IMG/VR virus record: IMGVR_UViG_3300032285_000863
Location: 1-49,494 of that record
Length of the DNA: 49,494 nt
Reading direction: 5' to 3' (one strand)
From: a virus
Shown here: in pieces, positions 1 through 49,494 of the stretch
Layout of the letters: each line of letters starts with the position of its first letter
Position numbering within the stretch: the first letter of the stretch is position 1
Program-made: the position numbers and the translations under genes
The notes under the pieces: model-generated
Databases searched by the model: none
What the model was told of the DNA's origin: nothing
Seen by the model: the letters and a program-made list of their open reading frames with translations, nothing else

Positions 1-135
1 AAAGCCTATTACGCTTTAGAACACGCATCACGATGTGTGCAGAACAGTTACTTCCCAGACATGGGCGGTCACGATTGGGATGACGTACTTGAAGAACTTA
101 AACAAGCCGCAAACATAGAGGAAGAAACAACATGA
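1..135 (+). CDS. 3' end of an unknown phage gene (partial)
   Basis: The window opens inside this gene. Frame 1 reads 44 residues to a TGA at 133-135, ending in an acidic tail (EELKQAANIEEETT). The visible part has an aromatic stretch (KAYYALEHASRC) and then HDWDDVLEEL, probably helical. The stop overlaps the next start by the ATGA pattern, so it shares an operon with the following gene. No function can be assigned from the fragment. Confidence 0.75.
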   Translation, partial: KAYYALEHASRCVQNSYFPDMGGHDWDDVLEELKQAANIEEETT

Positions 136-452
136 CTACTATCACTTGGACAGTTACCGCAATGGATTGCTACCCACAAGAAGCGGGTAATACAGATGTG
201 GTGTTTACCGTACATTGGACTTGTGCGGGTACAGATGGCACTTACAACGCCTCTATTTACTCTACTTGCTCTGTACCTACACCATCAGGCACATTTACCC
301 CATACAGCCAATTAACGCAAGAACAGGTGCTTGGATGGATATGGGCTAACGGAGTCAATAAAGACTCTACAGAAGCCGCTGTCAATCAGCAACTTGCAAA
401 CCAAATTAATCCTCCCGTAGTGACTCCCCCACTACCTTGGGTAACGGCATAA
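132..452 (+). CDS. DUF7936-like small phage protein
   Basis: A 106-residue protein starting TITWTVTAMDCYPQEAG, followed by an alternating beta pattern (DVVFTVHWTC, YNASIYSTCSVP). Its C-terminus has helical LTQEQVLGWIWANGV and a proline-rich tail. The opening TWTVTAMD and the VHW motif match what I remember of the DUF7936 family in cyanophages and pelagiphages, usually found near tail or fibre genes. The family function is unknown. The start overlaps the upstream stop by 4 nt. Family assignment is from memory. Confidence 0.7.
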   Translation: MTTITWTVTAMDCYPQEAGNTDVVFTVHWTCAGTDGTYNASIYSTCSVPTPSGTFTPYSQLTQEQVLGWIWANGVNKDSTEAAVNQQLANQINPPVVTPPLPWVTA

Positions 453-458
453 AGGGAA

Positions 459-480
459 GCCACCACTCGTTCTTGGTGGC
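459..480 (+). promoter_or_regulatory. Intergenic hairpin
   Basis: GCCACCA (459-465) and TGGTGGC (474-480) form a 7-bp hairpin with an 8-nt loop just after the stop at 452. No U-tract follows (the next bases are ACATTG), so it is not a typical intrinsic terminator. It may be an RNA processing or 3'-end protecting hairpin ahead of the next ribosome binding site. Confidence 0.4.
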
Positions 481-500
481 ACATTGAAAGGAAAAACGAT

Positions 501-737
501 ATGGCAAACCAACAATCCCAAATCGTAACTATAGACGGCGTTGAGTTCAAAGTTGAAGACATGACGGAGCAACAGACCATGTTGTTAAATCACGTTGCAG
601 ACCTTGAGCGCAAGATTGGTTCAACTAAATTTCAGTTAGATCAGTTATCCGTGGGCAGAGATGCCTTCTTCACAATGTTAAAGACAGCGTTAGAAGCCAA
701 GCCTGAAGAGGCCGTGACTGACGTAACCGTTAACTGA
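501..737 (+). CDS. Small coiled-coil phage protein
   Basis: A 78-residue protein with an N-terminal beta hairpin (QIVTIDGVEFKVEDM), then a long amphipathic helix from about residue 20 to 65 containing LLNHVADLERKIGSTKF and an acidic tail. The arrangement (TIDG-EY/F-K then TEQQ--LLN-V--L) recurs in small proteins of marine phages, some catalogued as DUF6447 (from memory). AAAGGAAA precedes the ATG. Function unknown. Confidence 0.7.
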   Translation: MANQQSQIVTIDGVEFKVEDMTEQQTMLLNHVADLERKIGSTKFQLDQLSVGRDAFFTMLKTALEAKPEEAVTDVTVN

Positions 738-739
738 TT

Positions 740-832
740 ATGTGGGACTGGGCGGAAGCAATCATTGCGGCCGCCTGTATATGCGCCTTCATAATCGCTG
801 GAACCTACTTTATTGTATGGGCAGGGACATGA
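740..832 (+). CDS. 30-residue single-TM peptide (holin/lysis-accessory candidate)
   Basis: The ATG at 740 follows the upstream stop by 2 nt. It reads MWDWAEAIIAAACICAFIIA then GTYFIVWAGT and a TGA at 830-832. Almost the whole peptide is one hydrophobic helix with a short acidic N-terminus. Its place directly before another membrane-anchored protein and about 1.3 kb before the holin suggests a lysis or membrane role (inference). It is too short for homology, but exact packing between its neighbours supports it. Confidence 0.55.
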   Translation: MWDWAEAIIAAACICAFIIAGTYFIVWAGT

Positions 833-835
833 TGA

Positions 836-1123
836 ATGCGCTGGATCGTATTGTTACTGTTGTTAGGGCTGGTTGGAGCCGTAGCCAAGAGCGGATGCCA
901 TGTGCGCGAGTTCTATGGGATAGGCTACACCATCCACAACCCGTCCGAGCGCCATCAGCAAATGATTCAGTGGCTCAAAAACAATGCGCAATACTGCAAG
1001 TCCAGCGACTATGTAGTCATCTGGAACAATTTGGCAGAGTGGGCGGGTACAGCCGACTCAGCAGAAACCAGAGGACTAATTATTCATGGATACAAAGATG
1101 CACTTGAGCGTGAAAAGAAATGA
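836..1123 (+). CDS. Membrane-anchored hypothetical protein
   Basis: A 95-residue protein with an N-terminal hydrophobic segment (RWIVLLLLLGLVGAVAKSGC), which is a signal anchor or signal peptide. A soluble part carries three cysteines in all, including QYCKSSDYVVIWNNLAEW. The cysteine after SG is not preceded by a normal lipobox, because lysine sits at -3, so a lipoprotein spanin is not supported. It starts 3 nt after the upstream stop and overlaps the downstream ATG. A role in lysis is plausible by position only. Confidence 0.65.
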   Translation: MRWIVLLLLLGLVGAVAKSGCHVREFYGIGYTIHNPSERHQQMIQWLKNNAQYCKSSDYVVIWNNLAEWAGTADSAETRGLIIHGYKDALEREKK

Positions 1124-1359
1124 TTCCGCCCCTGTACAAATGGTATCCAATGGTTCAACCCGGAGGAGAACCCAACAGAACGGACGCGCTTGAGCGCAGG
1201 GCTGAACGCCTGACGGAAGACTACAAGCAGGCGCTGAAGATGAAGAAGGTAGACGATAAAATTGATGCTCTTGAGTTTGAGTTGTATGTGAAGAAGGCAG
1301 AACGCAACCAACTTAGCCTTGAGATTTTTACCAACCGTAAAGTGGACATACTGGCATAA
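1120..1359 (+). CDS. Coiled-coil hypothetical protein
   Basis: A 79-residue protein. A short N-terminal stretch (IPPLYKWYPMVQPGGEPNRT) is followed by a charged helix over residues 22-75 rich in E, K and R (ERRAERLTEDYKQALKMKK), which probably forms a coiled coil. There are no membrane segments. The start overlaps the upstream stop by ATGA. Function unknown. Confidence 0.65.
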   Translation: MIPPLYKWYPMVQPGGEPNRTDALERRAERLTEDYKQALKMKKVDDKIDALEFELYVKKAERNQLSLEIFTNRKVDILA

Positions 1360-1360
1360 C

Positions 1361-2098
1361 ATGGTTACAGCAAAGAAAGCTCCGGCCAAAACTCCAGCCA
1401 AAGTAGCGCCCGTCAAACGGCGTACACCCAAGCCAAAGGCCGAGCAGACAATCAATGTGTCTGTTGCCGCGCCAGCACCTGTTAAAGCTGAAGCCAAGAA
1501 AGACGACAGCACCGTTGGTAAAGTGATTGGTTTGATCGAGTGGGTGGACAATCCGTTTAAACTTTTCACGGTCATCTTGCTGTCGTTCCTGTTTTTTGCT
1601 GGGTACTTTGCTTGGGATTCCCGTACAGTCATTTTGAATGCCATCACAAGCTCAAGCCACCAGCCCCAGCTTAAAGAGATCAAAGTGCTGGAGCACGTTG
1701 CTGAGAGGCTAAAAAAAGATTTAGAAGCCGAGACTGTGTTGGTTCACAAGGTGGCTTTGGTAGTTAACAGCCGAATTACGCTACTTGCGTATGGCCCAAA
1801 GGGACGGGATACCATATTGGATGGCTATAACTCCACTCTGTTTGGCAAAGATTCCACCCGTAATACCGCAGTCATTGCCATGATGAACGGAGAAGTCTAT
1901 TGCGATAAGCTGGCAGCTTCTGGTAAAACATCTGAGTGGGAAGAAAAGCAAGGCGTAGGTTACATCTGCCGTGGCAGTATTCCACCTGAGATGGGCGCTT
2001 TTGAGGGCTATATTTCCGTTGGCTTTACCAAAGAACCGCAAGACCTTGGCGCTGTCAAAACACGTATTAACCTAGCCGCCACAGAGATGGCTAAATAA
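1361..2098 (+). CDS. One-TM protein with basic N-terminal tail and extracytoplasmic domain
   Basis: The ATG at 1361 lies 1 nt after the upstream stop and is preferred over an in-frame ATG at 1319 that overlaps the upstream gene. The product has 245 residues. A Lys/Ala/Pro-rich tail (AKKAPAKTPAKVAPVKRR) is followed by a TM helix near residues 65-85 (LFTVILLSFLFFAGYFAW) and a folded domain of about 155 residues with two cysteines (VYCDKLAAS, GYICRGS). The gene precedes the holin, so it may be an inner-membrane lysis or spanin-like component (inference). I do not recognise the C-terminal domain. Confidence 0.7.
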   Translation: MVTAKKAPAKTPAKVAPVKRRTPKPKAEQTINVSVAAPAPVKAEAKKDDSTVGKVIGLIEWVDNPFKLFTVILLSFLFFAGYFAWDSRTVILNAITSSSHQPQLKEIKVLEHVAERLKKDLEAETVLVHKVALVVNSRITLLAYGPKGRDTILDGYNSTLFGKDSTRNTAVIAMMNGEVYCDKLAASGKTSEWEEKQGVGYICRGSIPPEMGAFEGYISVGFTKEPQDLGAVKTRINLAATEMAK

Positions 2099-2107
2099 GG
2101 AGTAACT

Positions 2108-2602
2108 ATGCTTGATATTTTATCTGGGGGCTTACTAGGCTCCATCTTTGGCGGCTTGTTCCGTATGGCTCCCGAAGTCCTAAAGTTCTTTGACAAGAAG
2201 AACGAACGCGCTCATGAACTATTGATGTTCTCCCGTCAGTGCGAACTAGAACAACTGCGCGGTCAACAAAAGCTAGCTGAGATTGGTGCTCAACGGGAAG
2301 CCGCTATGGACGTAGGTGTCATGGATGCCTTTAACAACGCCATCACCCAGCAAGCAGAGATGGTCAAAGCTGCGGGCGGTTGGGTTGCTAGTTTGTCAGC
2401 TTCTGTGCGTCCCGTGGTTACATACTGGGTGCTGTTTGTCTGGTCATTTATCCACGTATGGTTTGCATGGAACGCATGGCTTGCCGGTGCGCCAGCCGTA
2501 GAAGTGTTCAAGACCATGATGACACCTGACTTCTCAGCCCTGCTGTCTGGAACAATAAATTATTGGTTTTTGGATCGTACTTTAAAGCAAAGGGGTATTT
2601 AA
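2108..2602 (+). CDS. Holin of the 3-TM (GTA_holin_3TM-like) family
   Basis: A 164-residue protein. Residues 1-20 form a glycine-rich hydrophobic segment (GGLLGSIFGGLF). A charged helix over residues 30-75 (NERAHELLMFSRQCELEQL) is followed by two TM helices (VRPVVTYWVLFVWSFIHVWF and the segment around LAGAPAVEVF). The C-terminus NYWFLDRTLKQRG is the most diagnostic part: RP-VTY in TM2 and a terminal WF-x-x-RTL recur in the GTA_holin_3TM family. Holins make the membrane lesion that releases the endolysin. AAGGAG precedes the ATG, and the lysozyme gene follows after one small gene. Confidence 0.85.
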   Translation: MLDILSGGLLGSIFGGLFRMAPEVLKFFDKKNERAHELLMFSRQCELEQLRGQQKLAEIGAQREAAMDVGVMDAFNNAITQQAEMVKAAGGWVASLSASVRPVVTYWVLFVWSFIHVWFAWNAWLAGAPAVEVFKTMMTPDFSALLSGTINYWFLDRTLKQRGI

Positions 2603-2719
2603 ATGGCACACGCAAACAATTGTTTAGTTCACGAAGACGGCCCATGCACCTGTGGGTTTGAAGAGATTCTTGAAGACGAGGCAAGAGAAGCCGAACAAGA
2701 GCATCTTGAACAAGAATGA
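2603..2719 (+). CDS. 38-residue Cys/His, acidic peptide
   Basis: The ATG at 2603 touches the holin stop, and the TGA at 2717-2719 overlaps the lysozyme ATG. The peptide has C7, H10, C15 and C17 (NNCLVHEDGPCTCGF), a possible metal-binding knuckle, followed by a highly acidic helix (EEILEDEAREAEQEHLEQE). Exact packing between two recognised lysis genes supports its being translated. Function unknown. Confidence 0.6.
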   Translation: MAHANNCLVHEDGPCTCGFEEILEDEAREAEQEHLEQE

Positions 2720-3159
2720 ACCTAGACCTAGCCGCAGAACTGTGCCGCCGGTATGAGGGGTATCGGGCCAAGCCTTACCTTTGTCCGGCTGGTGTAGCCA
2801 CGATTGGCTATGGTTCTACCTACTACGCAGATAAACGCAAGGTGACTTTGGAAGACGCTCCGATGGATGAACCCACGGCACGGGCGCTTTTGATGATTGA
2901 GCTTGAGCATACGTACCTACCCGGTGTTCTGCGTAACTGCCCCGGCCTGATTACTGACGTTCGCAAGTGCAACGCCATCGTAGATTTCTGCTACAACCTA
3001 GGTACTGGGCGCTTGCAAACAAGCACGTTAAAGAGGAAAATCAACGCCAATGATTGGGAAGGCGCAAAAGAACAACTGATGCTCTGGACTAAAGGTGGCG
3101 GCAAGGTTTTGCCGGGCTTGTTAAAACGCCGCACGGCTGAGTGCGCCCTACTGGATTAA
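2716..3159 (+). CDS. Endolysin: GH24 lysozyme
   Basis: A 147-residue protein of normal T4/P22-type lysozyme length, which hydrolyses peptidoglycan glycan strands. The catalytic triad follows the lambdoid spacing Glu-8aa-Asp/Cys-5aa-Thr, here E14, C23 and T29 (YEGYRAKPYLCPAGVATIGYG), so it is the Cys variant. Further family motifs are VDFCYNLG and LLKRRTAE. No signal peptide or SAR segment is present, so the enzyme should depend on the holin encoded just upstream. The start overlaps the preceding stop by ATGA. Confidence 0.93.
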   Translation: MNLDLAAELCRRYEGYRAKPYLCPAGVATIGYGSTYYADKRKVTLEDAPMDEPTARALLMIELEHTYLPGVLRNCPGLITDVRKCNAIVDFCYNLGTGRLQTSTLKRKINANDWEGAKEQLMLWTKGGGKVLPGLLKRRTAECALLD

Positions 3160-3161
3160 AG

Positions 3162-5297
3162 ATGCCGCTTAAAAAACTAACCCTGAAAGCCGGTGTTAAC
3201 CAAGAAAACACTCGCTATGCCAACGAGAACGGTTGGTGGTCAACCGACAAGATGCGCTTTCGTCAGGGTACGCCAGAGAAAATAGGCGGTTGGCAGCGCA
3301 TTTCAACCAATACGTTCTTAGGTGTATGCCGTTCTTTGTGGAACTGGGTGACTCTGGCATCCCTAAACCTAATTGGTATTGGCACTAACTTAAAGTTCTA
3401 CATTGAAAATGGCGGTGCGTATTACGACATTACGCCTATTCGTGCGTCTTCAATTATCAATAACAACCCATTTGCTCTGACGGCCTCTACCACTGTTACT
3501 GTTACTGATACGGCTCACGGGTGCTATACAAACGACTATGTAACCTTTAGCGGTGCAGCAGCTATCGGTGGAGGCGGCACTAATGTCACCGCAGCGGTCT
3601 TAAACCAAGAGTTTAAAGTCACAGTTATTGACTCCAATACGTATACCATTGTTATATCGGTTACTCCAAATGCCACGGCTATTGCGGCTTCTCCCGGCGG
3701 CGGTGCAACTGTAACGGCAACATATCAAATACACACTGGCCCTGCTTATGCTGTGGCTGTAACTGGCTGGGGCGGTGGCTCTTGGGGTTCTGGAACATGG
3801 GGCTTTGGTACTGCATCGGTAAACCCCATTCAAATCTGGAGCCAAGCTAACTTTGGTGAAGACCTTGTATATGCTCCAAAAGGCGCAGGCATTTATTACT
3901 GGTCAGCCCAGATTGGCGTATCTTCACTGGCCACAACAATCACGATTGCCTCGCCTGCGGTCTTTACGACTCCAACGGCCTTAAGGAATGGTACGGCTGT
4001 AACACTAATAACAACAGGTGCTTTGCCGACTGGCTTGTCTGTTGGCACGGTCTATTACGTAGTGGGAACCAGCGGCCTAACGTGTAATCTGTCTCTGACG
4101 TATGGCGGTGCGGCTATTAACACAAGCGGAACTCAATCCGGCTCTCAAGCATTTTCACCACGGGGTATTAACATTACCCAGTTGGGCGGCTCATCTGATG
4201 CGCCAATTATTCAGAATTTCATTTATGTTTCTGACACCAGCCGGTTTGTGTTTGCGTTTGGCTGTAATGATTACGGCTCAACCGTTCAAGACCCAATGCT
4301 TATCCGCTGGTCGGATCAGGAATCTGTAACTCAATGGACACCTGCAGCGACCAATCAGGCCGGTAGTATTCGCCTGTCTCATGGCTCAAAGATTGTGACT
4401 GCCGTCCAGACCCGTCAAGAGATTGTGGTTTTTACTGATGCCTCTTTGTATTCACTCCAGTACCAAGGCCCACCAGCCGTTTGGTCAAGCCAATTACTTG
4501 GCGATAACATATCTATTGCCAGTCAGAATGCCGCCACTGTTGCATCTGGTGTAATTTTTTGGATGGGCGTAGATAAGTTCTATAAATACGATGGTCGTGT
4601 ACAAACATTACGCTGTGATCTGCGTCAGTACATCTACCAAGACATTAACTTGTCCCAGTGGGCACAGGTTTTCTCAGGGACTAACGAAGGCTTCAATGAA
4701 GTCTGGTGGTTCTACTGCTCTGATGGAAGCACCACAATTGATCGTTACGTTACCTTTAACTACGTAGAGAATGGCGGTGAAGGTGTTTGGTCTTATGGTC
4801 AATTAGGCCGTACAGCTTGGTTAGACTCTGGTTTGCGGGATTACCCAATTGCAGCCACGTACACGTATAACTTGGTTAACCATGAGTTTGGTACTGATGA
4901 CAATGAGACTGGCACAACACTGCCAATTAACGCCATCATTAGCTCATCTGAATTTGACATTGACGATGGCGATCACTTTGGTTTTGTTTGGAGAATGCTC
5001 CCAGACATTACATTCCGTGGGTCAACGACCGCATCTCCGTCCGTCACAATGACGCTGATCCCCATGCAGAACTCAGGATCTGGATATAACAATCCAATCT
5101 CTTTGGGTGGTAACTCATCTGCAAGTGTGACTCGCACATCCACAACAGTGATTGAGCAGTTTACTGGGCAGGTATATGTCAGGGTGCGTGGCCGTCAAAT
5201 GATTCTTCAGCTTGAATCAAATCAGATTGGTTGCACATGGCAGTTGGGTTATCCCCGTATCGACATCAAGCAAGATGGCCGCAGAGGTAACTCATGA
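3162..5297 (+). CDS. Tail nozzle/hub-like virion protein
   Basis: A 711-residue protein. The ATG at 3162, 2 nt after the lysozyme stop, is preferred because the family begins MPLKKLTLKAGVNQENTRYA; an in-frame ATG at 3141 would overlap the lysozyme. The N-terminal signature is AGVN-ENTRY-NENGWW-DKMRFRQGTPEKIGGWQR. Beta-rich segments and a Gly/Trp repeat (GWGGGSWGSGTWGFG) near residues 205-222 follow. Residues 430-560 look like propeller blades (EIVVFTDASLYSLQY, GVIFWMGVDKFYKYDG). In podoviruses, proteins of this signature are virion structural components, probably the tubular nozzle at the tail tip. The nozzle assignment is from memory of the family. Confidence 0.7.
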   Translation: MPLKKLTLKAGVNQENTRYANENGWWSTDKMRFRQGTPEKIGGWQRISTNTFLGVCRSLWNWVTLASLNLIGIGTNLKFYIENGGAYYDITPIRASSIINNNPFALTASTTVTVTDTAHGCYTNDYVTFSGAAAIGGGGTNVTAAVLNQEFKVTVIDSNTYTIVISVTPNATAIAASPGGGATVTATYQIHTGPAYAVAVTGWGGGSWGSGTWGFGTASVNPIQIWSQANFGEDLVYAPKGAGIYYWSAQIGVSSLATTITIASPAVFTTPTALRNGTAVTLITTGALPTGLSVGTVYYVVGTSGLTCNLSLTYGGAAINTSGTQSGSQAFSPRGINITQLGGSSDAPIIQNFIYVSDTSRFVFAFGCNDYGSTVQDPMLIRWSDQESVTQWTPAATNQAGSIRLSHGSKIVTAVQTRQEIVVFTDASLYSLQYQGPPAVWSSQLLGDNISIASQNAATVASGVIFWMGVDKFYKYDGRVQTLRCDLRQYIYQDINLSQWAQVFSGTNEGFNEVWWFYCSDGSTTIDRYVTFNYVENGGEGVWSYGQLGRTAWLDSGLRDYPIAATYTYNLVNHEFGTDDNETGTTLPINAIISSSEFDIDDGDHFGFVWRMLPDITFRGSTTASPSVTMTLIPMQNSGSGYNNPISLGGNSSASVTRTSTTVIEQFTGQVYVRVRGRQMILQLESNQIGCTWQLGYPRIDIKQDGRRGNS

Positions 5298-5635
5298 TTG
5301 TCATCTCTGAGTTTGAACTTAATCAGGTTGCCGCGCCTAACTTGCCGTTGGCTCCGCAAGAATACAACCGTCAATATGGTGACCAGCTAACCAACGTGCT
5401 CCGCCTGTACTTCAACAGGCTTGATGCCATTTTGAACCAGCTAAAGACAGACGATGTCATTCCTGCGCTGACTAATTACACAGTGGCAACGTTGCCAAGT
5501 GCGGTGACATCCGGTAAGGGTTCAAGGTCTTTTGTAACGGATGCTTTGGCTCCTGTATTTGGATCGACTGTTGCGGCTGGCGGGGCTATAGCTACGCCCG
5601 TATACTCTGACGGAACGAATTGGAAGGTCGGATAA
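5294..5635 (+). CDS. Tail-associated structural protein
   Basis: A 113-residue protein. The N-terminal half is helical (QYGDQLTNVLRLYFNRLDAI). The C-terminal half has YTVATLPSAVTSGKGSRSFVTDAL-APVFG then AIATPVYSDGTNWKVG. This last module is a recurrent terminal motif of phage fibre and baseplate-like proteins, and a beta sandwich with an exposed GTNWKVG end is likely. The gene overlaps the nozzle-like gene by 4 nt and the next by 1 nt, so it probably belongs to the tail assembly. Confidence 0.65.
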   Translation: MIVISEFELNQVAAPNLPLAPQEYNRQYGDQLTNVLRLYFNRLDAILNQLKTDDVIPALTNYTVATLPSAVTSGKGSRSFVTDALAPVFGSTVAAGGAIATPVYSDGTNWKVG

Positions 5636-8600
5636 TGCCATCAGCAGCAGAAATACAAGCGTATCTATCAGCTAATCCGGGCATGAGTGATGCCGACATT
5701 GCGGCGGCCATGAACCAGTATGGCGTTAGTACGGCTGATATGGCTGCGGCCACTGGATCTAACCTTGAAGATATTCAGTCTCGGTATGACGCTGTTCAGC
5801 CTGCCGCCGCCGCAGAACCAGTCGCTGATCCATACCAGCAATCTTATGAAGCACCGGCCCCCGTGGCCACTAGTCCATTTGTGAGCGCATTTACACCTAG
5901 TAACTTTGTTGAGCCTCCAGATGAGCCAGTGTCAGGTGGTATTGCGGCTTTACCGCCACAAGCACCTATTGCTCCTGTTGCAGAACCACAAGGCATTATG
6001 TCCGGCATATCTGGTGCGGTTGCTCCAGCTGTACAACCGGAAGGCATTTTGTCAGGAATTGGTCAGCCTGATATTAACACTGTTAATATGCCCGCTGTTC
6101 CGGCCAAACCGACAGACCAAGAGATCTTCAAGTTCTTTACTGACAATCCTAACGCCACTGACGTTCAAATTGCCAAGATCATGCAGGACACGGGTTTAAA
6201 GCCCGAAGACATTGCCCGCGCAACAGGCTCTAAAGTAGAAGACGTCACAAACCGATATGAGGCTGCAACTGCACCGACTGGAATAGCGGCACTTGCACCA
6301 CCAGCGCCTGTTAAGAAAGAAGAGCCCGTTACAAAGACAGAACAAGCACCTGTTAAGGACTTACCGCCTGTTCAGCCAGTTGTCCCCGTGGCTCCTGAGA
6401 TTACATACGGAACTGATAAGTACACCAAAGCTCAAGTTACAGACTATATTGGTAACGTAATGAACGATACCAAGCTGGCACCTTGGGAAAAGACCAACAA
6501 GATCATGGAGAGTGCCCAGAAAGCGGGCATGACTACGGATGATTTAAAGTCTATCTATGGTAAAGATGTTGTAGACCCCTACCTTAAAGACTATGGCGCT
6601 GGGATTAAGAGTTACATCACCGACACACTGGCTGATCCTAATAAGTCAGACTTTGACAAGCTGGCCTCTATCAATCAGGCGGCTACTAAGTACGGCCTTG
6701 ATACCAAAGAGATTGCCAGCTTCTCAGGGATGAACGAAAAGGGTGTTCAGAAGGTCTTTGACACCTTTGACTCTGGGCTTAAGAGTATCGTTACAAACCT
6801 GTCTGCTCCTACTGTCAGTGATATAGACAAGACCAAGGGCGCTCTTCAGCTGCAGAGCAAGTACGGGATTACTGATGATCAGATAGCCAAGGCTTTGGGC
6901 GGTAATATCACTGGTAAGGATGTATCTGCATACCTTGCACCCGTAAAAGACTTTGCTCCCAAGTTCCAGGAGATAACGTCTGACAACACCAAGACCGCCT
7001 CTGACATTAAGTCTTTCATTGATGAGGCCAAGAAGGATCCCCGTATTGAAGGGCTGTATGGTTTGGCCATCCAGAATGCGGAGAAGATGCTTCCTGTTTT
7101 GGGATTGCGTGATTCTATATCTGGTAATGGTACGCCAGAGCAGTTATCCAAGGGTTATACGGACTTTGTAGCGGCAGTTAATGCTGACCCAGCTCTGAAA
7201 GAAAAGTACGGCGCGCAGGCTGATGCTATTCAAAAGGTTGTTGGCTTGTCCCAGAGGATTGCAGACGAGCAGTTTGGCGGCAAGATCCAGCCCCATATGT
7301 TTGAGACATTCCTTGGCCTTGATCAAAAAAGCATGGCTGACGTTCCAAAACAGTTGGAAATGTCCAAGCCAGTTACTCAAACAGCCACTGGTGAAGATGG
7401 CCAGCCTTACACATATACATCTGCTCCTAAACTTAAAGATGACAAAGGGTTTACGCCCGTTTACTCTTTTGAAGGTAGTGGAGAAACCCAAACACAACAA
7501 CTGACCGGATACACAAAACCAGTTAAGACTGCGGCTGGGGTGACTGTTGATGCTCAATACGATGCAAATGGCGTTCTAACTGGCTACCGTGGTAGGCCAG
7601 AGGATAAAGTCTGGCCACAGCACAGGGTTGGTATTACGGGTGTTTGGGATGCTAATGGCAAGGCCATGCCTGAACAGCACGTAGAAACGCCCGGTGTTGC
7701 CAAGGGAATCATGCAGGACTTATCTGCCATGGGCCCTGTTGGTCAGATGATATTAGCCGCCGCTACAGGTGGTTTAGGATCGCTTGCGGCTGGCGCGCTT
7801 GAAAGCACACTGGGAAGCACATTGGCCAAAGCGGCTGGTGCTGGCCTTGTTGGTGGTACTGTGTCTCAAATTGGTGGTGGTAGTTTTGGCAAAGGCCTTT
7901 TAGGCGGGGCTTTGGGTAGTCTTGGGTCAAACCTAATCTCATCCAATGTGCCGCAAATTGATACTGGTAATGCGCTTGCAGACCAGTACATCAACAAAGC
8001 AATGCCAAGCTTGGCGTCTTCTTCTCTAAATGCGTTAATTAACAAGCAAGATGTTGGTGGTGCAGCGTTAAATTCGTTGCTTAACACGGGCACCAGCATG
8101 GCGTCAAATAGCTTGATTAACAGTGTTATGCCCGATACACTGACGCCTGATCAGCAAAAAATGTTCTCAGGTGTAACTGGGCAATTATTATCTAATCTTT
8201 TGCAAGGTCAAACGCCTGATGTTCAAAAGGCGGTGATGAGCACAATGATGAAAAACGCGATGTCTTCAGGAAAAGACACCGCTACTGGAAAAGCTACTGT
8301 AAAGGGGAAAACCATGGGTGATGATGATATTGATTTTAGCGGCTTTGATAATACAGACATTACCAGCTTGCTTGGCGGGAACTCATCTGGCGTTGACCTT
8401 TCAGGTATTGACATGGGCCCAGAGGCTTTTGACATTAACAGCTTGGTTGATAATTTTGACAACTTTAGTCTAGATGAAGGTCAGGGAACTCAAGATATGT
8501 CCGATCTTTTTGACAGCTTTAGCTTAGAAGGAGATCAGGGAACTCAAAATGCTTCTGATCTCTTTGATAGTTTTAGCTTAGAAGGCGATCAAGGATTCAA

Positions 8601-9528
8601 GTTTGACGATGACACTGAGCCCGGCAGTTCTGGTGGAACGCAAGGTTCTGAAGGCATAGCTGGAGAGGGTGATCTTGGCTCTTACAAAGGTAGCAGCTAT
8701 GACACTTCTGGCGGTAAAAAGCTTGTATTTGATGATAACAAAGAACCCGGTAGCTCGGGCGGTACCGGAGGATCTACTGGCGTGGCTGGTGCTGGCACTA
8801 CTGGTTCCTACAAGGGAAGCACATACGACACCAGCGGCGCTACAAAAACCAAAGTTGATGAAAAAGGTAATGTGGTACTTCCAGATGGAACTAAAGTAAC
8901 TCCCGGCGGCGTTGTTACACCACCCGGCACTCCAACACCCAAAACGCCCACAACACCAACTACGCCAAAGACACCTACAACACCGACTAAACCTGCAGGC
9001 GACAAGTCAAACATGATGATGATGTTGTTGGCTTTGATGGCAATGATGAATAAAGGCGGTGGTAAGTCTACGGGTTCAGGCGGCACCATCCCTCAATTGC
9101 AGGCCAGCCGTTCACAACTTCCATACGGCCCAGTGTCTGGCGGCCCTGCTGCTCGTCCCGGAGCTGGTGGAGTGAACTACTTCTCACCAACAAGCTACAC
9201 ACCCAAAGCGGCTGGTGGTGGCTTAATGTCATTGGCCGGTGGCGGTATGTCTAATCTGGGTGGTTACTCAGATGGTGGCCGCTTACTTAAAGGCCCCGGA
9301 GATGGAGTGTCTGATTCAATTCCTGCGACAATCGGCGGTAAACAACCAGCTCGTCTAGCTACTGGAGAGTTTGTTGTACCGGCAAGAATCGTATCTGAAT
9401 TAGGTAACGGCTCTACAGATGCGGGCGCTCAACGTCTGTACGCCATGATGGATCGAGTCCAGAAGGCTCGCCGTAACACCAAAAACGTTGCAGCTGATAC
9501 AAAAGCCCGCAAACACTTACCCGCTTAA
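5635..9528 (+). CDS. Large internal virion protein with N-terminal helical repeats
   Basis: A 1297-residue protein. The ATG at 5635 overlaps the upstream TAA by one base (TAATG). Residues about 4-50 (SANPGMSDADIAAAMNQYGV) and 160-210 (TDNPNATDVQIAKIMQDTGL) are two clear copies of a helical repeat, and at least three degenerate copies follow to about residue 450. Residues 700-775 are a hydrophobic Gly-rich zipper that could insert in membranes. Residues 951-1078 hold tandem acidic and Ser/Gly repeats, then a Thr-Pro stretch and a Met-rich helix. The C-terminus (GDGVSDSIPATI, LATGEFVVPARIVSELGNGS) recurs in internal or ejection proteins of uncultured podoviruses. It may be an ejected pore component (inference). 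Confidence 0.7.
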   Translation: MPSAAEIQAYLSANPGMSDADIAAAMNQYGVSTADMAAATGSNLEDIQSRYDAVQPAAAAEPVADPYQQSYEAPAPVATSPFVSAFTPSNFVEPPDEPVSGGIAALPPQAPIAPVAEPQGIMSGISGAVAPAVQPEGILSGIGQPDINTVNMPAVPAKPTDQEIFKFFTDNPNATDVQIAKIMQDTGLKPEDIARATGSKVEDVTNRYEAATAPTGIAALAPPAPVKKEEPVTKTEQAPVKDLPPVQPVVPVAPEITYGTDKYTKAQVTDYIGNVMNDTKLAPWEKTNKIMESAQKAGMTTDDLKSIYGKDVVDPYLKDYGAGIKSYITDTLADPNKSDFDKLASINQAATKYGLDTKEIASFSGMNEKGVQKVFDTFDSGLKSIVTNLSAPTVSDIDKTKGALQLQSKYGITDDQIAKALGGNITGKDVSAYLAPVKDFAPKFQEITSDNTKTASDIKSFIDEAKKDPRIEGLYGLAIQNAEKMLPVLGLRDSISGNGTPEQLSKGYTDFVAAVNADPALKEKYGAQADAIQKVVGLSQRIADEQFGGKIQPHMFETFLGLDQKSMADVPKQLEMSKPVTQTATGEDGQPYTYTSAPKLKDDKGFTPVYSFEGSGETQTQQLTGYTKPVKTAAGVTVDAQYDANGVLTGYRGRPEDKVWPQHRVGITGVWDANGKAMPEQHVETPGVAKGIMQDLSAMGPVGQMILAAATGGLGSLAAGALESTLGSTLAKAAGAGLVGGTVSQIGGGSFGKGLLGGALGSLGSNLISSNVPQIDTGNALADQYINKAMPSLASSSLNALINKQDVGGAALNSLLNTGTSMASNSLINSVMPDTLTPDQQKMFSGVTGQLLSNLLQGQTPDVQKAVMSTMMKNAMSSGKDTATGKATVKGKTMGDDDIDFSGFDNTDITSLLGGNSSGVDLSGIDMGPEAFDINSLVDNFDNFSLDEGQGTQDMSDLFDSFSLEGDQGTQNASDLFDSFSLEGDQGFKFDDDTEPGSSGGTQGSEGIAGEGDLGSYKGSSYDTSGGKKLVFDDNKEPGSSGGTGGSTGVAGAGTTGSYKGSTYDTSGATKTKVDEKGNVVLPDGTKVTPGGVVTPPGTPTPKTPTTPTTPKTPTTPTKPAGDKSNMMMMLLALMAMMNKGGGKSTGSGGTIPQLQASRSQLPYGPVSGGPAARPGAGGVNYFSPTSYTPKAAGGGLMSLAGGGMSNLGGYSDGGRLLKGPGDGVSDSIPATIGGKQPARLATGEFVVPARIVSELGNGSTDAGAQRLYAMMDRVQKARRNTKNVAADTKARKHLPA
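6071..6089. repeat. Dispersed palindrome, copy 1 (intragenic)
   Basis: ATATTAACACTGTTAATAT has two perfect 9-bp arms around one central base. It lies in frame inside the internal virion protein gene and encodes DINTVNMP with its flanks. A 26-nt block around it is identical to the copy at 13607. Confidence 0.8.
8485..8592 (+). repeat. Two tandem 54-nt coding repeats
   Basis: Two copies of an 18-residue unit, GTQ(DM/NA)SDLFDSFSLEGDQ, occupy residues 951-968 and 969-986 of the internal virion protein. A truncated related segment (FDNFSLDEGQ) lies just before. DNA identity between the copies is high but not perfect, so the duplication is not very recent. Confidence 0.8.
8617..8868 (+). repeat. 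Two tandem 126-nt coding repeats (degenerate)
   Basis: A 42-residue unit begins EPGSSGGT at residues 995 and 1037. It carries matching GSYKGS(S/T)YDTSG blocks. A low-complexity TPTPKTPTTPTTPKTP stretch follows. This is probably a flexible spacer between the membrane-zipper region and the conserved C-terminus. Confidence 0.7.
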
Positions 9529-9537
9529 GGAGCTGTT

Positions 9538-10815
9538 ATGGCCGGAGAAACTCTACCATCAGGATCGACAAACACGCAGGGCCTAGCTGACTGGGCTTCT
9601 CCGTACATTACCAATTACCTTGGCAAGGCTCAAGCCCTATCTGAAACGCCATATCAGGCCTATCAAGGGCCTTTAACGGCTGGCGCATCTAACTTACAGA
9701 CTAACGCCTTTCAAGGTTTGGGTGCTTTGACTGTGCCATCAAGCATTGGTCAGGCGGCAACAACTGCTGGTAACTATGCAACACGCGCTGGCGGTATGTC
9801 ATACACGCCTCAGACAATGGACTTTTTGGGCAATCCCAACCAGTCTGGTTTGACGCAGCAGCCACAGATGCCTGATTATGCTGTACAAAGACCTATTGGC
9901 AACCAAATGGATCCCGCTGCGGCTTATCGCGACAAAATGACCAATTTGCCAGCCGGTATGGATGAGCTTGTTAGTTATGCCGGTGGCAATGTTCCAGCCA
10001 CTATGGGTGCAGGCATGATGGGAGGTGCCAAAGGTGGTTATGCAGGCCCAGAAATGGGTGCTTATAACCCTGCCGGTGGTATGCCCCAAACAGGTATTGC
10101 CGGCCTACAGACCCCACAAGCTTCTCAGCCAGTAAATAACATTGCACAGCAGTACATGAATCCGTACTTGCAAGCGGCGTTAAATCCTCAACTTGAAGAA
10201 GCTCGCCGTCAGTCACAGATCACAGCCCAACAGAATGCGGCCAAGATGACTGGTGCTGGTGCGTTTGGTGGTGGTCGTCAAGCCATCCTTGATGCAGAGA
10301 ACCAGCGCAATCTTGGCACTAACCTGTCCAAGATAACCGGTGAAGGCTACAACACAGCCTACGACAAGGCTATGGCGCAGTTTAATGCTGATCAACAGCG
10401 CAAGATGCAGGAAGGCCAGTTCGGTGCCACATACGGGCTTGATGCTTTACGCACAGGTATCCAAGGTGCTCAGACTCAAGGTCAGCTGGGTACTCAGCAG
10501 AGTCAAGCAGACATTGCAAACATCAATGCCAAGTTGGCTGGTGGTGCTCAAGAGCGCGGTATTACCTCAGAAGGTATTGCTGCTGATAAAGAAGAGTTTG
10601 AAAAGCAACGTCAGTATCCGTACCAACAGGTTCAGTTCCAGCGCGACATGATCTCTGGATTGCCTACTGGATCGGTTACAAACACAGCCGGCCAGATGTC
10701 TGGTGTGGGATCGTTTTTAAATGCTTTAGGTGGTGGCACTGCGGCGGCTTCTGCATTAGGATATAAAAACGTTGGTGAATTACTAAAAGGCCTCGGCCTT
10801 GATTTTGGGCCATAA
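9538..10815 (+). CDS. Internal virion/ejection-type protein
   Basis: A 425-residue protein with AAGGAG 7 nt before the ATG. It is rich in Ala, Gly and Gln. The middle is low-complexity Gly/Met/Pro. The conserved core near residues 205-300 contains YMNPYLQAALNPQLEEARRQ, then QNAAKMTGAGAFGGGRQA, and a long helix to about residue 365. The C-terminus has a short Gly/Ala hydrophobic segment (GVGSFLNALGGGTAAASALG). This composition and place, between two other large virion proteins, fit an ejection protein analogous to the T7 core or P22 ejection proteins. No enzymatic motif is seen. Confidence 0.65.
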   Translation: MAGETLPSGSTNTQGLADWASPYITNYLGKAQALSETPYQAYQGPLTAGASNLQTNAFQGLGALTVPSSIGQAATTAGNYATRAGGMSYTPQTMDFLGNPNQSGLTQQPQMPDYAVQRPIGNQMDPAAAYRDKMTNLPAGMDELVSYAGGNVPATMGAGMMGGAKGGYAGPEMGAYNPAGGMPQTGIAGLQTPQASQPVNNIAQQYMNPYLQAALNPQLEEARRQSQITAQQNAAKMTGAGAFGGGRQAILDAENQRNLGTNLSKITGEGYNTAYDKAMAQFNADQQRKMQEGQFGATYGLDALRTGIQGAQTQGQLGTQQSQADIANINAKLAGGAQERGITSEGIAADKEEFEKQRQYPYQQVQFQRDMISGLPTGSVTNTAGQMSGVGSFLNALGGGTAAASALGYKNVGELLKGLGLDFGP

Positions 10816-10818
10816 AAC

Positions 10819-12390
10819 ATGAACCTCATTCAAATCCAAGAACACCTGAAGGATTTACCTACTCAGGCAATCATGTCGTATGCAAACGGGCAGAACCCAC
10901 AGGTTCCTCCGTACATGGCTCTTGGCGAGATGAACCGCCGAAAGGCTATGGAACAACGTGCAGCTCAAGCTCCCACTACCTCTGTTAAAGAGCAGTTGGA
11001 AAGCGAGCTCAACCAGCAAGTGGCACTTCCGGGCGTTGGTCAAGGTATGAACATGAGGATTAACCCTGAAGGTATGCCTCCACCTGTACCCTCTGCACAG
11101 CCCCAAATGGCGCCTAAGATGCCCGGAATGTCCATTCAACCGGCAGCGCGTCCTACACCACCACAGCAGATGTCACAGCCTGGCCTTATTCCTGCTGGCG
11201 CACCCGGCATGGCCGCTGGTGGACTGGCTGAGTTGCCTGTTCGTAAGGACATCTTTAACTATGCACCCGGCGGCATTGTTGCCTTCGCTGGCCCTGATGA
11301 TCAATTGGTTTTGCCTCCTGGAACTCCAGCTGATGCTTCTGAGACTGGCACATACTCGGAGCCACAAACCTCAGATAAATTACCAGTTGGTTTAGCTAAT
11401 CAGATTTTAAAAAGTCGATTGATGGGTCAAGTAGATCTACCAGAGCCTGTAGACAGAGAACAAGTTAAAGCTGAAGTATTGGCTGCAAAGCCTGAACTGG
11501 CCGGCATCATTGACAAACTTCCGGGTGACGCATTAACAAAGTTAGCCGCCAAGCTTGAAGAGCAAAACACAGCCCAGCGAGATCGTTTCCAGCAAGGTGA
11601 AGGCCGGCAAGGTCTTGCCGCTTTGTCTAACGCTTTAATCTCCGCTGGTGAAGCTACCCGTGGCCAGAAGGGATCTGGTATAGGTTCTGCGTTTGGAGGC
11701 TTTGGTAAGTCTTATAACGCTGCTACACAAGCCACTGAAGAACGTGCCGCTAAACAGCAGGCCTTGGAACGTGCTCAAACCATCGAGACAATGAAGCTTC
11801 AAGCTGACATTGAGCAGATGCAACGTGCGTATGCTGAAGGCGACATTGAGAGGGCCATGAAACTTAAAGAGCAAGCCAATGCTCGTAAAGCTAAGATTAT
11901 TGAAATGCAGGGTTCTGGCGCTAAAGAGACTCTTGATCTTGAAGACAAACGCCAACAGCGTGAAATCCAAGAGGCTCAACGCAAAGCTCAAGAGGCGCGT
12001 TACAAAGCTCAAGAAGAGCACGAAAAACGTATGGAGAAGAAGTCAGATTACGCTAACTCTCTTGCGGCCTCTTCCAAGCCTACTGCTGAAGATAAAAAAT
12101 TAGCTACTGTTATGGCTAGGGTTAACTCTGATCCAGTTATTAAAGGTTTGGCAGATCAAGCCAAAACAATGACTGAAGACACACCTGAATATCAAAGCTT
12201 GCTTAGAAGGATTGAAGCTCGCGCGGCTATCTATTACAACGCCGCAGGACTTAAGCCTCCTTCTGCTACAGAATCTACTGCTCCTCCCCCTAAAGAAGAA
12301 GAGCAGGGTTTCTGGGATAAATTCCTAAATGGCCCTAAACCGGCTAGCCCTGCCAAGTCAAAAGCTGTACCATTTGCTGATCTGAAATAA
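10819..12390 (+). CDS. Coiled-coil internal virion protein
   Basis: A 523-residue protein. The first 60 residues (IQIQEHLKDLPTQAIMSYA) are helical. Pro/Met-rich linkers and a segment GGLAELPVRKDIFNYAPGGIV, related in style to the preceding virion proteins, follow. A Gly-rich part (GSGIGSAFGGFGKSYNAA) at about residue 285-300 precedes a long charged coiled coil to about residue 420, rich in A, E, K and Q. The C-terminus has a short EEEQGFWDKFLNGPKP motif. It is the third protein of a likely ejection set. It starts 3 nt after the upstream stop. Confidence 0.65.
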   Translation: MNLIQIQEHLKDLPTQAIMSYANGQNPQVPPYMALGEMNRRKAMEQRAAQAPTTSVKEQLESELNQQVALPGVGQGMNMRINPEGMPPPVPSAQPQMAPKMPGMSIQPAARPTPPQQMSQPGLIPAGAPGMAAGGLAELPVRKDIFNYAPGGIVAFAGPDDQLVLPPGTPADASETGTYSEPQTSDKLPVGLANQILKSRLMGQVDLPEPVDREQVKAEVLAAKPELAGIIDKLPGDALTKLAAKLEEQNTAQRDRFQQGEGRQGLAALSNALISAGEATRGQKGSGIGSAFGGFGKSYNAATQATEERAAKQQALERAQTIETMKLQADIEQMQRAYAEGDIERAMKLKEQANARKAKIIEMQGSGAKETLDLEDKRQQREIQEAQRKAQEARYKAQEEHEKRMEKKSDYANSLAASSKPTAEDKKLATVMARVNSDPVIKGLADQAKTMTEDTPEYQSLLRRIEARAAIYYNAAGLKPPSATESTAPPPKEEEQGFWDKFLNGPKPASPAKSKAVPFADLK

Positions 12391-12402
12391 CAAGGGGTTA
12401 AC

Positions 12403-15400
12403 ATGGATGTCTTGATGCCGGATGGCACCACGATTACTGGTGTTCCTGAAGGAACTACTAAGGCCGAGTTACTTGCTCGTTATACAAAATACACTGGTGC
12501 AACTGAACCAGCTCAAGGTATTGCTTCATTAGCACCAAATACCATGACTGCTGACCAGTACAGGCAACAAATTGCCGCACGGGATGAGCAAGGCTACGAC
12601 AGAACATTTGGCGGTTCAGCTATAGATGCTGGCGTTACTGCGCTTAAGGCCGCAATAGGATTGCCTGAAGCGTTTGTTGGTCTGGCTGATATACCTTCAT
12701 TTGGTTATGCTGGCAAGATCCTTGAGAACATGGGTTACAAGCCCAAAGAAGCCAAAGAGATCTTAGACACCTACTTGTCTGAAGCACAGCAAGCGGCCAA
12801 CCGCCGCGTAAAAGAAAAGCAAGGCTTTCTTCCAACTGTTGGTGCGGCTCTTCAAAACCCAAGCGTTATTGCTTCCTCAGTAGGCGAGTCTATTCCTCAG
12901 ATGTTGGGTGGCGCTAGCGTTGCCAGAGGCTTGATGAAGGCCGCCCCTGCGGTTGCCCCATGGTTAGCCGGTGCTCTTGGTGAAGGTATCATTGGAGCTG
13001 GTGGTGCTGCCGAACAAATTCGCCAAGAATCTAAAGACAAATTGCTCAGTGGTAAGCAAGTGTTGTCTGCCCTTGGTTCTGGTGCTGGTACTGCGGCGTT
13101 TGGTGCGGCGGCTGGACGTCTGTCTAACAAGCTAGGCTTAGGTGACATTGACACACTATTGGCCGGTGGCGCTGGTCAGGGTGGAGCTAAGTCAGTCAGA
13201 GACTTTGCCAAGAAAGCAATTGGTTCTGGTATATCTGAGGGTGTGTTTGAAGAGTTGCCACAGTCTGCACAAGAGCAGATGTGGATGAACTACGCCACAG
13301 ACAAGCCAATCATGGACGGTGTTGCAGAAGCGGCTGGTATGGGCGTGGTCACTGGTGCGGCCATGGGTGTTGGCGCTACCGCGCTACAAGGACGCAGGCC
13401 ACAACAACCCGCTGGTTTGCCATCTGTAGCTCCAGAGACACCGTTAGCTCCTCCAGTATCTTCGCCAGAGGCTGGGATTGCCGCATTGGTACCTCAACCA
13501 CCAGCTCCACCAGCCGCGCCTCCTGCTGTAGCTCCAGTGGCCGAGGAAGCGCCAGCTCAAGATTTAGAAGCTATGCTCAAAGAAGCATTGGCCGCAACGG
13601 GATCTGATATTAACACTGTTAATATGCCCAAAGCTGAAGAGCCTGCTAAAGCTCCCGCGCCTGTATCTCCTGAAGAGCCTCCATCTACTCAGTTACTTAA
13701 AGAAGTTCTGCCAGAGCCTACAGCCAAAGAACGCCCAAGCTCACCTGTGATTGTGAACGGCATTATTGATGGATGGCAAGGTTCTGCTGACAAACTGCCA
13801 GAGCAAACCCGTAATTGGATGACCGAGAACGGCCTTATCCAAGGCAAGAACACAACCCCACTGGGTCAGCGTTTGATGGACACCATCAAGCAAGCCGAAG
13901 AACAGCACAGAGTAACAGAGGGTCTTAAAGGCGTAGAGGCTATGAAGCGTGGCGAAAGAATGCCACCTCCAGCGTCTATGACCACCGAACAAGTGGATCA
14001 GGTGGTCGATCAGTTCATTGCGGCTAACAAACCCAAACCTGTGGCCAAGCCAGCCGCCCCTGCCGCGCCAGCTGTTAATCCTAAAGTCCAAGAGTTCTTG
14101 GTATTGGAGAATCAGAGCCGCGAGAACAGAAAACTAAAGCCATTGACTTATGAGCAAGCGCTTAAAGCAATTAATGATGATGTTGAAAATGACATGGAGT
14201 TTGGCGACTTTAATACTTCCGCAAAGAGGATGGTTGAAGAAGCTAGAGGCCGACTTGAATATGATGCAGAAATAACAGCTCCATCGTCTACAGTTAACAT
14301 TTCCAAGACCGGAGAAGCTTTAAGAAACAAACCCTTTGTACCTGATGAGCTAGATAAGAAAGCCATTGAAATCTACAAAAAGATTAAAGCGGCCAATCCT
14401 GAAGCTGACGTAGATGAACAAATAGCCAACCCCAATAGATTCCACCCTGTTGCAGAAGAAAAAAACAGCAAAGGCATCAAGATTGGTGATTTGGTTTACA
14501 GAAAAGGCGAGTCAGAACCTGACATTGTCACTACTGTTTACAACGATAGGGTTAAATTAACTGACAGGAAGACTGGCAATAGTGGCTTTGAGAACATAGA
14601 TCTTGTCAGCAAAGAGCCAATCCCATACGACTATAAGTTTAACTTTGGCTATGGTGACATTGAAGTCAATGTTAACGAGTGGAACAACAACAAGAACGAA
14701 TGGCAGTTCAGTATGTATGGCCCCGGAGCCAGCGATACGGGGTTCCGTTCTGAGCTGGGGATTTATTTTAAAGGTACGCCCGGCACCAAAGCATTTGATG
14801 ACTTTGTTGAATCGGTTGTCAGCAGAAGCACGGCAGATCGTCCTCAACAGATAGCTAAAGCAAAGAAAGAAGCCGAAAAGAACATGACTCCTGAACAGCG
14901 CAAACAGCGCAGGGAGCAGGAATTAGCGGCTGATAAAGAACGCCTAGCAAAAGAGTCTGCTGAGTCTGATGAAAGAATTAAAGCTAGGAATGAGCTGCTG
15001 GGTGAAATTCAGGAGCACATGAAGAAAAACAAGATTGGCATCTACTCGCCAATGCCTTCGCTAAAGACAGCGATGGAGACAATCGAAAAGCTCAAGAAGG
15101 GCAACAAAACTGACCCCCGAGCTGAAGGCTGGATGAAAGGTCAAGGCATCATTTGGACGCCTGAAAAGAATCCGCAGTTCACCCGTATGGGTAAGCGGTT
15201 TGTGCAAGAGGTGTACAAACTTAACCAGAAGTTGACTGAAGAGCAACGTGCTTCTGGCACTGAGGACGCTACTGTCCTTAAGGCCGCTGTAGACAAAGCC
15301 AATGCCATCACTGATAAAGAGCGTAAGAAGGCTATTGCTGACAAACAGAAGGCAATTGAAGCCCAGAACATTGACAAAGCCAAGATAGAGCAAGCTGACC

Positions 15401-18400
15401 AAGACATTGAAAAAGCCTTGGGTGATTTGGCTATGCTGATCACAAAGGGTACACGCCTAAACATGATGCCAGAGGATGAGCAAAAGCTCATGCCTATCCT
15501 GACTACATTGATGGATGCGTCATTCCGCAAGGGTTACTACAAGTTCAAGGAAGCCGCCCGTTATGTGATGGATCTAATCCGTTCACAGTTGGGTCATGAC
15601 TTTGCTGATGAGATCACTTTGGATCAACTCCAAGGTGCATACATTGGTATGGCCGGTAGATACCAAGACCAAGGCGCAAGCTCCAAGAAGGAAGTTATTG
15701 CTATTGAGTCTTTGGCAGAGATTGACGAAGTTGCTGGTGAAATAGAAGTTGGTGAGGTTGATATTAACAACCCATCTGAGCAATTTGAAGTAGCTCAAAA
15801 CCTTGCACAATTCTTCATGGAAGATGGCGAGTTTGCCAACATCAATGAAGCTCGTAAGATGATTGCCGACATGACTGGGCAAGACATCAAGCCTGGCACT
15901 AAAGAATCCAAAATGGCAGATGAAGCCATTGAGGCCGGTGTAGTCATGGCCGCGCGCAACATTGTGGATGCTGGCCGTCAAGACAAACTTACCAGTGCGC
16001 AGATCTATGACAAGTTGGTTGATCTCTATGAGCGCCAGCCAAACCTAAGTGGCCGTAGTTCTACGAGTATTGCCCAGCAAGCCTACTCTACACCTGCACC
16101 ATTGGCTTATGTAGCCTCTGAGCTGGCTGGCATCAATAAGAGCACAGTGGTTTACGAGCCTACAGCTGGTAACGGGATGCTGTTGATTGGTGCTACTGAA
16201 GACAACATCATTGCCAATGAGTTAAACAAAGACCGCTATGAGATGCTTTCACGCATCCTAGAAGGCTCTGAGATTGGTAATGAGAACGCGCTTGACTCCA
16301 ATGTCAAGGGTGCTGACTTTGATGTCGTGATTGAGAACCCACCTTTTGGTAAAGCTGGAAACATTAGCGACATTGACCACGCTATTGCGATGCACTCTCT
16401 TGAGGGTATGAAGGACGATGGCCGTGCTGTCTTGATCTTGGGTGGTGTACAGGCCAACACAGAGGAAGGCCGCCGTGAGGGCTATCGCGGTAAGGCTAAA
16501 CGCGAGTTCTACTACAACCTCTATAACAAATACAACGTTGTTGACCACTTTACAGCTGGCGGCAATATGTATGCAAAGCAGGGCACAACATACCCTGTGG
16601 ACGTCATCGTCATTGATGGCGTAGGCAAATCGCAGCGTGACTTACCGGCGGCAGATCTGCCCCAGTTGATTACGTCTTACGAACAATTGAAGGAGAAACT
16701 AAATGATCGCATGGTATCCAGAGGAGATCGTGGCACCGGCAGAGCTGACAGTGGTGTTAGTGCCAAAGGGGGAGTTGAGCCAGAAGGAGTGGGTCGAGGC
16801 GCTGTCGGACAGGGTGAACAGCCTAGTGGAGAAAGAGGAAGACCCGCTGGAGGCGGCGAACGAGGCGTGTCGGAACCTGAGTCTGCCCGAGGTGGACAGC
16901 GCGAACCAAGCGGGGGACGCACTGGTGAGGTACAACCTGAACCTACTGACGAATCTAAACGTGCTACAGAAGGAAGACCTGTTCCCAGCGAAGGTAAGCG
17001 AGGAGAAGCCGGCGGCAAGACAGGCGCTGAAAGACGTAAGCCTAGCGAACTGGGTGGAGTTAGCGTTGTCTCAGGTGAGCGTGTCGGATCTGGACTAACA
17101 GAGCGCGCTATAAAGGAAGAGGAAACCAGTAATCAGGTTTCTTACATTCCGCATTCACAGGCTACAGCTGTTGGTACGCTGGTGCCTAAAGCCATGGCTC
17201 AAGCCATTGAGGACTCCATCTCCCGTGTAGAAGCTGAAGTTGGCAACATTGATGAGTTTGTTGCTGAACAGCTTGAGATGGATCCAGAAACCCTGCGCGA
17301 GCAGTTCTCTGCCGAACAAATTGACGCATTGGTCTTGGCCATTCGCAATGCTGAAGAGGGTAAGGGCTTCATCATTGGCGATCAAACTGGCGTGGGTAAA
17401 GGCCGTGTCGTTGCAGCCATGATTAAGTACGCCTTGATTAATGGCAAGATCCCTATCTTTGTTACTGAAAAGCCCAACTTGTACTCGGACATGATTCGAG
17501 ACTTGGACGATATTGGTATGACGGATGATCTTGGTTTGGACACAACCAGATCAAAGATCTTCATGACGAACGGGGATGTAACTGTTCCATACACTTTGAT
17601 TCGTCAAGTCAAAGGCGAAGCAGTTGAAAACAATTTGATCCTTAGACCGGCAAAGTCTGATGGTCTTGATGCCATCATGAAACAGATGGTGAAAAACGAC
17701 AATCTTGGAAACTTCAAGGTTATCTTCACAAATTACAGCCAACTGCAAACAGTTAAAGGCAAGCCCACAGAGCGTCAAGCTTTTATCAAGCACTTTGGTG
17801 CTGGCAACTACATGATCTTTGACGAGAGCCATAACGCTGGCGGAGCTGGTGTAGAGCCGTCTAAGGCTGAAAAAGATGCTGGCGTCAACATTGGCCAAGG
17901 ACGATCTGGGTTTGTTCGTGAGTTGGTCAAAAACGCATTTGGCACATTCTTCTCATCGGCCACATACGCCAAACGTCCTGATGTGATGGACTTGTATTCC
18001 AGTACTGATATGAGACTGGCCGTGGATAACATCACCCAGCTGTCAGACGCGATCAAAGCTGGTGGTATTCCAATGCAGCAGACTGTGGCCAATATGCTGA
18101 CAAAGGTTGGTCAGTACATTCGCCGTGAGCGTACCTTTGCCGGTGTGGCATACAACACCCAAGAGGCCAAGGTTAATAAAGCTACAGCTGAAGACATGGC
18201 CACATCCATGCGCGACATCCTTGCTTTCTCACGCGAGAAAGAGGTTATCGTTAAGGATCTGCAGAAGTCTTTGGACACCAAGGGATCAAGAGCCGCCATT
18301 CAGACCGAGAAGACCACAGTTCAGGGTGCAAACTTTGGCTCGAATATGCACAGTCTGATTGACCAAATGCTGTTGTCTTTGAAAGCTCAAGATTCTATTA

Positions 18401-21400
18401 ACCATGCAATCGAGAGATTGAAAGCTGGTGAGAAGGTTGTTTTGACTGTGTCCAATACCATGGGCGCGTTCTTAAAAGAATACGCCGATGAAATGGATCT
18501 TAAGGTCGGTGATCCCATTAATATGTCGTTTGCTGACCTGTACATTCGTTACTTGGAAAAGCAACGCATGGTTACGATTAAGAAGCCAGGTGGGTTAAAA
18601 GAAAAGTACCGCCTGACTGACGAAGATTTGGGTGAGAATTTAACCAATCGCTACAACGAGATCCTTGATTTCATTCGTAACGCCAACTTTGGTTCTGCCC
18701 CAGTTTCTCCAATTGATTACTTCCACAGTGAATTGCGTAAAGTCAAAATTAAAGGCTTGGATGGCAAAGAGCGTAACGTAACTACGGATGAGATTACAGG
18801 CCGTACAGTTTCTGTGAGCTATGAAGGTGGTAAGGCTTTGTTGGCATCACGTTCTAGCACGATTAAGCAACGGGTTAACGCTGTTAAAGCCTTTAATAAT
18901 GGTGACACTGACGTTATCATTTTGAACCAAGCTGGCTCTACTGGTTTGTCTTTACACGCTAAAGCATCATTCAAAGATACGCGCAAACGCCACATGATCA
19001 TTGTTCAGGCTGAGAAGAACATTGACACCCATATGCAGATGCTTGGCCGTGTGCACCGCACTGGTCAAGTTATCCCGCCAGCCTACTCACAGATGATGGC
19101 TGACATCCCAGCTGAGATGCGTCCTGCAGCCGTTTTGCTTAAGAAGATGGCATCCCTGAACGCTAACACCACCGCTTCGCGTAAGTCTGCCGTGTCAGCT
19201 GAAGGCACTGTTGACTTTATGAATGAATACGGCGGTCAAATTGCACAGGAATATTTGCGCGATAACCCAGAGGTCTACCAAGAGCTGGGCGGCGAGAAGG
19301 TTGCCAAACTCAAAGACAATACTGAAGATGCTGGCGAAGAGGACATTCGTAAGCTGACTGGCTATATTCCAATCCTGCCAATCAAACAGCAGGAAGAAGT
19401 CTACAGAGACTTGATCGAGCGTTACAACGATTTGATTGAGCGCGAAGACAGCATGGGCTCCAACAAGTTGGAAGCCAAGGCTATGGACTTGGATGCCCAG
19501 ACAGTTAGCTCCAAGCCAATCACCGAAGATAAGGGTGATCCATCTTTATTTGCCCAGCCTGCCTATATGGAACAGGTGGATGTCAAGCGCACAGTTAAGC
19601 CTTACTCTAAAGCTGAAGTGCAGGAGATGGCGAAGGACAGCAAAGAAAAGATCAAAGACGATCCTAAATATACATTTAGAGAAATTGATGCCAAAGCAAA
19701 AGCATATGCTGATGAACAACTAGCAGATGCCCAAGCTCGCGGAGCTGACCCAGTTCGTATTGCCGCCATTGAAGGCCAGATCAGAACACAGCGTGAGCAC
19801 GTTAAAACCATCCTTCTCAATTATGGGATTGGTACTCGTTTGGCCATCAAGAACACCAATGGCGTGTTTGTGTATGGCGTAGTAACTGACATTGAGAACA
19901 AGGGTAAAACCAAGAACCCAGTGGCTGGCTCTGACTGGAAGATGACGATTGCCCTTGCTAATGGTGATGCCAAGTCTTTGCCCCTGACGTTCTCTCAGAT
20001 CGGCACTCGTTATATGTTGACTGCACAGGATGAAGTGCAGTATCTCAACCCAGAAACATTGCAAAACGAGTTGATCTCATTGATGGATTTGTTTGATCGT
20101 GGATCTACTGTTCGCCGTGAGAAACGTTGGATGGTGACTGGCAACATTTTGGCTGGTTTTGCTGCGGTCAATAACATTGGTCAGATCATTACGTACACTA
20201 AGAACGATGGTACGACTGGTCAGGGCGTGTTAATGCCACGCACGTTTGACTTTGAGAAGGAACAGAAGAATGCTCCCATCAGACTCAAGACAACAGCCGA
20301 TGTCATGCAATTCTTTGACACCTTTCCAAAGGGCGGAACAGTATCAACACCAGACTTTGTTTTAAAAATCAAGAGTGAAGGCTATGGCAAGTTTTCATTT
20401 GTCACGCCTAGCGCCAAGCGTGAAGGCGGCACATTCTTCTTAGACGATAACCTCATCAGGCTCATTGGCCAGTTCTACAAGCGGGGCTCAATCATGTCCA
20501 CTGTTGCTTATGACAGGGACAAGATCGAGAAGGCTGTTGATTACATCTTGAAGGGTCGTCAAGACTCTTTGGTTGTGGCAAGCAACAAAGATGAAGCGCG
20601 TGAGATGTTTGCGCCTAAAGACATACCGTTGTCTAGCATTAAGTTTGACAACGAGAGGTTGAGCATCAATCCGGCCATGAATATTGCCATGGATCGTGAA
20701 GCTTTGATCCGTCAGTATCAGTCTGTACGTCAGAAGAGCGCGGCCATCTCAGCTAAGTTTGCCAAGGGTGAGGCAGGGTTGGATGAGCAGAAAGCTTTGA
20801 CTTTCCTAAAGCAAGCTTCTAACGATTTGAAAGACAGCATTGAAATAACCAAGCCATCAGGCCGTCTTGCTAAGAACTTCTTTGCCAAGGCCACTGCTGA
20901 CTGGAATAAAGATCTGATCAGTGATGACGTTTATGACGTTATCAGAACTTTGCATGACAAATATCCAGAAGTCTTGGAAGGCCTGCAGTTTTCTATTAAG
21001 AAACAGCCAGAAAGCAAGTCAGTTATTGGTGACTTCTTTTCCTTCCAGCGTATTGTGCGTCTGTACAAAGGTACAACTGGCGTAACAGATCCAGAAACAA
21101 TCCGCCATGAGATTGTTCACAGCCTTGAGCAAATGATGGATAGGCCGGCTGCAAAGGCTTTGGTCGATGCTTGGTCTGATAGCTTGGGTAAAGCAATCAA
21201 AGCTGAGAAGTCAGCTTCTGGCCAGCGGTACTTCCGTGCTGTGCTTGAGATGCTCAATAACCCAAGCCAAGAAACCTACCAAAACGCCATCAATGTTTTG
21301 CCTTCAATGAAGTATTACCAGTATCTGAACCCATCAGAATACTGGGCTGTTAACGCTGAGAAGCTGATGGCGCGTAAGCTTGGCACAGGCTGGGATAAGT

Positions 21401-24339
21401 TTGTGCTGGCAGCCAAGCGTTTGTTTGAAGGTCTAAAGTTCATGTTTGGTTTTGATAACCGTTACATTGTTCAAAGAACCTTTAACGACATTATGAACAG
21501 CCGAGAAGAGCGATTTACAACTCGTTCTTTGAATGACTACATTACCCAAGAATCTATTCCCTTGTCCAACATGGTCAAGAACTTTAAGGGTGGCGAAGGC
21601 GCATTGGCCACTTGGGATTCTGCTGAAGACACTAACCTTGCCAAGATGCAGTACCGCATTGTTGACAAGCAAGTTGATACCCGCATGGTGGTTAAAGCAA
21701 TCACTGAGCAGATTGGCGATATTAGAGATCAGCATGACCCGTCTTTGCAGGAAACGCTGTATCACAGCTCTAAATCTAGCAAAATTGAGGACTTCTTAAA
21801 GAAAGAATTGCGTCCATTGGTTGAGAAGATGGAGAAGATGGGCGTGGAGTACCGCGACTTTGAGCACTATCTTCATATGCGTCATGCCAAAATTCGTAAT
21901 GACATCGTGGCCAAGCGTAACCCAGCCATGCCAGACGGCGGCTCGGGCATCTTTAATGAAGAGGTTGATGACTACTTTGCCGGCAAAGACAACTCAAAGT
22001 TAACACCGGCCGATGAGGCCAAGTACAAAGAGTTGGCTGAGACAGTAGATAACTGGATTAAAGAAACCCAAGACTTGCTAATCTCTTACGGCCTAGAGAA
22101 GCCTGAGACTATTGCCGCATGGCGCGAGAAGCTCCCCTTCTATGTTCCTTTAAAGCGTGATCCAGATGAGCTGGACTACGTGACTCCAGGTTCTGGATTG
22201 GGACAAGGCTTTGCAACTCGCGGTAACTTCTCTAAGTCTGCCACCGGCTCGTATAAGACTGTCGTTGACGTTCTAGCTAACATTGCCCTCCAGCGTGAGA
22301 GCGCCATCATCCGTGGTGAGAAGGCCAAGGTAGGCCGTGCTCTGTATGCTTTGGCCATTCAGAACCCAAATCCAAACTTCTGGAAGCCCGTTAACCCTGA
22401 CGCTATTCGCAATAAAAAGAAGCTCAAAGCAGAAATGGAAGGTTTTGACCTGACGTTGGCCGAAGCTGATGCCTTGTTTGCAGAGCCATCTTCACCACGT
22501 ATAGACCCAGCTACTGGCTTGGTTGAGTACAAAGTTAACCCTGCGCTGCGAAACTCACCCAACGTGTTTGCCGTGCGTGTAAATGGTGAAGACCGATTCA
22601 TATTCTTTAATCCGGGCGAAGTCCGTGCCAAGCGCATGGCAGAAGCCTTAAAGAACTTGGATGCCAATCAGTTAGAAGGTGCTTTGGGCACAGTAGCTGA
22701 AGCTACCCGCCTGATCGCGGCCATGAACACCCAGTACAACCCTGTGTTTGGTGCATGGAACTTTGCGCGTGATGCTGTGGGCGGCACCATTAACTTGGCC
22801 AGCACAGAGATTGCAGACAAGAAAATGCAAGTTCTGTCTGGCTCTATGCCTGCACTCAAAGCAATCTATACCGATCTGCGTGAGTTAGATGCCTCCGATA
22901 TTTCTAAATCACAGAAAGAATGGATTGAGCTGTGGAAACAGTTCAGGGATATTGGCGGTATCACTGGCTACAGCGAGCAGTTCAGCCGTGCCAAAGACAA
23001 AGCTTCTATTGTTGAGCGCGAAGTAGCTCGTTTAGATCGCGGTAATGCCCGTAAAAAGGCAGATGCCGTCATGGAATGGCTGTCTGACTATAACGATGCC
23101 ATGGAAAATGCCGTGCGTTTGTCAGCGTTTAAAGCTGGTTTAGATGCCGGCATGACACCCCAACGTGCGGCCGCTTTGGCCAAGAACCTGACTGTTAACT
23201 TTAACAAAAAGGGTCAAGCCACTGCCAATGCGAATGCCCTGTATGCGTTCTTTAATGCTCGCGTCCAAGGCACAGCTCGCATGATGGAAGTCATGTTCCA
23301 AGATAAAGATGGCAAGATCACAATGACTGCCGTTGGCAAGAAGATTGTTGCCGGCGGTATGTTGTTGGGCTCAATGCAAGCTTTGATCTTGATGGCGGCA
23401 GGATTTGATGGCGATGAACCACCAGACTTCCTCAAAGACAAAAACTTGATCTTGCCTACGTTTGGTTTGGGTGGTGAGAAGAAGTACCTGATCGTCCCCA
23501 TGCCTTTGGGCTGGAACGTGTTCCCCAACATTGGCCGTGAGCTGACTGAGTATGTCTTGATCAACTCACACGCCATGAAGGGCAATCGCAAGATGGCTCA
23601 GACAGTTACCAACATTACAGGCCAGATCTTTGATATGTTTAACCCTCTGGGTGCTGGCAGTGCGGCCAACTTCTTTACGCCTACGATTGCAGACCCATTT
23701 GTTAATGTGTTTGGAACCAATAAAGATACCTTTGGACGGCCAATCTCAAGGCAAGCTCGGGAAGACAAACCAACTCCGGGTTGGGAGCGCAGCCGAGACA
23801 ATTCCACCAAGTTGAGTAAAGCCATAGCTTATGGCCTGAACTACTTGACTGGCGGTGGTGAGCATGGCATCGGTCTGGTAAGCCCCACTGCTGACCAGCT
23901 TGATTACCTTGCAAAAGAGTATGCCGGCGGTGTTGGCCGTGAGTTGACTAAAGCGGCTAGGTTTACTTCTAACTTAATCTCTGGTGATGAAACCCCATCA
24001 TATGGAGTTCCTATCCTTGGTAAGTTGTATGGATCTGCTGTCGAGCCTTCTGCGGTGGCTGACAAGTTCTATAAGAACATCAAAGTCATGGCAGAGTTTG
24101 AAGGAACCATGAAGCGGATGAAAGAGTCCAAAGTCAGTACATCCGAGTTTATGAAAGATCAACCAGAGGCTAGGTTAGTCAAACGGGCTAATTATGTTGA
24201 GAATGAAGTGGCTAAGTTCAACAAGGAACTCCACGCCATGCACAAGCGTAATGCCTCTGAGAAAGACATTAAAGCCAAAAAAGAGCAAAGGGATAAGGTA
24301 ATGAAGGCTTTCAATAACGAAGTCAGCAGAGCCCAATAA
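12403..24339 (+). CDS. Giant polyvalent protein: methyltransferase, SNO/DarB-like helicase, HExxH motif, LPD38-like end
   Basis: A 3978-residue protein with AGGGG before the ATG. Domains in order: N-terminal DVLMPDGTTITGVPEG module; Gly/Ala membrane-active-looking region, residues 140-330; Pro/Ala linkers; N6-adenine methyltransferase with motif I EPTAGNG at 1252-1258 and NPPF at 1312-1315; Gly/Arg/Glu linker about 1435-1565; Strawberry-notch-type SF2 helicase with Walker A GDQTGVGKGR at 1659-1668, DESH at 1807-1810, SAT at 1852-1854, GSTGLSLHA at 2178-2186 and LGRVHRTGQ at 2214-2222; HEIVH at 2902-2906, a zincin-like motif with E2979 or E2986 as possible third ligand; LPD38-like region from about 3435 (GAWNFARDAVGGT) to about 3800. 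The MTase-helicase pair matches P1 DarB-type antirestriction proteins, which are injected with DNA. Polyvalent proteins of this build are known from phages and conjugative elements. The protease role is inference. Confidence 0.9.
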   Translation: MDVLMPDGTTITGVPEGTTKAELLARYTKYTGATEPAQGIASLAPNTMTADQYRQQIAARDEQGYDRTFGGSAIDAGVTALKAAIGLPEAFVGLADIPSFGYAGKILENMGYKPKEAKEILDTYLSEAQQAANRRVKEKQGFLPTVGAALQNPSVIASSVGESIPQMLGGASVARGLMKAAPAVAPWLAGALGEGIIGAGGAAEQIRQESKDKLLSGKQVLSALGSGAGTAAFGAAAGRLSNKLGLGDIDTLLAGGAGQGGAKSVRDFAKKAIGSGISEGVFEELPQSAQEQMWMNYATDKPIMDGVAEAAGMGVVTGAAMGVGATALQGRRPQQPAGLPSVAPETPLAPPVSSPEAGIAALVPQPPAPPAAPPAVAPVAEEAPAQDLEAMLKEALAATGSDINTVNMPKAEEPAKAPAPVSPEEPPSTQLLKEVLPEPTAKERPSSPVIVNGIIDGWQGSADKLPEQTRNWMTENGLIQGKNTTPLGQRLMDTIKQAEEQHRVTEGLKGVEAMKRGERMPPPASMTTEQVDQVVDQFIAANKPKPVAKPAAPAAPAVNPKVQEFLVLENQSRENRKLKPLTYEQALKAINDDVENDMEFGDFNTSAKRMVEEARGRLEYDAEITAPSSTVNISKTGEALRNKPFVPDELDKKAIEIYKKIKAANPEADVDEQIANPNRFHPVAEEKNSKGIKIGDLVYRKGESEPDIVTTVYNDRVKLTDRKTGNSGFENIDLVSKEPIPYDYKFNFGYGDIEVNVNEWNNNKNEWQFSMYGPGASDTGFRSELGIYFKGTPGTKAFDDFVESVVSRSTADRPQQIAKAKKEAEKNMTPEQRKQRREQELAADKERLAKESAESDERIKARNELLGEIQEHMKKNKIGIYSPMPSLKTAMETIEKLKKGNKTDPRAEGWMKGQGIIWTPEKNPQFTRMGKRFVQEVYKLNQKLTEEQRASGTEDATVLKAAVDKANAITDKERKKAIADKQKAIEAQNIDKAKIEQADQDIEKALGDLAMLITKGTRLNMMPEDEQKLMPILTTLMDASFRKGYYKFKEAARYVMDLIRSQLGHDFADEITLDQLQGAYIGMAGRYQDQGASSKKEVIAIESLAEIDEVAGEIEVGEVDINNPSEQFEVAQNLAQFFMEDGEFANINEARKMIADMTGQDIKPGTKESKMADEAIEAGVVMAARNIVDAGRQDKLTSAQIYDKLVDLYERQPNLSGRSSTSIAQQAYSTPAPLAYVASELAGINKSTVVYEPTAGNGMLLIGATEDNIIANELNKDRYEMLSRILEGSEIGNENALDSNVKGADFDVVIENPPFGKAGNISDIDHAIAMHSLEGMKDDGRAVLILGGVQANTEEGRREGYRGKAKREFYYNLYNKYNVVDHFTAGGNMYAKQGTTYPVDVIVIDGVGKSQRDLPAADLPQLITSYEQLKEKLNDRMVSRGDRGTGRADSGVSAKGGVEPEGVGRGAVGQGEQPSGERGRPAGGGERGVSEPESARGGQREPSGGRTGEVQPEPTDESKRATEGRPVPSEGKRGEAGGKTGAERRKPSELGGVSVVSGERVGSGLTERAIKEEETSNQVSYIPHSQATAVGTLVPKAMAQAIEDSISRVEAEVGNIDEFVAEQLEMDPETLREQFSAEQIDALVLAIRNAEEGKGFIIGDQTGVGKGRVVAAMIKYALINGKIPIFVTEKPNLYSDMIRDLDDIGMTDDLGLDTTRSKIFMTNGDVTVPYTLIRQVKGEAVENNLILRPAKSDGLDAIMKQMVKNDNLGNFKVIFTNYSQLQTVKGKPTERQAFIKHFGAGNYMIFDESHNAGGAGVEPSKAEKDAGVNIGQGRSGFVRELVKNAFGTFFSSATYAKRPDVMDLYSSTDMRLAVDNITQLSDAIKAGGIPMQQTVANMLTKVGQYIRRERTFAGVAYNTQEAKVNKATAEDMATSMRDILAFSREKEVIVKDLQKSLDTKGSRAAIQTEKTTVQGANFGSNMHSLIDQMLLSLKAQDSINHAIERLKAGEKVVLTVSNTMGAFLKEYADEMDLKVGDPINMSFADLYIRYLEKQRMVTIKKPGGLKEKYRLTDEDLGENLTNRYNEILDFIRNANFGSAPVSPIDYFHSELRKVKIKGLDGKERNVTTDEITGRTVSVSYEGGKALLASRSSTIKQRVNAVKAFNNGDTDVIILNQAGSTGLSLHAKASFKDTRKRHMIIVQAEKNIDTHMQMLGRVHRTGQVIPPAYSQMMADIPAEMRPAAVLLKKMASLNANTTASRKSAVSAEGTVDFMNEYGGQIAQEYLRDNPEVYQELGGEKVAKLKDNTEDAGEEDIRKLTGYIPILPIKQQEEVYRDLIERYNDLIEREDSMGSNKLEAKAMDLDAQTVSSKPITEDKGDPSLFAQPAYMEQVDVKRTVKPYSKAEVQEMAKDSKEKIKDDPKYTFREIDAKAKAYADEQLADAQARGADPVRIAAIEGQIRTQREHVKTILLNYGIGTRLAIKNTNGVFVYGVVTDIENKGKTKNPVAGSDWKMTIALANGDAKSLPLTFSQIGTRYMLTAQDEVQYLNPETLQNELISLMDLFDRGSTVRREKRWMVTGNILAGFAAVNNIGQIITYTKNDGTTGQGVLMPRTFDFEKEQKNAPIRLKTTADVMQFFDTFPKGGTVSTPDFVLKIKSEGYGKFSFVTPSAKREGGTFFLDDNLIRLIGQFYKRGSIMSTVAYDRDKIEKAVDYILKGRQDSLVVASNKDEAREMFAPKDIPLSSIKFDNERLSINPAMNIAMDREALIRQYQSVRQKSAAISAKFAKGEAGLDEQKALTFLKQASNDLKDSIEITKPSGRLAKNFFAKATADWNKDLISDDVYDVIRTLHDKYPEVLEGLQFSIKKQPESKSVIGDFFSFQRIVRLYKGTTGVTDPETIRHEIVHSLEQMMDRPAAKALVDAWSDSLGKAIKAEKSASGQRYFRAVLEMLNNPSQETYQNAINVLPSMKYYQYLNPSEYWAVNAEKLMARKLGTGWDKFVLAAKRLFEGLKFMFGFDNRYIVQRTFNDIMNSREERFTTRSLNDYITQESIPLSNMVKNFKGGEGALATWDSAEDTNLAKMQYRIVDKQVDTRMVVKAITEQIGDIRDQHDPSLQETLYHSSKSSKIEDFLKKELRPLVEKMEKMGVEYRDFEHYLHMRHAKIRNDIVAKRNPAMPDGGSGIFNEEVDDYFAGKDNSKLTPADEAKYKELAETVDNWIKETQDLLISYGLEKPETIAAWREKLPFYVPLKRDPDELDYVTPGSGLGQGFATRGNFSKSATGSYKTVVDVLANIALQRESAIIRGEKAKVGRALYALAIQNPNPNFWKPVNPDAIRNKKKLKAEMEGFDLTLAEADALFAEPSSPRIDPATGLVEYKVNPALRNSPNVFAVRVNGEDRFIFFNPGEVRAKRMAEALKNLDANQLEGALGTVAEATRLIAAMNTQYNPVFGAWNFARDAVGGTINLASTEIADKKMQVLSGSMPALKAIYTDLRELDASDISKSQKEWIELWKQFRDIGGITGYSEQFSRAKDKASIVEREVARLDRGNARKKADAVMEWLSDYNDAMENAVRLSAFKAGLDAGMTPQRAAALAKNLTVNFNKKGQATANANALYAFFNARVQGTARMMEVMFQDKDGKITMTAVGKKIVAGGMLLGSMQALILMAAGFDGDEPPDFLKDKNLILPTFGLGGEKKYLIVPMPLGWNVFPNIGRELTEYVLINSHAMKGNRKMAQTVTNITGQIFDMFNPLGAGSAANFFTPTIADPFVNVFGTNKDTFGRPISRQAREDKPTPGWERSRDNSTKLSKAIAYGLNYLTGGGEHGIGLVSPTADQLDYLAKEYAGGVGRELTKAARFTSNLISGDETPSYGVPILGKLYGSAVEPSAVADKFYKNIKVMAEFEGTMKRMKESKVSTSEFMKDQPEARLVKRANYVENEVAKFNKELHAMHKRNASEKDIKAKKEQRDKVMKAFNNEVSRAQ
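13607..13625. repeat. Dispersed palindrome, copy 2 (intragenic)
   Basis: The same 19-bp palindrome as copy 1, ATATTAACACTGTTAATAT, in the same reading phase. It encodes GSDINTVNMPKAEE in the proline-rich linker at about residue 402 of the giant protein. Identity with copy 1 extends to 26 nt (from CTGATATT to ATATGCCC), although the surrounding protein sequences are unrelated. Confidence 0.8.
16703..17098 (+). CDS. Embedded overlapping gene within the giant gene (+1 frame)
   Basis: An ATG at 16703, preceded by AAGGAG with 7 nt spacing from AGGAG, opens a 131-residue reading frame shifted +1 from the giant gene. It ends TAA at 17096-17098. The product looks like a normal folded protein: a beta start (PAELTVVLVPKG), then helices (LSQKEWVEALSDRVNSLV, RYNLNLLTNLNVLQKEDLF) and a conserved-looking end VSLANWVELALSQVSVSDLD. 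Over the same bases the giant protein reads as low-complexity Gly/Arg/Glu linker between methyltransferase and helicase. The contrast suggests two proteins from the same DNA, with the linker free to vary. Function unknown; possibly a partner of the giant protein. Confidence 0.65.
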   Translation: MIAWYPEEIVAPAELTVVLVPKGELSQKEWVEALSDRVNSLVEKEEDPLEAANEACRNLSLPEVDSANQAGDALVRYNLNLLTNLNVLQKEDLFPAKVSEEKPAARQALKDVSLANWVELALSQVSVSDLD

Positions 24340-24625
24340 TCCCCTGCTCAAAGAATAAGCCCAGAGTTTTGCGGTGTGCTTCCTCCCACATCTCAACCCT
24401 CTGGGCTTTATCCATCTTAGACCCCTGATCTAATTCCATATGGCACCGATAGCACAATGACGCTATGCGGTAATCGTGAGCTTTCAGGCCACGGCCCTTG
24501 CCGTCCCGTAGTTGGTTACTGTGGGCGGCTACCACTGTTCCGTCACTTGTCCCGCAGTGCTGGCACGGCAGGAGCCTTGCGGCTTTTAGAAGTTTTTCGT
24601 TTCGATACATTTGGTTTACAGTCAT
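24323..24625 (-). CDS. YbcO-like (DUF1364) nuclease
   Basis: A 100-residue protein with a CxxC/CxxCH zinc centre: PCQHCGTSDGTVVAAHSNQL, GKGRGLKAHDYRIASLCYRC, then HMELDQGSK. The AH, GRG-K-D and C-xx-CH-E-D pattern matches the YbcO/DUF1364 family of lambdoid phages, HNH-like nucleases whose suggested role is cutting branched DNA. It is the last gene of the leftward early operon and overlaps the 3' end of the giant gene by 17 nt, tail to tail, with no terminator between. A shorter start at 24610 (MYRNEKLL) is possible. Confidence 0.8.
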   Translation of the reverse strand: MTVNQMYRNEKLLKAARLLPCQHCGTSDGTVVAAHSNQLRDGKGRGLKAHDYRIASLCYRCHMELDQGSKMDKAQRVEMWEEAHRKTLGLFFEQGIIGLC

Positions 24626-24737
24626 AGCACACCCAGCGGTTGCCTTTTGGATCTACAAGTTTGCCGTGGTCTAAGGGTTTGGAATGCTCACAGGTAGCGC
24701 AATAGCGTTTACCGTAGATCCTCATGTTTTCTGACAT
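24543..24737 (-). CDS. Small zinc-ribbon protein
   Basis: A 64-residue protein with C13-x2-C16 and C37-x2-C40 (YCATCEHSKPLDHG, WVCYDCKP), followed by a basic tail (SKRKTSKSRKAP). This fits a single zinc ribbon that could bind nucleic acid. It overlaps the YbcO-like gene by 83 nt in another frame, which is long for this genome. A second in-frame ATG at 24725 (MRIYGKRY) would still keep the zinc ribbon. A protein with similar spacing is encoded at 32796-32987. Confidence 0.65.
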   Translation of the reverse strand: MSENMRIYGKRYCATCEHSKPLDHGKLVDPKGNRWVCYDCKPNVSKRKTSKSRKAPAVPALRDK

Positions 24738-24933
24738 TGCGTTTGCCTTTCTTGATTGCAGCCAGTCCTTCGACAGGCTCTTCAGTGCGGGCTTCCATCA
24801 AGGCGTCAGCCAAGTCGTAAGCACCGCGCGCAATGATGTGGTTGTCAGCTGGCATTTCTGGGTCAATCCGGTGAATCAACCCGAGCATTGCAAACATGGC
24901 CGCCAGATCACGAAGGTTAGAGTCGTGTTCCAT
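24709..24933 (-). CDS. Small helical hypothetical protein
   Basis: A 74-residue protein. The N-terminal helix (LRDLAAMFAMLGLIHRI) is followed by IIARGAYDLADALMEAR and a basic C-terminus (AAIKKGKRNVRK). The A-x-LADA(M/L)-EAR...AAIKK pattern is common among small phage proteins of recombination operons, with no known function. It overlaps the next gene by up to 29 nt and the upstream gene by one base. Confidence 0.65.
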   Translation of the reverse strand: MEHDSNLRDLAAMFAMLGLIHRIDPEMPADNHIIARGAYDLADALMEARTEEPVEGLAAIKKGKRNVRKHEDLR

Positions 24934-25166
24934 CAGTGAACCTCTTTAACTTTATCCGCATTTAAAAGGGCCTGATAAGCGTTCATCATAAAAATAAGAA
25001 ATACATTTTCGGGCATCTTCATTTCATATGCGATTACGCCTGTAACATGGCTAAGAGCTGCAACAGCAATGTGAGGGTTTTCCATTTCTGTATTCATCAC
25101 AAGAGCCAGAACTTTGTCTGACAAAGCGTTAATCTGATCCATATCTTGTTCGGTAGGTGCTTTCAT
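24933..25166 (-). CDS. Helical hypothetical protein
   Basis: A 77-residue protein. The ATG at 25166 follows GGAG with 5 nt spacing. A GTG codon just upstream (25169) could also initiate. It is almost entirely helical (DQINALSDKVLALVM, AAVALSHVTG-like segment, VFLIFMMNAYQALLNA) and mildly acidic. Stop and start junctions on both sides overlap by one base (TGATG), so it is translationally coupled. Function unknown. Confidence 0.65.
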   Translation of the reverse strand: MKAPTEQDMDQINALSDKVLALVMNTEMENPHIAVAALSHVTGVIAYEMKMPENVFLIFMMNAYQALLNADKVKEVH

Positions 25167-25438
25167 CACATCTCCAGTTCTTTGATCTGATCGGCCAGCA
25201 CATCGGCTAAGTATTTACCGCGAACGGCAATGTGCTCGATCTCTTTGCAGGCATCAATCTCTTTGACACAGTCTTTGAGTGCCTTGTTATACCCAGACTT
25301 GAAAGTATCGTCACCATCAACGATCATGCAAATAGCGTCACGCACCATGCTAGATGCTTTGCGCTGCTTGGCTAGTTCCTTGATCTTGTCGTGATACTCC
25401 ACGGGTAAATAAACGCTGTAAGGGATTAGTTTCTTCAT
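25166..25438 (-). CDS. Ribbon-helix-helix-like DNA-binding protein
   Basis: A 90-residue protein. The ATG at 25438 is chosen because GGAGG lies 5 nt upstream; an ATG at 25450 would put that ribosome binding site inside the gene. The N-terminus has a short beta strand (KKLIPYSVYLPVEY) then two helices (HDKIKELAKQRKASSMVRDAI), the layout of a ribbon-helix-helix fold such as CopG/Arc. An acidic helical C-terminus follows. It may regulate the leftward operon (inference). It overlaps the upstream gene by ATGA. Confidence 0.6.
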   Translation of the reverse strand: MKKLIPYSVYLPVEYHDKIKELAKQRKASSMVRDAICMIVDGDDTFKSGYNKALKDCVKEIDACKEIEHIAVRGKYLADVLADQIKELEM

Positions 25439-25857
25439 GCTTTCCTCCAAGCTTCGAAGCTAGTTCGCAATTGGTTAAATAAATGGCGGGCTTCTTCATT
25501 GGTTTTAAGCTCTTTGCGAGACTCTATGTCCAAGTAGGATGCTATCCACTGGGCACAAGCCTTCTCGTTCTTTTCCATTAGCCACTCTTTCTGGTGCAGC
25601 CACTCCCAAAAGTCTGGGTCACGGCACAGAATGCCGGCCAGCTTCACCGCATGATCACCGGGGAATTCGTTCTCTCGGTTCATCGGTTGTTCATCATCAC
25701 CCAAACGCACCATCACAACAACGTAGCGCGAGCCTACAAAATCGCGCATGAGGTCGTTGTGCAGCTCATCAGGGTGAACAGCCAAAGACAGCATATAACC
25801 GTCCTTGGATTGCTTAAGCCCTGTTTTTATCGCTTCGAACTGTATTGGATCTGGCAA
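25435..25857 (-). CDS. Conserved phage protein of recombination operons
   Basis: A 140-residue protein. Its first codon is TTG, supported by GGAG about 7 nt upstream; an internal ATG at 25794 (MLSLAVHP) would remove 21 residues. Recognisable blocks are LSLAVHPDELHNDLMRDFVG, SRYVVVMVRLGDDEQP, FPGDHAVKLAGILCRDPDFW and SRKELKTNEEARHLFNQLR. I recall the same blocks in proteins of Burkholderia-type phages near ERF or SSB genes. Function unknown; a replication or recombination accessory role follows from context only. Confidence 0.7.
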   Translation of the reverse strand: MPDPIQFEAIKTGLKQSKDGYMLSLAVHPDELHNDLMRDFVGSRYVVVMVRLGDDEQPMNRENEFPGDHAVKLAGILCRDPDFWEWLHQKEWLMEKNEKACAQWIASYLDIESRKELKTNEEARHLFNQLRTSFEAWRKA

Positions 25858-26044
25858 TTTGTAACTCCAAGTATTTGATAACGCCTACAGACATGGTCAA
25901 CTGCTCTTCCAGCTTGCCGACCTGTTCCTCAAGGTTGTCGATTACAGCCCGCAGCTTTAGCTCATCCTGCATCTGTGATTGAAGAGCGTTGTTTAGGTTG
26001 TTGCAAACCTTCTTCCATTCTTTAATTGTTTTAGGCTCAGTCAT
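25814..26044 (-). CDS. Coiled-coil hypothetical protein
   Basis: A 76-residue protein. The ATG at 26044 is favoured over an upstream in-frame start at 26098, which would run deep into the SSB-like gene. The core is a coiled coil with leucine heptads (LRAVIDNLEEQVGKLEEQL), and the C-terminus is basic (RSNTVRSDKNRA). It overlaps the SSB-like gene by 8 nt and the downstream gene by 44 nt. Function unknown. Confidence 0.6.
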   Translation of the reverse strand: MTEPKTIKEWKKVCNNLNNALQSQMQDELKLRAVIDNLEEQVGKLEEQLTMSVGVIKYLELQIARSNTVRSDKNRA

Positions 26045-26300
26045 CCCATGGATCCTTCGCACTAGTTTGAGCTGGGGCGGCCTTGGTGGATGTGTCAATC
26101 TTCAAGCTAACCTTGCGGTTGCCGTCCTTGTCCTTGCCAAGCCATGCACCCAGCTTAATAACAACGTGATCTGACTCTGCGCTGGCCAGCAGCTCTTTGA
26201 ACAGGTCAAGCTCAATCTTGAGGTCGCCCTTCATGTCGGGTTGTGCTTCTGTCTTCTTGTAGGTGTTAGTCCACAAGGTACCGCGATTTGGATAGTCCAT
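26037..26300 (-). CDS. SSB-like small protein (putative ssDNA-binding)
   Basis: An 87-residue protein starting MDYPNRGTLWTNTYKKTEAQPDMKG-like, then LKIELDLFKELL, IKLGAWLGKDKDGNRKVSLKI and an acidic C-terminal tip DPWDD. The NRG-L--N--K----PD--G pattern with a W-containing strand matches small phage proteins of the type YDNTNRGALFKN, thought to be OB-fold-like. An acidic tail ending the protein is typical of SSBs. It lies directly downstream of the ERF annealase gene, where SSBs are commonly found. The ssDNA-binding role is inference. Confidence 0.6.
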   Translation of the reverse strand: MDYPNRGTLWTNTYKKTEAQPDMKGDLKIELDLFKELLASAESDHVVIKLGAWLGKDKDGNRKVSLKIDTSTKAAPAQTSAKDPWDD

Positions 26301-26310
26301 TAGTTACTCC

Positions 26311-27015
26311 TTAAAAAAATGATTTCTTAGCTTTTGTAAAGTTGTCGATGACATCAGCATAGACAGATGGGTTAAGCGTTTTAAGCTTGTCGTACAAAGG
26401 CTTGTTCACTTGGAACATCTCTTTGAGTTGGTCTGCACTGGTGGCTAAACCAACTTTTAAGTTGTTCAGCTCCACCATCATGTCCACCCATGTTGCGTCA
26501 TCAGGTGCATCAATCAGCATCGTCCAAGCGTCTGGTTCTACGTGCTGGGGTGGAATAGAGTCTGGGCGCTGTTTAACGGGCTTTTGGGCGGGTTTTGGAG
26601 CTGGCGCAGGGGTTTGTGTGGCCACAGGCTTTGGCGCTTCTACGGGAGGCGCGGAATCTATGGCATCCCCTTCCACGAGCTCCATGGCGGCCATCCATAA
26701 ATAACGGCGTTGATAAGACAAAACAGCGCCCAAATTTTGGATGGGGTGTGCTCCCTTGAGGTTGGCCTCGGCCATTGGGCTGTGGATCACAATGACTTTG
26801 CCATCGTCAACATCGGTGATAGTCAAGCTGGCATGGTCGGTATCGAATGACACCACACCGCACAGGCCAAGCTCGTTGAAGATGGTCTGAACATGGGGGA
26901 TGAAGTCACCCAGCTCGAAGTATGAGTAGCCTGCAAACTTGTTCTGGCCAGACTTCTTCATCTCTACAGACAGAAGCTTGACCCTCGCTTGCATAAGTTT
27001 CTTATGAACTGACAT
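26311..27015 (-). CDS. erf: ERF-family ssDNA-annealing recombinase
   Basis: A 234-residue protein. The first 125 residues carry the ERF family pattern: LMQARVKLLSVEMKKSGQNK, FAGYSYFELGDFIPHVQTIF, SPMAEANLKGAHPIQNLGAV and LSYQRRYLWMAAMELVEGDA. ERF proteins form rings that anneal complementary single strands, like P22 Erf and lambda Beta functionally. A Pro/Ala linker (PVEAPKPVATQTPAPAPKPA) is followed by a small helical C-terminal domain. Exonuclease upstream and SSB-like gene downstream complete a recombination cassette. Confidence 0.9.
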   Translation of the reverse strand: MSVHKKLMQARVKLLSVEMKKSGQNKFAGYSYFELGDFIPHVQTIFNELGLCGVVSFDTDHASLTITDVDDGKVIVIHSPMAEANLKGAHPIQNLGAVLSYQRRYLWMAAMELVEGDAIDSAPPVEAPKPVATQTPAPAPKPAQKPVKQRPDSIPPQHVEPDAWTMLIDAPDDATWVDMMVELNNLKVGLATSADQLKEMFQVNKPLYDKLKTLNPSVYADVIDNFTKAKKSFF

Positions 27016-27895
27016 TGTTTTCCTTTGTTGTTAAATACTCTTTGTATTGGTTACAAAACCTACTGACAGAGCAGAACTCAGCGCAGCGCGTTCTCTCTCC
27101 CGGCCTGACTATGATTTCGTAATCCTTTCCATACTCGGCCACCTTGGCTTGAGCTTCCTCATCAGTAGCGCAAACATTACGTGCTTTGACGTTACCAATC
27201 TTTTTCACTGCGTATGTTGTAGGCTTCTCCCAAGTCTGGTCGGGCGTACAAAACGGCAGCTCATCCCCTGTCTCCAAGTCAAATAATGCGTTGGAGTGTT
27301 CTTTGATTCGTTCCTGAATGAATGCTTCGCGCTCTTCCATTGGCCATAAGCGGATGGGGATCACCTTGATCGGTGCGTCAGGGTAGTTGGCCTTCATGGC
27401 CGCATCACGGCGTGACCAGTCTCTGATGATAGCTACGATCTCAAGCTTGGAAACCTTGGTCTGCTTAACTTTCTCCACAAGCCAAGCGTAGATGTTGAGC
27501 TGATACTCCCAGTCAATCTTCTCATTCATCACAGACCATGCGCCTGTAGTCTTGTAATCGTTAATCGTCAGGGTGCCGTCTTCGTTGACGATCTGCAAGT
27601 CAATAGCTCCAGAGATAGACCAGCCGTCAATCTTTGTGTGCAAGCGCTCTTCGATTAGGTGATTCTCATCGGCACCATGCTCAAGGACGCCATGGATAGC
27701 CGTGCCAAAGATAGACCAGACCATCTCTGTAACGTCAGTCTCGATCTTGTCTTCGTGCAGTTTACGCAGCTGGACAATGCGTGGTGAGTTAATTAACTCT
27801 GTTGCAGAGATGTTGGCCTTACCCTTTGAGTAGGTAGGCCGCTTCATGATATTCACGAAGGTCTGCGGTAAGTTGTATTTGTTTGTGATGATCAT
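27002..27895 (-). CDS. PD-(D/E)xK exonuclease, RecB/Cas4-like
   Basis: A 297-residue protein. Nuclease motifs are H68 (GTAIHGVLEHG), D99 (GAIDL), D113-x-K115 (INDYKTT) and Q132-x3-Y136 (YQLNIYAWL), the order expected for RecB-like nucleases. Four cysteines, C216 and then C271, C275 and C281 near the end (RCAEFCSVSRFCNQY), could hold an iron-sulfur cluster as in Cas4/AddB. Such enzymes resect DNA ends to supply single strands for the annealase. It overlaps ERF by 14 nt and the alpha-CTD-like gene by ATGA. Confidence 0.85.
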   Translation of the reverse strand: MIITNKYNLPQTFVNIMKRPTYSKGKANISATELINSPRIVQLRKLHEDKIETDVTEMVWSIFGTAIHGVLEHGADENHLIEERLHTKIDGWSISGAIDLQIVNEDGTLTINDYKTTGAWSVMNEKIDWEYQLNIYAWLVEKVKQTKVSKLEIVAIIRDWSRRDAAMKANYPDAPIKVIPIRLWPMEEREAFIQERIKEHSNALFDLETGDELPFCTPDQTWEKPTTYAVKKIGNVKARNVCATDEEAQAKVAEYGKDYEIIVRPGERTRCAEFCSVSRFCNQYKEYLTTKENNVSS

Positions 27896-28233
27896 GACTG
27901 ACCCCTCAGGCGAAAGCCGCGCTTGTTTGCCTCGGCAACAACTTCATCCGCTGACTTGCGTCCCATGTTTATCATCTTCAATAGATCCTCATACCTGTAT
28001 TGAGTCAGCTCTGAGGGTGTAAAGATCCCCTCGGCCTTCAATACATTTATGCAGCGCGTAGAAAGATCCCATCCAGACAATGAAATCATTGGGTCTGGCG
28101 GTGGATAGATTGAGCGTTCGTTGGCTTCGTTGGAGCAAGCTTTTATCAGCGTAGCGCACTCCATCAAAGCCTTAAGGTCATATAAGCTGTAAACGCCAGC
28201 CTCAAGAAAGATGCCCGGAATCGTTTTCAACAT
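27892..28233 (-). CDS. RNA polymerase alpha-CTD-like protein
   Basis: A 113-residue protein. The ATG at 28233 has AAAGGAG upstream; an earlier in-frame ATG lies in the promoter region. Residues 1-50 are unknown. Residues 51-111 resemble the C-terminal domain of bacterial RNA polymerase alpha: LSTRCINVLKAEGIFTPSEL, then LLKMINMGRKSADEV and RGFRLRG. DNA-contact residues of E. coli alpha-CTD are kept in order: R60 (R265), N63 (N268), N89 (N294), G91 (G296), K93 (K298), S94 (S299). It is the first gene of the leftward operon. A likely role is influencing transcription by host polymerase, but a generic helix-hairpin-helix DNA-binding role cannot be excluded. Confidence 0.75.
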   Translation of the reverse strand: MLKTIPGIFLEAGVYSLYDLKALMECATLIKACSNEANERSIYPPPDPMISLSGWDLSTRCINVLKAEGIFTPSELTQYRYEDLLKMINMGRKSADEVVAEANKRGFRLRGQS

Positions 28234-28265
28234 TCTTTTCTCCTTTGTGTATAATTGGGCAACAC

Positions 28266-28295
28266 ATTGTACCCACATACTTTCATGTCTTGCAA
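28266..28295 (-). promoter_or_regulatory. Promoter candidate for the leftward early operon
   Basis: On the minus strand, TTGCAA (28290-28295) and TACAAT (28266-28271) are separated by 18 nt, close to sigma-70 consensus. The likely start lies about 25 nt before the ATG of the alpha-CTD-like gene. It sits in the 80-nt divergent gap with the RuvC-like gene. Confidence 0.45.
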
Positions 28296-28313
28296 TACCT
28301 TTGGAAGAAAATT

Positions 28314-28772
28314 ATGATTAAGATTGGAATAGATCCTGGCCTGTCTGGCGCCATAGTCATCATGGATGGGCACACTCCAGTTGCGTGGTATCGGATGCCA
28401 ACAATGAAGACGGGCTCGGCCAATCGTGTGAATGCGCCGGCGTTGGCTGCAATCATTCGGCCATCAATTTACGGGGAAGAGATCAAAGCGTATGTCGAGC
28501 TGGTGGGCAGTATGCCCGGCCAAGGCGTGGCCTCGATGTTCTCGTTCGGCCACTCAGCTGGTGTGATCCAAGGTGTGCTTGGTGCGTTTGAGATTCCTGT
28601 GACGATGGTGACACCCAGTCAATGGAAGAAGCGCGCGGGTCTGGTGGGGCAGGACAAGGATGCTTCAAGGACATTGGCCATACGGATGTGGCCAAAATGG
28701 CGTGAGCTGGACAAAAAGGGTGCAGGCCAAGCGTATGCTGATGCAGCTCTGATTGCATTCCATGGAGATTGA
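28314..28772 (+). CDS. RuvC-like Holliday junction resolvase
   Basis: A 152-residue protein starting at ATG 28314 (MIKIGIDPGLSGAI), with GGAAG upstream. RNase H-fold acidic residues are D7 in IGIDPG, E62 in YVELVGSMPGQG, and the C-terminal D of AYADAALIA. WPKW-R and the GVASMFSFG block are as in phage RuvC relatives. It should cut branched replication or recombination intermediates before packaging. It is transcribed divergently from the recombination operon and is followed by a terminator. Confidence 0.85.
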   Translation: MIKIGIDPGLSGAIVIMDGHTPVAWYRMPTMKTGSANRVNAPALAAIIRPSIYGEEIKAYVELVGSMPGQGVASMFSFGHSAGVIQGVLGAFEIPVTMVTPSQWKKRAGLVGQDKDASRTLAIRMWPKWRELDKKGAGQAYADAALIAFHGD

Positions 28773-28828
28773 TGTAGAATAAATTCCGGTAACCTGCAGT
28801 TGCCATCTCCTTTGTTGGATTGTCCTTA

Positions 28829-28858
28829 CCCCCGGGCTAATCACTCGGGGGCTTTTTT
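28829..28858 (+). terminator. Rho-independent terminator after the RuvC-like gene
   Basis: CCCCCG (28829-28834) and CGGGGG (28846-28851) form a 6-bp GC stem with an 11-nt loop, followed by C and six Ts. Confidence 0.85.
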
Positions 28859-28859
28859 A

Positions 28860-28874
28860 ATTAACATTGTTAAT
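28860..28874. repeat. Dispersed palindrome, copy 3 (intergenic)
   Basis: ATTAACATTGTTAAT has 7-bp arms around one base. It starts in the U-tract end of the preceding terminator and lies at the head of the structured intergenic region. It is a shorter member of the TATTAACA/TGTTAATA family. Confidence 0.65.
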
Positions 28875-28876
28875 AT

Positions 28877-29300
28877 CAACACACATGAGCATTTGGGCGC
28901 TGAAACGTAAGGCGAACTAACCCAGAACCGGGAAGCCACAGTACACGCGGTCACTGTGGTAGGAAGACGGGGAAAGAAGTGCTCAGTTGTGTTGGTGGAT
29001 GCGTAGACTGATGCGACAGACCAAAGACACTCGGATGCTCGGCGCTTTGCGTTGGCAAGTCCCTTAACGACATCTTGGAGCTCTAGTAGTCAACCCTTGT
29101 CTTTCGAGGCTGGGGAAGCCGGAGATTAGTGCCGGCCACCAACAACTAACACGCATGGGGATTGACTCCGAGAGTGCCGGAGCTTTGAAGGGCAGTGCCC
29201 CCTATCAGTCCCCAGCCGTGTTGGTGGTAAGCGGGTTAGCGCCGCTTGTAGTTTCCTTAGTTCGGTTTTTACAAGTCACTGCTTCATGTGCCCACTAACA
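28877..29300 (+). ncRNA. Candidate large structured RNA (unassigned)
   Basis: No gene is seen from 28773 to 29338; this part is dense in complementary segments. Long stem: 28877-28891 with 28980-28994 (7 bp, 2x2 internal loop, 6 bp), enclosing hairpin 28936-28942/28953-28959 (CCACAGT/ACTGTGG). Next: 29023-29029 with 29098-29104 (AAAGACA/TGTCTTT); 29108-29116 with 29209-29217 (GGCTGGGGA/TCCCCAGCC) enclosing hairpins GCCGG/CCGGC, CTCCG/CGGAG and GGGC/GCCC. CCACCAACA at 29136-29144 can pair with TGTTGGTGG at 29219-29227, forming a pseudoknot, or with another copy at 28990-28998. The last hairpin is 29229-29234/29242-29247 with loop GTTAGCG. Strand is inferred from neighbours, ends are approximate, and I do not recognise a family. 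Confidence 0.45.
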
Positions 29301-29338
29301 ATCTAAAAGCGACACCGTGTCGTATTTGAAGGGTCATT

Positions 29339-29602
29339 ATGATGTTTCAACCAGAGCACCTTGCGCCCGCTATCAGAGCTGGACGTAATGCATTGAACTG
29401 GACTCAGCAAGAGATGGCTGAAAAGTCTGGTTTATCTTTACCTACGATTGCCAGAATTGAAACCAGCAACAATCCAAAGATGGAAACGGTGTTGGCGTTG
29501 TTCAGAGTAATGGCCAATCACGGGGTATCTTTCAAATGGGAAGAGCAGGGTTTTGCCATGAATGCAAATTTTTTACAAAACCAGTTGACAACTACAGACT
29601 AG
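29339..29602 (+). CDS. Cro/C1-type HTH regulator
   Basis: An 87-residue protein starting MM (ATG at 29339 or 29342) with GAAGGG upstream. Helix-turn-helix: AIRAGRNALNWTQQEMAEKS then GLSLPTIARIETSNNPKMET, followed by VLALFRVMANHGVSFKWEEQ. This is the single-domain XRE pattern with no oligomerisation or peptidase domain. It stands alone between two gene-less structured regions, so it is a plausible regulator of the early operons or a ligand of the nearby palindrome (inference). Confidence 0.85.
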   Translation: MMFQPEHLAPAIRAGRNALNWTQQEMAEKSGLSLPTIARIETSNNPKMETVLALFRVMANHGVSFKWEEQGFAMNANFLQNQLTTTD

Positions 29603-29643
29603 TAGTGTTCAAATATGTTTGTTGCTGTAGTGAGCAATGAATT

Positions 29644-29747
29644 AGGCCACTTTAATGTGCGTTTCGCTTTACCTAATGCTTTCGGTCGGAGAGTCATTAG
29701 GCAAGGTCACTACCGAAGCGCACACTTAAGTGGCCTTTTTTGTTTTT
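29644..29747 (+). terminator. Very long hairpin with U-tract (terminator or small-RNA 3' end)
   Basis: AGGCCACTT (29644-29652) pairs with AAGTGGCCT (29728-29736). Pairing continues inward with two single-base bulges to about 22 bp (to 29666/29714). Inside lie CCTAATG/CATTAGG (29672-29678/29695-29701) and CTTTC/GAGAG (29679-29683/29689-29693). The sequence after the stem is TTTTTT-G-TTTTT. It would end transcripts from the HTH gene. The size and stacking are far beyond a minimal terminator. Confidence 0.7.
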
Positions 29748-29843
29748 GGGACTGAGTCGGGTGGTGGGTTAGCGCCACCACAGATGTAACCATCGGACGA
29801 AATGCTAAAGCACCACTGCTTTATGTGAGCCGATTCAGTCCCA
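29747..29843 (+). ncRNA. Cloverleaf-like structured element
   Basis: A 14-bp closing stem with one G-U pair (29747-29760 with 29830-29843) encloses three hairpins. These are 29761-29767/29775-29781 (GTGGTGG/CCACCAC, loop GTTAGCG), 29783-29786/29791-29794 (GATG/CATC, loop TAAC) and 29806-29812/29817-29823 (TAAAGCA/TGCTTTA, loop CCAC). It is not a tRNA, since arm and loop lengths do not fit and there is no T-loop. The GTTAGCG loop and the box CACTGCTTTATGTG at 29814-29827 recur at 29235-29241 and 29277-29290. Confidence 0.5.
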
Positions 29844-30030
29844 CCCTCTACGGCAATCGTCAGAGCGCGTTAGCTAATGACCTGTATGGGTTGAACTCAA
29901 AGAACACAAGAACCTCGGCGTGACCCGCGCCTCTGAGTAGAGCAATCGAAAAGAATAAACAGCGATGTCGAAAGACACATACCCCATGGTTGCACCCAAA
30001 AGTGCAGGGAGGGCGGATTGGCATTCCGTT

Positions 30031-30114
30031 AGTCAACATAAAAACTTGACAATGCTCGCTGATAAAGAGTCGTTGACTGTCCTACACCTACCCTCTGGGG
30101 GAGGGAGGGTCAAC
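30031..30114 (+). promoter_or_regulatory. Possible alternative-pairing (attenuator-like) segment
   Basis: GTTGACT (30072-30078) can pair upstream with AGTCAAC (30031-30037) or downstream with GTCAAC (30109-30114, with inner CCCTC/GAGGG). The two pairings exclude each other. A small AAGAG/CTCTT hairpin follows at 30119-30130. Apart from this, 29844-30147 shows no gene, and I see only weak hairpins there. Confidence 0.3.
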
Positions 30115-30147
30115 GGGTAAGAGGGCTCTTAAGTGGTAACATAACAG

Positions 30148-30177
30148 TTGACTCATCGTTTATTCATGAGTTATATT
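30148..30177 (+). promoter_or_regulatory. Sigma-70-like promoter of the small-protein/replication operon
   Basis: TTGACT (30148-30153) and TATATT (30172-30177) are separated by 18 nt, each one base from consensus. Transcription would start near 30184, just before the AGGAGG ribosome binding site of the next gene, giving a short leader. This is the best-looking promoter in the window. Confidence 0.65.
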
Positions 30178-30196
30178 CTTAACACAGGAGGTAAGT

Positions 30197-30361
30197 ATGA
30201 ACGAAACAACAAGACGCTATCCACGCACTATGCACGAAGCGTTTAACTGCGATAACGAACCCATCAGTGGGCCATATGGTAAGCAGGCAGTCTGGCCGGT
30301 GGCTGCGATCTTCTTTATTGTGATCATTGCTGGGATCCTTGTATTCTGGAGTCGCGTATGA
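30197..30361 (+). CDS. 54-residue single-TM protein
   Basis: The ATG at 30197 follows AGGAGG. The protein begins MNETTRRYPRTMHEAFNCD, then a linker, and ends with one hydrophobic helix (WPVAAIFFIVIIAGILVFW) and SRV. The RRYPRTM-EAF start recurs in small phage and prophage proteins of Betaproteobacteria (from memory). The stop overlaps the next ATG by ATGA. It is probably an inner-membrane protein with its N-terminus in the cytoplasm; function unknown. Confidence 0.75.
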   Translation: MNETTRRYPRTMHEAFNCDNEPISGPYGKQAVWPVAAIFFIVIIAGILVFWSRV

Positions 30362-30576
30362 AAGCATTCCCAACCCACTCTATCAATGTTAATGACCAAG
30401 CTCGCGTCACTGCCATAGGCGGCGAAGGTGGTATGGAGTTACGGGATTACTTTGCAGCGCAGGCCTTGCAGGCTCTCATCATCAGAGAGGGTAAAGAGTG
30501 CAGCGGGATCATTAACGAAATCACAACGACCGCATACCAATACGCTGACGACATGATGAAGGAGAGGCAAGAATGA
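30358..30576 (+). CDS. Conserved small phage protein
   Basis: A 72-residue protein. A soluble N-terminus (FPTHSINVNDQARVTAIGG) is followed by GGMELRDYFAAQALQALIIR and a C-terminal helix AYQYADDMMKERQE. The G-M-LRDYFAA-A-QAL...YA-AD-M---R pattern is very common in short phage and prophage proteins with no assigned function. It is coupled by ATGA at its start and overlaps the next gene by 4 nt. Confidence 0.75.
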   Translation: MKAFPTHSINVNDQARVTAIGGEGGMELRDYFAAQALQALIIREGKECSGIINEITTTAYQYADDMMKERQE

Positions 30577-30755
30577 CCAACGAAGAAAGAGAGATGGACT
30601 TGGCACTGGCTGACCTTGAGACAGAGGTTCGCAGACTAAGGAAGGTTGAGCAGGCAGCGCAGGCCGTTGTTAAATCGTTCAGCAATAGCATTGACTACAA
30701 CACTTGGGACGAAGCCCTTGACAAGCTAGAGGCCGTGCTGAAGGAGAAGCCATGA
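30573..30755 (+). CDS. 60-residue coiled-coil protein
   Basis: The protein has charged heptads (EEREMDLALADLETEVRRLR) and a short C-terminal helix ending LEAVLKEKP. The codons for that end also supply the AAGGAG ribosome binding site of the next gene. Small one-helix proteins of this kind are frequent in early phage operons. Function unknown. Confidence 0.65.
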   Translation: MTNEEREMDLALADLETEVRRLRKVEQAAQAVVKSFSNSIDYNTWDEALDKLEAVLKEKP

Positions 30756-31078
30756 GCAAAGAGCTAGGCAAAATACAAAAGTTTGACGTTGGTCTTGGCG
30801 GCTATGACGGTGCAATGTTTGGTATGTCAGTCACGCTAGGCGGTAAGGGTTGGGGTGTTGGTGACTTTGATGGAACATGGACACGCACTCCGGATGAACA
30901 TTGCCAATGGACAGTCGAGGATCAGACTAAACATTGGGGCGAGATGTGCCGTCGTGTGGCAAAGCTGATGGAGCAAGCCAAGGTAACTACTTGCGCAGGC
31001 ATGGTTGGCATTCCAGTTGAGGTTACTTTAAGCGGTAACAAGTTGGAGTCATGGCGCATTCTTGAGGAGGTGCTATGA
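30752..31078 (+). CDS. Conserved phage protein (GKI-GGYDGA family)
   Basis: A 108-residue protein. Blocks FDVGLGGYDGAMFGMSVTLG, GKGWGVGDFDGTW, RRVAKLMEQAKV and GIPVEVTLSGNKLESWRILE match a conserved phage protein I have seen in phages and prophages of Proteobacteria. The family function is unknown. It is probably a small alpha/beta fold with ligand- or nucleic-acid-binding ability. It overlaps the neighbours on both sides by ATGA. Confidence 0.75.
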   Translation: MSKELGKIQKFDVGLGGYDGAMFGMSVTLGGKGWGVGDFDGTWTRTPDEHCQWTVEDQTKHWGEMCRRVAKLMEQAKVTTCAGMVGIPVEVTLSGNKLESWRILEEVL

Positions 31079-31326
31079 ACAGAGAAGACATTGTTCGCAT
31101 GGCACAAGAGACGGGCGTTACGGCGGAGCGCGTGCGTGACCTTGTAAACTTTGCCGCCCTTGTAATTGCCAACAACCCGCCTCAGTCATACATGACATGG
31201 CAAGAGGGGTACGCAAGCGGCATGGCTAGAGAGCGTGAGAGGTTCATAGAGGTACTACGGCAGTTACATGATTCATATTCATTGGCAAGCGATTCAAACG
31301 CCATCCGAGAAAGAGGACAAACATGA
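31075..31326 (+). CDS. Hypothetical protein with MNREDI start
   Basis: An 83-residue protein. NREDIVRMAQETGVTAERVR looks like a small helix-turn-helix-like start. RDLVNFAALVIANN and a second helix RERERFIEVLRQL follow. Short proteins beginning MNREDIIRMA with FAALV are common in phage early operons and are unassigned. It follows GAGGAGG in the preceding gene. Confidence 0.65.
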   Translation: MNREDIVRMAQETGVTAERVRDLVNFAALVIANNPPQSYMTWQEGYASGMARERERFIEVLRQLHDSYSLASDSNAIRERGQT

Positions 31327-31700
31327 CTAAAGACGAAGCATTACGCCTTGCATTGGAGACGTTGGAAGATATTGGCGATGAGTGGGGGTTTACATCACAA
31401 AGAACAGTACCCAAACGAAAAGAAGCCATCACCGCCATCAAAGAAGCCTTGGCACAGCCAGAGCAGGATTTGGTGGAGTGGGGCGTGGATTGGGGGCCAG
31501 ATGGCAACAGCGTAAGCATCATCAAACGGCTTGCTGATGGCGGTATTGAAGTTGTGGGGTGGGAATATGCACCGCATCCACCACAGCGCACATGGGTAGG
31601 GCTGACCAATGACGAATTAAGTCAAATTGAAGGAACACACCTTGGTCGCAGTTTTGCCAAAGCCATTGAAGCCAAGTTAAAGGATAAAAATGTTTTATAG
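31323..31700 (+). CDS. Early phage protein (TKDEALRLALE family)
   Basis: A 125-residue protein. TKDEALRLALETLEDIGDEW then ITAIKEALAQPEQD is a recurrent phage module. A second part has VGWEYAPHPPQRTWVGLTND, a motif also widespread in composite phage proteins. It ends AIEAKLKDKNVL. That 3' end is the first of three copies of a short module shared with the next two genes. Function unknown. Confidence 0.7.
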   Translation: MTKDEALRLALETLEDIGDEWGFTSQRTVPKRKEAITAIKEALAQPEQDLVEWGVDWGPDGNSVSIIKRLADGGIEVVGWEYAPHPPQRTWVGLTNDELSQIEGTHLGRSFAKAIEAKLKDKNVL

Positions 31701-32137
31701 ACAATGCAACAACTGTAATGCGCGATGGGAGCTTGGAACTGCAAGCACTTGCACTTGTGCAAATGAATTTGTTATCTCTGAACCAGCCCCATTGACAAAC
31801 ATATGGGTAATGAAAATAACACCCGATAGGCGCATTGAAGTTAATGAAGATGTTGAAATTACTGAAGCGGCAAAGAAAGTGCTTGAGTGTATGCAAACTA
31901 TGCTAACAAAGCGCACATGGGTTGAGATTGATGATGAAGATTTCTCAAAAGCACTTGAGTTATGCGACTTTGACAAAATAGCCGCCTTTGAATTCTTTGA
32001 AGCCAAACTCAAGGAGAAGAACACATGATTGAACTTACTGCCGCATTTGTAGTTGGGTGGATGCTAAGACCTTTATGGGAATGCTTTTTAAAGCCAATCT
32101 TGAAGGTTGCCATTGAAGCCAAACTCAAGGAAAAGAA
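31666..32137 (+). repeat. Three copies of a 25-nt 3'-end/ribosome-binding module
   Basis: TTGAAGCCAAACTCAAGGAG plus AAGAA (31997-32021) recurs with one change at 32113-32137 and more diverged at 31666-31690. Each encodes (I/F)EAKLK(E/D)KN at or near the end of a gene, and the AAGGA inside it is the ribosome binding site of the next start (31690, 32025, 32137). Confidence 0.8.
31690..32028 (+). CDS. Zinc-knuckle-like early protein
   Basis: A 112-residue protein. The N-terminus has C6-x2-C9 and C21-x-C23 (RQCNNCNARWELGTASTCTC), a possible zinc site. The middle has an acidic stretch (RRIEVNEDVEITEAAKKVLE). The C-terminus is WVEIDDEDFSKALELCDF and the shared EAKLKEKN end. It overlaps the preceding gene by 11 nt. 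Function unknown. Confidence 0.65.
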   Translation: MFYRQCNNCNARWELGTASTCTCANEFVISEPAPLTNIWVMKITPDRRIEVNEDVEITEAAKKVLECMQTMLTKRTWVEIDDEDFSKALELCDFDKIAAFEFFEAKLKEKNT

Positions 32138-32159
32138 TGGGCAAATCAAAAACACCTGA
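32025..32159 (+). CDS. 44-residue single-TM peptide
   Basis: The ATG at 32025 overlaps the upstream stop (ATGA) and uses AAGGAG in the repeated module. It reads MIELTAAFVVGWMLRPLWEC then [19 protein letters not shown] and a short tail, ending TGA at 32159. The hydrophobic part could span or lie on the membrane. It contains the third copy of the EAKLKEKN module, so it may be a partial duplicate of a neighbouring gene end. Confidence 0.45.
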   Translation: MIELTAAFVVGWMLRPLWECFLKPILKVAIEAKLKEKNGQIKNT

Positions 32160-32370
32160 ACCACTGTACAGGCAGTTCACGCCCGAAGAAGATCGTGGCA
32201 AGACAATGGTCAGCAAGTATTACAGAGTGAATCAGAACATGGATGGGTTGGGTGTAAGCCTCCATCCCTACCTTGTCGAGTGCAACATACGAATTGACTT
32301 TGATTTGGATGGCGGTATCTACAAGGTCGAGTGGAGCAACAAAGTTCTTAGTGAAAGGAAGATGAAATGA
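32137..32370 (+). CDS. Basic hypothetical protein
   Basis: A 77-residue protein. The ATG at 32137 ([19 protein letters not shown]) is chosen because AAGGAAAAG lies directly upstream; the in-frame start at 32107 has no clear binding site. The remaining sequence is beta-rich with [12 protein letters not shown] and [16 protein letters not shown]. It overlaps the short membrane peptide by 23 nt. Function unknown. Confidence 0.6.
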
Positions 32371-32606
32371 GTGAGTATGAATTTCTTTTTGAGGCCAAGA
32401 CTGGCGGCGGTGGCGAGACAGTCATTTGCAAGATGTCTTATGAGCGGGACGAGGACGGGGCATACGGGCAGAACATTGAGAGCATTCTCTTTGACGGCAA
32501 GGAGGTCATAGGTCTGATCTCTGAGCTTCAGTTTTCCGAATTGGAACTGCTCGGTATCGACAAACTAGCAAAGACCATAGAAGAGGGAGAAGAATACTAT
32601 GAGTGA
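32367..32606 (+). CDS. Acidic hypothetical protein
   Basis: A 79-residue protein. [20 protein letters not shown] suggests a beta hairpin. It continues with a strongly acidic sequence ([20 protein letters not shown]) and ends EEGEEYYE. The net charge is clearly negative, so a DNA-mimic or inhibitor function is possible but unsupported. Starts and stops overlap neighbouring genes. Confidence 0.6.
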
Positions 32607-32799
32607 ACCAGAGTTAAACATCTGGGAGCGGGCACTGGGTTGGCGTAAGCGTCAGATGATTCAGCGCCAGCTTGACCCGATCACCAACAAGATCAGGAAC
32701 GATACTTTGGAGGAAATAGCTAAAGAGTTTGATGCAATGAAGAACGGCGGAGACACAACGGCAGGATTTGCCATTTATGTAAGGAGCATGAAGAAGTGA
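32599..32799 (+). CDS. Helical hypothetical protein
   Basis: A 66-residue protein. [20 protein letters not shown] is a basic amphipathic helix. [20 protein letters not shown] is an acidic helix, and the C-terminus is [19 protein letters not shown] precedes the ATG. Function unknown. Confidence 0.6.
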
Positions 32800-32987
32800 A
32801 TGGGTTTGCAAAACAACAGCTATCAATCGGAAGTAAGCAGCCGGTACATCAACATAAGGAATGCAATAACTGCAATGAAATGAAACCACCAGAGGGTGGC
32901 ATACAACTTAACCACACAAAATGGCACTGTGCCGCCTGCTGGGCAAACAGAGCATCAAAAAGAGCATCAACAAAAGGAAAACAATGA
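32796..32987 (+). CDS. Zinc-ribbon small protein
   Basis: A 63-residue protein with GTG as first codon (GTGA overlap with the previous stop), AAGGAG 9 nt upstream. C23-x2-C26 and C45-x2-C48 (KECNNCNEMKPP, WHCAACWANR) make one zinc ribbon, and the C-terminus is basic (RASKRASTKGKQ). The CxxC-x18-CxxC plan, with W before the second pair, resembles the protein at 24543-24737, suggesting two related small nucleic-acid binders. Confidence 0.6.
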   Translation: MNGFAKQQLSIGSKQPVHQHKECNNCNEMKPPEGGIQLNHTKWHCAACWANRASKRASTKGKQ

Positions 32988-33799
32988 CCGAAAGAATTAA
33001 GTTAGCAAAGATCCGCCTTGATGGTGGCACACAACCACGCAAAGAGATTGACGAGCCCCTAGTCCAGCACTACACAGAGATATTGCTTGAGGGCAAAGAC
33101 AAGTTTCCCCCTATCGACCTTTGGTTTGACGGCAAGTCCTACTGGCCTAGCGATGGTTTCCACAGATTCCACGCACACAAGCGCGCAGGGTTCCTAGACA
33201 TTGAAGCTGAAGTAAACCAAGGCACAAAGCGCGATGCGTTTTTGGCCTGCTTAAAAGCCAATGGTAAGCATGGCAAGCCGCGCACACCAGATGAACGCCG
33301 TTATGTGGTGCAGATGGCCTTAGAAGACATCGAGCTGGGTGAGAAGACTGATGTGGAGATCGCGGCAATCTGTGATGTATCGTCAATGACAGTTGGCCGT
33401 GTACGTAAGGCATTGGGATTGGAGAAGGCAGCTCGCGTTGATAAGAATGGACGCAAGGTTGATGTATCCAAGTCAGGCCGGCCTATCGCACCGCCTCCAG
33501 AACCCGAATACACCGAGGAAGACAAGTTCCATGAGATGGCCATCGAGCACACGGCCATGGCTGAAGAGAACGCAAAACTCAAAGATATGTTGGCTGTCAA
33601 ATCCCTGCCAGTCTCAGAGAAAGCCCGAGCAGAAGTTCAGCAAACGATTGAAGAGCTGCGCGAGCAAGTCAAAGACTTAGAGTTCCAACTTAGGACAATG
33701 ACCCAGTCACGCAATGAGTTTCAGAGTAAGAATGCTGAGATGATTAAGCAGATGACTTATTGGAAGCGCCGAGCTGAAAAGGCAGAGAAGGCATCTTAA
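32984..33799 (+). CDS. ParB/Srx-like domain protein with coiled-coil tail
   Basis: A 271-residue protein. The ATG at 32984 has AAAGGAAA upstream and gives the natural start MTERIKLAKIRLDGGTQPR. Residues 10-95 form a ParB-like domain: GGTQPRKEIDEPLVQHYTEI, FPPIDLWFDGK, WPSDGFHRFHAHKRAGF. A helix-turn-helix-like part follows (DVEIAAICDVSSMTVGRVRK), then a long coiled coil (about 185-271). Phage ParB-like proteins range from nucleases to regulators and DNA partition adaptors. Its place before the helicase and primase suggests a replication-initiation or DNA-handling role (inference). Confidence 0.8.
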   Translation: MTERIKLAKIRLDGGTQPRKEIDEPLVQHYTEILLEGKDKFPPIDLWFDGKSYWPSDGFHRFHAHKRAGFLDIEAEVNQGTKRDAFLACLKANGKHGKPRTPDERRYVVQMALEDIELGEKTDVEIAAICDVSSMTVGRVRKALGLEKAARVDKNGRKVDVSKSGRPIAPPPEPEYTEEDKFHEMAIEHTAMAEENAKLKDMLAVKSLPVSEKARAEVQQTIEELREQVKDLEFQLRTMTQSRNEFQSKNAEMIKQMTYWKRRAEKAEKAS

Positions 33800-33835
33800 A
33801 CCCGAAGCTGGGCGGTATCCCAGTAGGAGAATCAA

Positions 33836-35308
33836 ATGCTTAAGTTAAGACCGCATCAAGCGGAAGTCGTGGAGAAGCTCGCCCAAGGCTTTAAGGATGG
33901 CCACAGAAGCCAGCTACTCTACGCACCCACAGGGTTTGGAAAGACCGAGGTGGCCATGGCAATCATGCTTGAGCAGGCCAAGGAGCTCAAGAACGTGGCC
34001 ATGGTGTTAGACAGGATTGTGTTGGTTAACCAAACCAGTACGCGCCTTGGAAATTACGGCATCAACCATGGTGTTATGCAGGCAGACCATTGGCGGTATC
34101 GTCCTTACGAGAAGATACAGGTCTGCAGCGCACAGACTTTAGAGAGTCGGGCTAACTTCCCCGAAGTCTCCATGCTGATCATTGACGAATGCCACGTTCA
34201 GCGTAAGCAGATCATCCAGTTCATTAAAGACAGACCAGAGATGAAGGTGATCGGCCTGACCGCTACACCTTTTACCAATGGACTGGGGGACACCTACACG
34301 AATGTGGTGGGGGCAAAACCCACTGGTGAACTGATAGAGAACAAGTGGTTAACACCGTTAAAGATCTTTATTGCTAAAGAGATTGACATGAGTGGTGCCA
34401 AGAAGGTGGCTGGAGAGTGGTCGCAGGATGAAACCACCAAGCGCGGTATGCAGATCACAGGTGACATTGTCCAAGAATGGATCAACAAGACCATGCAAGT
34501 GTTTGGCAAACCGAGGAAGACAGTGGTCTTTTGCTCGGGTGTTGAGCATGGAAGGGACTTAGTTCGCCAGTTTAAAGAGGCCGGATATAACTTTGTTTCC
34601 ATCAGTTATTTGGAAGATGATGAGTTCAAAGCCGAAACAATCGAGGATTTCTCGCGTCCAGATTCGCTAATCCATGGTCTGGTGGCCACTGACATACTGA
34701 CTAGAGGTTTTGACGTCCCTGATGTGATGATTGGAGTGTCTGCAAGGCCTTTTTCCAAGTCTTTTAGCAGCCATGTCCAGCAAATGGGGCGGATTATGCG
34801 TCCTTACGATGGCAAAGACTATGGTTTGTGGCTTGATCACTCAGGAAACTACCTCAGATTCCGCAAAGAATGGGACACTTTGTTCGAAGAAGGCGTGACG
34901 GAGCTCCAAAATGGGGCTGAAACCGCGAAGAAAGAGCCCGAAGAGAAGGAAAAGAAGGAGGCAAAGTGCCCTGCTTGCGGTGCATTGTGGGTTTGGTCTG
35001 GTCGGGAATGCGGTGAGTGCGGGTATGAAAGGCCAGTCAAACAGATCGTCAATGTGCCGGGCGAATTAACAGAGTTAGAGACAACCAAGCGCGAGCTCCT
35101 GACAGAGAATCAAAAGTTCTATTCTGAGCTGATCTACTATTCCAGAATGCGTGGATACAAAGAAGGTTGGGCAGCGCACAAATACAAAGAGAAGTATGGG
35201 GCTTATCCAAGGGGACTTCACACAAATCCGTTGGCAACTACCACTAAAACCAGTGGTTGGATCAAGTCCAAGAACATTGCGTGGGCTAAATCGAAGGCAA
35301 ACAAATGA
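33836..35308 (+). CDS. SF2 DNA helicase (RecQ/SSL2-type) with zinc ribbon
   Basis: A 490-residue protein with AGGAG before the ATG. Motifs are Walker A APTGFGKTE (K36), DECH at 117-120, TATP at 142-145, VATDILTRGFDVPDV (motif V) and QQMGRIMRPYDGKDYG (motif VI). A cysteine pair set CPACG...CGECGYERP near residues 380-400 is a C-terminal zinc ribbon after an acidic/basic linker (KKEPEEKEKKEAK). Standalone helicases of this type unwind DNA for phage replication. The primase gene follows with 4-nt overlap. Confidence 0.92.
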   Translation: MLKLRPHQAEVVEKLAQGFKDGHRSQLLYAPTGFGKTEVAMAIMLEQAKELKNVAMVLDRIVLVNQTSTRLGNYGINHGVMQADHWRYRPYEKIQVCSAQTLESRANFPEVSMLIIDECHVQRKQIIQFIKDRPEMKVIGLTATPFTNGLGDTYTNVVGAKPTGELIENKWLTPLKIFIAKEIDMSGAKKVAGEWSQDETTKRGMQITGDIVQEWINKTMQVFGKPRKTVVFCSGVEHGRDLVRQFKEAGYNFVSISYLEDDEFKAETIEDFSRPDSLIHGLVATDILTRGFDVPDVMIGVSARPFSKSFSSHVQQMGRIMRPYDGKDYGLWLDHSGNYLRFRKEWDTLFEEGVTELQNGAETAKKEPEEKEKKEAKCPACGALWVWSGRECGECGYERPVKQIVNVPGELTELETTKRELLTENQKFYSELIYYSRMRGYKEGWAAHKYKEKYGAYPRGLHTNPLATTTKTSGWIKSKNIAWAKSKANK

Positions 35309-36090
35309 GCTTTCAAGACTTCGCTAGAGCTCATGGTCTGCTGATCAAAGACCTAATCTTAGATCGTTGGGTAAGGGTAGGGACTGAAGACCATCCCCGA
35401 AAGCAGAATGGCGCGTATATTTTTGACGGCCACAAAGGGGCGCTCATAAATTTCGCGGTGCATGACAAGCATATTCTTTTTAAATCAGAAGAGCCGTTTG
35501 TCCCAGACCCGAATGCACACGCAAAAAAGTTGGCTGCCAAACAAGAGCACGAGCTCCGCCAGCGCAAGGCCGCACAGAAGGCCGCATTTATTCTGAATAA
35601 CGCAGTTAAGTCCCAACATCCCTACCTAATTCGCAAAGGTTTTGTGGACAAGGGACTGGTCTGGAATGATCTGTTGGTATTGCCCATGAGGATCCTAAAT
35701 AATTTAGTTGGCTGCCAACTCATAAATCAGGATGGCACCAAAAGATTTCTTTCTGGTCAGCGCACAAAAGGCGCGTCCCTGGTGATTGACAACAAGGGTC
35801 GGAACATCCTTTGCGAGGGGTTTGCGACTGGAATGTCGGTGCGTAGGGCAATGAAACACCTTCGGGAGAGATACACCATCCATGTTTGTTTCTCTGCGGG
35901 GAATATGCTTGAGGTGGCCAAGGGTCTGAGTGACCCGTTGGTGATCGCAGACAATGACCCAATGGGAATAGCGACTGCCAAGAAAATAGCCCCGCACTAC
36001 TGGGTAGGCGAGGCCGGTGAGGACTTTAACGATACTGAGCAGAGAATCGGGACTGCATCTGCAGCCGACTCCCTGCGCGGTTTTATTTAG
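35305..36090 (+). CDS. TOPRIM-domain primase
   Basis: A 261-residue protein. It starts SFQDFARAHGLLIKDLILDR. HPYLIRKGF and a core domain (residues 104-170) are followed by TOPRIM: ILCEGFATGMSVRRAM with E171, PLVIADNDPMGIATAKKIA with D216 and D218, then GEDFNDTEQR. This is the P4/DUF7146-type primase core; I see no zinc finger, which such proteins often carry N-terminally. It would synthesise RNA primers with the helicase just upstream. It converges on the leftward cassette with an 8-nt overlap. Confidence 0.85.
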   Translation: MSFQDFARAHGLLIKDLILDRWVRVGTEDHPRKQNGAYIFDGHKGALINFAVHDKHILFKSEEPFVPDPNAHAKKLAAKQEHELRQRKAAQKAAFILNNAVKSQHPYLIRKGFVDKGLVWNDLLVLPMRILNNLVGCQLINQDGTKRFLSGQRTKGASLVIDNKGRNILCEGFATGMSVRRAMKHLRERYTIHVCFSAGNMLEVAKGLSDPLVIADNDPMGIATAKKIAPHYWVGEAGEDFNDTEQRIGTASAADSLRGFI

Positions 36091-36571
36091 GCCAGTAGGG
36101 GTAAAACTTACCCTGTTCGGTGAATGTCCATTCGTTTGCCATGATGGTTTCGTCAGCCGACTCGTCAGAATAGTAGGACTCAACATCATTTCTAACTGCT
36201 ATGACAAATTTGAATATCGCGGTATCGAACGCGCCTTTGGCATCTCCTGTGCGTTTGAATTCATCGTAGAAGTTCATGAACAGATCGCAGTCAAAAGTAA
36301 AGCCAGTGGGCATAGCGTCCCTGTCTTGGTCAGAGAGTTTGATCCCTCTGAAGTGGCTTTGTTCTGCGTCTGTCTTCACATAGCCTTGGTTATCTCCAAG
36401 ACTCCAGTCTTTTACAGTCACCCTAAAGTGGTCGCAAAAGGCTTTAAGACTGTCCTTGGCTTCCTCAAACCAAGGGTATTCAATGTCTTGTCTATACCAT
36501 TCACGCGCCTTGTCTTTGGCCTTCTCGTCCAGCTCATTAAACTGGAATATTTGTAGTTCAACGACTTCCAT
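36083..36571 (-). CDS. Conserved phage accessory protein
   Basis: A 162-residue protein. The ATG at 36571 is chosen because AAGGAG lies 7 nt upstream; an ATG 36 nt earlier has none. The start ELQIFQFNELDEKAKDKARE, then WYRQDIEYPWFEEAKDSLKA and an acidic core match a phage family with the pattern L---AK-KARDWYR, sometimes annotated as antitoxin of a stability system. That annotation is weak. It is the last gene of the leftward cassette, tail to tail with the primase. Confidence 0.7.
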   Translation of the reverse strand: MEVVELQIFQFNELDEKAKDKAREWYRQDIEYPWFEEAKDSLKAFCDHFRVTVKDWSLGDNQGYVKTDAEQSHFRGIKLSDQDRDAMPTGFTFDCDLFMNFYDEFKRTGDAKGAFDTAIFKFVIAVRNDVESYYSDESADETIMANEWTFTEQGKFYPYWPK

Positions 36572-36773
36572 TTGTGATCTCCTTAAAGTTGGGGATAAGT
36601 TGTTCAAATTTCTCTAGCACTTGGGCGCGTGTCCCAGTCAGACCAAAGTCTCGTTTGATGATCGAGTAGCAACTGCGTCCTGAGTGGCGCATACCCTTGA
36701 TCTCAAGTTGTAAACCTTTCCGCAGCGTAAGCATTCGCGCGACTGCAATTTGGTCAGGGTCAGTCAATATCAT
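36558..36773 (-). CDS. Widespread small basic phage protein
   Basis: A 71-residue protein. LTLRKGLQLEIKGMRHSGRS then CYSIIKRDFGLTGTRAQVLE is a very common phage/prophage pattern (L-LEIKGM---GRS-Y-I-K-EFG--G-R--VL) with no known function. It is basic and helical, consistent with nucleic-acid binding. It overlaps the downstream gene by 14 nt and the upstream by ATGA. Confidence 0.75.
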   Translation of the reverse strand: MILTDPDQIAVARMLTLRKGLQLEIKGMRHSGRSCYSIIKRDFGLTGTRAQVLEKFEQLIPNFKEITNGSR

Positions 36774-37039
36774 GCGTCCACCTGTTCGGGTTCGGGGAAT
36801 TTGTTTTCCACTACTGAGGCAATAAATTCCCAGTTAATGCCGATATTGGCATCGTGGTATTTGTTCATCCACTTGAGCACTTCGCGGGCTTGATCGTCTG
36901 TAAGCCAGTCATGATCTCCTTGAACATCGGAAATGTGCCACTTCTCAATGTGCCAGTCAGGACTGGTCAGCGTAAGAATATCCTCGACCCTTGGTATCTC
37001 CTGCCCCTCGGGCAATTCAAATTCAATAGTTACTTTCAT
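36770..37039 (-). CDS. Hypothetical protein
   Basis: An 89-residue protein. The ATG at 37039 follows GAGG and is preferred to an upstream in-frame ATG at 37066 inside the neighbouring gene. The start is beta-like (KVTIEFELPEGQEIPRVEDI). DWHIEKWHISDVQGDHDWLT and REVLKWMNKYHDANIGINW follow. The composition is acidic with many tryptophans. Function unknown. Confidence 0.65.
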   Translation of the reverse strand: MKVTIEFELPEGQEIPRVEDILTLTSPDWHIEKWHISDVQGDHDWLTDDQAREVLKWMNKYHDANIGINWEFIASVVENKFPEPEQVDA

Positions 37040-37040
37040 A

Positions 37041-37232
37041 TCAATCCTCGTTAATTGGTTCGTCAATATCTGACTGGGTGTAGTGTCCGAGCACTACTGG
37101 GTTGTATTTGGCGAGAACGGCATCTACGCACTTGTCGCAGACTCGGGCAAGGGGAATCCCCTGCCCATCGTATTCCCACCATGAATAGGCTTCATGTTCG
37201 TGGTGCATCTGTAAGTTTCCGTTAAGGTTCAT
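37041..37232 (-). CDS. Conserved CxxC small phage protein
   Basis: A 63-residue protein. HHEHEAYSWWEYDGQGIPLA then RVCDKCVDAVLAKYNP and VVLGHYTQSDIDEPINED match a common phage protein (EYDG-GIPL-RVCDKCV----KY-P). A single CxxC and N-terminal histidines could bind zinc. Its start codon overlaps the palindrome at 37231-37250, so it could be regulated by a protein bound there, at the translation or transcription level. Confidence 0.75.
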   Translation of the reverse strand: MNLNGNLQMHHEHEAYSWWEYDGQGIPLARVCDKCVDAVLAKYNPVVLGHYTQSDIDEPINED

Positions 37233-37250
37233 ATTAACAAGTGTTAATAT
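37231..37250. repeat. Dispersed palindrome, copy 4 (intergenic)
   Basis: ATATTAACAAGTGTTAATAT has perfect 9-bp arms with a 2-base spacer. It fills the gap between the Api92-like gene stop and the next start. Confidence 0.8.
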
Positions 37251-37876
37251 CAGCCACCCAAATTAGAGGGTGAATGGGTGAATCCATTTTTCTCAAAGAA
37301 ATCGTAAATTTTGAGGGTCATCTCGTCCATTGCAGAATCTTCCATGTCAGGGTCATCTGATGGTTCGGGATAAAACTGTTCCATCTTTTCGCAGTTATCG
37401 ACTCCATCTGTGTAGAAACCGATATAGCCCATGCCCTGCTCAACATAGGTGGCCTCGAGCTCGAAACCCATTTCCTCAAGGGCATAGTAGATTTGCATAG
37501 GTGGTGCCCATGCAGTGTCAAATACCATCGTGACTGTATTGCCATCAATGGTGAATGGCTCGTCTTCATACTGATTGTTCATATCCCACTTAGTGCCCCA
37601 TTCACCTATGCAGAATGAATACCAGTCTTTGTAGCCGTATTTCTTAAGGTTCGCTGCCTGTTCAATTTCGAGAGCAGCCTGTTCGGGTGTATCTTTGCCT
37701 AAATACCCTGCGGTGATCAGTAGGGCTTCGGGAATTGGCTTGATCAGTTTAAAGATTTCGGCACTCTCTCCAGCGCCTTTTGCTCGCGCGAGCTCCTGCA
37801 CGATCTCTGCGAGTTTCTTCTCAGACTCAGCAGTTTTTGCAACAAGTTTCAATGAGTTGGCACACCAATTTGGCAT
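37250..37876 (-). CDS. Api92-like protein (DUF1281/YubB ferredoxin-like fold)
   Basis: A 208-residue protein. MPNWCANSLKLV is the family start. Further blocks are WYSFCIGEWGTKWDMNNQYE, TVTMVFDTAWAPPMQIYYAL and EATYVEQGMGYIGFYTDG, typical of Api92-like proteins of phages and conjugative plasmids. The C-terminus is very acidic (EPSDDPDMEDSAMDEM). Function unknown; genes of this family sit in accessory regions that often hold counter-defence genes. GGAG lies before the ATG. Confidence 0.8.
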   Translation of the reverse strand: MPNWCANSLKLVAKTAESEKKLAEIVQELARAKGAGESAEIFKLIKPIPEALLITAGYLGKDTPEQAALEIEQAANLKKYGYKDWYSFCIGEWGTKWDMNNQYEDEPFTIDGNTVTMVFDTAWAPPMQIYYALEEMGFELEATYVEQGMGYIGFYTDGVDNCEKMEQFYPEPSDDPDMEDSAMDEMTLKIYDFFEKNGFTHSPSNLGG

Positions 37877-37964
37877 TTTGTTTCTCCAGTTAAGTTTAAA
37901 GGACGAAATTGCGGAAAATCCCGCCCGAAACCCTGACTCGCAGGGCTTGAGGCATTACTTGCCT
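37877..37964 (-). promoter_or_regulatory. Leader-like gap with three small hairpins
   Basis: On the minus strand the 88-nt gap before the Api92-like gene holds AGGCA/TGCCT, CCCTG/CAGGG and GCGG/CCGC in a row, then the GGAG binding site. There is no U-tract. The gap breaks the otherwise overlapping gene chain, so internal transcription control is possible. Confidence 0.3.
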
Positions 37965-38396
37965 TTAGCTGATCAGGATGTAGTTGTCATCCTCTTCGTC
38001 TTCTTTCTTTTCTTGTTTGGCATAGTAAGCAGGGTCTTTGGCAAATTCCAATGCCATGCGCCACATTCCATAGGCATCAGCCAGTCCCGAGTAGTAGCAG
38101 GGATAGTCTTCGCAGAATTTGTCGTGGTCATGTAGTGACTGCAAGAATTCGTGGACTACACTTTCTTTTGCGTCTGCAACATTGTGTAGATAGGCCTCGG
38201 TGAAGGCGATCTCTTCAGCAGTCAATTTGCGCTGAAGTTTGTGAACATCCTGCGTGGCCAGTTTGCCATCTTTGTCATAGACATTGATAGTCAGGTCATT
38301 GTTGTCAACTGAAACGCAGACATAGCCGTATTCTTGCTTGTCTCCGAGGTCAATTACATGGGTGTTCATGACCATGTTGTGTTTAGTTTCGATCAT
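37965..38396 (-). CDS. Hypothetical protein
   Basis: A 143-residue protein. The first half is beta-rich (MNTHVIDLGDKQEYGYVCVS, NNDLTINVYDKDGKLAT). The second half is helical with TAEEIAFTEAYLHNVADAK and an acidic end (KEDEEDDNYILIS). ATGA overlap with the upstream gene supports the start; internal ATGs at codons 8 and 10 are possible. Function unknown. Confidence 0.65.
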   Translation of the reverse strand: MIETKHNMVMNTHVIDLGDKQEYGYVCVSVDNNDLTINVYDKDGKLATQDVHKLQRKLTAEEIAFTEAYLHNVADAKESVVHEFLQSLHDHDKFCEDYPCYYSGLADAYGMWRMALEFAKDPAYYAKQEKKEDEEDDNYILIS

Positions 38397-38692
38397 GCTA
38401 ATTGCTCCTCGATGTATGTGGGGTTTCCTGTTTGCTCGCGGTAAAACTTGGCTTCATATTCGGCAGCAAACTTAGTTTCAAATTCGCCTAAAAGTGTGCC
38501 GTTATGGTTTTTGACTAGGTATCTTTTGTCAGCGTCTGTGTTTGTGTTGAGCTCAACGAATGGGTATTGCTCGTCATGAATGAAGGCGTCATCTACCATG
38601 GAGATTTCCATTCGATTCCCTGCGTCCCAAATCAGGACATCGAGGTCTTGTGGCAACTGGGTGAGTTGGTGGATCAGCTCAGATACTTTCAT
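38393..38692 (-). CDS. Small phage protein (MKVSELI family)
   Basis: A 99-residue protein. KVSELIHQLTQLPQDLDVLI then WDAGNRMEISMVDDAFIHDE is a very common opening of phage/prophage proteins (MKV-ELI--L--LPQD--V). The C-terminal part (RYLVKNHNGTLLGEFETKFA) is less familiar. It has mostly beta and loop character after the first helix. Function unknown. It overlaps both neighbours. Confidence 0.7.
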   Translation of the reverse strand: MKVSELIHQLTQLPQDLDVLIWDAGNRMEISMVDDAFIHDEQYPFVELNTNTDADKRYLVKNHNGTLLGEFETKFAAEYEAKFYREQTGNPTYIEEQLA

Positions 38693-38948
38693 TTGTCAGC
38701 TCCTTGGTGTATTCAAAATCTAGGTCTGCACCGATAAAGTAAAGTGACCGGCCATCCTTTAGTTTGATATACCAAAATGCGTGGTCATCAGGGTCGGCAG
38801 GGTCATTGCCTTGGGTCGCGCCCTCGAGCTCCTGCGCGGTGATGTAGAGGTCATCATCAAGGGTGTCGTAATTGCTGAAGGTGGTAGAGGCAGGGACTGA
38901 CAATCCCTCCTCTGCAAGGTCATTTCTCATGCGGATGGTGCAGTTCAT
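38679..38948 (-). CDS. Acidic hypothetical protein
   Basis: An 89-residue protein with about 19 Asp/Glu against 6 Lys/Arg. Blocks are NYDTLDDDLYITAQELEG, GNDPADPDDHAFWYIKLKDG and ADLDFEYTKEL. The strong acidity and small size are compatible with a DNA mimic or enzyme inhibitor, but no family match supports this. Start codon ATGA-overlaps the upstream gene. Confidence 0.6.
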   Translation of the reverse strand: MNCTIRMRNDLAEEGLSVPASTTFSNYDTLDDDLYITAQELEGATQGNDPADPDDHAFWYIKLKDGRSLYFIGADLDFEYTKELTNESI

Positions 38949-39412
38949 TTGTCCAGCTCCTTTTTGACAAGTTTGATAATGTGTGCGTGTGTGGTTTTCT
39001 TTGGGCAGACCATCTCAAAGTAGCGTTCACCGACTCGGGCGCACCATGTGTAGAGGTCATCTGTTTGGCACTCAATGACTCTGAAGGACTCGGTTGACCC
39101 TGCTTGCGTCCAGTTGGCGGGCATCAGGACTGTGAGCAAATCCCAAAATCTGTCTTCGTCAATTTCCTTTGGCGGTTCGCCTCTGTTAATACGCATAGCC
39201 TCGTAGCGTTGGCGCGACTGACGACTGTCTTCGTCCGCCTGTCTGACTCGTTCAAGATAGGGTGTATCGACTTCTCCGATAGCGTGGTCACTCATGCCGT
39301 CATTGCCAGTCCCAAGTTGGTTGTAGGCTTCATAGGCCTTGTCCCAAGTTGGGTATGTGCCAATGATTCGGCCTGACTCCTTGTGGACGATTTCGTGTGG
39401 TGTTTTGTTCAT
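38945..39412 (-). CDS. DUF1419-like accessory protein
   Basis: A 155-residue protein. Near the end it carries EDRFWDLLTVLMPANWTQAG, SFRVIECQTDDLYTWCARVG and ERYFEMVCPKKTTHAHII, resembling DUF1419 proteins (RFWEMLEVLPP--W----ESF---E--T-------AR-GERYF). These occur in plasmids and phages next to other anti-defence candidates. The N-terminal part (RIIGTYPTWDKAYEAYNQLG) is specific to this protein. Function unknown. Confidence 0.65.
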   Translation of the reverse strand: MNKTPHEIVHKESGRIIGTYPTWDKAYEAYNQLGTGNDGMSDHAIGEVDTPYLERVRQADEDSRQSRQRYEAMRINRGEPPKEIDEDRFWDLLTVLMPANWTQAGSTESFRVIECQTDDLYTWCARVGERYFEMVCPKKTTHAHIIKLVKKELDK

Positions 39413-39603
39413 TTGGTTATCCTTGCTTCTTTACGGCCTTGCTCAAACCAATAGATGAATTGGTCGCGGTAGATGGGGTATTGCTGAAGTAGATTGCTGA
39501 AGGTCTGACGAATGGCAATAGACCTTTGGACTGGGGCTCGCTCATAGCGATAGCCGAGTTCAATCAATTCGTGCTCGGTCTTGACAAACTGGGCTTCGGT
39601 CAT
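39409..39603 (-). CDS. Small helical hypothetical protein
   Basis: A 64-residue helical protein. TEAQFVKTEHELIELGYRYE then AIRQTFSNLLQQYPIYRDQF and YWFEQGRKEARITK. It overlaps neighbours by ATGA on both sides. There is no motif or family I recognise. Confidence 0.6.
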   Translation of the reverse strand: MTEAQFVKTEHELIELGYRYERAPVQRSIAIRQTFSNLLQQYPIYRDQFIYWFEQGRKEARITK

Positions 39604-39746
39604 GAGAGCACCATAACGCTGATAAACGCGACTGAGAGGCAGACAAACATCGCGAGGATGAATTCATACCCTGCTTGCACTCGGGCTTGCCTGCGTTGGT
39701 GCAGGAGCTCCTCGCGCATGGTCATTGTGTGGCGGTAGTATTTCAT
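39600..39746 (-). CDS. 48-residue single-TM protein
   Basis: The ATG at 39746 overlaps the upstream stop, and the TGA at 39600-39602 overlaps the next start. The N-terminus is basic and helical (KYYRHTMTMREELLHQRRQA), followed by one TM helix (FILAMFVCLSVAFISVMVL). Positive charge on the N-terminal side predicts N-in topology. It is probably a real small membrane protein; function unknown. Confidence 0.7.
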   Translation of the reverse strand: MKYYRHTMTMREELLHQRRQARVQAGYEFILAMFVCLSVAFISVMVLS

Positions 39747-39922
39747 GCGTCCCCCAACAAGGTCAGCTCAATCTTCTTGAGTTGGTCAGGGGTAATGTTC
39801 ATCCAGTTGGACTGGCCTTGTTCTGAGTAGAGTTTGATCTTGATCTGACCACACATCTGCGGGGGCAGAGGCAGGGCTTTGATGAGTTGAGCATTCACGT
39901 ATTTGTATTCAACGTCTGTCAT
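39743..39922 (-). CDS. 59-residue hypothetical protein
   Basis: The ATG at 39922 follows AGGAG. It reads TDVEYKYVNAQLIKALPLPP, then QMCGQIKIKLYSEQGQSNWM and NITPDQLKKIELTLLGDA. Strand-rich in the middle with a final helix. Both ends overlap or abut neighbours. Function unknown. Confidence 0.65.
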   Translation of the reverse strand: MTDVEYKYVNAQLIKALPLPPQMCGQIKIKLYSEQGQSNWMNITPDQLKKIELTLLGDA

Positions 39923-39925
39923 GGT

Positions 39926-40093
39926 TCACTCCTGTGTGATGTGGCAAACAGTATTGCCATTGGAATCGCGGGCGGAATCAGGCAGGACTTCGCAATCCCT
40001 GTAATAGTTCGCAAGACGTTCAAGTAGTTCAGCCATCTCGCGAGGGTTGTCCTCAAATGCTGAGTTATTGGTATCAATGGTTATGGTGATCAC
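39926..40093 (-). CDS. 55-residue acidic protein with GTG start
   Basis: A GTG at 40093 is preceded by GGAG; no ATG is available near it. The peptide reads ITITIDTNNSAFEDNPREMA, then a helix ELLERLANYYRDCEVLPDSA, and ends NTVCHITQE with a TGA at 39926-39928. It abuts both neighbours. It resembles short phage proteins starting with a beta strand and an EM-E-L-RLA helix; function unknown. Confidence 0.6.
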   Translation of the reverse strand: MITITIDTNNSAFEDNPREMAELLERLANYYRDCEVLPDSARDSNGNTVCHITQE

Positions 40094-40095
40094 TC

Positions 40096-40500
40096 TTACT
40101 CTCCTAAGTGTTTGAGGGTCTGTAATTGCTGACCGATACCTAGACCCTTGAGAGGTAATCGGACATTGGGGAAACCTTCGACTGCACTCGCGTAGTGAGC
40201 TCCTGCAAGGACTGTGATCTCGCGGTCTTGTGCATTAACTGTCTTGAGTAATGCTTTGGTCAGGCGCGTCCAGTTGGCGCGTTCTTTCTTTGTCATGTTG
40301 CAAAGGGCGCGGTCATAGGGCGCGATCTCATCCTCGGGGCGCAGAAGGCCATACTCGGCAGAGAGTATCCATACTTCAGCATTCGCGCGGTCTGCTACTC
40401 GCATAGCAAACTTGAATGCTTGTCCTTGGTATAGCTCACGCGCCTTCGCAGGGAAGGGGAGCTTCTTGTTACTGCAGGCTATGAGGTAGAGAGGCTTCAT
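40096..40500 (-). CDS. DUF6884-like protein
   Basis: A 134-residue protein. The ATG at 40500 follows AAGGAG. KPLYLIACSNKKLPFPAKAR then ELYQGQAFKFAMRVAD, VWILSAEYGLLRPEDEIAPY and KKERANWTRLTKAL match DUF6884 (L--CS-KKL--PA-A-ELY--S-F-KA----W-ILSA-YGLL-P---I-PYD). The family is related to YaaA-like folds and is sometimes seen near 7-deazaguanine DNA modification genes in phages; none of those is visible here. It lies near the start of the leftward cassette. Confidence 0.8.
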   Translation of the reverse strand: MKPLYLIACSNKKLPFPAKARELYQGQAFKFAMRVADRANAEVWILSAEYGLLRPEDEIAPYDRALCNMTKKERANWTRLTKALLKTVNAQDREITVLAGAHYASAVEGFPNVRLPLKGLGIGQQLQTLKHLGE

Positions 40501-40527
40501 TGACTTACTCCTTAAACTTAATAAACT

Positions 40528-40572
40528 AACACATGAATAACGATTACGCCATGTCATGTGTTGACCTGTCAA
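40528..40572 (-). promoter_or_regulatory. Promoter with overlapping inverted repeat (operator candidate)
   Basis: On the minus strand, TTGACA (40567-40572) and CGTAAT (40543-40548) are 18 nt apart. A perfect 9-bp inverted repeat, AACACATGA (40528-40536) and TCATGTGTT (40554-40562) with 17-nt spacer, brackets the -10 element. A bound dimer would block this promoter for the leftward cassette. Confidence 0.5.
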
Positions 40573-40596
40573 GAGTTTTATATAAGTTTTCTTAAA

Positions 40597-40767
40597 TTAT
40601 TTTCTAAGGTGTTGCTGACGGAGCTCGCGGGTCTTTCGGACTGGGTTGTATCGTGCGTCCCACTCAGCTCGGGCGCGGGCTTCTCTCTTGCGGGTTTCCC
40701 AGTCCATAAGGGAGAGCAGGACAAAGAAGAAGGCGGACATACCGAGGATTGAATAGAGATAGTTCAT
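40597..40767 (-). CDS. 56-residue single-TM protein
   Basis: The ATG at 40767 starts NYLYSILGMSAFFFVLLSL, a TM helix, followed by a strongly basic helix (MDWETRKREARARAEWDARY) and RKTRELRQQHLRK. The TAA is at 40597-40599. It is the first gene of the leftward cassette, upstream of the promoter at 40528-40572, so it may have its own promoter. The basic tail should lie in the cytoplasm. Function unknown. Confidence 0.65.
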   Translation of the reverse strand: MNYLYSILGMSAFFFVLLSLMDWETRKREARARAEWDARYNPVRKTRELRQQHLRK

Positions 40768-40870
40768 AGGATTGTTTGGTTGTTACAAAGGTATAGACGG
40801 CAGGACTTGGAAAAGGTCAGGGCAGTTTGAGGAATATTTTGTAATGACAATTTAGGCAGCAGAGCTCATG

Positions 40871-40890
40871 ACCAGTCCGGCCTGACTGGT
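40871..40890. promoter_or_regulatory. Inverted repeat in the divergent gap
   Basis: ACCAGTC (40871-40877) and GACTGGT (40884-40890) form a 7-bp inverted repeat with a 6-nt spacer, about 60 nt before the small terminase start. No U-tract follows. It could be an operator or an RNA hairpin between the divergent cassettes. Confidence 0.4.
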
Positions 40891-40951
40891 TTGCATTCAT
40901 TCGCGGGGTCTGTTATGTTCGGGATTCCTAATTCATACCCATGAAACCACC

Positions 40952-41683
40952 ATGCCACAAAAACTTACTCGCACGCAAATCAGAGAAGGTCTTGATACGA
41001 TCCCGATAGAACAACTACTAAGTAGCGGAGAAGGCAAGAGACCAAAGATCACCAGTAAGCAAAGAGCATTTGCTCACGCCATCGCATTAGGAGAGACAAA
41101 GGCAGAGGCATACAGACAGAGCTATAAGAGGAATGCCAGTAAGAGCACACTGGCCGTTCAACCTTATGTCCTTGCTCGGGACGTTAGGATTGCAAGAGAG
41201 GTCGAGGCCTACCAACTGGCTTTAGAGGCAGAGAAACATCGAACCCCCATTCAACTGAAGGCTTTACTGGTACAACAGCTCGTCCAGCACTCCCTTGATG
41301 AGGATTTCCCACCCGCACAACGCATGAAGGCCTTGCAAATGATAGGCAACCTATTCGAGGTCGGAGCATTCCTTGAACGTAAGGAGAGCACGATCATCCA
41401 CAAGAGCTCGGACATACGCACCAGACTGCTCGAACGACTGGGCAAAGCCACCGATGTGAAGGCCAAGCAGGACAATGGGCTCACTTTGCTTGAGGAAATT
41501 CGGGGTGATGGGTCAGCGAATGCGTCCTCTGGCGCACCCACGGCGGGGGCGGGCGCGCCTGCAGGCGGTGTGCGCGCGGGCGACCTAACGCATACTGTTT
41601 CACTCATTCAATCACCAGATAAAAACGATGGGGGGGTGGTATCTGAAAATTCCAACCCAGTGCTGGACTTTGATACAGAATGA
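40952..41683 (+). CDS. terS: Terminase small subunit
   Basis: A 243-residue protein. KITSKQRAFAHAIALGETKA then EAYRQSYKRNASKSTLAVQP is the DNA-binding head of small terminases (KQ--F---I--G----EAYR--Y). A central helical oligomerisation region and a low-complexity C-terminus (SSGAPTAGAGAPAGGVRAGD) from unusually GC-rich DNA (41515-41585) follow. It would recognise the packaging site and hand DNA to the large subunit. The start has no strong ribosome binding site. The large subunit follows after one small gene. Confidence 0.8.
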   Translation: MPQKLTRTQIREGLDTIPIEQLLSSGEGKRPKITSKQRAFAHAIALGETKAEAYRQSYKRNASKSTLAVQPYVLARDVRIAREVEAYQLALEAEKHRTPIQLKALLVQQLVQHSLDEDFPPAQRMKALQMIGNLFEVGAFLERKESTIIHKSSDIRTRLLERLGKATDVKAKQDNGLTLLEEIRGDGSANASSGAPTAGAGAPAGGVRAGDLTHTVSLIQSPDKNDGGVVSENSNPVLDFDTE

Positions 41684-41721
41684 CCCCCCCTTGTGTTTTC
41701 CATACAAAAAGGGGTGGGGGG
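41684..41721 (+). terminator. GC hairpin after the small terminase gene
   Basis: A run of seven Cs (41684-41690) faces GGGGTGGGGGG (41711-41721) across about 20 nt. The structure is a strong GC hairpin but lacks a U-tract, so it may be an attenuator, and it lies just before palindrome copy 5. Confidence 0.35.
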
Positions 41722-41743
41722 CATATTAACAGCTGTTAATATG
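41722..41743. repeat. Dispersed palindrome, copy 5 (best copy)
   Basis: CATATTAACA, GC, TGTTAATATG: a 22-bp perfect palindrome and the most symmetric copy of the family. It ends 20 bases before the start of the LexA-like gene, so it could be its operator. Confidence 0.85.
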
Positions 41744-41763
41744 AAACTGACTGATTTCTTACA

Positions 41764-42048
41764 ATGATTCATAAGAATAGAGAAGCTATTAAACATACGC
41801 TAGATGCGTGTATAGGGGCGTGTATGACTGAGAAGCAAAGGACTGTATTCCTTGTGATAGATGAGTATTGGAGGAACTTTGGTTACGGGCCTTCTATAGA
41901 TGACATCATGTTCCATACAGGGGATAGAGGGCGGGGTAATGTTCATAGGGTGGTGAAGAAACTCTGTGACTTAGGGATATGCAGGCGGGCGAAGAATTCG
42001 GCACGTAGTGTGCGGCCTAGTTATTTGAAGCTGAGTAAATTACCTTGA
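41764..42048 (+). CDS. LexA-like winged-helix DNA-binding protein
   Basis: A 94-residue protein. Residues 21-94 have the LexA N-terminal pattern: MTEKQRTVFLVIDEYWRNFG, then YGPSIDDIMFHTGDRGRGNV and HRVVKKLCDLGICRRAKNSA, with RSVRP near the end. There is no peptidase domain, so it cannot self-cleave. It lies between the terminase genes, overlapping the large subunit by 4 nt. With the palindrome directly upstream it is a good candidate autoregulator of the packaging module (inference). Confidence 0.75.
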   Translation: MIHKNREAIKHTLDACIGACMTEKQRTVFLVIDEYWRNFGYGPSIDDIMFHTGDRGRGNVHRVVKKLCDLGICRRAKNSARSVRPSYLKLSKLP

Positions 42049-43628
42049 ATAAGAAGCAACAACTAGAGAAGCAGGAAGAGATAGATCTGTTTGTCAGGAG
42101 GGTAATGTTTGCTCTTAACCTACCCAAGACTGAGGCAGAGGCCGCCGCTGAAACTTTCTTTAAAATGCCTTCTAACGAACAAGCCTCTTACCTTGACGAC
42201 CTTGACGCATTAGAAGCCAGCCAACAAAGAGAAGAAGCCTTTGACGATTTTAACAAGTTTGCCCATGCAATGTGGCCGGGGTTTATTGACGGAAGACATC
42301 ACAAGGTCATGGCCAAGAAGTTTGAAGAGATTGCTACTGGGAAGATTAAGAGGCTGATCATCAATATGCCACCTCGGCATACGAAGTCTGAGTTTGCCAG
42401 TTATATGCTGCCGGCTTGGTTTCTGGGACGGGATCCTAGTAAGAAGATCATCCAGTGCTCCAATACCGCAGAGTTAGCAGTAGGCTTTGGCCGTAAGGTT
42501 CGTAACTTAGTAGCCAGTGAACCTTTTTCTAAGATATTCCCCAATGTTAATTTAAGGTCTGACAGTAAAGCCGCTGGCCGTTGGTCTACTAATAAGAACG
42601 GAGAATACTTTGCTATCGGAGTAGGCGGTACGGTAACGGGTAAGGGTGCTGACCTACTGATCATTGATGATCCCCATTCTGAACAAGAAGCCGCCTTGGC
42701 CGCTGGAGATGCTTCTGTCTTTGATAAAGTCTATGAGTGGTACACATCTGGGACAAGGCAGCGTCTCCAGCCTGGGGGTGCGATTATTGTCGTGATGACA
42801 CGCTGGGCCAAGAGAGATCTGACTGGCCGGATCCTTCAGTCTGCAATAGACAAAGACGGAAACGATGACTGGGAGGTCATTGACTTCCCTGCGATCCTTC
42901 CATCGGGAAATCCCCTATGGCCAGAGTTTTGGAGCCTAGAGGAGCTCCACGCCCTTCAGTCTGAACTTCCTGCTTCTAAGTGGAACGCCCAATATCAACA
43001 AAGCCCAACTTCCGAACAAGGCGCTATTGTTAAGCGGGAGTGGTGGAAAGAATGGACAGACGAAGACCCACCTAAATGTGAGTTTGTGATCCAGTCTTGG
43101 GATACGGCGTTTACTAAGAATGAAAGGTCTGACTATTCCGCCTGTACGACTTGGGGGGTTTTCTATTTGAATGAGAACCAGAATGATGCAAATATTATTT
43201 TGTTAGATGCGTTTAAAAAGCGCATGGAATTCCCAGAGTTAAAAGAGAAAGCCTTTAACCACTATAAAGAGTGGGAGCCAGATGCGTTTATTGTTGAGGC
43301 CAAGGCGTCTGGAGCGCCATTGATTTATGAATTAAGGGCGATGGGAATTCCTGTTCAAGAGTTTACGCCGTCTAGAGGTAATGATAAGATGGTGAGGATC
43401 AATTCTGTATCTGATTTGTTTGCCAGTGGTAAGGTTTGGGCGCCAGCTACGCGCTGGGCTGATGAGTTGATGGAAGAGATGGCTGCGTTTCCCAACTCAG
43501 ACCACGATGACTTGGTTGACTCCTCCACGCAGGCTCTGATAAGGTTCAGAAAAGGCGGGTTTATACGCTTGCAGACAGACGAAGAGGACGAAGTTCGCTC
43601 GTTTAGACGCAAAGTTTCTTACTATTAA
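42045..43628 (+). CDS. terL: Terminase large subunit
   Basis: A 527-residue protein if translated from TTG at 42045 (TTGA overlap with the previous stop). An ATG at 42105 with AGGAGG immediately upstream, spaced only 3 nt, is the alternative. ATPase: Walker A MPPRHTKS at 108-115, Walker B LLIIDDPH at 204-211. Nuclease: D353 (SWDTAF) and HDDLVD at 487-492. The packaging motor cuts concatemers and pumps DNA into the prohead through the portal encoded next. Confidence 0.93.
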   Translation: MNKKQQLEKQEEIDLFVRRVMFALNLPKTEAEAAAETFFKMPSNEQASYLDDLDALEASQQREEAFDDFNKFAHAMWPGFIDGRHHKVMAKKFEEIATGKIKRLIINMPPRHTKSEFASYMLPAWFLGRDPSKKIIQCSNTAELAVGFGRKVRNLVASEPFSKIFPNVNLRSDSKAAGRWSTNKNGEYFAIGVGGTVTGKGADLLIIDDPHSEQEAALAAGDASVFDKVYEWYTSGTRQRLQPGGAIIVVMTRWAKRDLTGRILQSAIDKDGNDDWEVIDFPAILPSGNPLWPEFWSLEELHALQSELPASKWNAQYQQSPTSEQGAIVKREWWKEWTDEDPPKCEFVIQSWDTAFTKNERSDYSACTTWGVFYLNENQNDANIILLDAFKKRMEFPELKEKAFNHYKEWEPDAFIVEAKASGAPLIYELRAMGIPVQEFTPSRGNDKMVRINSVSDLFASGKVWAPATRWADELMEEMAAFPNSDHDDLVDSSTQALIRFRKGGFIRLQTDEEDEVRSFRRKVSYY

Positions 43629-43636
43629 GGATACAT

Positions 43637-46063
43637 ATGTCCATTGAAAAATCACTTTACGCCGCACCAGAGGGTTTAGAAGCCTTAATGCCCGATACCG
43701 AAGAGGATGGCGGGATTGAAATTGAGATTGTTGACCCTGAAGAGGTGACAATTAACATGGGTGATATGGAGATCACCATTGATGGCTCAGAAGAAGATGA
43801 TTTTGACGCTAACTTAGTGGACTATTTAGACGATTCAGTGGTCACTGGGATAGTAACTGACCTGGTAGGTGACTATGACGATGACGTTAACTCCCGTAAA
43901 GACTGGATGCAGACCTACGTAGACGGTCTTGAGCTTTTAGGGATGAAGATTGAAGAGCGCGCTGACCCTTGGATTGGTGCTTGCGGTGTTTACCATCCTC
44001 TTCTTTCTGAAGCACTGGTTAAATTCCAAGCCGAGATCATGATGAGCACGTTTCCCGCCGCTGGGCCGGTGAAGACCCAGATCATTGGCAAGGAAACCCA
44101 AGAGAAAAAGGACGCCGCTACCCGTGTTCAGGATGATATGAATTATCAACTGACGGATGTGATGACAGAGTTCAGGCCAGAGCATGAAAGAATGGTCTGG
44201 GGGCTTGGATTGTCGGGAAATGCTTTTAAGAAAGTCTACTTTGATCCAAGTTTTGACCGTCAAACATCTATATTTGTGCCGGCTGAAGATTTGGTTGTCC
44301 CTTACGGCGCGTCCAACATTCAAACGTCCCCTCGCGTTACACACGTTATGCGAAAGACGGAGAACGAACTGCGTAAATTACAGGTTGCTGGATTCTATGC
44401 CGACATTGACCTTGGAGAGCCCAACAACTCGTTGGATGAAGTAGAGAAAAAAATTGCTGAGAAGATGGGATTCCGCGCTTTGTCGGATGACCGCTACAAA
44501 CTCCTTGAGATGAACGTGGATCTTGACCTTGAAGGCTACGAACACACTGATAAAGACGGAGAACCTACAGGAATTGCCCTACCCTACGTTGTGACCATTG
44601 AATATGGAAGCATGAAGTGTCTGGCTATCCGCAGAAACTGGAAACAAGGCGACAAACTTCACACCAAGCGCCAGCACTACGTTCACTATGGTTATGTGCC
44701 GGGCTTTGGCTTTTATTGTTTTGGTTTAATCCATTTAGTCGGCGCATTTGCCAAGTCTGGTACATCAATTTTGCGTCAATTGGTGGATGCAGGGACGCTG
44801 GCCAACTTGCCCGGTGGATTTAAGACTCGTGGTCTTCGTGTTAAGGGAGATGACACCCCAATCGGCCCAGCTGAGTGGAGGGATGTTGACGTACCAAGCG
44901 GGACTATTGCAGACAACATCATGGCTCTCCCATATAAAGAGCCGTCACAGGTATTGGCATCTCTACTCGATAAAATCGTAGAAGAAGGCCGCAAGTTTGC
45001 CTCTGCTGCAGATATACAAGTTGCCGATATGTCTGCCAACTCTCCTGTTGGTACGACACTGGCTATCCTTGAGAGATCCCTTAAGGTGATGACGGCCGTT
45101 CAAGCTCGGATTCACTATTCCTTTAAGCAAGAGCTGGCTTTATTAAGAGACATCATCAAAGAGTACACGCCGCCTGAGTATTCTTATGAGCCAGAAGAGG
45201 GATCCCGCAAGGCTAAGAAGTCAGATTACGACTTAGTTGATGTGATTCCTGTCAGCGATCCTAATGCGGCCACGATGGCGCAGAAGATCGTCCAGTATCA
45301 GGCGGTGATCCAGCTGGCCCAGCAAGCTCCTCAGATCTATGATTTACCACAGTTACATAGACAGATGCTTGATGTCCTCGGTATTAAGAACGCCCAGAAG
45401 CTGGTTCCTCTACCTGATGATGAGACACCAAAAGACCCAGTCAGCGAGAACATGGCCGCATTGAAGGGTGAACCGATGAAGGCGTTTATCTACCAAGATC
45501 AACAAGCCCACATTGCGACCCACCAGACGTTCATGCAAGACCCAATGATTGCCAAGACGATTGGTCAAAACCCACAAGCCAGCCAGATCATGGCCGCTAT
45601 GCAGGCACACATTGCCGAGCACTTAGGCTTCTACTACCGCACTCTGATAGAGAAGCAAATGGGTGTGCCATTGCCCGGTCCACAAGAGAAGTTACCAGAG
45701 GATGTGGAAGTTCAGTTATCACAGTTAATTGCAAAAGCAAGCGCCCAGTTGTTACAGACCAACCAAGCGCAGGCACAGCAAGCACAAGCTGCGGCGATGC
45801 AACAAGATCCTTTGGTTCAGATGCAACAGCAAGAGCTGCAGATCAAGAGTCAAGATGCCCAGCGCAAGATGCAGAAAGATGCGACTGACGCCCAGCTTAA
45901 GCAGTCACAGCAACAGATTGAGCGTGAGCGTATTGCGACTCAGAAGGAAATTGATATGGCGCGGATCCAAGCTGCAGCACAGAAGGATCAGATGGAGCTT
46001 GCTCAAGACGCACAGACCGAGAAGAACAAACTCTTAGCTGAAATGATGCGAGGTAAGAAATGA
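43637..46063 (+). CDS. Portal protein
   Basis: An 808-residue protein with AAGGATAC before the ATG. An acidic N-terminus (DPEEVTINMGDMEITIDGSE) is followed by YVDGLELLGMKIEERADPWI, VYHPLLSEALVKFQAEIMMS and RPEHERMVWGLGLSGNAFKK, features of podoviral portals. A Gln/Ala-rich coiled coil occupies the last 120 residues (AQAQQAQAAAMQQDPLVQMQ), a barrel-like extension. It forms the dodecameric gate of the head. The order terminase-portal-head genes confirms the assignment. Confidence 0.88.
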   Translation: MSIEKSLYAAPEGLEALMPDTEEDGGIEIEIVDPEEVTINMGDMEITIDGSEEDDFDANLVDYLDDSVVTGIVTDLVGDYDDDVNSRKDWMQTYVDGLELLGMKIEERADPWIGACGVYHPLLSEALVKFQAEIMMSTFPAAGPVKTQIIGKETQEKKDAATRVQDDMNYQLTDVMTEFRPEHERMVWGLGLSGNAFKKVYFDPSFDRQTSIFVPAEDLVVPYGASNIQTSPRVTHVMRKTENELRKLQVAGFYADIDLGEPNNSLDEVEKKIAEKMGFRALSDDRYKLLEMNVDLDLEGYEHTDKDGEPTGIALPYVVTIEYGSMKCLAIRRNWKQGDKLHTKRQHYVHYGYVPGFGFYCFGLIHLVGAFAKSGTSILRQLVDAGTLANLPGGFKTRGLRVKGDDTPIGPAEWRDVDVPSGTIADNIMALPYKEPSQVLASLLDKIVEEGRKFASAADIQVADMSANSPVGTTLAILERSLKVMTAVQARIHYSFKQELALLRDIIKEYTPPEYSYEPEEGSRKAKKSDYDLVDVIPVSDPNAATMAQKIVQYQAVIQLAQQAPQIYDLPQLHRQMLDVLGIKNAQKLVPLPDDETPKDPVSENMAALKGEPMKAFIYQDQQAHIATHQTFMQDPMIAKTIGQNPQASQIMAAMQAHIAEHLGFYYRTLIEKQMGVPLPGPQEKLPEDVEVQLSQLIAKASAQLLQTNQAQAQQAQAAAMQQDPLVQMQQQELQIKSQDAQRKMQKDATDAQLKQSQQQIERERIATQKEIDMARIQAAAQKDQMELAQDAQTEKNKLLAEMMRGKK

Positions 46064-46260
46064 TTGATAAGTATTTAAAACTTCTATCGTCAAAGATAGA
46101 TGACAAAGTGTCCCAACTTCAAATGTCAATAGCCGATGGCAAGGCTGATGATTATGCGGAGTACAAGAAGATGTGCGGAGAGGTTAAAGGTCTACTCACT
46201 GCACGTTTATACATCATAGACCTACAGGAAAGAGTCACAAACAATGACGATGATGAGTGA
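46060..46260 (+). CDS. Small head-module protein
   Basis: A 66-residue helical protein. YLKLLSSKIDDKVSQLQMSI then GKADDYAEYKKMCGEVKGLL and DLQERVTNNDDDE. Short coiled-coil proteins of this type, with K-MCGEV-GL, follow portals in several podoviruses. It overlaps the portal by ATGA and the GroES-like gene by 17 nt. Function unknown; perhaps a head chaperone. Confidence 0.65.
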   Translation: MIDKYLKLLSSKIDDKVSQLQMSIADGKADDYAEYKKMCGEVKGLLTARLYIIDLQERVTNNDDDE

Positions 46261-46666
46261 GATTTCAAATCTCGACATAACCAAGGCCGTGGATTTATCC
46301 AAGATCTTGAACACAAAACCAGAGGAGAAGGCTAAACAACTTCCCCGCCCATCTGGTTACAGAATTCTTTGTGCTATCCCAGAGATAGAGAAGGAATACG
46401 GAGAGTCCGGACTTGTAAAAGCGGAAGAAACTCTCATGATTGAGGAAACCCTGACTACTGTGTTATTCGTAGTAGACATGGGCCCAGACTGCTATAAGGA
46501 CGAAAGCCGATTCCCATCTGGCCCGTACTGCAAGAAGGGTGACTTTATCTTGATTAGACCTAATTCAGGAACGCGACTGGTCATTCACGGCAAGGAATTC
46601 CGTGTGATCAATGACGATTCTGTTGAGGGAGTAGTAGACGATCCACGCGGCATACGCCGTAAATAA
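46244..46666 (+). CDS. GroES-like co-chaperonin
   Basis: A 140-residue protein. PSGYRILCAIPEIEKEYGES, TVLFVVDMGPDCYKDESRFP, GPYCKKGDFILIRPNSGTRL and EFRVINDDSVEGVV have the GroES/Cpn10 beta-barrel layout. The segment from about 55 to 75, rich in E, T and L, stands at the mobile-loop position. Phage versions (T4 gp31-like) cap host GroEL to fold the capsid protein. AAAGAG precedes; starts at 46250 and 46253 are possible. Its place between portal and scaffold fits. Confidence 0.8.
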   Translation: MTMMSEISNLDITKAVDLSKILNTKPEEKAKQLPRPSGYRILCAIPEIEKEYGESGLVKAEETLMIEETLTTVLFVVDMGPDCYKDESRFPSGPYCKKGDFILIRPNSGTRLVIHGKEFRVINDDSVEGVVDDPRGIRRK

Positions 46667-46674
46667 GGAACGAC

Positions 46675-47616
46675 ATGGCTGAATTTAAATTTCCCGATGA
46701 ACAGGATGACGTAAAAGTCACCACAGAAGACGATCAAACTGATGAACAGATCATCATTGACGTAGAAGACAACACCCCTGCGGAGGATCGCAATAAGCCT
46801 CCGATGGAAGAAAAGGTCAAAGAAGAGCTTTATAACGATGAGCTCGAAGACTACTCTACCAAGGTTAAAAAGAAGCTAATCCAGATGAAGCGTCTGGCTC
46901 ACGAAGAACGCCGTGAGAAAGAAAACGCTTTGAGGGAGCAACAAGAAGCTATTACTTTTGCTCAGAAGATGATGCAAGAGAACCAGCGTCTTAAGTCCAA
47001 CCTAAATAACAGTGAGAAGAACGTGCTTGCCACGGTTCAAAAGGCTGTTGCTATGGAAATGGAAGCGGCCAAGCGCGCTTATCGTGAAGCCTATGACTCT
47101 GGCGACACTGATAGGGTGATGGAAGCACAGGAAAAGCTGACTCAAGCAACGCTTAAATCTGAAAAAGTAAAGAATTTTCGCCCACCCGCTTTACAAGAGG
47201 AAGAAACTCCTGTACAAATGCAACCACAGCCGGCACCACAGTTCCGTCCTGACCCCAGCGCGCAAGCCTGGCAACAGGAAAATCCGTGGTTCGGAGAAGA
47301 TGAAGAGATGACCAGTTTGGCTCTTGGCCTCCATGAGAGGCTTAAGCGCGAAGGTGTTCAGGTTTCATCACAAGAATATTATCGAAAGATTGACGCCACT
47401 ATCCGTAGGCGGTTCCCAGAGAAATTTGAGGAAGAAGCGGAACAAAATGAGCGCCCAGTCGCTCGCAAAAGCTCGGTGGTAGCACCGGCTACAAGGTCAA
47501 CTGCTCCTAAGAGGGTTCGTTTGAATCCATCTGAACTGAGTCTGGCCAAAAAACTTAATTTAACGCCCGAGCAATATGCCAAGGCGAAACTCGAAATGGA
47601 GGCCTCTAATGGCTGA
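46675..47616 (+). CDS. Scaffolding protein
   Basis: A 313-residue protein. It is highly charged and helical: acidic N-terminus (EDDQTDEQIIIDVEDNTPAE), a coiled coil from residue about 65 to 165 (MKRLAHEERREKENALREQQ), a Pro/Gln linker, then NPWFGEDEEMTSLALGLHER and a basic, probably capsid-binding C-terminus (STAPKRVRLNPSELSLAKKL). Position before the capsid gene and composition agree with a head scaffold; no protease motif is seen. Confidence 0.75.
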   Translation: MAEFKFPDEQDDVKVTTEDDQTDEQIIIDVEDNTPAEDRNKPPMEEKVKEELYNDELEDYSTKVKKKLIQMKRLAHEERREKENALREQQEAITFAQKMMQENQRLKSNLNNSEKNVLATVQKAVAMEMEAAKRAYREAYDSGDTDRVMEAQEKLTQATLKSEKVKNFRPPALQEEETPVQMQPQPAPQFRPDPSAQAWQQENPWFGEDEEMTSLALGLHERLKREGVQVSSQEYYRKIDATIRRRFPEKFEEEAEQNERPVARKSSVVAPATRSTAPKRVRLNPSELSLAKKLNLTPEQYAKAKLEMEASNG

Positions 47617-48058
47617 AAACAGAAAACCGCGTGAACTTGAAGATAGATTGATGGCTGAACGTCCTAAACAGTGGCAGCAAGCTGAACTTCTACCTGAACC
47701 AGACAAGCACCCGGACTACGCTTATCGTTGGATTCGTGTTGCTAATTTGAATGCAGCTGACCCTCGGAACCTATCCGCAAAACTGCGCGAAGGCTGGGAG
47801 CCAGTCACACTAGAAGAGCAACCAAAATTTAGACTGTTAGCTGATCCGGCAAGTCGATACAAAGACAATGTCGAAATTGGCGGGTTATTACTCTGTAAGA
47901 CCCCGAAAGAGTTTGTGCAACAGCGAAATGACCATTTTGCTAAACAAACACAAGCTCAAACGGATGCTGTAGATAATAGCCTCATGCGTCAGAGCGACCC
48001 GAGAATGCCTCTCTTTAGGGAGAATAAGTCCTCGTCTAGCTTTGGCAAAGGTGCTTAA
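47609..48058 (+). CDS. Head-associated protein
   Basis: A 149-residue protein. The ATG at 47609 follows GGAGG and overlaps the scaffold gene by 8 nt. RKPRELEDRLMAERPKQWQQ then HPDYAYRWIRVANLNAADPR and GWEPVTLEEQPKFRLLADPA match a family found in the same position in marine podoviruses. The C-terminus has helical VQQRNDHFAKQTQAQTDAVD and a Ser/Lys tail. Probably involved in head assembly or completion; no enzymatic motif. Confidence 0.65.
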   Translation: MAENRKPRELEDRLMAERPKQWQQAELLPEPDKHPDYAYRWIRVANLNAADPRNLSAKLREGWEPVTLEEQPKFRLLADPASRYKDNVEIGGLLLCKTPKEFVQQRNDHFAKQTQAQTDAVDNSLMRQSDPRMPLFRENKSSSSFGKGA

Positions 48059-48077
48059 ATTTTTTTAGGAGTCTTAA

Positions 48078-48692
48078 ATGGCATACCCTAGCGTTACCCA
48101 GACGTATGGTTTGAAGCCAGTCAATCGACTGGACGGCTTACCTTACGCCGGAGCGATCCGTCAAATCCCAATCGCGGCTTCCTACGCCACGGCTATCTTG
48201 AACGGCGACACTGTTGCTGTAGATACCAATGGTTATTTGGTTGCTAAAACCACTTCTAACTCTGGCGACAGCGTTGGTGTGTTGGTTGGTTGCGCGTACA
48301 CTAACTCTTCAGGCCAGCCTGTTCAGGGTCAGTTCTACCCCGCATCTACATCAACATCCACAGCTTTAGCTTTTGGTTATGTTGTAGATGATCCCAATGC
48401 AGTGTTCAAAGTTGTAGCTTCTAGTGGCCAAACCACTGTTCCTACGGCCTACAGCCGTGCCTTGGTTGGTGCTAACGTTGCCTTGTCTGTCAACACTGGT
48501 AGCACTATCACTGGTGATTCGTACTATGGTATTGACGGAGCTTCCGCCGGTACTACAGCTACCCTTCCCATCCGTGTGGTTGACGTTGTGCCTGATACTG
48601 CAACTGGCCCTGCCACTGCAACTGCCACGACTTACTACGAATTTTTGGTCAAGTTTAACTTGCACCAATATACTGATACCACTGGTATCTAA
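48078..48692 (+). CDS. Head decoration/virion structural protein
   Basis: A 204-residue protein with TTAGGAG before the ATG. TYGLKPVNRLDGLPYAGAIR then QIPIAASYATAILNGDTVAV and SVGVLVGCAYTNSSGQPVQG and FYPASTS match a virion family next to capsid genes in marine and freshwater phages. It is beta-rich, small and Thr/Ser/Ala-rich. A role in decorating or stabilising the capsid is likely. Confidence 0.75.
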   Translation: MAYPSVTQTYGLKPVNRLDGLPYAGAIRQIPIAASYATAILNGDTVAVDTNGYLVAKTTSNSGDSVGVLVGCAYTNSSGQPVQGQFYPASTSTSTALAFGYVVDDPNAVFKVVASSGQTTVPTAYSRALVGANVALSVNTGSTITGDSYYGIDGASAGTTATLPIRVVDVVPDTATGPATATATTYYEFLVKFNLHQYTDTTGI

Positions 48693-48702
48693 GGAGTAAA
48701 AA

Positions 48703-49494
48703 ATGGCTATTTCACGCGCACAACTGCTTAAAGAGTTGCTCCCAGGTTTGAACGCTTTGTTCGGTCTGCAATACGCAACTTACGATCAAGAGCACAAAGA
48801 GATCTACGAAACTGAGACATCAGAGCGTAGCTTCGAAGAAGAGACTAAACTCTCTGGCTTCTCTGCCGCACCAGTCAAAAATGAAGGCTCTGCCATCAGC
48901 TATGACAATGCACAGGAAGCATGGACTGCTCGATACAACCACGAAACCATTGCTTTGGGCTTCAGCTTGACTGAAGAGGCTATCGAAGATAACTTGTATG
49001 ACTCATTGTCTGCACGTTACACGAAAGCTTTGGCCCGCGCTATGGCTTATACCAAACAAGTTAAAGCCGCCGCTGTGTTGAACAACGGCTTCAGCTCTAG
49101 CTACCTCGGTGGTGACGGTGTATCTTTGTTTAGTGCATCACACCCATTGATCACTGGTGGCACAAACAGCAACATTCCTACGACTGCAGCTGACCTGAAC
49201 GAGACTTCTTTGGAAGCCGCCGTTATTCAGATCTCCTTGTGGACAGACGAGCGTGGCTTGCTGATTGCCGCTAAACCTAAGAAGTTGATCGTTCCTTCTT
49301 CATTGCAATTCGTTGCTACACGTTTGTTGGAAACTGAACTCCGCACAGGAACAGCTGACAACGACATCAACGCATTGAAGAACAACGGTTCTATCTCTGA
49401 AGGTTACGCTGTTAACCACTTCTTGACCGACACTAACGCTTGGTTCTTGACCACAGACGTTCCTAACGGCATGAAGCACTTTGTTCGTTCACCC
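48703..49494 (+). CDS. Major capsid protein (5' part; gene runs off the window)
   Basis: At least 264 residues are encoded without stop up to the last base. AAGGAG precedes the ATG. AISRAQLLKELLPGLNALFG, EEETKLSGFSAAPVKNEGSA, ARAMAYTKQVKAAAVLNNGF, HPLITGGTNSNIP, LWTDERGLLIAAKPKKLIVP and NDINALKNNGSISEGYAVNH match HK97-fold capsids of the Mu gpT-like type. Its C-terminus lies beyond the window. Confidence 0.88.
   Translation, partial: MAISRAQLLKELLPGLNALFGLQYATYDQEHKEIYETETSERSFEEETKLSGFSAAPVKNEGSAISYDNAQEAWTARYNHETIALGFSLTEEAIEDNLYDSLSARYTKALARAMAYTKQVKAAAVLNNGFSSSYLGGDGVSLFSASHPLITGGTNSNIPTTAADLNETSLEAAVIQISLWTDERGLLIAAKPKKLIVPSSLQFVATRLLETELRTGTADNDINALKNNGSISEGYAVNHFLTDTNAWFLTTDVPNGMKHFVRSP

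Follow-up and report, generated by a model that had tools for sequence, protein, structure and literature searches.

Within one environmental virus record, two copies of a hairpin loop, GTTAGCG, sit on different stems, each followed by a box reading CACTGCTTYATGTG, on either side of a gene for an HTH transcriptional regulator. The record (IMG/VR IMGVR_UViG_3300032285_000863) was analysed over its whole length of 49,494 nucleotides, hereafter the window. This arrangement raises the question of whether the motifs belong to an RNA structure kept by selection and, if so, what such an RNA does for the phage.

Architecture of the two copies in the window

An earlier note, made from the letters of the window, had described these hairpins and boxes, and all of its coordinates proved exact. 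The two motifs are parts of a larger unit, a domain of about 90 nucleotides that we call E, in which an outer helix overlooked in that note, P1, encloses the GTTAGCG hairpin (P2), a variable linker and a second hairpin (P3). The box, correctly placed, is itself this second hairpin, CAC-TGCTTYAT-GTG, and its central pair covaries. The parts of both copies are as follows.

29220..29299, plus strand: E copy 1, from P1 to P1' (covariance-model match 29209-29310, 60.1 bits, E-value 5.4e-15)
29220..29227, plus strand: 5' strand of P1 of copy 1, GTTGGTGG, pairing with 29292-29299 in 8 pairs, one of them G-U; the helix covaries in relatives
29229..29247, plus strand: P2 hairpin of copy 1, AAGCGG-GTTAGCG-CCGCTT (sequence, covariance-model match)
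29277..29290, plus strand: P3 hairpin of copy 1, CAC-TGCTTCAT-GTG, box CACTGCTTCATGTG (sequence, covariation of relatives)
29292..29299, plus strand: 3' strand of P1 of copy 1, CCACTAAC (sequence)
29339..29602, plus strand: HTH transcriptional regulator gene, between the E copies and outside the RNA (PHROGs phrog_8, E-value 3e-7)
29747..29843, plus strand: E copy 2, whole (covariance-model match 29743-29847, 68.7 bits, E-value 1.8e-17; fold z -3.83)
29747..29760, plus strand: 5' strand of P1 of copy 2 (inverted repeat I3 with 29830-29843, 93% complementary)
29761..29781, plus strand: P2 hairpin of copy 2, GTGGTGG-GTTAGCG-CCACCAC (sequence, covariance-model match)
29814..29827, plus strand: P3 hairpin of copy 2, CAC-TGCTTTAT-GTG, box CACTGCTTTATGTG (exact pattern match)
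29830..29843, plus strand: 3' strand of P1 of copy 2 (inverted repeat I3)

The heptamer GTTAGCG alone is unremarkable, with 6 matches in the window against 3.8 expected. The box, also unremarkable taken singly, has only two exact matches there, those of the two copies; what stands out is the two strings together. A covariance model made from 34 varied sequences, window copies 1 and 2 included, likewise matches the 49.5-kb window at these two places only. Copy 2 folds much better than shuffled sequences (z = -3.8). Copy 1 on its own does not (z = -1.05), and its structure therefore rests on comparison with relatives.

The two copies flank the HTH gene here and in a close relative with a similar HTH gene (L303), but this is not the general arrangement. 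That relative holds three E copies in one cluster (1505-2267), two of them in tandem before the HTH gene and one with the loop GTTAGCT.

Covariation, strand and loops

Pattern scans contradict by a wide margin the outcome that would have refuted the earlier note, a lack of copies in other genomes, and a large independent sample bears out the earlier reading that a loop kept on a stem that changes yet still pairs marks selected RNA structure. The covariation score of P1 and P2 is 0.625 in an alignment of 34 distinct sequences and 0.569 in one of 57, compared with 0.19 and 0.17 after shuffling, and none of 500 shuffles scored as high as the real alignments. All three helices covary, with 77% of cells paired as against 53-54% in shuffled alignments, and the signal is lost when the helix partners are slid against each other. 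P2 pairs are standard in 96% of cells of the 34-sequence alignment and 92% of the 57-sequence alignment.

P3 behaves in the same manner. Its central pair is A-U in 26 of the 57 distinct sequences, G-C in 18, C-G in 7 and U-A in 6. Where both bases are changed from A/T, 121 of the 122 matches listed, which include contigs that are near-duplicates, still form a Watson-Crick pair (G/C 59, T/A 45, C/G 17, unpaired 1). At helix positions with Watson-Crick pairs on both sides there are 26 cases of G-T and two of A-C; tolerance of G-T but not of A-C identifies the strand that folds as the transcribed sense RNA.

The same asymmetry speaks against the notion that E is a DNA site, an origin or a signal for packaging or recombination that folds as single-stranded DNA or a cruciform. 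Each phage record tends to hold one site, often near terminase or replication genes, as such a site would. The strand that matters is nevertheless the transcribed one, and neither the exact start at +1 described below nor the sense orientation is explained by a DNA site, a reading we consider highly improbable.

Conservation in E is essentially confined to the loops of the two hairpins and a few letters beside them. With one E hairpin held fixed and the loop of the other left free, 89 of 96 sequences have GTTAGCG as their P2 loop and the rest have TTTAGCT, GTTAGCT or GTTAGCA, so that the core TTAGC (UUAGC) is invariant in all 96 of these looser samples; a single instance of GCTAGCG lies outside this sample (L277). 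The P3 loop is nearly always the octamer TGCTTYAT, and its recognisable variants retain TGCT and AT with one exception, TACTTTAT. The loops are complementary, AGC of P2 to GCT (GCU) of P3, and almost all loop changes fall outside this pairing. Patterns in which both partners were changed gave either no match or four near-identical matches that are not E. Since the members of the candidate pair thus do not covary, a kissing contact between the P2 and P3 loops is something we infer, partly supported by their complementarity and by the parallel with a second module, D.

Module D precedes copy 1 and follows the same plan, an outer helix around two hairpins, with the loops RCUGAU and AUCAGY. At the R/Y position of these loops, 13 non-redundant copies carry G/C (10) or A/U (3) and no mismatch, in a small sample with shared ancestry found by a loose pattern whose matches were filtered by their stems. 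The covarying loops of D support kissing as a design principle of these RNAs. A third module, S, abuts copy 1, and a hairpin RNA ending in a T-run precedes copy 2:

28991..29143, plus strand: module D, with P1 GTTGGTGG/CCACCAAC around two hairpins with complementary loops, ACTGAT and ATTAGT (pattern search, loop pairing)
29149..29221, plus strand: module S, in which ACACGCATGGGGATTG (29149-29164) pairs with CAGTCCCCAGCCGTGT (29206-29221) and a variable insert forms the cap; it abuts copy 1
29621..29745, plus strand: hairpin RNA with a T-run after it, directly upstream of copy 2; the helix 29644-29666/29714-29736 is inverted repeat I1, and the order is shared with relatives

E is thus a real and common folded RNA unit of phages, previously uncatalogued; it is portable and most likely acts in cis.

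Occurrence and genomic setting

The E fold recurs in hundreds of other freshwater phages, often heading a main gene group. The pattern GTTAGCG-(30-60 nt)-CACTGCTTYATGTG matches at least 120 IMG/VR contigs per scan and 9 stretches of GTDB genomes, part of which look like chance or contamination. Among whole records, 26 of 30 carry one E and the remaining 4 carry two, always as a close pair. Where a host can be given a name, it mostly falls within the Burkholderiales (Curvibacter sp. CHRR-16, Achromobacter dolens, uncultured beta proteobacteria). E is rare in the host genomes searched, with 2 of 399 in the order Burkholderiales, 6 of 401 in the Curvibacter family and 3 of 369, two of these weak, in a class-level search. 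E belongs to phages of Burkholderiales and perhaps of related bacteria too. In Curvibacter sp. CHRR-16 (L126, 3196-3454), E has gyrA on one side and on the other a divergent gene of 781 aa that matches nothing in Pfam; this site apparently does not belong to a prophage.

BLAST of the window region against cultured phages gave no match. The cultured Acidovorax phage ACF1 nevertheless carries E (55.5 bits; reached through L123). There it has terL on one side and the adaptor/portal genes on the other, and lies close to the 3' end of some 700 nucleotides that open with a tRNA-Ala and in which no protein gene is annotated. Three assemblies named Aeriscardovia, Vreelandella and Clostridia (L122, L123 and L124) hold an identical E and are related to the portal genes of ACF1; E in these is probably contamination by one phage.

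E takes up a recurrent position relative to predicted promoters. In 69 of 184 non-redundant loci (about 37%), a -10-like hexamer starts 11-13 nucleotides before P1, compared with a control mean of 7.3 and maximum of 16 over 200 draws, and 17 of these 69 also have a perfect TTGACA at a spacing of 16-18 nucleotides, against 0.1% in the control. In these loci P1 therefore starts at about +1 of a predicted sigma70 promoter. Besides these promoter-placed loci, E abuts module S in 35 further loci and follows a T-run in 16.

In 135 of 183 loci the first predicted gene shares the strand of E; frequently this gene heads an operon, encoding a terminase small or large subunit, Cro/YdaS, a primosomal or O-like protein, a primase-helicase, RecT or an exonuclease. 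The first genes downstream share no single protein family, which points to a partner of E in the host; tblastn of the commonest downstream protein matched only distant phages. E often lies 25-55 nucleotides before the start codon, and many copies lie 150-1000 nucleotides from the next gene. A few loci have a terminator within 150 nucleotides downstream of E, and maps of 14 phages, used as a proxy for antitermination, give no visible excess of internal terminators along the operons downstream. In class-c loci, the window included, E stands after a terminator-like hairpin and not before it.

The window belongs to the array type, with D and S before copy 1 and the terminator-like hairpin before copy 2. 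More than 450 nucleotides of noncoding sequence surround E in 64 of 164 loci (about 40%). Of 185 non-redundant loci, 58 have S-type motifs no more than 900 nucleotides from E; the S helix carries compensated changes.

Several neighbouring stretches of the window have features of their own. The hairpin RNA at 29621-29745 is possibly preceded by a sigma70 promoter, with TTGACA at 29585-29590, a spacing of 18 nucleotides and TCAAAT at 29609-29614; this promoter and the RNA start were read by eye, and a promoter scan gave no match there. Within 29585-29745, a pseudoknot is possible between the 5' GTAGTGA of this RNA of about 120 nucleotides and a TCACTAC inside it; by eye, relatives such as L014 seem to preserve the pairing in different letters. 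At 28767-28858, a -10-like TAGAAT at the end of a RuvC-like gene precedes a short RNA that contains CUCC and, after it, an intrinsic terminator, an order kept by several relatives; the stretch weakly matches the Betaproteobacteria toxic small RNA RF02278 (19.4 bits, gathering threshold 50). After copy 2, 29848-30140 is a conserved noncoding tail (TCAGAGCGCGTTAGCTAATG... and a GATGTCGAAAGACACATACCC stretch) common to L014, L026, L041 and L118, and is probably part of another structured RNA.

Comparison with known RNAs and possible roles

Rfam release 15 (4227 families) has no match at gathering threshold over E, S or D in the window or over E in 32 other loci, and at an E-value of 5 or below the window gives only sub-threshold, chance-level matches. 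The models of GOLLD, ROOL and OLE match neither the window nor 32 related loci. A survey of the literature on phage leader RNAs and ornate RNAs, mostly in sources other than subscription journals and preprints, found nothing like E. E is therefore without an Rfam family, and an earlier description may exist elsewhere.

The purine riboswitch is a three-way junction in which P1 closes two hairpins with kissing 7-nucleotide loops, and E resembles it in that its P1 closes two hairpins with pairable loops. It differs in having unrelated downstream genes, no Rfam match, and a junction and linker that are not conserved, which argues against a ligand pocket of the purine-riboswitch kind. Betaproteobacteria-1 RNA (RF02932), an unexplained family, shares a noncoding stretch with E in L018 (1481-1598, minus strand, 101 bits, 0.6 kb downstream of E) but is a separate element without a match to E. 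It stands there directly after a hairpin-terminator, the place of E copy 2 in the window, and L018 seems to hold a tRNA-like 3' end as well. A tRNA-like sequence with a large insertion also lies downstream of E in L034 (3327-3442, minus strand, 33.7 bits).

GOLLD and ROOL assemble through intermolecular kissing loops (PMC12286853). Like the E arrays with their putative kissing loops, they are long structured noncoding RNAs of phages; unlike them, E arrays consist of recurring small modules, and E also occurs as a lone mRNA leader. Nor are the arrays generally near tRNAs: an association with tRNA islands as in GOLLD/ROOL was considered and dropped, ARAGORN finding tRNAs in only 2 of 55 E loci.

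Phage HK022 has two put sites, putL and putR, in different operons. The put RNA is about 70 nucleotides long, has two stem-loops, lies next to PL and acts on RNA polymerase without a protein factor, and putL sits at the start of the transcript, much as P1 of E does at about +1 (PMC9378689). Both put and E are cis RNAs of phages of similar size with two stem-loops, placed (for putL) at the 5' end of an early transcript, and no dedicated phage protein is evident. E differs in its enclosing helix P1, its complementary loops and its usual single site per phage. The early 5' location applies to part of the E loci, others heading a late (terminase) operon or sitting in arrays. A covariance search of HK022 gave only a 10-nucleotide chance match (8.4 bits), and E was rejected as a homologue of put; the likeness is one of layout only. 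Membership of the put family would further entail suppression of downstream terminators and binding of the RNAP beta' zinc-binding domain.

The best overall explanation, which we put forward tentatively, is that E is a portable cis RNA that docks to a host component and exerts a put-like effect on the polymerase. Loops that do not vary while phages, neighbouring genes, G+C content and helices change would offer a conserved component of the host a surface to dock on. E would work in cis from the 5' end of a main transcript of the phage or close to that end, and as its likeliest target we would guess the elongation complex of RNA polymerase, which, once bound, would run on through pauses and terminators of an early or late operon as with HK022 put. 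Applied to the window, this would make copy 1 a mark on RNAs that run into the HTH gene and the terminator-like hairpin (29644-29745), and copy 2 a mark on RNAs that run into the early/replication operon further downstream. The put-like action itself is a leading guess, and a rather doubtful one. Counting against it are the lack of a match in HK022, the lack of a visible terminator excess in the 14 maps, the single E or close pair in most records, the class-c loci in which E follows the terminator-like hairpin, and the noncoding embedding of about 40% of loci, which a simple antiterminator does not need.

That last embedding is what one would look for if E were a structural brick of ornate phage RNAs, with arrays of E, D and S folding through kissing loops and helical joints into a particle or scaffold and lone-E leaders being reduced or borrowed forms. 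Such a role would accord with the recurrence and covariation of S and D, with the complementary, covarying loops of D on the plan of E, with the long, tRNA-adjacent noncoding stretch of ACF1 and with the manner in which GOLLD and ROOL assemble. Most loci, however, have no long array, many E copies stand directly before a gene, and the rarity of tRNA neighbours and the absence of GOLLD, ROOL or OLE matches also tell against this unlikely alternative. The promoter-placed loci can also be read as 5'-terminal stabilisers, in which P1 at +1 would hide the 5' end from RppH/RNase E and the loops would block or recruit a decay factor, giving a long-lived mRNA; an outer helix retained although its sequence is free fits this. 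A plain stem would suffice for that purpose, leaving two near-invariant loops superfluous, and many loci, both window copies included, are not at a predicted 5' end, so that we regard this role as unlikely. More doubtful again is a translational switch or riboswitch-like leader that would gate the ribosome-binding site of the next gene. The frequent short distance to the start codon and the enrichment of CTCCT and TCCTT in the linker speak for it, but sequestration of the SD by the linker is disfavoured (its complementarity averages -8.01 with the own gene, no better than the -7.82, sd 0.36, obtained with swapped genes), the downstream genes have no common pathway, and many copies lie far from the next gene.

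A wider view, possible but far from assured, is that Burkholderiales phages share a toolkit of interchangeable RNA bricks (E, D, S and others), which may serve as single leaders at +1 or form long arrays that, as an RNA machine or as a scaffold, work on some conserved part of the host. The modular E/D/S arrays bear on the role of large, ornate phage RNAs. E is common in environmental phages, is absent from Rfam and keeps its loops unchanged even between very dissimilar phages, which suggests that phage transcripts touch a host machine in a way not recognised so far. The two loops, the helix, the cultured phage ACF1 and the defined +1 position offer targets for testing this.

Elsewhere in the window, 12403-24339 is a single open reading frame of 3978 aa, unusually large for a phage of about 50 kb.
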